DNA from: Patescibacteria group bacterium
Lineage (GTDB): Bacteria; Patescibacteriota; Minisyncoccia; Phycocordibacterales; Phycocordibacteraceae
Reading direction: 5' to 3'
Assembly: GCA_028866135.1 (NCBI GenBank)
Contig: JAGWIS010000005.1
Span: 1-36,632, forward strand
Length of the DNA: 36,632 nucleotides
Below, piece after piece: positions 1-36,632 of the stretch. The first letter of the stretch is position 1. The number at the start of each line of letters is the position of its first letter. The notes below the pieces were generated by a model that did not search any database, was not told the origin of the DNA, and was given only the letters and a program-made list of their open reading frames with translations. Made by a program: the position numbers and the translations under genes.

Positions 1-62
1 GGAGAATCGAACTCCCATCATCTGATTGGCAACCAGATGTTCTACCATTGAACCATACCCGC
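1..62 (-). tRNA. tRNA-Gly (anticodon GCC), 3' part truncated by window edge
   Basis: Reverse complement gcgggtatggttcaatggtagaacatctggttgccaatcagatgatgggagttcgattctcc: D-arm, anticodon loop ttgccaa, T-loop ttcgatt. Confidence 0.9.
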
Positions 63-103
63 GCTAGGCGACATGATAGCATGACGCCCTTTTTTATTTC
101 CAG

Positions 104-175
104 TGCCCTCGCCAGGAATCGAACCCGGACCTACAGTTCCGAAGACTGTTGTGATATCCGTTTCACCACGAGGGC
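104..175 (-). tRNA. tRNA-Arg (anticodon TCG)
   Basis: Reverse complement folds as a 72-nt cloverleaf: acceptor gccctcg/cgagggc, anticodon stem-loop acagt-cttcgga-actgt, T-arm ccggg-ttcgatt-cctgg. Confidence 0.9.
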
Positions 176-234
176 GTATGTGCATAGTACTACCAAGCGA
201 GCCGAGACACGAGCAGTTGTGTTACGATTCGTCC

Positions 235-1698
235 ATGTCGTATCGGATTCCTTCTGAAGTCGAGGCAATTGGAGAAAAGTTAAGAAAAGCCGGGTTCGAA
301 TCCTACCTCGTCGGAGGATGCGTGCGCGACCTTCTCATCGGCCGCACGCCAAAAGACTGGGACTTCACCACAAACGCAAAACCGGAGCAGATCCAGGCCG
401 TATTTCCTGACTCTTTTTACGAAAACGACTATGGCACCGTGGGTGTAAAGACCGGCTCGGAGGACCTCGCTCTCGCAATCGTCGAGGTAACTCCCTATCG
501 CACCGAATCCGCCTATTCCGATAAGCGCCGGCCGGATAAAGTAGAGTTCGGCACTTCCCTGCTTGAGGATCTGGCGCGTCGCGACTTTACCATAAATGCT
601 ATTGCGCTCGACGACTCTCAAGGACACATCGTTGACCCCTACGATGGCCAAAAGGACATAAAGGACAAAATAGTCCGCGCCGTCGGCAATGCCTCAGAGC
701 GCCTGAACGAAGACGCTCTCCGCATGCTCCGTGCCGTGCGCCTAGTTGCTGAGCTTGAATTCGGTATAGAGGGCCACACTGCCGCGGCGATAAAGGAAAA
801 TAGCAAGCATTTAAGCCACGTTTCACGTGAAAGGATCCGCGAGGAGCTCGTCAGAATCTTAAACTCAGGCCGCCCAATGGACGCGCTTATCTTGGCGCAT
901 CAGCTCGGAATTCTCGAGTATATCGTCCCGGATCTCCCTCGCGGTATCGGCGTCGAACAGAATCAGGCCCACTCCTATGATGTCTTTGAACATAACCTCA
1001 GAACTATGCAGCATGCTGCTGATAAAGACTGGGGTTTCGATATCCGCTTGGCCGGCCTTTTCCATGACATTTCGAAGCCAGAGACGCGTCGTTGGTCGGA
1101 CGAAAAGAAAGACTGGACCTTCCATGGGCACGAAGTCGTTGGTTCACGTGTAACAAAAAAGGCCCTCGAAGACCTTCACTTTTCACGCGAAACAATAGAA
1201 AAAGTCGTAAAACTAGTCCGTTGGCACATGTTTTTCTCTGATCCTGAGCAGATTACCCTCTCCGCAGTGCGCCGGATGATAAAAAACGTGGGCGAGGAAA
1301 ACATTTGGGACCTGCTTAATCTTCGGATTTGCGACCGAATAGGTACTGGGCGCCCTAAAGAACAACCGTTCCGCTTCAGGAAATACAAGGCTATGGTTGA
1401 TCAAGCGCTCCGTGACCCTATCTCCGTAGCCATGCTTAAAACAGACGGAACGCACATCATGGACAAGTTTCAGGTGAAACCTGGGCCTAAAATAGGGTGG
1501 ACGCTTAACGCGCTTCTCGAGGAAATACTTGATAATCCGGACAAAAATATTCAGGAATATCTTGATACCAGGACCGAAGAGCTCCTAAAAATGCCTGAAA
1601 AAGAGCTAAAAAAGCTTGGAGAATCAGGAAAACAGAAGAGGGAAGCCGCAGAAGATGAGGAAATAAAGCATATAATGGAGAAACACCACGTCTGCTAG
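235..1698 (+). CDS. cca: CCA tRNA nucleotidyltransferase / poly(A) polymerase family with HD domain
   Basis: YLVGGCVRDLLIGRTPKDWDFTTNAKPEQ nucleotidyltransferase motif, RRDFTINAIA, HD-type LAGLFHDISKP. Start chosen at ATG 235 because the upstream ORF overlaps the tRNA. Confidence 0.93.
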   Translation: MSYRIPSEVEAIGEKLRKAGFESYLVGGCVRDLLIGRTPKDWDFTTNAKPEQIQAVFPDSFYENDYGTVGVKTGSEDLALAIVEVTPYRTESAYSDKRRPDKVEFGTSLLEDLARRDFTINAIALDDSQGHIVDPYDGQKDIKDKIVRAVGNASERLNEDALRMLRAVRLVAELEFGIEGHTAAAIKENSKHLSHVSRERIREELVRILNSGRPMDALILAHQLGILEYIVPDLPRGIGVEQNQAHSYDVFEHNLRTMQHAADKDWGFDIRLAGLFHDISKPETRRWSDEKKDWTFHGHEVVGSRVTKKALEDLHFSRETIEKVVKLVRWHMFFSDPEQITLSAVRRMIKNVGEENIWDLLNLRICDRIGTGRPKEQPFRFRKYKAMVDQALRDPISVAMLKTDGTHIMDKFQVKPGPKIGWTLNALLEEILDNPDKNIQEYLDTRTEELLKMPEKELKKLGESGKQKREAAEDEEIKHIMEKHHVC

Positions 1699-1726
1699 TT
1701 ATCTGTGAAATGGTTCACGTGGAACA
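819..1726. promoter_or_regulatory. Cluster of five parS-like 16-mers (819-834, 1140-1155, 1179-1194, 1466-1481, 1711-1726)
   Basis: Sites 1140 and 1711, read on the minus strand, are TGTTACACGTGAACCA and TGTTCCACGTGAACCA, 15/16 to TGTTNCACGTGAAACA. The others match at 13/16 (CGTTTCACGTGAAAGG, CTTTTCACGCGAAACA, AGTTTCAGGTGAAACC). Confidence 0.6.
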
Positions 1727-1729
1727 TCT

Positions 1730-1752
1730 ACTTGGGGGTCTCACCCCCAAGT
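1730..1752. repeat. Perfect hairpin acttgggggt-ctc-acccccaagt
   Basis: 10-bp perfect inverted repeat directly downstream of cca and the last parS-like site. Confidence 0.7.
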
Positions 1753-1756
1753 AGCT

Positions 1757-1785
1757 ATAAAACAAGAAAGCCGCCCTGGGCGGCT
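1757..1785 (-). terminator. Rho-independent terminator reading on the minus strand
   Basis: Minus strand: agccgccc-a-gggcggct followed by ttcttgtttta. Confidence 0.6.
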
Positions 1786-2039
1786 GGAGACAAAAGGGAG
1801 AGGGGCGTAAATGATAGGGCCTCCAGTCAGAGAAATGAGGGCAGCTTTCGTTTTTTGCGTGCTTGCGCTTCCACCAAGAGACACCGTGCCGATGGGCTTG
1901 TGTCGCGGATCGCCGCGGAGCGGAGGCAGGCACTTTGATGAGCGCACTGACGCCTGACAGAACAAGAAAGAGCTTCCGTCCTTTCCCAATGATAGGGGAG
2001 TAAAAGACAATGTAAAGGACATGCTGGGGATAATGTCTT

Positions 2040-2807
2040 TTACGAGAGGGTTATGGAAAGAGGGCAGTGGTCAGAACCGAAAATGTCCGGGTGGATTTCA
2101 GCTTTCTTTACACGCTTCATGAATTCGCTCGCGACGAAAAAATAATCAATTCTCCAGCCGACATTCCTATCGCGCGCCCGGGTCTTCATATCCCAATACG
2201 TATAGGCCTCTTTGGTGTGAGGATGAAAATGACGGAATGAGTCTACGTAGCCAGCCCCGATGACTTCATCGATCCATGCGCGCTCCTCAGGCAAAAAGCC
2301 TGTATTTTCCTCGTTTTCCTTGGGCCTCGCGAGGTCTATTTCCTCATGGGCAGTGTTTATGTCGCCGCAAAAAACAACCGGTTTTTTCTTTCGTAATTTC
2401 TCCGCAAAAGCAAAGAAAGCATCATAAAAGCGCATCTTGTAATCGAGCCGCTCGGGCCCTTGCCCGCCATTGGGGAAGTACACGTTCAGGAGCCAGAAAT
2501 CGTCATATTCAGCCCCGACCAAACGCCCCTCCTGGTCGAATTCTTTTATGCCCATACCGTAAATGACGGAAAGCGGCTCGACTTTCGAGTAAATCGCGAC
2601 ACCGCTGTAGCCTTTTCGTACCTGCGAGGAGGAAAAGAACGAGGAGAAGCCAAGAGGAGAGCGCATCTCCTCGGATACCTGTTCCGGATCCGCTTTCGTC
2701 TCCTGGAGGCAAAAAATATCGGGCTTCATGCCCTTCAGAAATGACTCCCAATAGCCGTCTTTTGCGAGCGAGCGCAGGCCGTTCACATTCCACGAGACGA
2801 TCTTCAT
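2040..2807 (-). CDS. xth: Exodeoxyribonuclease III (AP endonuclease, EEP family)
   Basis: MKIVSWNVNGLRS, FCLQETKADPEQ, NVYFPNGGQGPERLDYK, VFCGDINTAHEEIDL, SDHCPLSI. Confidence 0.95.
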   Translation of the reverse strand: MKIVSWNVNGLRSLAKDGYWESFLKGMKPDIFCLQETKADPEQVSEEMRSPLGFSSFFSSSQVRKGYSGVAIYSKVEPLSVIYGMGIKEFDQEGRLVGAEYDDFWLLNVYFPNGGQGPERLDYKMRFYDAFFAFAEKLRKKKPVVFCGDINTAHEEIDLARPKENEENTGFLPEERAWIDEVIGAGYVDSFRHFHPHTKEAYTYWDMKTRARDRNVGWRIDYFFVASEFMKRVKKAEIHPDIFGSDHCPLSITLS

Positions 2808-2916
2808 ACACAACATTGTATACCGTACGGCTGTCATTTCGGAAATTGCCGTGCTAGATTTGCTTCGGAAAAGAACGTTCGTCAACCACTCGAAATCAAA
2901 AAGAAAGGAGCACGCC

Positions 2917-3540
2917 ATGCGTACGTTGCATCTAGTCCCTTCTTGCCGGACTGATCGCCAGCTCGTCTGTGCGGCGGCGCTCCTTCGAGAAATGGGGAGC
3001 GAAGAGTATGAGCCGCGTCCCTGCGGGACACCGTCTTTCAGACGAGTCGCCTGGACGAAGGACTATCTCGAGGAACTCACAACTCTTTTTAGGGAAGACG
3101 GCAGTTTCAACGGCTGGAACCCGCATGCGGAACGGGTCGCGCTCTGCTTAAAGCATCGCGGCAAAGACGAAGAGGCAATGAAAGTGTTTCTCGCAATCCT
3201 GGGGAGCGGTAATGGAGAAGTACTTTTTCTTTACGACTCCCCCAAAAATCACCTCTTCGACTCGCCAGAAGTGGCGGATACTCCGGGCAAGCTGGGGTAC
3301 GAAGGAACCTACCAGTTCGCGGAATTAGCCGTCGAATTTAACCAGAAAGATCTCGCCAAAAGGCTCTTTCTGGAGATCGTGGGAAAGATACCCACGAAAT
3401 GTTTCCCGATTCGGCTGCAGAGCATTCGCGTGGAGGCTCTGGCGAATCTGAAAAAACTCGGCGTAGAGAGACTGCCTAACGGAGAAGTTCTGATCGATGC
3501 GCTCTATGCAGCGAAATTCCACCACCGCTGCGCTCGATGA
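2917..3540 (+). CDS. Hypothetical protein
   Basis: SD-like aaaggag upstream of ATG 2917; open ORF ending just before a terminator. No family recognised. Confidence 0.6.
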   Translation: MRTLHLVPSCRTDRQLVCAAALLREMGSEEYEPRPCGTPSFRRVAWTKDYLEELTTLFREDGSFNGWNPHAERVALCLKHRGKDEEAMKVFLAILGSGNGEVLFLYDSPKNHLFDSPEVADTPGKLGYEGTYQFAELAVEFNQKDLAKRLFLEIVGKIPTKCFPIRLQSIRVEALANLKKLGVERLPNGEVLIDALYAAKFHHRCAR

Positions 3541-3550
3541 CGTGCGATAA

Positions 3551-3583
3551 AGGACCCCGCCGCTTCGGCGCCGGGGTCCTGTT
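3551..3583 (+). terminator. Rho-independent terminator
   Basis: aggaccccg...cggggtcct followed by gtttct. Confidence 0.7.
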
Positions 3584-3597
3584 TCTATAGAGGGCGG

Positions 3598-4515
3598 CTA
3601 ATCGCGATTTTTTCCGTGGTATTTCTTATGGATTTCGCGCAGATGTGCGTCGGTGATATGTGTGTAAATCTGGGTCGTGTTGATGGATGCGTGGCCGAGG
3701 AGCTGCTGGACGGAACGGATATCAGCGCCGTTATTCAGAAGGTCGGTGGCGAAGACGTGGCGAAGCACGTGGGGGGTGACTTTTTTCGTAATGCCGGCTT
3801 TGATCGCATACGCGTGGATGATCCGCTCGACGGAGCGCGGAGTGAGGCGCGCAGGCACGCCCTTTCCCCGAGGAATGCTCACAAAAAGCGCTTCTGACAT
3901 ATCTTTGCGTGCCTTGAGGTACGCGGCGACGGCAGACTTCGCAGCAGGGGAGAGGAAAACGACACGGACTTTCTCTCCTTTGCCGCGGACCGAAAAAGAA
4001 TCTTGAGAAAGATCGATGTCGTTGTCGAGCGAGCAGAGTTCTGAAACGCGAAGTCCGGTAGAAAAGAGGAGCTCGAGTATCGCGATATCGCGCACACTGC
4101 GTTCTTCTGCTCCCCGTGCGGCGTCCATAAGCCGCCCAAGCTCGCCAGGAGTGATGAGATCGAGCTCACGTTCGGGGAGCTTTGCAAGTTCTATTTTTTC
4201 AGGAGAAATGGCCTCGATATCGCGCTTTCGGAGAAACTTGAGGAAGGCGCGGAGCGCGATCATGTAGTAATTCTGCGTACGTCGCTTCATGGAGTTATTG
4301 CCTGTGCCTGATTGGCGGTTAAGCCACAAGCGGAATTCGCGTACGTTCTGCTCGCTTATGCCCCGCACCTTTTTTATATGCATCTGAGATAAGAAGCGCG
4401 AGAGGTAGTGGTCGTAATTCTCGATAGTCTTCACGGCACGCCCACGCTCAATCTCGATGTATTCGAGAAACTGGCGTTTTGCTGCTTCGGCGTCCATATA
4501 AGAAAAGTCTAGCAT
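3598..4515 (-). CDS. Tyrosine recombinase XerC/XerD family
   Basis: LLFSTGLRVSELCSL, HVLRHVFATDLLNNGADIRSVQQLLGHASINTTQIYTH catalytic R..HxxR..H..Y pattern. Confidence 0.93.
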   Translation of the reverse strand: MLDFSYMDAEAAKRQFLEYIEIERGRAVKTIENYDHYLSRFLSQMHIKKVRGISEQNVREFRLWLNRQSGTGNNSMKRRTQNYYMIALRAFLKFLRKRDIEAISPEKIELAKLPERELDLITPGELGRLMDAARGAEERSVRDIAILELLFSTGLRVSELCSLDNDIDLSQDSFSVRGKGEKVRVVFLSPAAKSAVAAYLKARKDMSEALFVSIPRGKGVPARLTPRSVERIIHAYAIKAGITKKVTPHVLRHVFATDLLNNGADIRSVQQLLGHASINTTQIYTHITDAHLREIHKKYHGKNRD

Positions 4516-4591
4516 CACGTGTCGCACATTATTATTCGTGATTAGAACAAACTTGCAAAGATAGGCAAGACGTGGTAGGGTAGGGGAGTCT

Positions 4592-4858
4592 ATGCTTACC
4601 ACTAAGAAAAAGGCGGCGACCATAAAGAGCGCCGCTCGGCACGATACTGACACCGGTTCTCCGGATGTGCAGGTCGCGCTTCTTTCGGGCCAGATCGACG
4701 AACTCACCAAGCACCTCAAGAAGAACCCGAAGGATTTTCATTCTCGCCGCGGTCTTCTCCAGATGGTCGCTGATCGTCGCTCCCACCTCCGCTATCTTGA
4801 GACGAATAACAAGCGTCATTACAATGCGCTTGTGAAAAAGCTCGGCCTCAAAAAGTAG
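4592..4858 (+). CDS. rpsO: 30S ribosomal protein S15
   Basis: DTGSPDVQVALLSGQIDELTKHLKKNPKDFHSRRGLLQMVADRRSHLRYL. Confidence 0.97.
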   Translation: MLTTKKKAATIKSAARHDTDTGSPDVQVALLSGQIDELTKHLKKNPKDFHSRRGLLQMVADRRSHLRYLETNNKRHYNALVKKLGLKK

Positions 4859-4968
4859 TTAGCCATTAGCCACTGAGGCCACTAGAGTTTGGAGTATACT
4901 AGACAAGTGTTTTATTTTTTATAGGCTCGCGCTAGTGGCTATACCCTAGCGACTAATCACTGAATTTT

Positions 4969-5484
4969 ATGGCAGTTATCAAACATCCGGCGCAGCGCAT
5001 AGGCGTGTTCATCGACACTCAGAACCTCTATCACAGCGCGAAACACCTCTATAAGGCGCGCGTCAACTTCGGCAAAATCCTCGAGGAAGCCGTGGGCGGG
5101 CGCATCCTCGTGCGCGCAATCGCCTACGTCATCTCGACGGAGAGCGGGGAAGAGAAGAACTTCTTCGAGGCGCTCACCAAGATGGGCATCGAGACGAAAG
5201 TGAAAGATCTCCAGATCTTCGCCGACGGCGCAAAGAAGGCCGACTGGGACGTCGGGCTCGCGATCGACGCGGTCAAACTCGCGCCGAAGCTCGACACCGT
5301 CGTGCTCGTCACGGGCGATGGCGACTTCGTGCCGCTCATCCAGTACCTCGATCTCCATGAAGGCTGTCAGGTGGAAGTCATCTCCTTCGGCAAATCCTCC
5401 TCGGGCAAACTCAAGGAGGCTGCGCACGCATTCACCGACATGTGCGACGATCCGCGAAAATTCACCATCGCTTCGCGGGCATAA
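4969..5484 (+). CDS. NYN domain (LabA/DUF88-like) protein
   Basis: RIGVFIDTQNLYHSAK, DWDVGLAIDAVKLAPKLDTVVLVTGDGDFVPLIQYL. Confidence 0.88.
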   Translation: MAVIKHPAQRIGVFIDTQNLYHSAKHLYKARVNFGKILEEAVGGRILVRAIAYVISTESGEEKNFFEALTKMGIETKVKDLQIFADGAKKADWDVGLAIDAVKLAPKLDTVVLVTGDGDFVPLIQYLDLHEGCQVEVISFGKSSSGKLKEAAHAFTDMCDDPRKFTIASRA

Positions 5485-5524
5485 CTTACGCCAGGCGGTT
5501 TTTGGTGCGCTACTATACGTAGCG

Positions 5525-6679
5525 ATGGATGAAAATCCGATTACTCCGAAGGAGGCTCCGGACCAGGCTCGGTCCGGGAAATTCATTCGTACGTTCGCGG
5601 GGGACATGGAGACCTTGAAAGGCGGCGGCGTCCCGGATCTTGCGCCGCTTGGAGGATCTTCGCTCACCCCTCCCTCTCCTGCTGCCGCTCCTGCTCCTGT
5701 TGCGCCTCCCGTGCCGCCCTCTCCCGCCCCAGCTCCTTTTCCCTCTCCTGTTTCCACTCTCGCACCGGAAAGACCAATCCCGCTCCAGACGTACGCAGGC
5801 GATTTTTCGCAGCGGATGAAGGAGACGCATGCCACGGCGGCAACGGTGCTTGCGGCCGAACAAGATTCCGCAAAAGGGGTCCCGTTTGCGGAGGAGCCGG
5901 AAAAATCTTCTCGCGGCGGCATCCTGTACGTGATCGCGGGCGGGGCGCTCCTCATTATCGGTGTCACGGCTGCGTACTTCGCCTACTCGCGCTACGGCGC
6001 GCAAGTGGCGCCGGTCATCCTGGCGCCGGCCGTGACGGCGCCGATTTTCGTCGACGACCGCGAGCAGATTTCCGGTGCTGATGCCGCAACGCTCATGCAG
6101 GCAATCGTTCAATCAAACACGCGGACGATTGCTGCGGGATCCGTTCGCTTGCTGTACCTCGATCCCGCTTCTTCCGAAAGCGTTTTCTCCGCTCTCCGTT
6201 TGCCGGCGCCCGATATCTTGAGACGCAACGTGAACACCGCCGGAAGCATGGCGGGAGTCGTAAACGTGTCCGGCAGCCAGAGTCTGTTTTTCATACTCTC
6301 CGTCACGTCCTATAGCGACACCTTTTCCGGCATGCTCTCGTGGGAGGCGCAGATGCCGCACGATCTTGCGCAACTTTTCCCTCCGTACCCCTCTCCGGCG
6401 CCCTCTCTGTCGATGGCGACGTCGACCATGGCCACCTCGACGGCGAAAACAAATGTGAAGGCGGCTCCGAAGGCGACGAGCACGCCGAGCCTGCCGGCCT
6501 TTCAGCCGGGATTCATCGATGAGGCCGTGGCAAATCACGACGCGCGCGTGTACCGAGATGCAAACGGGAAAACCGTCCTCATCTACGGCTATTGGAATCA
6601 GAAGACGCTCGTCATCGCCCGCAACGAGGCTGCTTTTACCGAGATACTGGGGCGGCTCGCGACCTCGCGTTCGCAGTAG
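5525..6679 (+). CDS. Hypothetical single-pass membrane protein with proline-rich cytoplasmic region
   Basis: Pro/Ala-rich segment, TM helix GGILYVIAGGALLIIGVTAAYFAY; ATG 5525. Confidence 0.7.
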   Translation: MDENPITPKEAPDQARSGKFIRTFAGDMETLKGGGVPDLAPLGGSSLTPPSPAAAPAPVAPPVPPSPAPAPFPSPVSTLAPERPIPLQTYAGDFSQRMKETHATAATVLAAEQDSAKGVPFAEEPEKSSRGGILYVIAGGALLIIGVTAAYFAYSRYGAQVAPVILAPAVTAPIFVDDREQISGADAATLMQAIVQSNTRTIAAGSVRLLYLDPASSESVFSALRLPAPDILRRNVNTAGSMAGVVNVSGSQSLFFILSVTSYSDTFSGMLSWEAQMPHDLAQLFPPYPSPAPSLSMATSTMATSTAKTNVKAAPKATSTPSLPAFQPGFIDEAVANHDARVYRDANGKTVLIYGYWNQKTLVIARNEAAFTEILGRLATSRSQ

Positions 6680-6702
6680 CCAGCGTCTGCTATTATTCCC
6701 GC

Positions 6703-7053
6703 ATGAGAACCGAAGCGTTTAGGAAGAAACTCGAGGCGGAGAAGACGAAGCTCGAGGCCGAAATGGACAGCGTCGGCCGCAAGAATCCCCGAGTTCCCGG
6801 AGACTGGGAACCTATTCCGTCGGAAACTGGCTCGGAGGCGGATCTCGCCGATCAGGCCGACGTGGTCATGAGCCGGGAAAGCAATACCGCCATCCTCGGC
6901 GATCTCGAAGCACGCTACGACACGATTCTTGCCGCGCTCTCGAGAATCGAAAAGAAGACGTTCGGGAAATGTGAAGTGTGCGGAGAAGACATAGGCGAAG
7001 CGCGTCTTGAGGCAAACCCTGCCGCAACTACCTGCGTCAAACATTTGTCATAG
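6703..7053 (+). CDS. TraR/DksA-type zinc finger protein
   Basis: Coiled-coil N-terminus, [37 protein letters not shown]. Confidence 0.85.
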
Positions 7054-7063
7054 AAAATGCCCG

Positions 7064-7162
7064 CCCCGTTGGATAATTCCGGCTCGGGATTTGAAAGACG
7101 ATACGTTCCAGGTGTATAGCTGTATGACTCAACAACAGACAGTTAAAAAATATCCAATGGGG
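7064..7162. repeat. Inverted repeat ccccgttggata ... tatccaatgggg flanking the comM start codon
   Basis: 12 paired positions including one G-U; ATG 7124 lies in the loop. Confidence 0.7.
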
Positions 7163-8692
7163 CCCGCCGCGCGTCCCAAAACGGGGTATGCAAAGACGCT
7201 GGCTGCCCAGCCCGTCGGCTCGCTTGCGGAAATCGTCAGCGTGGAAGCTGATTTAACGCGAGGACTGCATAGTTTTTCTATCGTTGGGCTTGCTGATAAA
7301 GCCGTAGAGGAAGCGCGTGATCGAATCAGCGCCGCCATCCGGCACTCCGGCTACAAACCGCCGAAACAGCAAAATAAACGCATCGTCCTCTCGCTCTCGC
7401 CCGCTGACCTGAAGAAAGAGGGTTCGCATTACGATCTCGCACTTGCGCTCGCATACCTCATCGCGGCGGGCGATGCGCTCGCGCCGAAAGAAGATGCTCT
7501 GTACATCGGCGAGCTCGGACTCGACGGGACGCTCCGGGCCGTGCGAGGTGTGCTCCCCCAAGTACTTGCCGCGAAGCGGCGCGGCGTGAAAATAATTTTC
7601 GTCCCACCCGGGAATTCGCGTGAAGCGCTTCTCGCCGAAGGCGTGGCGGTGTACGCGCCATCTTCGCTCTCGGCGTTTTTGCTCCATCTGAAAGGAGAAA
7701 AACCGCTGCCGCGTCTCGTGCGTGATCGCCGGGCGCCCGTACCGCCGCCCGCGCTCGATCTCGCCGACGTGAAGGGGCAGGAGAGCGCGAAGCGGGCGCT
7801 CGAAATTGCCGCAGCAGGCCGGCACAACATCGTTTTCTATGGTCCGCCGGGCACCGGGAAGACGATGCTCGCACGCGCTCTTGCCGGCATCCTTCCGCCG
7901 CTCACGGGCGACGAGATGCTCGAGGTCACGGCGATACATTCGACCGCCGGACTTCTTGGCGATGGGGAAGCCGTGCACTGGCCGCCGTTTCGTGCGCCGC
8001 ATCATTCGGTGTCGCACGTGGCTATTGTGGGCGGCGGGACGTTTCCGAAAGCGGGCGAAGTGACGCTCGCGCACAAAGGCGTACTTTTTCTCGATGAGTT
8101 TCCCGAGTTTGAGTCTCGCGCGCTTGAGGCGCTCCGACAGCCGCTTGAGGATCGCGTCGTCACCGTATCGAGGGCACGGGCGACTGTTACCTTTCCGGCT
8201 GACTGCATGATCGTCGCCGCGATGAATCCGGCAGATACGCTCGCGAATGATTCGCGCACCGCGCTTCGAGCTGCGGCGAAACAAGCGCGCCGCATCTCGC
8301 GGCCCATCGTTGATCGTCTCGATCTCTGGATCGAGGTGCCGCTCGTTCCGCACGATACGCTCGCCAAGCTCTCGCAAGGCGAGCCGTCCGACAAGGTCCG
8401 TAGCCGCGTCATCGCCGCACGCACGCGCGCCGAGAAACGCACGGGCAAGAAAGGTTTTGCGAACGCCGCTCTCACGAGCCGCGAGCTCGATGAAAAAAGC
8501 GGCTTCAGCGCCGCCGCAAAAGAAACGCTCACGAGCGCGGCCGCGCGCCTCCACCTTTCGCCGCGCGGCTATCACCGCACGATGCGCGTGGCGCGCACGA
8601 TCGCCGATCTCGCCGGGTCGGAATCAGTCACGCCGGCGTTCGTGCACGAAGCGCTCCAGTATCGCCCGCGCGGACTGTTCGGTTTTGAATGA
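7124..8692 (+). CDS. YifB/ComM family Mg-chelatase-like AAA+ ATPase
   Basis: [26 protein letters not shown], Walker [35 protein letters not shown]. Confidence 0.95.
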
Positions 8693-8711
8693 AGCGGCGC
8701 CCTCGGGGCGC

Positions 8712-9179
8712 CTATTTCTTTACCTCGAAAAAGACGGTATCCGATTCGTGATGCCCGAATGCGAAATCGGCGAAGCGCAGCCAGGTCGGAGTAATTTTCA
8801 TCAACACCACTTTTGCAGCATCGAGCTTGGTGAGTGGCGCCGTAAAAGTGGAATTGCCCGCCATGATCTCGGTGAGGTTTGCGATAGTTTTCATGTCTTG
8901 GTTCTCGTACGGCACTTCCTCGACGGTTCCTTCCACTTGCACCGTCTGCGGCACCTGCTCGTCGCTTGCGACGAATGCGACCTGTGAATTGTCTTTGTAG
9001 AGCTGGTATTTCTTCGTGTTCACTTTCGTTATGAAATAAATAGAAAAATCATCGGCAGCGTAATAATAAATAGTGGCAGCATGCGGCTTTCCGTCTTTGG
9101 TGACGCTCGCGATGACGCCGGTCCTGTGCGCATGGAGAAAAGAAAGCGCCAGGCGTTCTTCTTTCGTCAGTTCCTTCAT
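8712..9179 (-). CDS. Pyridoxamine 5'-phosphate oxidase-like (PNPOx/flavin split-barrel) protein
   Basis: LSFLHAHRTGVIASVTKDGKPHAATIYYYAADDFSIYFITKVNTKKYQLYKDNSQVAFV. Confidence 0.82.
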   Translation of the reverse strand: MKELTKEERLALSFLHAHRTGVIASVTKDGKPHAATIYYYAADDFSIYFITKVNTKKYQLYKDNSQVAFVASDEQVPQTVQVEGTVEEVPYENQDMKTIANLTEIMAGNSTFTAPLTKLDAAKVVLMKITPTWLRFADFAFGHHESDTVFFEVKK

Positions 9180-9209
9180 GCCGCCTATGCTAGCACGGAC
9201 TATCGGTGC

Positions 9210-10364
9210 TTATTGCGGTTCGCACACGCTACCGACGGGACAATTGCGGAACGGATTCGCCGCGCCACGGACTTCGAAGTGGAGATGGGCGCCGGTCGTG
9301 AGCCCGGTCATGCCGACGTACCCGATCGTCTGGCCCGACGAGACGGACTGGCCGGGGGAAACGACCGCATTTCTCATGTGCGCATACAGCGTCTGACTGC
9401 CGTTCTCGTGCGTGATAACGACGTAGTTGCCGTAGCCGCCGTTCCACCCGCCGTTGCTGCGCGCGATGATGACGACGCCGTCTGCCGCCGCGCGAATCGG
9501 GGTGCCGCGTGCGGCTCCAAGATCGACGCCGTTCCAGCCGTGGATGCCCTGCGTGATGACGCTGCCCGGAATAGGGTTGCCGTAGTAGCCGGGTTGCGCG
9601 GGTCCGCTTCCGCCCAGGTACGGCTCACTGCCGACTCTGCGTGAAGAACTCTTCGCTTTCGTAGGTTGCGCGAGTTCGCCGCCTGGGATGATGATTGTGG
9701 ATCCGACCGCAAGAGGAGCTTCGGAATCAAGACCGTTGTACTGGGCGATTTCGTTCGCGTCGGCGCCATACTTCTTGGCTATCGATTTGAGCGTATCGCC
9801 TTTGATGATTGTGCGTCGCACGCCGGAGACCGGCAGGATGATGAGCGCGTCGCCCGGATGGACGTCGCGCGTGCCGCTCAAATTATTCGCCCAAATGATG
9901 GTGTTTACCGAAACGTCAAACATCTTTGCGATGTCGGAGAGGCTGTCGCCGGGGCGCACCACGTATACGGAAATGCGGTCGGAGGGCGTCGTGCCGACGA
10001 TGTCGGCCGTGGTGCCGGAAGGGCCGGTATTCGCCATAAGCGCATTATCGCTCGTCGTCTGATCGTCGCCCAACCCCTTGTCCGGGTTGGGGTCGAGATT
10101 TATAGCCGCGGCGAGTATGGGAGTCCGGGAATCGGGGATGAAAGGGTTCACCGCCGCATCGGCGTTTACAGAAAAGGGCCAAAAGGCATGGGCGCTCTTT
10201 GGCAGGGAGGCGGAGGCGAGTGCGATAATCGCGAATCCTGCGATAAGCAAGACGCACTGACCGACTGCCGTATATGTATCCGGTCCCGTGTCGCGAGACA
10301 TCGAGTCGGGAAGCTTGGGGTTTAGTTCAATAGGTAAACGAGGGTTTGCGGCGTGTCTGCTCAT
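9210..10364 (-). CDS. LysM-repeat M23 family metallopeptidase
   Basis: Two LysM segments (YVVRPGDSLSDIAKMFDVSVNTIIWANNL; IIKGDTLKSIAKKYGADANEIAQYNGL) and M23 motifs (GVDLGAARGTPIRAAADG, GAHLHFEVR). Confidence 0.93.
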   Translation of the reverse strand: MSRHAANPRLPIELNPKLPDSMSRDTGPDTYTAVGQCVLLIAGFAIIALASASLPKSAHAFWPFSVNADAAVNPFIPDSRTPILAAAINLDPNPDKGLGDDQTTSDNALMANTGPSGTTADIVGTTPSDRISVYVVRPGDSLSDIAKMFDVSVNTIIWANNLSGTRDVHPGDALIILPVSGVRRTIIKGDTLKSIAKKYGADANEIAQYNGLDSEAPLAVGSTIIIPGGELAQPTKAKSSSRRVGSEPYLGGSGPAQPGYYGNPIPGSVITQGIHGWNGVDLGAARGTPIRAAADGVVIIARSNGGWNGGYGNYVVITHENGSQTLYAHMRNAVVSPGQSVSSGQTIGYVGMTGLTTGAHLHFEVRGAANPFRNCPVGSVCEPQ

Positions 10365-10368
10365 ACAA

Positions 10369-10401
10369 AAATGGCTTACATACCAAGTACATAAGCCATT
10401 T
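10369..10401 (-). promoter_or_regulatory. Hairpin ending 4 nt before the M23 peptidase ATG
   Basis: Minus strand aaatggctta...taagccattt, 10-bp perfect stem, then ttgt-ATG. Confidence 0.6.
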
Positions 10402-10510
10402 CTTGATTGCTTCCGTATCAGAGGATAAGGAGAGTATAGCCCGCCAGTAGGGGTAGTCAATGAGCTCTTCTTATAGCTGTGGAGAGCGGTTTTTGGGGTA
10501 TATTCGAGCG

Positions 10511-13500
10511 ATGAGCTATCTCGACGGCCTCAATGATGCGCAAAGACGGGCCGTCCTCGCCAAAGAAGGACCCGTCTCTGTTCTCGCAGGTGCCGGGAGC
10601 GGGAAAACGCGCGTGCTTACGACCCGCATCTACCACCTCGTCCGCGAAGGCGTCCCGGCCGAGAAAATTCTCGCCGTCACCTTTACCAATAAAGCCGCTC
10701 GCGAGATGCGGGAGCGGGTGCGCGCCATGCTTGGTGGCGATGGGCCGGTTCCTTTCATCGCCACCTTTCACGGCCTCGGCCGCGAGCTCCTTGAGAGCTA
10801 CGGGAAAGCAATCGGCATTCCGCGCTTCTTCAGCGTCTACGACCGTGACGACTCCGAGAAGGCGATTGGCGCTGCGCTGAAGGCGCTCGACGTGGGCGCG
10901 AAGGAGCTTTCTCCGCGCGCAATCCTCGGGCGCATTTCGCGCGCGAAAGGGGAGGGCATGCGCGCGCAGGAATTTTATGAGAAATATGCGCGCGCCGGCT
11001 TCGGCGCGCGCATCGCTGCGGAAGCCTGGCTGCGGTACGAGAAGACGCTTACAGCGGAGAAAGCGCTCGACTTCGACGATCTCATCGCGCTTCCGCTCCG
11101 TCTCCTCGAAGAGCATGCCGATATCCGCGCACTTGCACAGGATCGCTGGCAATATCTCCACATCGACGAGTACCAAGACACAAACGCGCTCCAAGGAAGG
11201 CTCGCAAATATTCTTGCGGCCAAACACAAAAACTTATTTGTCGTCGGCGATATCGATCAGTGTTTTATCGCTGGTACGGAAATCACTTTGCCCGACGGCT
11301 CGAAACGTCCAATAGAGAAAATAAAAAAAGGTGATGTCGTGCTCTCGAATTATGGAAGCGGAGACGTGCGTCATGCCCGCGTGACACGTGCTTCTTCAAA
11401 AAAAGTCTCGGGCGAACTGGTGCGCATCACTACCCGGAATGGCCGGGTGCTCACAAGCACGGAAGAACACGTACATTTTGCTGGGTATCGGCTCGGACTC
11501 ACGCCCCAAATGCACTTTACCTATCTTATGCACAAACGAGAAAAGGGTTGGCGGCTGGGCGTGTCGCAAACCTATACGAAGGGACAACGCAAACCGATGA
11601 TCGGGTTTCAACAACGATGTAATCAGGAGCACGGGGACTCCGCTTGGATAGTCGGCACGCACGCTTCTTCGCGAGAAGCGCGCATTCTCGAGTACCAGCT
11701 TTCGCTGCGCTATGCAATTCCGACATTGCCTTTTACCGCTCGCAAAGGAAGTTCCGGCGGATACGTGCATGACCAGAAGACACTCGACAGCATATTTGCG
11801 TCGTTTGATACCGAACAGGGGGCGCAAAGATTACTGAGAGATCAAGGTCTTTCGGAAGAGTATCCGCACCATCGAGCGCAAGCGACAAGAAGCGACCGAC
11901 GAAACATTGTTGTTGCTCTTTGCGGGGATCGTCGTGGAGCGTCTCCCATGCATCGAATCTCTATTGCTGGAAGTGATACCGCCGGAAAAAAACTTCTTCA
12001 GGCTGCCGGGTTTTCTGTGCGACTCGCGAAGCAAACTTCTAAAAGCTGGCGATTTGAAACCGCGCATAAAGAATTCGGAGCCCTTGCTGAAGTGATTCGC
12101 CGTCTGCAAGCTATTTTTCCTGCCGCGTCTCTTGTGCGAACAGCCCGACTTGGAGGAAAGAAATCGCGACCAGGAGATGGAAACTCACTCCCATTTCTCC
12201 CAGCTGCGAGTGTACGTCCGGGCATGGTCCTTTTCGATGAAGAAGGTGGATATGATGTGGTGCAAGCTGTTACGCGAGTATCAGCGAGGAATGTTCGCGT
12301 CTATGATCTCGATATCGAGCACACGCACAACTTCATTGCAAATGGCATCGTGACGCACAACTGCATTTATACATGGAGAGGAGCCTCCGTTGAGAATCTT
12401 CTTGAGTTCGACAAAGAATATCCGGAATCCCAAACCATCATTCTGGAGCGTAACTACCGCTCGACGAAAAATCTCGTGGATGCGGCGAATGCGGTCATCG
12501 AGAAGAACAAGAACAGGAAGGAAAAGTATTCGACGACCGAGCAAGCTCCGGGCGAGCCGATCGTCCTTCATATGGCGTATTCCGCCGAGGATGAGGCCCG
12601 CTGGATTGCGCTCAAAATACGGGAGTTGATGAGAAACGGTGTTGCGCCCCTAAACGCGCCGCGAGCTACTCCGAGCGGCTCGGACGCTCTAGGAAGCGGC
12701 GCGTCGGGCGAACAGGCAAAGCCTATTTTAGCTGAAGAAATCGCCATACTCTTCCGCACGAATTTTCAATCCCGCGCGCTTGAAGAGGGTCTCCTCAAAG
12801 CTGGCGTGCCGTACAAGCTTCTGGGCACGCATTTCTTCGCGCGCAAGGAAGTGAAAGACGCGCTTGCGTGGGTGCGCCTTGCGCTCGATCCTTCGCGTGA
12901 GGCGGACAAGATCCGCGCGGCGGCTGCGCCGCCGCGCGGGCTCGGCAAAGTAACGCTCGGGAAGCTCGCGGCAGGACAGCGCACGATGCTTCGCGCCGGC
13001 GAGCTTGCGAAAGTCGAGGAATTCGAGCGAGTCGTTCATGAACTTTCCTCCGCCGCAGCCTCGCTTCCTCCTTCCGAGTTCGTAAAGCTCGTCATCGAGA
13101 AGAGCGGCATGCGCCGCGCGCTTCTGGATGAAGGAAGCGCGGAGGATCGGGAACGGTTTGAAAACGTGGAGGAGCTCGCTTCCGTTGCGGCGCGCCACGA
13201 CGCCACTCCCGGCAAAGAGGGCATCGCCGCGTTTCTCGCCGAAGCCGCGCTTGCGAGCGATCAGGACGAGCTCGATCGTGATGAGAAGAAGGCTAAAACC
13301 GCCGAGGGCGGTTCGCCCGACCTTTCGCCTGGCGAAAGGTCTAGGGGCGTAACGCTTATGACAGTGCATGCGGCGAAAGGTCTTGAATTCGGGACCGTCT
13401 TCGTGAGCGGCATGGAAGAGGGACTTTTCCCGCACCAGGGCATGGGGGAAGAGAACGATCGCGATGAAGAAGAAGAGCGGCGGCTTTTCTATGTCGCGAT

Positions 13501-13657
13501 GACGCGCGCGAAGCACCGCCTTTTCCTCACGCTCGCGCGCGTGAGGAAAATCTACGGAAGCGACTTCGCGTCCGAACCGTCCTCGTTCCTTGCGGATATC
13601 GACCGCTCTCTGATGCTCTACGACGAAACCGGCGGCGAGAATTTCATTGAAACTTAA
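10511..13657 (+). CDS. UvrD/PcrA-like superfamily I DNA helicase, intein-containing precursor
   Basis: LNDAQRRAVLAKEGPVSVLAGAGSGKTRVL, DEYQDTNALQ, GDIDQ/CIYTWRGA, LERNYRST, TLMTVHAAKGLEF, RRLFYVAMTRAK. Confidence 0.95.
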   Translation: MSYLDGLNDAQRRAVLAKEGPVSVLAGAGSGKTRVLTTRIYHLVREGVPAEKILAVTFTNKAAREMRERVRAMLGGDGPVPFIATFHGLGRELLESYGKAIGIPRFFSVYDRDDSEKAIGAALKALDVGAKELSPRAILGRISRAKGEGMRAQEFYEKYARAGFGARIAAEAWLRYEKTLTAEKALDFDDLIALPLRLLEEHADIRALAQDRWQYLHIDEYQDTNALQGRLANILAAKHKNLFVVGDIDQCFIAGTEITLPDGSKRPIEKIKKGDVVLSNYGSGDVRHARVTRASSKKVSGELVRITTRNGRVLTSTEEHVHFAGYRLGLTPQMHFTYLMHKREKGWRLGVSQTYTKGQRKPMIGFQQRCNQEHGDSAWIVGTHASSREARILEYQLSLRYAIPTLPFTARKGSSGGYVHDQKTLDSIFASFDTEQGAQRLLRDQGLSEEYPHHRAQATRSDRRNIVVALCGDRRGASPMHRISIAGSDTAGKKLLQAAGFSVRLAKQTSKSWRFETAHKEFGALAEVIRRLQAIFPAASLVRTARLGGKKSRPGDGNSLPFLPAASVRPGMVLFDEEGGYDVVQAVTRVSARNVRVYDLDIEHTHNFIANGIVTHNCIYTWRGASVENLLEFDKEYPESQTIILERNYRSTKNLVDAANAVIEKNKNRKEKYSTTEQAPGEPIVLHMAYSAEDEARWIALKIRELMRNGVAPLNAPRATPSGSDALGSGASGEQAKPILAEEIAILFRTNFQSRALEEGLLKAGVPYKLLGTHFFARKEVKDALAWVRLALDPSREADKIRAAAAPPRGLGKVTLGKLAAGQRTMLRAGELAKVEEFERVVHELSSAAASLPPSEFVKLVIEKSGMRRALLDEGSAEDRERFENVEELASVAARHDATPGKEGIAAFLAEAALASDQDELDRDEKKAKTAEGGSPDLSPGERSRGVTLMTVHAAKGLEFGTVFVSGMEEGLFPHQGMGEENDRDEEEERRLFYVAMTRAKHRLFLTLARVRKIYGSDFASEPSSFLADIDRSLMLYDETGGENFIET
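11261..12361 (+). mobile_element. In-frame intein (367 aa) in the helicase GDxDQ/xIYxWRGA motif
   Basis: Begins CFIAGTEITLPDGSKRPIEKIKKGDVVLSN (block A), RVLTSTEEHVHF (block B), ends RVYDLDIEHTHNFIANGIVTHN (F/G) followed by Cys+1 of CIYTWRGA. Confidence 0.95.
12647..12735 (+). repeat. In-frame coding palindromic element in uvrD (PLNAP...GASGEQAKPILAE)
   Basis: Shares cccctaaacgcgccg and ggcgcgtcgggcgaacaggc with the KsgA insertion; acgcgcc/ggcgcgt are complementary; it lies immediately before EIAILFRTN. Confidence 0.8.
13297..13341 (+). repeat. Tandem in-frame palindromes in uvrD (aaccgcc-gag-ggcggtt and gacctttcgcc-t-ggcgaaaggtc)
   Basis: Two perfect hairpins encoding TAEGGSPDLSPGERS just before the conserved TLMTVHAAKGLEF motif. 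Confidence 0.7.
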
Positions 13658-13965
13658 GCGGCGCCTCTGTCCGGTCTTGCGATGCCGAAGTGTTCCTTGA
13701 GGGCGGTTTCGATGTGAGTGCGCTGATTTCCCGGCAGTTCCTTCCAGCCTGCATGGTCTTTGTTCAGGAATTCCAGAGCGGTGTCAAAATGGCGGGCGCC
13801 CATGCCGCCGCTTGCGCCCGTCGTGCGCTCAACGTGCTTGATGGCGTCGCCGATGATCCATTTCGCTCGTTCAAGGTCGGGGTGCTCAAAACCGTGCTGA
13901 ACGCGCAAAGACTCGCGGAGCCCTCCGGTATCGAAATTGTGCGGCGTGAGAAGGTAATCGTTCAT
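13654..13965 (-). CDS. Hypothetical protein
   Basis: MNDYLLTPHNFDTGGLRESLRVQHGFEHPDLERAKWIIGDAIKHVERT...; tail-to-tail overlap with the uvrD stop. Confidence 0.6.
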   Translation of the reverse strand: MNDYLLTPHNFDTGGLRESLRVQHGFEHPDLERAKWIIGDAIKHVERTTGASGGMGARHFDTALEFLNKDHAGWKELPGNQRTHIETALKEHFGIARPDRGAA

Positions 13966-14141
13966 ACGAAGGAAAGTATACAATACCATGCACGCCGAAC
14001 AAGAAGGAAATGGCGAATTATCACGCCGACCGCAGCCACGTTTGCAGGCCAATCCGGAAATCGCCGGCGCCGGAACCCGTTTCGCCGGCGCGCCGCAAAG
14101 CTCGGCTAGAAAATTGCGCGCAGGAGGCCTATACTCGTTTC

Positions 14142-14750
14142 ATGGGCCGCTCATTTTATCGCGCACTGATGTTTTTTGCGCTGCCGATGGTTTCGTTTGC
14201 GGCCGTCTCGTACGCCCCTCTTTTTTTCACGAACGATCTTTCCTTGGGGGCGCATACGCCGGACGTAACCGCACTGCAGCAGTGCCTCGCAAAAGATCCG
14301 GCGCTCTACCCGGAGGGAATCGTCAGCGGATATTTCGGAGCGCTGACGCAAAAGGCGGTGCAGCGATTCCAGGAGAAAAATGCAATCGTCTCAAGCGGGA
14401 CGCCGTTCACGACGGGATTCGGGCGCATGGGACCGAAAACCAGGGGAAAGCTAAACGCATTTTGCGACGCTCAGCCGCCGCATCCCGCCGCTTCAGAAGC
14501 GAAAACCCAGCCCGCCCCCATTGCGCCAGCCATCCAGCCGCCGGCGCCGGTCCGGCAGAAAAGCGCGTCTTCGGCGCCCGACGCGCTTTCGCCTGAACAA
14601 AAACAAGCGCTACTGGATGCGTGGAACAAGCTCAACGTCGATGCTCCTTTGGGGGCCGAAGGCCCGGGAGGATGCGCGACCATACGGCAGTGCACGGATT
14701 ACTGCGCCTCCCCTTATCACTATGTCGAGTGCTTCTCGTTTGTGAAGTGA
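14142..14750 (+). CDS. Exported peptidoglycan-binding-like (PG_binding_1) protein with C-terminal Cys motif
   Basis: Signal-like MGRSFYRALMFFALPMVSFAAVSYA, DVTALQQCLAKDPALYPEGIVSGYFGALTQKAVQRFQ, C-terminal C-x5-C-x3-C-x8-C. Confidence 0.8.
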   Translation: MGRSFYRALMFFALPMVSFAAVSYAPLFFTNDLSLGAHTPDVTALQQCLAKDPALYPEGIVSGYFGALTQKAVQRFQEKNAIVSSGTPFTTGFGRMGPKTRGKLNAFCDAQPPHPAASEAKTQPAPIAPAIQPPAPVRQKSASSAPDALSPEQKQALLDAWNKLNVDAPLGAEGPGGCATIRQCTDYCASPYHYVECFSFVK

Positions 14751-14772
14751 TTTCCAATTTATTCCAATCGGC

Positions 14773-15120
14773 TCAATCCGCCGGGATGGGGCTGCAGCCT
14801 GCAAGAATGTTGTAAATATAGGGTCCCTCCTCAATGCCAAATCCGAGGATCGATCCTCCGGTGTTGCAGATACCGAACGCGAAAGTTCCCGCGGCGACCA
14901 CGAGGGACTCTGAACCGTCCTCCTTTTCTTTAACGACGAAGACGAGATGAGTGAGGCCGATGACGTCCTCGGTCGCCTTGATGGTCCCCCCGTACGCGGT
15001 AAACGGCCCGAACGACAGGGCAGAGGCGGTATCCGGAACGGCAAAAAGCGCTCCGGCTGCGACCACGACTCCGAGCAGATACGCCGAGGATTTCGTCAGA
15101 AATATTTTTTTAAAGTCCAT
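14773..15120 (-). CDS. Hypothetical exported/membrane protein
   Basis: N-terminal hydrophobic helix SSAYLLGVVVAAGALFAVPDTASA. Confidence 0.55.
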   Translation of the reverse strand: MDFKKIFLTKSSAYLLGVVVAAGALFAVPDTASALSFGPFTAYGGTIKATEDVIGLTHLVFVVKEKEDGSESLVVAAGTFAFGICNTGGSILGFGIEEGPYIYNILAGCSPIPAD

Positions 15121-15245
15121 ACGGTGAATAATAGGACCCGTGCGTACAGGATACCCCGTGAAGGGAGAGTTGTCGCGGTTGCAAACGCGCTCTCGTTCGT
15201 CCTGGCGCGACCCGGCGTTCCCTCATACAATACGGGCACGAACCT

Positions 15246-16034
15246 ATGCGCGCCAAGAAAAGCCTGGGACAGAACTTCCTGATGCACGCGCGCATCGCGG
15301 AGCGCATCGCTTGTGCCGCGAAGCTTGCCCCGGACGCGGTCGTGTTCGAGATCGGCCCGGGAACGGGGATGCTCACGCGCGAATTGCTGAAGTGCGCGAA
15401 GAAAGTGATCGCGCTTGAGGCGGATCGCGAATTGTTTGAAAAATTGCAAGACGATTTCGCGCGGGAAATCACGGGGGGCCGGCTCGATCTCATCCATGGC
15501 GATGTCCGTTCTTTCGATATCACGACGCTTCCAAAAAAATATGCGCTCGTCGCGAACATCCCGTACTACCTCACCGGCGACATATTCAGGATGTTTCTCG
15601 AGACCGAGCGCCAGCCGAGTTCCCTGACGCTCCTGGTGCAGAAAGAAGTGGCCGAGCGCATCGCACGCGCAAAGAAAGAAAGCATCCTTTCGCTTTCGGT
15701 GAAAGCATACGGTACGCCAAAGCTCGAGTTTCGCGTGCCGCGCGGCGCGTTTACTCCCGCGCCAAAAGTGGACTCCGCCGTGCTTACCGTTCGCGATATT
15801 TCACGAAAGAATTTTCCCGCTCGCGCCGATGAAGAACGATTTTTTACCCTTATCCGCGCCGGATTCGCCCACAAGCGCAAATTCGCTCGGAAGAATCTTT
15901 CCGAAGCCGGCCTCTTTCCCCTAAACGCGCCGATTTACGGCGCGTCGGGCGAACAGGCTTCTCCTGTTCTAGCCGAAAAAGCGCGCGCCGAAGACCTGCC
16001 GCTTGCGGCGTGGCTCGCTCTTTCGCGCGGATGA
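15246..16034 (+). CDS. rsmA: 16S rRNA (adenine1518-N6/adenine1519-N6)-dimethyltransferase
   Basis: AKKSLGQNFLMHARIAERI, VFEIGPGTGMLTREL, LVANIPYYLTGDIFRMFL. Confidence 0.95.
   Translation: MRAKKSLGQNFLMHARIAERIACAAKLAPDAVVFEIGPGTGMLTRELLKCAKKVIALEADRELFEKLQDDFAREITGGRLDLIHGDVRSFDITTLPKKYALVANIPYYLTGDIFRMFLETERQPSSLTLLVQKEVAERIARAKKESILSLSVKAYGTPKLEFRVPRGAFTPAPKVDSAVLTVRDISRKNFPARADEERFFTLIRAGFAHKRKFARKNLSEAGLFPLNAPIYGASGEQASPVLAEKARAEDLPLAAWLALSRG
15918..15980 (+). repeat. In-frame coding palindromic element in rsmA (PLNAPIYGASGEQASPVLAE)
   Basis: Hairpins acgcgccg-attta-cggcgcgt and gaacagg-cttct-cctgttc; same DNA and peptide as the uvrD insertion. Confidence 0.8.
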
Positions 16035-16124
16035 GCCGCCAAGCCGCGTATCTCGGGCAGATATCCGAAATGTACCCGATTGCATGCCCGGAAACCCTTA
16101 TCCGATGAGGTATACTTTAGGGTA

Positions 16125-17162
16125 ATGAAGGAGAGGCTTTTCGAAAACTGGCGCATCCTGGTTGCAACGCTCTTCTCGACCGTGCTCATCGTCGGCGCGT
16201 ATGTCCTCGTGCGCGGCGTCGAGTCGCCGCCGGTCGCGCAGGCTTCGACGGAGACGGCGCTTCTCCAGTCCCTCGCGACGAAGGACTCCGATAACGACGG
16301 CCTTCCCGACTGGGAAGAGGCGCTCTACGGCACCGATCCGCACAATCCCGACACGTTCCATCTCGGCATGACCGACGGCGAGGCGGTCGCCCGCGGCCTC
16401 ATCGTGCCGATTGCCGTCGCCAATGCGCCGATCGCGACGTCCACCCCGTCTCTCATCAATGCGAACGGCGCGCCCGTCGGCGCGCCCGCGGAAGGCACGC
16501 TCACCGCCGCTTTCGCGAAGACGTTCTTCTCGCTCTATCTCTCCGCGAAGCAGGCGAACGGCGGCGGCGATCTTTCGGAAGCCCAGATGAACGACGTCGC
16601 CAGTCAGGCGCTCAGCTCTCTTTCGTCTGCGGTGACTCCCGCTCCGGATTTCAAATCCGCAAAAGACCTCGCCGTTTCCGGCTCCGGGCCGGACGCGCTC
16701 AAAGATTTCGCGGTCCGCGCCGAAGCGGTGCTCCTGACAAAGACGAGCAACGCGACCCAAAGCGAGCTGCTGTACCTGAAGGACGCGGTCGAGAATAATG
16801 ACGCGTCGGCGATCCCCTACATCTCCTCGATAGCGAAGGCGTACCGCGAGACGGCGGTCGGACTCTCGGCGCTTTCCGTGCCCGAAGAGCTCGCCGGAGA
16901 CGACCTCGCGCTCATAAATGCGATGATGCGCATAAGCGGGGTCGCCGCCGATTTCGCGCGCGTGAACGACGATCCGCTCGTGACCATGCTTGCCTTGCAG
17001 CAGTACCCGCAAGCGATCCTCGACCTCGGCAACGCGTTCATAGGCATCGGCAAGGTATACCGGGCCGCCGGCATCACGCTCCCCGCCGGCGCGCCCGGCG
17101 CCGCGTTCGTGAATCTCATCCAGAATATCGCCGATGAGCAGGCGGCCGCCAAAAAGCCATGA
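16125..17162 (+). CDS. Membrane-anchored protein with thrombospondin type-3-like Ca-binding motif
   Basis: N-terminal TM and DSDNDGLPDWEEALYGTDPHNPDT. Confidence 0.8.
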   Translation: MKERLFENWRILVATLFSTVLIVGAYVLVRGVESPPVAQASTETALLQSLATKDSDNDGLPDWEEALYGTDPHNPDTFHLGMTDGEAVARGLIVPIAVANAPIATSTPSLINANGAPVGAPAEGTLTAAFAKTFFSLYLSAKQANGGGDLSEAQMNDVASQALSSLSSAVTPAPDFKSAKDLAVSGSGPDALKDFAVRAEAVLLTKTSNATQSELLYLKDAVENNDASAIPYISSIAKAYRETAVGLSALSVPEELAGDDLALINAMMRISGVAADFARVNDDPLVTMLALQQYPQAILDLGNAFIGIGKVYRAAGITLPAGAPGAAFVNLIQNIADEQAAAKKP

Positions 17163-19534
17163 CGCCGCGCATTTTCAACGGAACGATTGCCGCTCTCCTC
17201 GCTTTCGTTCTCGTCACTCCCGCCGCGTTTTTCGCCGCGCCGCCGCGGGCTTCCGCCGATGCGGCTTCTGCCCTGCAAGCTCTCCAGAGCCAAGGCGTCA
17301 CGACCTCCGGCGGCACCGCTGTTCCCGCACTCGATACCGCCGGATCCTTCACTCCCGGCACTTCTGCCTCTAACGCGGCTGGCGTTGAAACTGGTCTTGG
17401 TCCCAGTTCCGCGCCTGACTTTAGCGGGGGCGGTGATATTGCCGCTGCTGATGCCGGTGCCGGCACCGAAGGCGCCGGATGTCTGGCGCTGCTCCCGGCA
17501 ATTCCGGCCGCCGTCGCGGCGGGCGTTGCTGGAGGACTAAAAGTTCTTGGTTTCGGTAGCGGGGCAGAAGGCAATCCCGCGGATGTTCCGAAGGGCATAA
17601 GCGCCTGCCTCATGAGCACCATGCAGCTCATCCAGGAATCGATTACCTCAACCGCAACCGTCACTTCAGCCGCCGCGGCCGTCGCGGTCAAGATCAACGA
17701 CTACGTGCTCCAGCCGCTTGCGTTCGTCGTGTCGGGGAATCTCTTGAGGCTCATGACCCAGGGCGTCATAGCGTTCGTCATCGGGAAGACCAACGGCACG
17801 GGCGTCCCGCAGTTCGTGGCGGACATACAGGCATCGCTCCAGACGGTGAGCGACGCGCATACGCTCGGGTATTTCGAGCAGTTCATGCGGAATTCGCAGT
17901 CGCCATGGGACACGTCGATCATATCCGAGCTTCACCAGCAGTATCTGAACGAGACGAGCCTTGAGGGATTCTGGGCCGCAAACATGGACACGCTCCGGTA
18001 CACGTCGCCGTACGCCTTCGGGTACCTCAACGGCAATTGGGCGCAGGGCGGGGTGACGTCGTGGTTCGCGCTCACGACCCAGTTCCAGAACAATCCGTAC
18101 ATGCTTTTCCAGAGTACGCGCAGCGCGCTCGCGAGCATCCTCGGCCCGGGCGTCGGGGGCGCCCTCGGCGCGCGCCTCCAGGACATCACCAACGGCAACG
18201 GTGTCGTATCGTGGTGCGGCAATGCGGACGACATCTTCGGCCTCGGCGAGCTTCCTTCGGACCCCGTTGCGCAGGGGCGCGCCGCGAGCGTCGATCAGGC
18301 GGCGAGCAATGCCTACGACCAGGCCTACAACGCCGCCATCGCCGCCGGCCAGAACGCCGATGCGGCGGGAAGCGCCGCCTACGACACTGCCAAGGCCGCG
18401 GCTCTTGCTGCCGGTCAGTCTGAGCTTCAAGCGACTCAGGCGGCCATCGACGCTCGCCGTGCCGCAATAGATGCTGCGCATGCGCGCGCCGCAAACGCCA
18501 CCACCGAAGCGCTTGCCGCGCAGACCGCGGCAAAGAACGCGGCTTTTGCGCAGGCAAAAGCCGCGAACGCCGGCAACACTTTCCTCGGCGTCGCCCCGGG
18601 AGATCCTTGCACGAACAAGGACGGCACCACCGGCACTATCAAGACTCCCGGCTCCGTTATCGTGGCGACCCTCAACAAGGCTCTCGGAGGCCAGCAAGAC
18701 AACGTGGTCCGCATGGGGAATGTCGGTCCCGAGATCAATAACATCCTGGCCAATATCGGAGTCGTCTTGCAGACGGCAAATTTGGCGGCGCAGATCCTCG
18801 GCGGCCCGGGCTCGACCGGCCTCCTCGGCGTGAACCAGCCTTACGGAGGGAACTCGGTTTCCCCGCTCCGGCAGTATGCGAATTCATCGGGCAATCTGGG
18901 CGTCACCAATTCCACGGTGGTGCAAAACACGGCGGCGACGTTCGCGCTTTCCGGATCCGACGTTCTCGCCCGCGTCGCGAAATACGAGACGGCGGTGAAT
19001 ACCATCCGCGATGCGGCGAATACGGCGTCGACGAGCGTGAACTCGCTCCTAAGCTACTGCACCGCCCAGCAGCAGACCGCTTCAAGCACCGGCAGCTCTT
19101 TCCAGACTCAGATAAGCAACGCGCACAACACGCTCACGAACAGCATCGCGCCGATACTCGCGCAGACGGACGCCGCCGCGGCGATAATCGCAAGCACGCG
19201 CGCGCTCGTGCAGAAGATCCAGTCCGAGCAGGCTTCGATCACCGACGCCGCCGCGGCCGCGTATGCCGTCGACATCCAGGCGCTTCAGGACGCTCCGCCC
19301 TCGCCCACCGCCGTCGCCAACGCGCAGCGGAGCGCGATCAGGTCTTCCGTGGAGCAGACCCTTCCGACCGCGCCGCCGTCGGTGGCAAACTTCGCCGCTT
19401 CGCAAAAACTGCAGATCTCGGCCACGTCGAGTCCCGCGGCTCCGCTCACCGTCTCGGGCGGGACTCTCGTCGACCAGCTGGACCTCATCGCTAAGAACGC
19501 GACGGCGCTCAAATCATCGTGCGCCGCCCCTTAA
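17159..19534 (+). CDS. Large exported Ala-rich, predicted coiled-coil envelope protein
   Basis: Signal peptide; overlaps the previous stop (ATGA); long Ala/Gln heptad-like region. Confidence 0.75.
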   Translation: MTPRIFNGTIAALLAFVLVTPAAFFAAPPRASADAASALQALQSQGVTTSGGTAVPALDTAGSFTPGTSASNAAGVETGLGPSSAPDFSGGGDIAAADAGAGTEGAGCLALLPAIPAAVAAGVAGGLKVLGFGSGAEGNPADVPKGISACLMSTMQLIQESITSTATVTSAAAAVAVKINDYVLQPLAFVVSGNLLRLMTQGVIAFVIGKTNGTGVPQFVADIQASLQTVSDAHTLGYFEQFMRNSQSPWDTSIISELHQQYLNETSLEGFWAANMDTLRYTSPYAFGYLNGNWAQGGVTSWFALTTQFQNNPYMLFQSTRSALASILGPGVGGALGARLQDITNGNGVVSWCGNADDIFGLGELPSDPVAQGRAASVDQAASNAYDQAYNAAIAAGQNADAAGSAAYDTAKAAALAAGQSELQATQAAIDARRAAIDAAHARAANATTEALAAQTAAKNAAFAQAKAANAGNTFLGVAPGDPCTNKDGTTGTIKTPGSVIVATLNKALGGQQDNVVRMGNVGPEINNILANIGVVLQTANLAAQILGGPGSTGLLGVNQPYGGNSVSPLRQYANSSGNLGVTNSTVVQNTAATFALSGSDVLARVAKYETAVNTIRDAANTASTSVNSLLSYCTAQQQTASSTGSSFQTQISNAHNTLTNSIAPILAQTDAAAAIIASTRALVQKIQSEQASITDAAAAAYAVDIQALQDAPPSPTAVANAQRSAIRSSVEQTLPTAPPSVANFAASQKLQISATSSPAAPLTVSGGTLVDQLDLIAKNATALKSSCAAP

Positions 19535-19535
19535 C

Positions 19536-21656
19536 ATGCGCCGCCCCCTTTTCATTTTCTCCGCAGTTCTCGCGCTCGCCGTAAGTGCCGGATTCGCGGG
19601 CGTGCCCGCCGCCCACGCGCAGACGGCGCAGACCACCTGTCCGGTGGGGTGCGAATACGGAACGATAGGCCAAAGGAATGGGTGCGTTCTTAGCAGCGAC
19701 AAAACACAAATCTGCCCCACGTTACCCGGAGCGGGAGGGAATGCCGCTCTCACCGCGCAAAACGCACAAGGCAATCCGTCCGCCAACACCCCGATGGATT
19801 TCGGGTCCAGCTCTCTCAACGACGCCATTGCGTACATGTTCTCGCTCCTCATGACGCTTTTCGCGTGGCTCCTCGGCGTCGCGATGGTCGTGCTCGACGG
19901 CACCGTGTACTACACCGTCGTCACGATGGGGAACTACATCAACAACCTCTCCGCCATCGGCGTCGCCTGGCGGATCTTCCGCGACATCGGCAACATCGCG
20001 CTCATATTCGGCTTCCTCGCCATCGGCATCACCACCATCATGGACGTCGAGTGGTACGGAGGAAGATTCAAGATGCTTCCGATGCTCCTCGTCGCCGCAG
20101 TCTTTCTCAATTTTTCGCTCTTCATGACCGAGGCGGTGATTGACGCGGGGAATCTCTTCGCGACGCAGTTCTACACGCAGATCAACGGCGGCATTCCGGC
20201 CGGGAGCAAGTTCGCATCGACGGGCGTCCTGCACGAAACCATCTCAAACAAAATCATGTCCCAGCTCGGGCTGCAGACCTTGTATGGCGATGCTCTCACG
20301 GATTCGGGGCTTTTCAAGGCCGGTAACACGACGCTTATCGGGCTCCTAGGCATCCTGCTCTTCATCGTCGCCGCGTTCGTGATGTTTTCGCTCTCGTTCA
20401 TACTCATCGCGCGTTTCGTGTACCTCATCTATCTTATCATTATTTCGCCGCTCGGTTTCGCTGGATTCGCGATACCTCAACTCGAAGCAACGTCGAAGAG
20501 GTGGATGCATGACCTTTTTGATCAGACGCTTACTGCGCCGATCCTCCTCCTCCTGCTCTACATCGCCCTCGCGGTCATTACCGACGTCAATTTCATTAGC
20601 GGATTCGGCGCACCCCCCGACTACGCCGGATTCATCCCGAATGGAGATACACGTTTCGATCTCCCCGGCTTCGTGAGCATGCTGCTCACCTTCCTCGTCG
20701 CGATGGGGCTCCTCCTCCTCGTCACCATCCAGGCGAAAAAATTATCCGCTTTCGGCGGCGAGTGGGCCATGAAAACTGCCGGCAAGCTTTCATTTGGCCT
20801 CACCGCAGCGGGTATGCGCGGGACGGGAGGCTGGGCAATGCAGCGCGCCTCGCAGGGCTGGCGCAAAATGGGACTATCCCGAGCGCCCGTTGTCGGCCGT
20901 GCCGTTTCCGGCTTGCTTGATCGCGGGGCGAAGGCCAGTTTCGACGTGCGCGGGGCCACGATTGCTGGCGGTCTGAAAGCCCTCAAAGTCGAAGCCGGAG
21001 ATGCGCAAAAGGGCGGATTCCGGAAGTGGGAAGAAGAGAGGATCAAAGAGCGCGAAAAATATGCGAAGTCACTCGAGCAGACAACGGGAACATTCTGGGG
21101 AATAGGCGAAGCTCAGCGGGGTGAGGAGCAGAAACAGAGGGATGCGGAAGAAGATAAGAAAAAGCTTGAGGGAGCGCTCAAAGACACCGAAGGTAGACAT
21201 AAAGACGAGATGCAGACCCTTTTGGAGGCGCAGAAAAAAGACCTTCAAGGGTATGAGGATGAAATCAGAAACGCCCAGCTCAACCTCGCTAAGATGGAGG
21301 GTGATTTGCGCAAGGGCAAAAAGGTTCCGGAGAGCGATCTGGCGGCTGCAGCGTCCTCTGTTCAAAAAGCCCGTCAGGCCCGCGACAACAAGCTTTCCGA
21401 ACAGCGGGCGCAGCAGAAAAACCTTAAGGAAACCCAGAAGGCGCAGCCAGAAACAATTCTCGAAACGATTGTTAATACGATTAATCCGAAACGGAATACC
21501 GAAGCGGCGAAGAATATCGTGAAATTTGCTGCTAAGAGCAAGAGCGAGAAAGATTCTGACAAGCTTTTTGATTTGCTCGAAAAGGCGACCAAGAAGGAAG
21601 AGGAAGGAAAAGAAAAGGAGAAAAAGGAGAAAAAGGAGGAGGGAGGAGAAAAATGA
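19536..21656 (+). CDS. Polytopic membrane protein resembling VirB6/TrbL, with charged C-terminal tail
   Basis: Signal peptide, several TM helices (MFSLLMTLFAWLLGVAMVVLDG; IALIFGFLAIGITTIM; LIYLIIISPLGFAGFAIP; LTAPILLLLLYIALAVI), Lys/Glu-rich tail. Confidence 0.75.
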   Translation: MRRPLFIFSAVLALAVSAGFAGVPAAHAQTAQTTCPVGCEYGTIGQRNGCVLSSDKTQICPTLPGAGGNAALTAQNAQGNPSANTPMDFGSSSLNDAIAYMFSLLMTLFAWLLGVAMVVLDGTVYYTVVTMGNYINNLSAIGVAWRIFRDIGNIALIFGFLAIGITTIMDVEWYGGRFKMLPMLLVAAVFLNFSLFMTEAVIDAGNLFATQFYTQINGGIPAGSKFASTGVLHETISNKIMSQLGLQTLYGDALTDSGLFKAGNTTLIGLLGILLFIVAAFVMFSLSFILIARFVYLIYLIIISPLGFAGFAIPQLEATSKRWMHDLFDQTLTAPILLLLLYIALAVITDVNFISGFGAPPDYAGFIPNGDTRFDLPGFVSMLLTFLVAMGLLLLVTIQAKKLSAFGGEWAMKTAGKLSFGLTAAGMRGTGGWAMQRASQGWRKMGLSRAPVVGRAVSGLLDRGAKASFDVRGATIAGGLKALKVEAGDAQKGGFRKWEEERIKEREKYAKSLEQTTGTFWGIGEAQRGEEQKQRDAEEDKKKLEGALKDTEGRHKDEMQTLLEAQKKDLQGYEDEIRNAQLNLAKMEGDLRKGKKVPESDLAAAASSVQKARQARDNKLSEQRAQQKNLKETQKAQPETILETIVNTINPKRNTEAAKNIVKFAAKSKSEKDSDKLFDLLEKATKKEEEGKEKEKKEKKEEGGEK

Positions 21657-21687
21657 GGAGAGACCGTAACCTACTATGTAAAGAAAC

Positions 21688-22635
21688 ATGGACCCCGAAC
21701 AGAGTATCGAAGAAAGCGTAGAATCGGTCGCCAGCGGGCTGCCCCCTCAAATTCGTAGTTTCATTGCGAGCGGGAAGGCGCGCGAGGCGACGCGACAGAT
21801 TATGGCGAAGTATCGGTTGCACATAGATCAAGCAGGCGTTCTCGGCCGGGAAATCATCTTGCTTCTTGTAGGCATTAAAAATCCGGATGAATTTTTGCGG
21901 GCACTCGCGGAGGAGGCGAAGCTCGATCAGAAAACCATCGGCAGCATAGTGCAGGACGTAAACGAACAGGTTTTTATTCCTTTGCGGGAAGAGGAGACGA
22001 GAGGCGGGTTGGGAAAGGCGTCGTCGATTGCGGGACCGGCAACTCCACTTTCTTCGCCGCAAACGCAGCCTGGGAGTTCGCCCGGCGCCGCGCAGCCGAC
22101 GAGCCATTTCCATCTGCAAAATAAGATTGCTCCTCCGATGCGGTCTATGGCGGCCCGCCCGATCTCAGTGCCGACTCCGTCTTCTACTCAAGCTCCGACC
22201 CAGCAGATGCCAGCCGGCAAGATGCTTGAAGATCATGAGGAGCCGCACATTGAATTCGGCAAAGCTCCTGCGCCGAGTCCGGCTCCGGTGCGGGCTCCGG
22301 TTGCGTCGCAAATGCCGCCGCGACCGGCTTCCCCATTTGCAAAAGCAGGAGAGCCGCCGGCAAATCTTCCGGGCGCGATGCCTTTCGGCGTGATTCCGCC
22401 TGGAGGAAGGCCGTCTTTCATGACTCCTCCGAAAATGCAGACTTCCGCTCCGGAGCTTCCAAAACAGCCCCCCGTCGTTATGCCACAGGGAAGCGCCGCG
22501 CCGCGCACTTTCGAGCGCGCTCCGATGCCGCCCGCTCCGCCAGCGGCTCCTGCCCCTGCCGCTCCCAAAACTCCTCCGCCTGCGCCGAAGTCTTACAGCG
22601 TCGATCCGTACCGCGAGCCAATCGACGAAAATTAA
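21688..22635 (+). CDS. Hypothetical cytoplasmic protein with proline-rich C-terminus
   Basis: Helical N-terminal domain then a Pro/Ala-rich tail; co-oriented with the upstream envelope genes. Confidence 0.7.
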   Translation: MDPEQSIEESVESVASGLPPQIRSFIASGKAREATRQIMAKYRLHIDQAGVLGREIILLLVGIKNPDEFLRALAEEAKLDQKTIGSIVQDVNEQVFIPLREEETRGGLGKASSIAGPATPLSSPQTQPGSSPGAAQPTSHFHLQNKIAPPMRSMAARPISVPTPSSTQAPTQQMPAGKMLEDHEEPHIEFGKAPAPSPAPVRAPVASQMPPRPASPFAKAGEPPANLPGAMPFGVIPPGGRPSFMTPPKMQTSAPELPKQPPVVMPQGSAAPRTFERAPMPPAPPAAPAPAAPKTPPPAPKSYSVDPYREPIDEN

Positions 22636-22676
22636 TTGGGGATAATGGCATGACGTGGATGGTATACTTGCCGTCT

Positions 22677-23042
22677 ATGTTGACTCCCGCCGATAAAAAG
22701 TTTCTTAAAGATGCTTTCGCAGACCACAAGAAATGGGTCGACGAAACTTTTTCAACCAAAAAAGAAGTTAGAGAAGTACGCGACAGTATCGATCTCGCTA
22801 GGCAAAAACTCACGACATTAAGTCTTGAGAAATTCAGTTTTGAGTCTCGACTTAGTTCAATTGAGGCATCTTCTTTTCGTACAGAAGAAAAAATAGATAA
22901 ACTGATAGCCATAGGTGATGGTAACGCTGGGAATATTGCCGACCTGCAACAAGAAAACAAAATGGGCGCGGTTACCTTGCGCCGGCACAGCATACAAATC
23001 GAGGAATTGGCCAAGGCAACGAAAACCAAAATCTCGCGATAG
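22677..23042 (+). CDS. Hypothetical coiled-coil protein
   Basis: MLTPADKKFLKDAFADHKKWVDETFSTKKEVREVRDSIDLARQKL; start could also be 22650. Confidence 0.6.
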   Translation: MLTPADKKFLKDAFADHKKWVDETFSTKKEVREVRDSIDLARQKLTTLSLEKFSFESRLSSIEASSFRTEEKIDKLIAIGDGNAGNIADLQQENKMGAVTLRRHSIQIEELAKATKTKISR

Positions 23043-23105
23043 TTGCGTTCTTTCGCGGCATTATATATAGTGCACGCATCCCGCGTTCGCGGGTTTTCTG
23101 ACTAA

Positions 23106-23519
23106 ATGGCCACCATCAATCAGCTTTCAAAGAGAGGACGCAAGACACGCTCGCGTAAAACGACCGTGCCCGCTCTTGCCCGCGGCTTCAATGCGCTCAA
23201 GAACCGTCCGACCTACTACTCCTCGCCTTTCAAGCGCGGCGTCTGCACGAAGGTGACCACGAAGACTCCGAGAAAACCGAACTCCGCTATTCGTAAAATC
23301 GCCCGTGTCCGGCTCACGAACGGCATGGAAGTAACCGCATATATCCCGGGTGAAGGCCACAACCTTCAGGAACACTCGGTCGTGCTGCTTCGCGGCGGCC
23401 GCGTGAAGGACGTCGGCATCCAGTATACGGTGGTGCGCGGCAAGCTCGACACCGCCGGCCTTGAGAAGCGCCGCCGCTCCCGCTCCCGCTACGGCGCAAA
23501 GCGTCCGTCTGCTAAATAA
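23106..23519 (+). CDS. rpsL: 30S ribosomal protein S12
   Basis: [10 protein letters not shown]-like [49 protein letters not shown]. Confidence 0.98.
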
Positions 23520-23521
23520 CC

Positions 23522-23986
23522 ATGCGCCGCCCTCTTAAAAAGAAGCGCACCTGGCGTCCGGACCTCAAGTACGGATCGGAAACGCTTACGCGTTTCATCA
23601 ACGCTGTCATGTGGGACGGCAAGAAAGACACGGCGCGCGCCGTCGTCTACGAAGCGCTCGCTTCTATCGAGAAAGGCGGCGCAAATCCGCTTGAGACCTT
23701 TGAATCCGCGCTCCGCAACGTGTCTCCGCTCATGGAAGTCCGCTCCCGCCGCGTTGGCGGCGCGAACTACCAGGTGCCTCGCGAAGTGCCGCAGAGCCGC
23801 CGGCTCGCGCTTTCCTTCCGTTGGCTCATCGGCGCCGCACGCGCGAAGAAGGGCAAGCCAATGGGCGAGAAACTCGCCGCAGAGCTCCTCCTCGCTGCAA
23901 AGAACGAAGGCGACGCTATCAAAAAGAAGGACGAGATGCATCGCATGGCCGATGCGAACAAGGCCTTTGCCCACTTCGCCTGGTAG
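23522..23986 (+). CDS. rpsG: 30S ribosomal protein S7
   Basis: MRRPLKKKRTWRPDLKYGSETLTRFINAVMWDGKK, VRSRRVGGANYQVPREV. Confidence 0.97.
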   Translation: MRRPLKKKRTWRPDLKYGSETLTRFINAVMWDGKKDTARAVVYEALASIEKGGANPLETFESALRNVSPLMEVRSRRVGGANYQVPREVPQSRRLALSFRWLIGAARAKKGKPMGEKLAAELLLAAKNEGDAIKKKDEMHRMADANKAFAHFAW

Positions 23987-24023
23987 TCGAAAGCCGTTTT
24001 TAACTCATTACTTCGTTGTGTTC

Positions 24024-24075
24024 GTAAAAATAACCGCCAGCAGTACCACTTTGTACAGCTAGCGGTTATTTTTAC
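24024..24075. terminator. Long perfect-stem bidirectional terminator-like hairpin
   Basis: gtaaaaataaccgc ... gcggttatttttac, 14-bp perfect stem after rpsG. Confidence 0.6.
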
Positions 24076-24197
24076 TCCACGCCTCGTACTGCATTTAAAA
24101 ACAGACTTTCTTATCGTACCGTTCCGGGCTTTGCTTTTTCTACGCTTTCGGCTATCCTCTACCTAACGCCTCGGCGCTTTTATTTTTTAAACCATTT

Positions 24198-24251
24198 ATG
24201 AACCGCGACCCCGGTACCACAAACTTCGCTTCGCTCCGTTTGGCTACGGGG
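24198..24251 (+). repeat. Displaced copy of the fusA start (ATGAACCGCGAC = MNRD) plus hairpin ccccggtaccacaaac...gtttggctacgggg
   Basis: Same first four codons, synonymously different, as the functional start ATGAATCGGGAT at 24275. Confidence 0.65.
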
Positions 24252-24274
24252 CAGGCTATCCTCAATTTTCACCT

Positions 24275-26422
24275 ATGAATCGGGATTATCCGCTAGAAAG
24301 AGTGCGCAATTTCGGCATCATCGCCCACATCGACGCGGGGAAGACGACCACGTCTGAACGCGTTCTTTTCTACACGGGCAGCCAGCACAAGATCGGCGAA
24401 GTGCACGAAGGCGAGACGACGACCGACTGGATGGAGCAGGAGCGCGAGCGCGGCATCACCATCACCGCCGCCGCCATCACTTGCTTCTGGACGAAGACGG
24501 GCGAGAAAGACAAGAAGGACACGTCAAAGAAATTCCGTTTCAACGTCATCGACACGCCGGGGCACATAGACTTCACCGCCGAAGTGAAGCGCTCGATGCG
24601 CGTCTTGGACGGTGCGATCGTCGTCTTCGACGGCGTCTCCGGAGTGGAGCCCCAGTCCGAGACCAACTGGCGCTACGCCGACGAAGCGGATGTGCCGCGC
24701 GTCTGCTTCATCAACAAGCTCGACCGCACGGGCGCCTCGTTTGAGCGCTCCTACGCTTCCATCCTCGACCGCCTTTCCGCAAAAGCGATTCGCATGCAGA
24801 TCCCTATCGGCGAAGAGGGCGCGCACGAGGGCGTCGTCGATCTCCTCACCATGAAGGCCTACACCTTCTCGGGGAACATGGGCCAGGATGTGGTCGAGGG
24901 CGAGATTCCCGCAGCGCTTCTTGCGGATGCGACGAAGTATCGTGCTGAGCTCATCGAGCGCATCGTCGAGCAGGACGATGCCGCAATGGGCGCGTACCTC
25001 GAAGGCAAAGAGCCGGGCCTCGAAGAACTCAAGAAGATTTTGCGCAAAGCCGTCATCGGCAACGATATCTTCCCGGTGTACTGCGGAAGCGCGCTCAAGA
25101 ATAAAGGCGTGCAGCTCGTCCTCGATGCTGTCGTCGACTACCTTCCGTCGCCACTCGACCTCCCGCCTGCGACCGGCAAGAATCCGAAGACCGGAGAGCC
25201 TATCGAGCGTCATGCTTCGGACGACGAGCCGTTCTGCGGACTCGCGTTCAAACTCCAGACCGATCCGTTCGTCGGCGCGCTGACCTTCTTCCGCGTGTAC
25301 TCCGGCACGCTTTCCGCCGGCTCGTATGTGTACAACTCGACGACGGGTTCCAAAGAACGCGTCGGCCGCATCGTCCGCCTCCAGGCCAACAAGCGTGAGG
25401 AAGTGGAGAAAGTATTTACGGGAGAAATCGCCGCCGCCGTAGGCCTCAAGGATACGAAGACTTCGCACACGCTCTGCGATGAAGCGAATCCGATCGTGCT
25501 CGAAGAAATCAAATTCCCTGAGCCGGTGGTGTCGCTTCGCATCGAGCCGAAGACGAAGGCCGACCAGGAGAAGATGGGTGTCGCGCTGCGCAAACTCGCG
25601 GACGAAGACCCGACCTTCCGCATCAAGACCGACGAGGAGACGGGGGAGACCATCATCTCCGGCATGGGCGAGCTCCACTTGGAAATTCTCGTCGATCGCA
25701 TGAAGCGCGAATTCAATGTCGTTGCGGATGTGGGGAAGCCCCAAGTGGCCTATCGCGAAACGATCCTCGGCTCCTCGGAGGCCGAGGGCAAATACATCAA
25801 GCAGACCGGCGGTCGCGGTCAGTACGGCCACGTGAAGATTCGCATGAAGAAGATGGAGCCGCTCGACCCGGAAAAGAAGATCGCGAAGAACATCACGCGC
25901 GAGGACCATTTCGAATTCATCAACAACATCAAGGGAGGCGTCGTTCCGCAGGAATACATCCCGGCGGTGGAGAAGGGCGTGCGCGAAGCGATGTCGAGGG
26001 GCTTCCTCGCCGGCTTCCCGATGGTCGACATTTCCGTCGACCTCTACGACGGCTCGTACCACGATGTGGACTCCTCTGAAATCGCTTTCAAGATTGCGGC
26101 GTCGATGGCGTTCCAGGAAGCGGCCGGCAAAGCGAAGGCCGTCATCCTCGAGCCGATCATGCGCGTGGAAGTCATCGTCCCCGAGCAGTTCATGGGCGAT
26201 ATCACCGGCTCGCTCTCGGGAAAGCGCGGCCAGATAGAAGGTATGGAAGACCGCGGTATGAACAAGGCCGTGAATGCCAAAGTGCCGCTCTCTGAAATGT
26301 TCGGCTACACGACTACGCTCCGCTCGATGACCGAGGGCCGCGGAAGCATGACCATGGAATTCGACCACTACGACGTCGTTCCAAACAATATAGCTACGGA
26401 AATAATCGCATCCCGTAAGTAA
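24275..26422 (+). CDS. fusA: Elongation factor G
   Basis: [64 protein letters not shown]-terminus [12 protein letters not shown]. Confidence 0.98.
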
Positions 26423-26583
26423 AAGTTAGGACATCGGATGTCCTAACTTTCCTGCGTGTACGTGGTACCGTAACAATATAGCTACGGAAATAATCGCATC
26501 CCGGAAGTAGCGACCGCCTGTCCCGTTTAGATGGCGAGTCCGCGAGCCCATCTAACGGGGACATCATCGCGTCTCGCAAATAA
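26384..26583 (+). repeat. Triplicated EF-G 3' tail interleaved with two palindromes
   Basis: 38-nt tail at 26384-26421 repeated 37/38 at 26472-26509; third tail gacatcatcgcgtctcgcaaataa (DIIASRK*) at 26560-26583; palindrome aaagttaggacatc-g-gatgtcctaacttt between tails 1 and 2; gtcccgtttagatgg/ccatctaacggggac between 2 and 3. Confidence 0.85.
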
Positions 26584-26647
26584 GCCGTAGATTTTTACAA
26601 GGTCGAACCTTGTAGGCTTTATTCCAGATTTTGGTACACTGCCTTCC

Positions 26648-27151
26648 ATGGAAGGTAATCCCACAAAAAGAAACCAGAGCTTGGCCGAAAGGAATTTTGC
26701 TTCTCCGGAAAAAGAGAGCGAAAAGCACGAAGAAGCTCCCGAAGAATTGCAGAGCAAACTAGAACGTCTCGAGGAAGAAACGGAAAGGACGAAGAAAGAA
26801 ATCAATGAAATTCGTGTCAAGCTCGGACTGCCGGAACTTGATGAAGTATCGACGCAAAAAGAAAGCCTTGGCAGCGATCGCGAAGGGCACTTGAGGGATA
26901 CGGTCAAAAAGGTTCAGGACATGTTTATCGGCGCGGCAGATACATTTCTAGAAAAGGACAGTCCTGTGAGGGCTCAAATTATAAAATTCTACTCAGATCC
27001 AGAACGCCTCTTCAAGGAATTGTCCAATGTATTTAGAGGGGTGGAGCCAGAGGAAATAGATGCAAGAGTAGCCGAGGTGGAGGAAAAATTAAAAAACGAA
27101 AGTTTCTTTCTCAGGGAAGTACTCAGTAAAGACTTCAGTACTTCCGAATAG
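26648..27151 (+). CDS. Hypothetical coiled-coil protein between fusA and tuf
   Basis: Lys/Glu-rich heptad region ELQSKLERLEEETERTKKEINEIRVKLGLPE. Confidence 0.65.
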   Translation: MEGNPTKRNQSLAERNFASPEKESEKHEEAPEELQSKLERLEEETERTKKEINEIRVKLGLPELDEVSTQKESLGSDREGHLRDTVKKVQDMFIGAADTFLEKDSPVRAQIIKFYSDPERLFKELSNVFRGVEPEEIDARVAEVEEKLKNESFFLREVLSKDFSTSE

Positions 27152-27324
27152 CAAAACCCCACTCGAGGTTTTTAGAGATCGTTTGTGCTCAAGGGTCGGC
27201 GCGTTTTTCTTTATCCCCGCAAAGAGTTGCATTTCCTTCGGAGCTTGCGTATAGTTCCCCTAACGCATCTTGGCGTCGCTCTTTGGCTTGTCTGCTTTTG
27301 TGAGTCGGCAAGCTTAGGAGTTTG

Positions 27325-27387
27325 TTCCGACTCACCCCAGTACCACAACCTCGCTTTGCTCGGTTGGCTGCGGGGCAGGCGTCGGAA
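27325..27387. repeat. Hairpin upstream of tuf, related to the one upstream of fusA
   Basis: ccccagtaccacaacctcgctttgctcggttggctgcggggcaggc; also an outer ttccgac/gtcggaa pair. Confidence 0.65.
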
Positions 27388-27426
27388 TGTATTCGTGATT
27401 TACCAGAAACATTACCGATAATTACT

Positions 27427-28626
<1,200 letters not shown>

Positions 28627-28651
28627 GCGCTCCCGGGGAATCATTGCTCGT

Positions 28652-29065
28652 ATGGCAACAGCGACAGCAGCGAAATCGAAAGCGAAGCCGGCCGCGAAAG
28701 CCGCAGCCACGCCGCGCGCGAAGCGCGCGGCGAAGAAGGCGGCGGCGCCTGCGGCGACGGAGCACAAACTCCGCATCCGCATCCGGGCCTATGAGCACAA
28801 AATTCTCGATCTCTCGGTGAAGCAGATCATGGACACCGCGGCGCGTTTCGACGCGATCGTCGTCGGTCCGGTCCCGCTTCCAACCGAGATCAAACGCTGG
28901 ACGGTAAACCGCTCGACCTTCGTCCATAAAGACGCGCGCGAGCAGTTTGAAATGCGCATCCACAAGCGCCTCGTCGACATCATGAATCCCTCACCGAAAG
29001 TTATCGAGGCCCTCACGAACCTCAATCTTCCGTCGGGAGTCACGATTGACGTGAAAATGGTATAG
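28652..29065 (+). CDS. rpsJ: 30S ribosomal protein S10 with Ala/Lys-rich N-terminal extension
   Basis: LRIRIRAYEHKILDLSVKQIMDTAARFDAIVVGPVPLPTEIKRWTVNRSTFVHKDAREQFEMRIHKRL; first ~36 residues A/K-rich. Confidence 0.96.
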   Translation: MATATAAKSKAKPAAKAAATPRAKRAAKKAAAPAATEHKLRIRIRAYEHKILDLSVKQIMDTAARFDAIVVGPVPLPTEIKRWTVNRSTFVHKDAREQFEMRIHKRLVDIMNPSPKVIEALTNLNLPSGVTIDVKMV

Positions 29066-29087
29066 GCGCGCCAAGACGCCTGTTTAC

Positions 29088-29120
29088 AGAACGCTCCGCG
29101 AAAGCGGAGCGTTCTGTTTT
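29088..29120 (+). terminator. Rho-independent terminator after rpsJ
   Basis: agaacgctccgc-gaaa-gcggagcgttct followed by gtttt. Confidence 0.85.
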
Positions 29121-29211
29121 ATAAACACAACCCCGATTCGATTAGTAAAAACAAAAATGCTAGGATGTCTTACGGACTTGTACGACAACCGTTCACCACA
29201 AGGAGGCTCAG

Positions 29212-29544
29212 ATGCGGAGGCTTCAAAAGTGTACCGAGGCGTTTCTACTAAAAAATCCTCCACCCGCTGGATGGGGAAAATTTCCTGAAAACGGGGGCGC
29301 CGCAGGAGGCAGTACGCCGCTTCTCATCATCAAAAAGGACAGGGACCCCATTCGAGAGGAGTCTCGCGTGGTGCTCGTCCTCAAAGCGAACGAGGTGAGC
29401 AAGGATGGTGTCTTCGAGACTTTAGCCGAGCGTCTCAAGAAGGTGTTGCAGCAACACGGATTCTCGAAGGTCCCGGCAACATGGACCATCGAGTACCAGC
29501 AGACATCTGCCAAGAAAGAATTGTGCGTCGGCGCCCCCAACTGA
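29212..29544 (+). CDS. Hypothetical protein interrupting the S10 operon
   Basis: SD acaaggaggctcag-ATG; followed by a terminator. Confidence 0.6.
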   Translation: MRRLQKCTEAFLLKNPPPAGWGKFPENGGAAGGSTPLLIIKKDRDPIREESRVVLVLKANEVSKDGVFETLAERLKKVLQQHGFSKVPATWTIEYQQTSAKKELCVGAPN

Positions 29545-29591
29545 TCGCGCCCGCTACCCGCGACTCAGTGTCGGAGGGAGGCCCCGACTAA

Positions 29592-29628
29592 GCCGCCTGC
29601 CAGAATACTGCAGGCGGCGTTTTCTTTT
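29592..29628 (+). terminator. Rho-independent terminator
   Basis: gccgcctgc...gcaggcggc followed by gttttctttt. Confidence 0.8.
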
Positions 29629-29672
29629 CTTGCATCTTTTAATACCTTCGTGTACAGTGCCCGTATCGCTAT

Positions 29673-29898
29673 GTCCCCCATGAGATAGGCGAAGACGCCA
29701 TCTCACGGGGACCTCCAGCAAATCGCGCGACAGCGATTGCTGTCGCGCGATTTGCGTCCGTAGGGAATCAAGGAGCTTCCGAGCGACTATGATTCCCACG
29801 ACCCTGTTAAATCCCGCTTCGCGGGACATTCGCGAAGCGAATGTATTTAACAGGGTGAGGTTTTTCTAACCTCGCTTTCAGCTCGGAACAAAAACCTC
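29673..29898. repeat. Array of five consecutive hairpins directly upstream of rplC
   Basis: 29673-29712 gtcccccatgagat/atctcacggggac; 29718-29755 gcaaatcgcgcgacagc-gatt-gctgtcgcgcgatttgc; 29763-29797 gggaatca/tgattccc; 29801-29856 accctgttaaat...atttaacagggt; 29857-29898 gaggttttt...aaaaacctc. Confidence 0.85.
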
Positions 29899-30513
29899 AT
29901 GAAATTCATTCTCGCCACCAAAGAAGGAATGACCCGTATTTTCGGGGAGGATGGCCGCGCACTCGCGGGCACTATTTTGGCTGCTGATTCGGTAACGGTC
30001 ACGCAAGTAAAAACGAAAGACGGGAAGGATGGCTATGCCGCAGTCCAGGTCGGCCAGGGCGCCCGCAAGACGAAGAACGTGAGCAAGGCAGTTCTCGGCC
30101 ACACGAAAGGCAAGGGGTACGAAGCCATCCGCGAATTCCGCACCGACGATGCTGCCGAAGTCGGCGCGACGATTGATGCGTCCGTTTTTGCGGTCGGCGA
30201 TTTGGTACAGGTCTCCGGGCTCACGAAAGGAAAGGGCTTCGCGGGCGTCGTGAAGCGCCACGGCTTCCATGGCGGCCCGCGCACGCACGGTCAGAAGCAC
30301 ACCGAGCGCGCGCCGGGCTCCATCGGCGGCTCGGGCGGCCGCGCGGGCGGCCGTGTTGCGAAAGGCATGCGCATGGCTGGCCGCACGGGTTCCGATCGCG
30401 TCACTGTGAAGAATTTGAAAGTGCTCGCGGTCGACGCGGCAGCAGGGAAGCTCATCGTTTCCGGCGCCGTGCCGGGTCGCCGCGGCACCTTGCTTGAGGT
30501 AGTGTCTGCATAA
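29899..30513 (+). CDS. rplC: 50S ribosomal protein L3
   Basis: GLTKGKGFAGVVKRHGFHGGPRTHGQKHTERAPGSIG, KGMRMAGRTGSDRVTVKNL. Confidence 0.97.
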   Translation: MKFILATKEGMTRIFGEDGRALAGTILAADSVTVTQVKTKDGKDGYAAVQVGQGARKTKNVSKAVLGHTKGKGYEAIREFRTDDAAEVGATIDASVFAVGDLVQVSGLTKGKGFAGVVKRHGFHGGPRTHGQKHTERAPGSIGGSGGRAGGRVAKGMRMAGRTGSDRVTVKNLKVLAVDAAAGKLIVSGAVPGRRGTLLEVVSA

Positions 30514-30517
30514 TTTT

Positions 30518-30619
30518 CACCCCGTTAGATAATTTATGATTAACGACCCGAAAAACAAAAATCTTTCTCAAACCGCTCGCGGAACGCGTGCGAGCTTGAA
30601 CGCTGTATCTAACGGGGTG
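30518..30619. repeat. 14-bp perfect inverted repeat caccccgttagata/tatctaacggggtg bracketing the rplD start codon
   Basis: Left arm 30518-30531, right arm 30606-30619; ATG 30536 in loop; right arm encodes VSNGV. Confidence 0.85.
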
Positions 30620-31330
30620 GCTACCGCAAAGAACATCACCAAGAAAGCAGCATCCGCACCGATCGAGGCGCCGGTCTTTTCGATGGAAGGCAAGAAAGTC
30701 TCCACCATCACGCTTCCCGAAAGCATTTTCGGCATGCCCTGGCGGAGCGATCTCGTGCATCAGGTAACGACCGCGATGCAGGCGAACGCACGCCAGAACC
30801 GCGCGAATACGAAAGACCGTTCCGAAGTTTCCGGCGGCGGCAAGAAGCCATGGAAGCAGAAGGGCACCGGCCAGGCTCGCCATGGCTCGATGCGCTCGCC
30901 AATTTGGCGCCACGGCGGCATCACGTTTGGCCCCCGCGCGGAGCGCGATTACAGCGAGAAGATCAACCGCAAGATGCGCGTCGGCGCGCTCATCTCGGTG
31001 CTCTCGAAGAAGGCGAAAGACGGCGAGCTCATTCTCGTCGACAAGCTCACGTTTGCAGCGCCGAAGACTTCCGCAGCGAGAGCATTCCTTGCCGCGATTG
31101 CGAAAGGCGCTGGCGTTGCTACCCTCAGCACGAAAAAGAAAAACGCTGCGCTCGTCGCGCTTGCTTCCTATGATGCAGCGGCAATCAAGAGCTTCAGCAA
31201 CTTCGGAAACGTCATGACGGAAGAGCTGCGCAATATAAATCCGGTCGACCTGCTTTCGCACGCGTACCTCGTCATCGAGAATCCGGAGGTCGCGTTCAAG
31301 GCGCTTCTCGCACGCGCACGGTCAAAATAA
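30536..31330 (+). CDS. rplD: 50S ribosomal protein L4 with N-terminal extension
   Basis: TITLPESIFGMPWRSDLVHQVTTAMQANARQNRANTKDRSEVSGGGKKPWKQKGTGQARHGSMRSPIWRHGGITFGP. Confidence 0.97.
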   Translation: MINDPKNKNLSQTARGTRASLNAVSNGVATAKNITKKAASAPIEAPVFSMEGKKVSTITLPESIFGMPWRSDLVHQVTTAMQANARQNRANTKDRSEVSGGGKKPWKQKGTGQARHGSMRSPIWRHGGITFGPRAERDYSEKINRKMRVGALISVLSKKAKDGELILVDKLTFAAPKTSAARAFLAAIAKGAGVATLSTKKKNAALVALASYDAAAIKSFSNFGNVMTEELRNINPVDLLSHAYLVIENPEVAFKALLARARSK

Positions 31331-31348
31331 TTTGCTAAATAAATCCTT

Positions 31349-31711
31349 ATGGCACTCTTCGGCAACAAAAAGAAAGAAGTGAAAGAGACGAGCGCGCGCA
31401 AGAGCCACGCCCGCGCAGCCACGCCCGCGCACGGCCTTTCGCACGAGATCGTTCGCGCGCCGTGGTTCTCCGAGAAGGCGCTTATCGGCACCGAGAAAGG
31501 CGTCTACGTCTTTTCCGTGTCGCCGCGCGCGACGAAGGCGGAGATTGCCGGCGCCATCAAGGAAATCTACAAGGTCGAGCCGCGCATGATCCGCGTGGCA
31601 AACGTGAAAGGGAAGACCAAGGCGATGCGCACGAAACGCGGCACCGGGCAGCGCGCCGAGCGCCGCAAGGCCTACGTGTATCTCTCCGCCGGCGAGACCA
31701 TCCAATTCTAG
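31349..31711 (+). CDS. rplW: 50S ribosomal protein L23
   Basis: RAPWFSEKALIGTEKGVYVFSVSPRATKAEIAGAIKEIYKVEPRMIRVANVKGKTKAMRTKRG. Confidence 0.95.
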   Translation: MALFGNKKKEVKETSARKSHARAATPAHGLSHEIVRAPWFSEKALIGTEKGVYVFSVSPRATKAEIAGAIKEIYKVEPRMIRVANVKGKTKAMRTKRGTGQRAERRKAYVYLSAGETIQF

Positions 31712-31839
31712 AAAATGTTATGAATGAGATGAATTACATTTTCTTGAACCCTGTTAAATCCCGCTTCGCGGGACATTGCGAAGCAATGTATTTAACAGGG
31801 TATAAGGTTTCCTAATTCGCTTTGCTCATAACGAAACCT
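31711..31839. repeat. Composite three-hairpin element upstream of rplB
   Basis: 31711-31743 gaaaatg/cattttc; 31748-31801 accctgttaaat...atttaacagggt; 31805-31839 aggtttc/gaaacct. Confidence 0.85.
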
Positions 31840-31842
31840 AAT

Positions 31843-32688
31843 ATGAAAACGTACCGACCCACTTCAAAGAGCCGCCGCTTCATGACCACGCTTCCGTACC
31901 GGGAGCTTCTCTCGGGCGATGCGCCGCACAAGTCGCTCCTCAAGAAGAAGTCGAGCCGCGGCGGCCGAAACGCGTTCGGGCGCATCACGACCCGTCACCA
32001 GGGCGGCGGGCACAAGCGCCGTCTTCGCGACATCGATTTCAGATACGATAAGAAAAATATTCCGGCCAAGATTGAAACGGTTGAGTACGATCCGTTCCGT
32101 AGCGCCTTCATCGGCCTCGCGCTTTACCGCGACGGCGAACGTCGCTACGTTATCCTCCCGAAGGGCGTGAAGGTCGGCGATTCATTCATCGTCGGCGAGA
32201 ATGCGCCGCTTACGCAGGGCAACCGCCTTCCGCTCGGCTCGATCCCCGTCGGTACTTTCGTCTACAACATCGAGCTTTCTCCGGGCGCGGGCGCCGCGCT
32301 CGTGCGCTCCGCAGGAAACTTCGCCGAAGTCGTCGCGCATGACGCCGGCTACGCGCAGGTGAAGCTGCCTTCGACCGAGATCCGCAAGATTTCCGATCTC
32401 GCATGGGCGTCAATCGGCGCCGTCGGCAACGAAGAATACAATCTCGTCGTCATCGGCAAAGCCGGCAGAAGCCGTTGGATGGGCATCCGCCCGACGGTCC
32501 GCGGCACCGCGATGAACCCTGTCGATCACCCGCACGGCGGCGGCGAAGGCAAGCAGGGCCGCGGACTCCGCCGCGCGAAGAGCAAGTGGGGCAAGCCCAC
32601 CGGCAAGGGTCAGAAGACGAGGCGGCCAAAGAAGTATTCCAATACTTTTATCATTGCGCGTAGGAAAGTCGGTAAACGCAACAAGTAA
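31843..32688 (+). CDS. rplB: 50S ribosomal protein L2
   Basis: GRNAFGRITTRHQGGGHKRRLRDIDF, AMNPVDHPHGGGEGKQGRG, KKYSNTFIIARRKVGK. Confidence 0.98.
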   Translation: MKTYRPTSKSRRFMTTLPYRELLSGDAPHKSLLKKKSSRGGRNAFGRITTRHQGGGHKRRLRDIDFRYDKKNIPAKIETVEYDPFRSAFIGLALYRDGERRYVILPKGVKVGDSFIVGENAPLTQGNRLPLGSIPVGTFVYNIELSPGAGAALVRSAGNFAEVVAHDAGYAQVKLPSTEIRKISDLAWASIGAVGNEEYNLVVIGKAGRSRWMGIRPTVRGTAMNPVDHPHGGGEGKQGRGLRRAKSKWGKPTGKGQKTRRPKKYSNTFIIARRKVGKRNK

Positions 32689-32714
32689 TCGCTACGAATA
32701 GCCGAGTCCAAACG

Positions 32715-32837
32715 GACAAAACGGCATTTTTGTCCTGCCGTAAGAATCATTTCTACCCGCTAGACCATGCATCTTACGCACGATAAGACGCTTCCTTATA
32801 ATATGGAAGTGTTTTGCAGGACGATGCCGTTTTGTGC
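32715..32837. repeat. Inverted repeat separating the rplB 3' end from a second tail copy
   Basis: gacaaaacggcatttttgtcctgc (32715-32738) vs gcaggacgatgccgttttgtgc (32816-32837). Confidence 0.7.
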
Positions 32838-32842
32838 GAGGG

Positions 32843-32917
32843 ACAAGAACTCCCAAAAAATATTCAAATGTCTTTATCATCAGTCGTCGCAAGGTAGGAA
32901 AGAAGAGAAAAGCATAG
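32843..32917 (+). pseudogene. Orphan second copy of the rplB C-terminal coding end (TRTPKKYSNVFIISRRKVGKKRKA*)
   Basis: Translation parallels the real L2 end TRRPKKYSNTFIIARRKVGKRNK* with diverged codons; no start of its own. Confidence 0.85.
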
Positions 32918-32989
32918 GCAAACGAAGCGAAGCGAGCCCTTTCGCTCGTCTGCGAGCGTTACGGGAAGCGCAAAGTGTAATTGCACAAA

Positions 32990-33019
32990 ACAAAAGCCCC
33001 GCGCATGCGGGGCTTTTGT
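32990..33019. terminator. Bidirectional Rho-independent terminator
   Basis: acaaaagccccgc-gcat-gcggggcttttgt with A and T flanks. Confidence 0.8.
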
Positions 33020-33793
33020 TTAACGATACGAAGGTTTAAGAATATCTGCGAGATCGGAAACGGGTATGCGCAGCGTTTGCGGACCCGCGGAGTAAGGGCC
33101 GACTTGGTACGGGGGAAACAGCACCACGAATTCCTTATTGTCGAAGAAAAAGTTCTCAAAATTCTTGTCCTCCGGCGTTGTGCCGCCGGTGATGAAGGAA
33201 GTATCGGCGTCCGGCCCGATGATCCCGGGGAGTTTTGCGCGGCTTATCGAAGAGAGCGTGTCGAGATACCGGGCACCTGGAGAGAAAAGGTCGGCAAGCG
33301 CAAGCGCCGCGCCCGTCTTCGCGTCGAAGGTGAACGTATGGAAGAACAAGTTTCCATGCGCACCAAGCGTGTCTTCGTAGATGGTGAAGATATAGGAAAC
33401 GGTGGAGGGGGAGGATGCGATGAGGTAGACGATTTGGAGCTTTTCCTTGCGGCCCTGATCGAATCCCATCATGTGGATGTCTTCGCTTGTGAGATGGTCG
33501 AAGTTCCCGTCGTTTTTGAACTGTGCGATCGTGTCGCGCACGAATCCTTCCATGAGCGCTCGCGCAGCGGCATCCTCCTCCGCCCCCGCACTCAAGAGAA
33601 GCGGCGTGCTCGTCGCATAATCGGCGCTGATGTCGTAGTACTGCGCGTGCTCGCGGTAGCCGCCCGCAGGCAGGACGATGCCCGCGCCTATTCCGGGCGC
33701 TTTCGCCGGAGCCGGCCGCATTGCCGCGTAGAGGGCAATGCCGATAATGATGATGAGAAGGGCTGCAAAGCCGATGATGGTGTCTTTTCGCAT
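33020..33793 (-). CDS. Membrane-anchored DUF3298/RsiV-like domain protein
   Basis: N-terminal TM TIIGFAALLIIIIGIALYAAM; YDISADYATSTPLL..., FFHTFTFDAKTGAALALADLFSPG..., EFVVLFPPYQVGPYSAGPQTLRIPVSDL. Confidence 0.8.
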   Translation of the reverse strand: MRKDTIIGFAALLIIIIGIALYAAMRPAPAKAPGIGAGIVLPAGGYREHAQYYDISADYATSTPLLLSAGAEEDAAARALMEGFVRDTIAQFKNDGNFDHLTSEDIHMMGFDQGRKEKLQIVYLIASSPSTVSYIFTIYEDTLGAHGNLFFHTFTFDAKTGAALALADLFSPGARYLDTLSSISRAKLPGIIGPDADTSFITGGTTPEDKNFENFFFDNKEFVVLFPPYQVGPYSAGPQTLRIPVSDLADILKPSYR

Positions 33794-33963
33794 ATGCCAG
33801 ACAGTGTAGCAGAGCGCCAGCTCCGGACTTGCGTCGCTGGCCTTGATTTGACGATAAAGTACAGATGTGCTAACCTGGAAGACAGAAACGTTAAATGTTA
33901 AATCAGGTCCCTTGAGATGAGTCGGTTTCCTAACGCATCGGATTCCTTAGGAGGAGGTACAAA

Positions 33964-34233
33964 ATGAGGAAGACCACGCTTCTCGTTTCCGTTATCGACG
34001 TTCTTACCAGGTTGGCGGGGGCCATGGAAGGGGAGGGCGTTTCCCTCGATCAATTCGAACTGCCAATAAACAGTCATATGGCGCGGCGTAACCTGGCCAA
34101 TTACCTGAAAGCAGGCTGTCCTGAAGTGACGTACGCTGACGGAATTAGCGACGAAGAACTCGCAAGGCATGGTATGGAGAGGTCGCCGTACGGGCGAGAA
34201 GGGGCAAAAGTCCGTCTCGGGCAGGGTTTCTGA
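33964..34233 (+). CDS. Hypothetical protein
   Basis: Strong SD aggaggaggtacaaa-ATG; followed by a hairpin gtcgcaaac-ttt-tgtttgcggc. Confidence 0.6.
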   Translation: MRKTTLLVSVIDVLTRLAGAMEGEGVSLDQFELPINSHMARRNLANYLKAGCPEVTYADGISDEELARHGMERSPYGREGAKVRLGQGF

Positions 34234-34458
34234 CAATCTTTTGGTCGCGTAGTTCTGGTCGCAAACTTTTGTTTGCGGCCAGGGCCACGCGGCTTTTTAT
34301 TTATGATTCGCAGCTCATCAGGCTCGGGAGGGAAGCCGTGGAATCTCAATATAATTTAAACCACCTTTGTCAAGGTTCTGAAACAGCCTAGGATTTATGA
34401 GGGTGTTTGGGAACGGTACATTTGACTCTGGAGAGAGCTTCCTGTATCTTTCTCCTAT

Positions 34459-34477
34459 CCCGCTGTGCGGGCTTTTT
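34459..34477 (+). terminator. Rho-independent terminator
   Basis: cccgctgtgcggg followed by cttttt. Confidence 0.65.
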
Positions 34478-34480
34478 ACT

Positions 34481-34844
34481 GGAAACCAACGAGCCGAACG
34501 TGAGCGAGGCGACTATGGTTTCCGTAACCCTGTTAAATCCTTTCAAATAGCGCATGTATTATGTATATGTACTTTTGTCCGAAAAGGACGGGAGGTTCTA
34601 TACCGGATACAGTGCCAATTTGAAAGGACGATTTGAGGAACATATGCAAGGTCGGGTTGCCTCGACGACAAAGCGTTTGCCGGTGCGTCTCGTATATTAC
34701 GAAGCGTGTACCGATGAACGCGATGCTCGTCATCGGGAGCGTTATTTAAAAACGCATCACGGCAAACAGTTCCTGCACAATCGCCTCAAATCGTATTTAA
34801 CAGGGTGAAAGTTTTTCTAGTTCGCTTCGCTCACAACAAAAACT
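34481..34844 (+). mobile_element. Composite hairpin element with GIY-YIG cargo upstream of rpsS
   Basis: 34481-34523 ggaaacca/tggtttcc; inverted repeats accctgttaaat (34527-34538) and atttaacagggt (34795-34806) enclosing the ORF; 34810-34844 agttttt/aaaaact. Confidence 0.75.
34554..34808 (+). CDS. Small GIY-YIG domain endonuclease
   Basis: [68 protein letters not shown]-terminal YLTG* encoded by the right inverted repeat. Confidence 0.92.
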
Positions 34845-34848
34845 AATC

Positions 34849-35205
34849 ATGGCACGCTCACTTAAAAAGGGACCCTTCGTGGACGCCAAGCTCCTGAAGA
34901 AAGTCCTGAATGCAAAACCGGCTTCCTCCGGAGTGATAAACACGTGGGCGCGTCGCAGCCAGATTAGCCCCGAGATGGTCGGCTTCACGATCGGCGTCCA
35001 TAACGGCAAGCAGCACCTCCCGGTCCTCGTTTCCGAAGACATGGTCGGGCACCGTCTCGGCGAATTCTCGCCGACCAAGAAGTTCATCCGCCACGGAGGC
35101 AAGATGCAGAAGGAGATGGAGGCCAAGAAGCAGGAGGCGGAAATCGCTTCCGCGAAGGCCGCAAAAGCCCCGGCTGCAGCCGCCGCGCCTGCCGCGAAGA
35201 AATAA
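34849..35205 (+). CDS. rpsS: 30S ribosomal protein S19 with Ala/Lys-rich C-terminal extension
   Basis: [63 protein letters not shown]. Confidence 0.97.
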
Positions 35206-35212
35206 TCTACGT

Positions 35213-35311
35213 GCCCCGTTAGATTTTTATGCCCACTACCAAACATACAGAAAAAAAGGCGACGAACTCCCGCATCACAAAGGCGGATGCCGTCGCAGTA
35301 TCCAATGGGGT
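35213..35311. repeat. Inverted repeat gccccgttagat ... atccaatggggt bracketing the rplV start codon
   Basis: ATG 35229 in the loop; right arm again encodes VSNGV; one G-U and one A-C in the stem. Confidence 0.7.
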
Positions 35312-35645
35312 GATAAGCGCAACGCTCCAGAGCCATAATCAGACGCCGCGCAAAGTCCGCCTCGTGTCGGACCTCGTGAAAGGCAAGAAGGTGCAGGATG
35401 CGCTCGTTGCGCTCCAGTTCCTGCCGAAGCGCGCCGCAGAGCCGATCGCGAAGCTCATCAAGAGTGCCGTCGCGAATGCGAAAGTCGCGGGGGAGAATGT
35501 CGACGCGCTCAAGGTGCAGTCGATCACCGTCGAGAGCGCCGGCATGCTGAAGAAGTACATGCCGCGCGCCTTTGGACGCGCATCGCTCATCCGCCGCCGC
35601 AAGAGCCGCGTGAAGGTGACGCTTGCCGCGCCCGCTTCCAAATAA
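35229..35645 (+). CDS. rplV: 50S ribosomal protein L22 with N-terminal extension
   Basis: NQTPRKVRLVSDLVKGKKVQDALVALQFLPKRAAEPIAKLIKSAVANA, RAFGRASLIRRRKSRVKVTL. Confidence 0.96.
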   Translation: MPTTKHTEKKATNSRITKADAVAVSNGVISATLQSHNQTPRKVRLVSDLVKGKKVQDALVALQFLPKRAAEPIAKLIKSAVANAKVAGENVDALKVQSITVESAGMLKKYMPRAFGRASLIRRRKSRVKVTLAAPASK

Positions 35646-35653
35646 TTTTTATG

Positions 35654-35798
35654 ACCCGACACACTACAAAGGCGTCGCTCGACACACTGTTGCAGTGTGT
35701 CGAGCGTTGTGCGGCAAATCACGATGCGCTACAGTCGTTCGGCATGGCACGCAATCTTATAAGAAGTAAGGCAAACAACGCCTTTTAGTGTGACGGGT
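35654..35798. repeat. ~145-bp palindromic insertion at the rpsC start codon
   Basis: Imperfect terminal inverted repeats acccgacacactacaaaggcgt / acgccttttagtgtgacgggt, internal perfect hairpin gctcgacacactg-ttg-cagtgtgtcgagc; ATGAC occurs at both edges. Confidence 0.7.
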
Positions 35799-36509
35799 AT
35801 GACGCATATCGTACATCCCTACGCGCACCGCCTCGGCATCATCCGGGACTGGAAGAGCCGCTGGTTTGCCGGCGACAAGAAGACCTACCGCGAAAACATC
35901 AAAGTAGACGAAGCGATTCGCCGCTTCCTCACGAAGCGCCTGCGCGGCACCTATACGAGCGGCATCGAGATCGAGCGTTCAGCAAACGAGCTGCGCGTCA
36001 TCCTTTCCACGGCGCGCCCGGGGCTTGTCATCGGCCGCTCCGGCGAGAATGCGGTCAAGCTCCGCAAGGAATTGACCGACGTCGTCCGCAAAGCGTCCGG
36101 CCACGCGCTTCCTGCAGGCAAGCAGGTGAAGTTCGATATCAATGAAGTGCGCCAGCCGGAGACGGATGCAGCGGTCGTCGCGTACATGATCGCGGAGGGG
36201 CTTGAGAAGCGCATGCCGTTTCGCCGCGTGCTGAAGCAGACGGTGGAGAAGGTCATCGCTGCCCGCGAGGTCGAGGGCGTGCGCATCGCGCTCTCCGGCC
36301 GCCTCGGTGGTGCGGAAATGAGCCGCAAGGAGGAAGCGAAGAAAGGGCGCATTCCGCTCCAGACCTTCCGCGCCGACATCGATTTCGCCCACGAGCAGGC
36401 GTACCTGCCGTATGGCGTGATCGGCATCAAAGTCTGGATCTACCGCGGCAACGTGTACCAGGATAAGAAGACGTCGGTGCGCCTTCCCGAGAGCTCGCTG
36501 ACTCGCTAA
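35799..36509 (+). CDS. rpsC: 30S ribosomal protein S3
   Basis: MTHIVHPYAHRLGIIRDWKSRWFAGDKKTYRENIKVDEAIRRFLTKRL, PGLVIGRSGENAVKLRKEL, GRLGGAEMSRKE. Confidence 0.96.
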   Translation: MTHIVHPYAHRLGIIRDWKSRWFAGDKKTYRENIKVDEAIRRFLTKRLRGTYTSGIEIERSANELRVILSTARPGLVIGRSGENAVKLRKELTDVVRKASGHALPAGKQVKFDINEVRQPETDAAVVAYMIAEGLEKRMPFRRVLKQTVEKVIAAREVEGVRIALSGRLGGAEMSRKEEAKKGRIPLQTFRADIDFAHEQAYLPYGVIGIKVWIYRGNVYQDKKTSVRLPESSLTR

Positions 36510-36519
36510 GAAAACGCTT

Positions 36520-36632
36520 ATGTTGTTCCCCAAAAAAGTAAAGCACCGCAAGTGGCAGACGCAGCGCAAGAGCGAGAAGCGCCTTTCGCGTCCGGAAACG
36601 CGCGGCACGACGATCGTCTTCGGCTCTTTTGC
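36520..36632 (+). CDS. rplP: 50S ribosomal protein L16 (partial, runs off window)
   Basis: MLFPKKVKHRKWQTQRKSEKRLSRPETRGTTIVFGSF. Confidence 0.92.
   Translation, partial: MLFPKKVKHRKWQTQRKSEKRLSRPETRGTTIVFGSF

Follow-up and report, generated by a model that had tools for sequence, protein, structure and literature searches.

We analyzed a 36,632-nucleotide (nt) stretch of a Patescibacteria genome (the window) and found, at positions 34527 to 34806, an 84-amino-acid GIY-YIG nuclease gene between exact 12-nt inverted arms. The arms, the open reading frame (ORF), and two nuclease-less mini-elements were all present where a first-pass annotation of this DNA had placed them, and the 3' end of the ORF (YLTG*) is encoded by the right arm, as that annotation had read it. 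Its description of the mini-elements as copies in which the gene is replaced by a double hairpin of about 30 nt has to be revised, since the gene-bearing element keeps both inner stems. The full element is a gap-free three-way junction in which CCTTTCAAAT pairs with ATTTGAAAGG inside the gene and ACGATTTGAGG pairs with CCTCAAATCGT, followed by the right arm. Its approximately 280 bp therefore comprise a 12-bp outer stem and two flush inner helices, and gene-bearing and mini copies follow one common plan with two inner stems in each. The coding sequence terminates within the right arm, and its stop codon can share bases with the start of the gene that follows (GGGTAAATG, GGGTGAAT). The bounds previously given to the element hold for the arms, but the inserted unit in this genome is larger by one hairpin on each side (hpA on the left and hpB on the right; Table 1).

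Table 1. Positions in the window of the nuclease-bearing element, the two mini-elements, and their flanking hairpins
Feature	Position	Strand	Remarks
hpA of mini-element 1	29763-29797	+	GGGAATCA/TGATTCCC
Mini-element 1, core	29801-29856	+	56 nt, same arms; between the S10 leader and L3; inner hairpins CCCGCttcGCGGG and ACATTCGCgaaGCGAATGT; missing from the leader of sister genomes
hpB of mini-element 1	29857-29898	+	end abuts the L3 start codon
hpA of mini-element 2	31710-31745	+	AGAAAATGT/ACATTTTCT
Mini-element 2, core	31748-31801	+	54 nt; between L23 and L2
hpB of mini-element 2	31802-31842	+	end abuts the L2 start codon
hpA of the nuclease-bearing element (left flanking hairpin)	34481-34523	+	stem GGAAACCA/TGGTTTCC
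hpA loop of the nuclease-bearing element	34481-34523	+	lineage motif GAG..GCGACTA
Left arm of the outer stem	34527-34538	+	ACCCTGTTAAAT
Inner helix 1, 5' side	34539-34548	+	CCTTTCAAAT; non-coding leader, pairs with codons within the gene
GIY-YIG nuclease gene	34554-34808	+	84 amino acids, UPF0213/Slx1-like fold (Pfam, AlphaFold2, Foldseek, dN/dS)
Inner helix 1, 3' side	34618-34627	+	ATTTGAAAGG; codons for NLKG
Inner helix 2, 5' side	34628-34638	+	ACGATTTGAGG; codons for RFE; no gap to helix 1
Inner helix 2, 3' side	34784-34794	+	CCTCAAATCGT; codons for RLKS; no gap to the right arm
Right arm	34795-34806	+	ATTTAACAGGGT; encodes the C-terminal YLTG
hpB of the nuclease-bearing element (right flanking hairpin)	34807-34848	+	AGTTTTT..AAAAACT; directly 5' of the S19 start codon at 34849

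The nuclease matched PF01541 with an E value of 3.6e-16 (59.7 bits against a curated cut-off of 22.6). This was the sole Pfam match, NCBIfam gave none above cut-off, and no transposase of a known transposase family was found in the element with these two collections. Residues Y5, Y16, G18, R26, H30, and E62 were invariant among 38 members, which places the protein in the GIY-YIG superfamily. An AlphaFold2 model (pLDDT of 91.7) had 1zg2 (UPF0213) and Slx1 (Slx1-Slx4) as its nearest Foldseek neighbors, and the sequence itself matched 1zg2 with an E value of 1.3e-8. Values of dN/dS between close relatives (0.03 to 0.11) indicate strong purifying selection, and a stop codon lay within the nuclease gene in 4 of 80 copies.

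The sequence CCCTGTTAAAT has six zero-mismatch sites in the window, against 0.19 expected from shuffles, and 27 in the window's genome (G000; 694,721 bp in 46 contigs), where the reversed pattern has none. This genome holds 13 paired copies and 1 copy with a decayed left arm. Two of the paired copies, C7 (that of the window) and C10, are about 280 bp long and carry a GIY-YIG gene, while the remainder measure 54 to 56 nt; the GIY-YIG profile was reached or passed in seven other regions of the genome, C10 included.

In the Patescibacteria lineage of the window, the core is flanked by a pair of hairpins in inverted orientation, whose loop is conserved and whose stems vary. The hpA loop motif occurs eight times in G000, where seven occurrences adjoin a core and the eighth adjoins a core with other arms. 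Both flanking hairpins reached threshold in 6 of 16 elements of the window's nuclease clade, compared with 2 of 55 others. We rejected the idea that the variable stems are inverted copies of the target at the S19 site, as the empty leaders of the 20 sister genomes contain neither stem. At one further place in G000 (L269, 1057 to 1237; C46:16756-16936), a core with arms ACCCG.CACACTT, of a further arm family, lies between hairpins of the hpA/hpB type with no obvious gene. Upstream of L2/L3 in the sister genomes G050 and G037 (L078 and L093), palindromic elements with other arms (ACCCGCC.., ACCGAGCACCACTTTTGC) occupy the same ribosomal sites, and a right-hand hairpin of the same kind comes next. 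At L124, 31 nt of host coding flank from the left recurs inverted to the right of the element, perhaps as a product of fold-back repair.

Among 66 distinct mini-elements from 22 genomes, 80% had two flush hairpins, each with 4 or more Watson-Crick bp, compared with 1.3% of shuffled inner sequences. The inner sequences, unlike the arms, diverge widely between genomes. Stem similarity, found in genome G284 only, suggested that mini-elements may arise from the parent by internal deletion. In three nested elements (L245, L251, and L254), one mini-element has another, complete mini-element where its second inner hairpin would be. At L292 (G401 C32), a degenerate mini-element (CCCTATTAAAT..ATTTAACAGGG) lies about 50 nt past a full element within the same AbrB-like gene.

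Exact arms identified nine full elements in eight genomes of the order, and homology identified 80 loci in 85,462 species genomes. We fetched these relatives with two peptide patterns, and NRLKSYLTG is partly encoded by the arm, so that loss of the right arm is under-sampled while the left arm and helix 1 are free of this bias. In the 80 distinct full elements, Watson-Crick pairing amounted to 96.1% in the outer stem, 97.5% in helix 1, and 97.4% in helix 2, against 25 to 33% in controls slid by 1 to 3 nt, and the junction geometry was constant throughout. The clearest evidence comes from helix 1, whose 5' side lies outside the coding sequence and nevertheless changes in step with its partner codons (CCTTTCAAAT/ATTTGAAAGG, AATTTTAAAT/ATTTAAAATT, AATTCAATAT/ATATTGAATT, and others). 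The imperfect pairs of these elements comprised 20 G-T and 24 A-C pairs, with no RNA-type wobble preference. Since constraint on a transcript would spare G-U pairs and there was no excess of G-T over A-C, the structure appears to matter as DNA, and the constraint appears to act on DNA rather than RNA. Searches of Rfam returned sub-threshold chance matches only, none of them on the element.

Matching arms enclose nearly all of the 80 relatives, in many phyla. The hosts on record include Patescibacteria, Bacteroidota (including Ancylomarina sp. DW003), Delta proteobacterium NaphS2, Desulfobacterales, Cloacimonadota, Ignavibacteriae, and others, with Desulfobacterota/Myxococcota also among the host groups of the relatives; most are metagenome-assembled genomes (MAGs), of which single bins may be contaminated. 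Exact-arm mini-elements were present in 21 of 50 genomes with a full element (a deltaproteobacterial MAG with four mini-elements among them) and in 15 of 289 genomes of the order sample without one (p = 7e-11). A random sample of 297 genomes of the order held mini-elements in 21, full elements in 8, and both in 6, where 0.6 would be expected (p = 1.5e-6). A nuclease of full length with 55% identity or more was found in 10 of 22 mini-bearing genomes and in 1 of 30 controls. The other 12 mini-bearing genomes have no close nuclease today, which is as expected if autonomous copies get lost and is also the main weakness. The first-pass annotation had proposed that full and mini copies resemble an autonomous/non-autonomous pair, and these data support that reading on the two points by which it was to be judged: mini-elements are tied to the nuclease instead of being equally common without it, and orthologous GIY-YIG genes keep their flanking repeats.

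The type of arm tracks the C terminus of the nuclease, YLTG going with GTTAAAT, YFTG with GTGAAAT, and FLSLTG, in a more distant group, with ATCCCGTTAGAGAT. Related arm families exist, for example, CCCGTTAGAGAT with nucleases that end in FLSLTG. Mini-elements with second-family arms (CCCGTTAGAG) occurred in 8 of 54 genomes, with 11 copies in a genome of the same genus (G004), and showed no clear co-occurrence with FLSLTG nucleases. Around the L4 start codon in the window (30519 to 30619) lie inverted arms CACCCCGTTAGATA / TATCTAACGGGGTG, which resemble the CCCGTTAGAGAT family. A phage collection had no match and a plasmid collection had one weak match of 46%; one viral contig encoded a 56% relative without arms. 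One fetched locus (L159), and no other, contained rRNA marker sequences.

The earlier suggestion to compare empty and filled orthologous sites could be followed at the S19 leader and at an AbrB-like gene. The S19 promoter and leader hairpin run straight into the start codon (..GCGGGCTTTTCATTACTT-ATG) in the 20 sister genomes, whereas G000 has approximately 367 nt (hpA, core, and hpB) between GGGCTTTTTACT and the ATG. The AbrB-like gene of a Moranbacteria genus is uninterrupted in G401 C28, G406, and G403, while G358, G404, and G401 C32 have it split at a single codon, with a net gain of 290 nt, so that both the empty and the filled state occur, as paralogues, within G401. The element cores of G401 and G358 are identical at 278 of 286 positions (97%) but sit at different loci, as sequence upstream of the interrupted gene in G358 has no match in G401. 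Near-identical mini-elements also sit in unrelated flanks in G366 and G375. Mini-element 1 is missing from the L3 leader of sister genomes, and the L23-L2 spacer is short and without mini-element 2 in most of 29 same-genus loci; two sister genomes have other palindromic elements at the same places in the L3/L2 leaders. A separate hairpin insert in the S10-L3 leader of the window (29676 to 29710; CCCCATGAGATA..CGCCATCTCACGGGG) is missing in sister G028 (GTCCCacgaGGGAC), and its arms resemble those at the GIY-YIG locus L033 of the same genome (CCCCGTGAGATAA).

Most elements occupy TT/AA-like sites just upstream of or inside co-directional genes. A gene start within 75 nt was found downstream on the nuclease strand 32 times and upstream on the other strand twice. 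The ends vary by 1 to 2 nt between sites, and there was no consistent target-site duplication, with TTGA on both sides of two G375 mini-elements and TTCA/TAAA or TTTA/TGAA at most others. At loci L107 to L183, the bases just outside the arms were coupled: TTC-element-AAA occurred 11 times and TTT-element-GAA 6 times, and the remaining combinations 1 and 3 times. This may reflect a conserved mismatch where the outer stem begins.

These sequence comparisons have shown that a discrete structured DNA unit inserts at many sites, with or without a gene, and that its sole gene is a conserved nuclease. The mobility put forward in the first-pass annotation holds for insertion of the unit; that the nuclease drives the movement, and on what substrate, we infer. 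We consider it probable, at roughly 0.6, that the unit is a minimal mobile DNA element with a Slx1/UPF0213-like nuclease that recognizes branched DNA, together with non-autonomous, MITE-like derivatives. The junction would form on single-stranded or supercoiled DNA, and the nuclease would recognize both the junction and the arm sequence and cleave either the foot of the outer stem or the target site. To our knowledge, GIY-YIG enzymes hydrolyze DNA, and no joining activity has been described for them, so host replication or repair would have to complete the insertion; nor do we know of a bacterial transposase role for this class. The mini-elements, retaining the arms and the junction shape, would be mobilized in trans, and a gene end inside the right arm with a stop codon overlapping the next start could allow low-cost residence in operons. 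Arms that track the nuclease subfamily are a candidate recognition code. ANKLE1, another GIY-YIG enzyme, cleaves DNA junctions with three or four arms close to the branch point (PMC7610144).

The main rival is homing-like copying at recurrent gene sites, in which the nuclease would cut an empty target, recombination or repair would copy the element in, the palindrome would be substrate or carrier, and mini-elements would be deletion products copied in the same way. Such copying would account for empty and filled paralogues at one site in a single genome and for recurrence at the same codon of conserved genes across phyla (SN^IAEG and NIAL^KEAYE in four-helix-bundle proteins, WKKV^KGMRD in HepT-like proteins, and the N terminus of AbrB-like genes). 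Most copies, however, lie at unrelated sites that share little sequence beyond TT/AA, and homing alone explains neither why a three-way junction is conserved and present in nuclease-less copies too nor arms that track the nuclease subfamily, and we regard it as unlikely. The hairpins might instead be REP/REPIN-like sequences moved by RAYT-like Y1 transposases, with the GIY-YIG gene as a passenger. Y1_Tnp proteins were present in 23 of 30 mini-bearing genomes (a count that covers mini-bearing genomes only), and the two flanking hairpins are in inverted orientation, as in a REPIN. Against this, no Y1 protein was found in the remaining 7, which are incomplete drafts and include G397 (13 mini-elements), G356 (5), and G375 (three near-identical ones), and no such hairpin lies beside the four Y1 genes examined in G000. 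Movement by Y1 enzymes would also leave unexplained why the arms encode, and vary with, the C terminus of the nuclease in nearly all relatives, and we find it improbable.

A role at the RNA level, with the structure acting in the processing, stability, or splicing of operon transcripts and the nuclease serving as an RNase or maturase, would fit the sense-strand placement by genes and the several copies inside reading frames. The orientation bias can also be explained by expression and site sequence, the mismatch counts run A-C 24 to G-T 20 where selection on a transcript should favor G-U, and Rfam has no match on the element. Splicing in particular was rejected, because the length of in-gene inserts at fixed ends is not constant modulo 3 and exact removal does not always restore the frame. 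We judge an RNA-level role highly improbable. Fixed host regulatory hairpins (terminators or attenuators), with a nuclease gene domesticated near some of them, would agree with the placement of all three window copies in ribosomal-protein leaders directly before a start codon, but this explanation is hardly credible given the empty and filled sites between sister species, the copies inside unrelated protein genes, and the same arms in several phyla.

A mobile element with mini derivatives has several counterparts among known systems. As in pairs of insertion sequences and MITEs, one protein lies between terminal inverted repeats, shorter copies lack the gene, and copies are polymorphic for presence; the element has the enclosing repeats, presence or absence at orthologous and paralogous sites, and shortened copies co-occurring with full ones that mark such pairs. 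It differs in that its protein is an 84-amino-acid GIY-YIG nuclease and not a DDE, HUH, tyrosine, or serine enzyme, in that the whole element, coding DNA included, folds as a three-way junction, and in that no regular target-site duplication was found. The comparison with RAYT (TnpA-REP) and REP-REPIN systems made in the first-pass annotation stands as an analogy only. Both link an enzyme gene to short palindromes that far outnumber it, but RAYT is a HUH/Y1 enzyme rather than a GIY-YIG nuclease, and REPs are separate from the gene, which here is part of the structure. GIY-YIG homing endonuclease genes (I-TevI, free-standing seg, and intron-encoded genes) share the catalytic domain, for some copies the recurrence at conserved gene positions, and nuclease-less versions of the carrier, such as ORF-less introns; the element nuclease, in contrast, has no DNA-binding extension (84 amino acids in total) and no intron or intein carrier, and its predicted model is nearer UPF0213/Slx1 than I-TevI. 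The structure-selective UPF0213 and Slx1 have the same fold and catalytic residues, and we know of none of these nucleases that lies embedded in a palindrome serving as its own substrate.

We know of no described class of bacterial mobile element that pairs a structure-selective nuclease as its sole protein with a coding three-way junction. We rate the element as categorically new in the sense of that combination, with the causal role of the nuclease presumed. The chances seem to us about even that it represents a previously undescribed class, namely, a DNA three-way junction of approximately 280 bp that would encode its own branched-DNA nuclease as mover, with derivatives of 45 to 70 nt moved in trans. 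Known insertion sequences range from roughly 700 bp upward. If confirmed, one 84-amino-acid nuclease and 280 bp of palindromic DNA would suffice as a mobile element well below that size, which would place it among the smallest autonomous transposable elements known. It would also explain many of the small GIY-YIG proteins and intergenic palindromes found in Patescibacteria and in further phyla, and it would provide a testable link between structure-selective nucleases (UPF0213 and Slx1) and mobility. Searches of open-access papers yielded no description of such an element. The nearest report concerns rRNA genes of CPR bacteria, with GIY-YIG ORFs inside insertions that have no match to group I or group II introns, along with short unclassified ORF-less insertions, mostly of <200 bp (PMC11270868). 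Those insertions have CPR hosts in common with the element, and their description includes no inverted repeats, junction, or full/mini pairing.

Two other features of the window were observed. A UvrD/PcrA-like helicase gene (10460 to 13657) contains an in-frame intein, with Hint and Intein_splicing domains between the helicase halves. A 38-nt direct repeat (26384 to 26421 and 26472 to 26509; 97% identical) overlaps the end of the EF-G gene.
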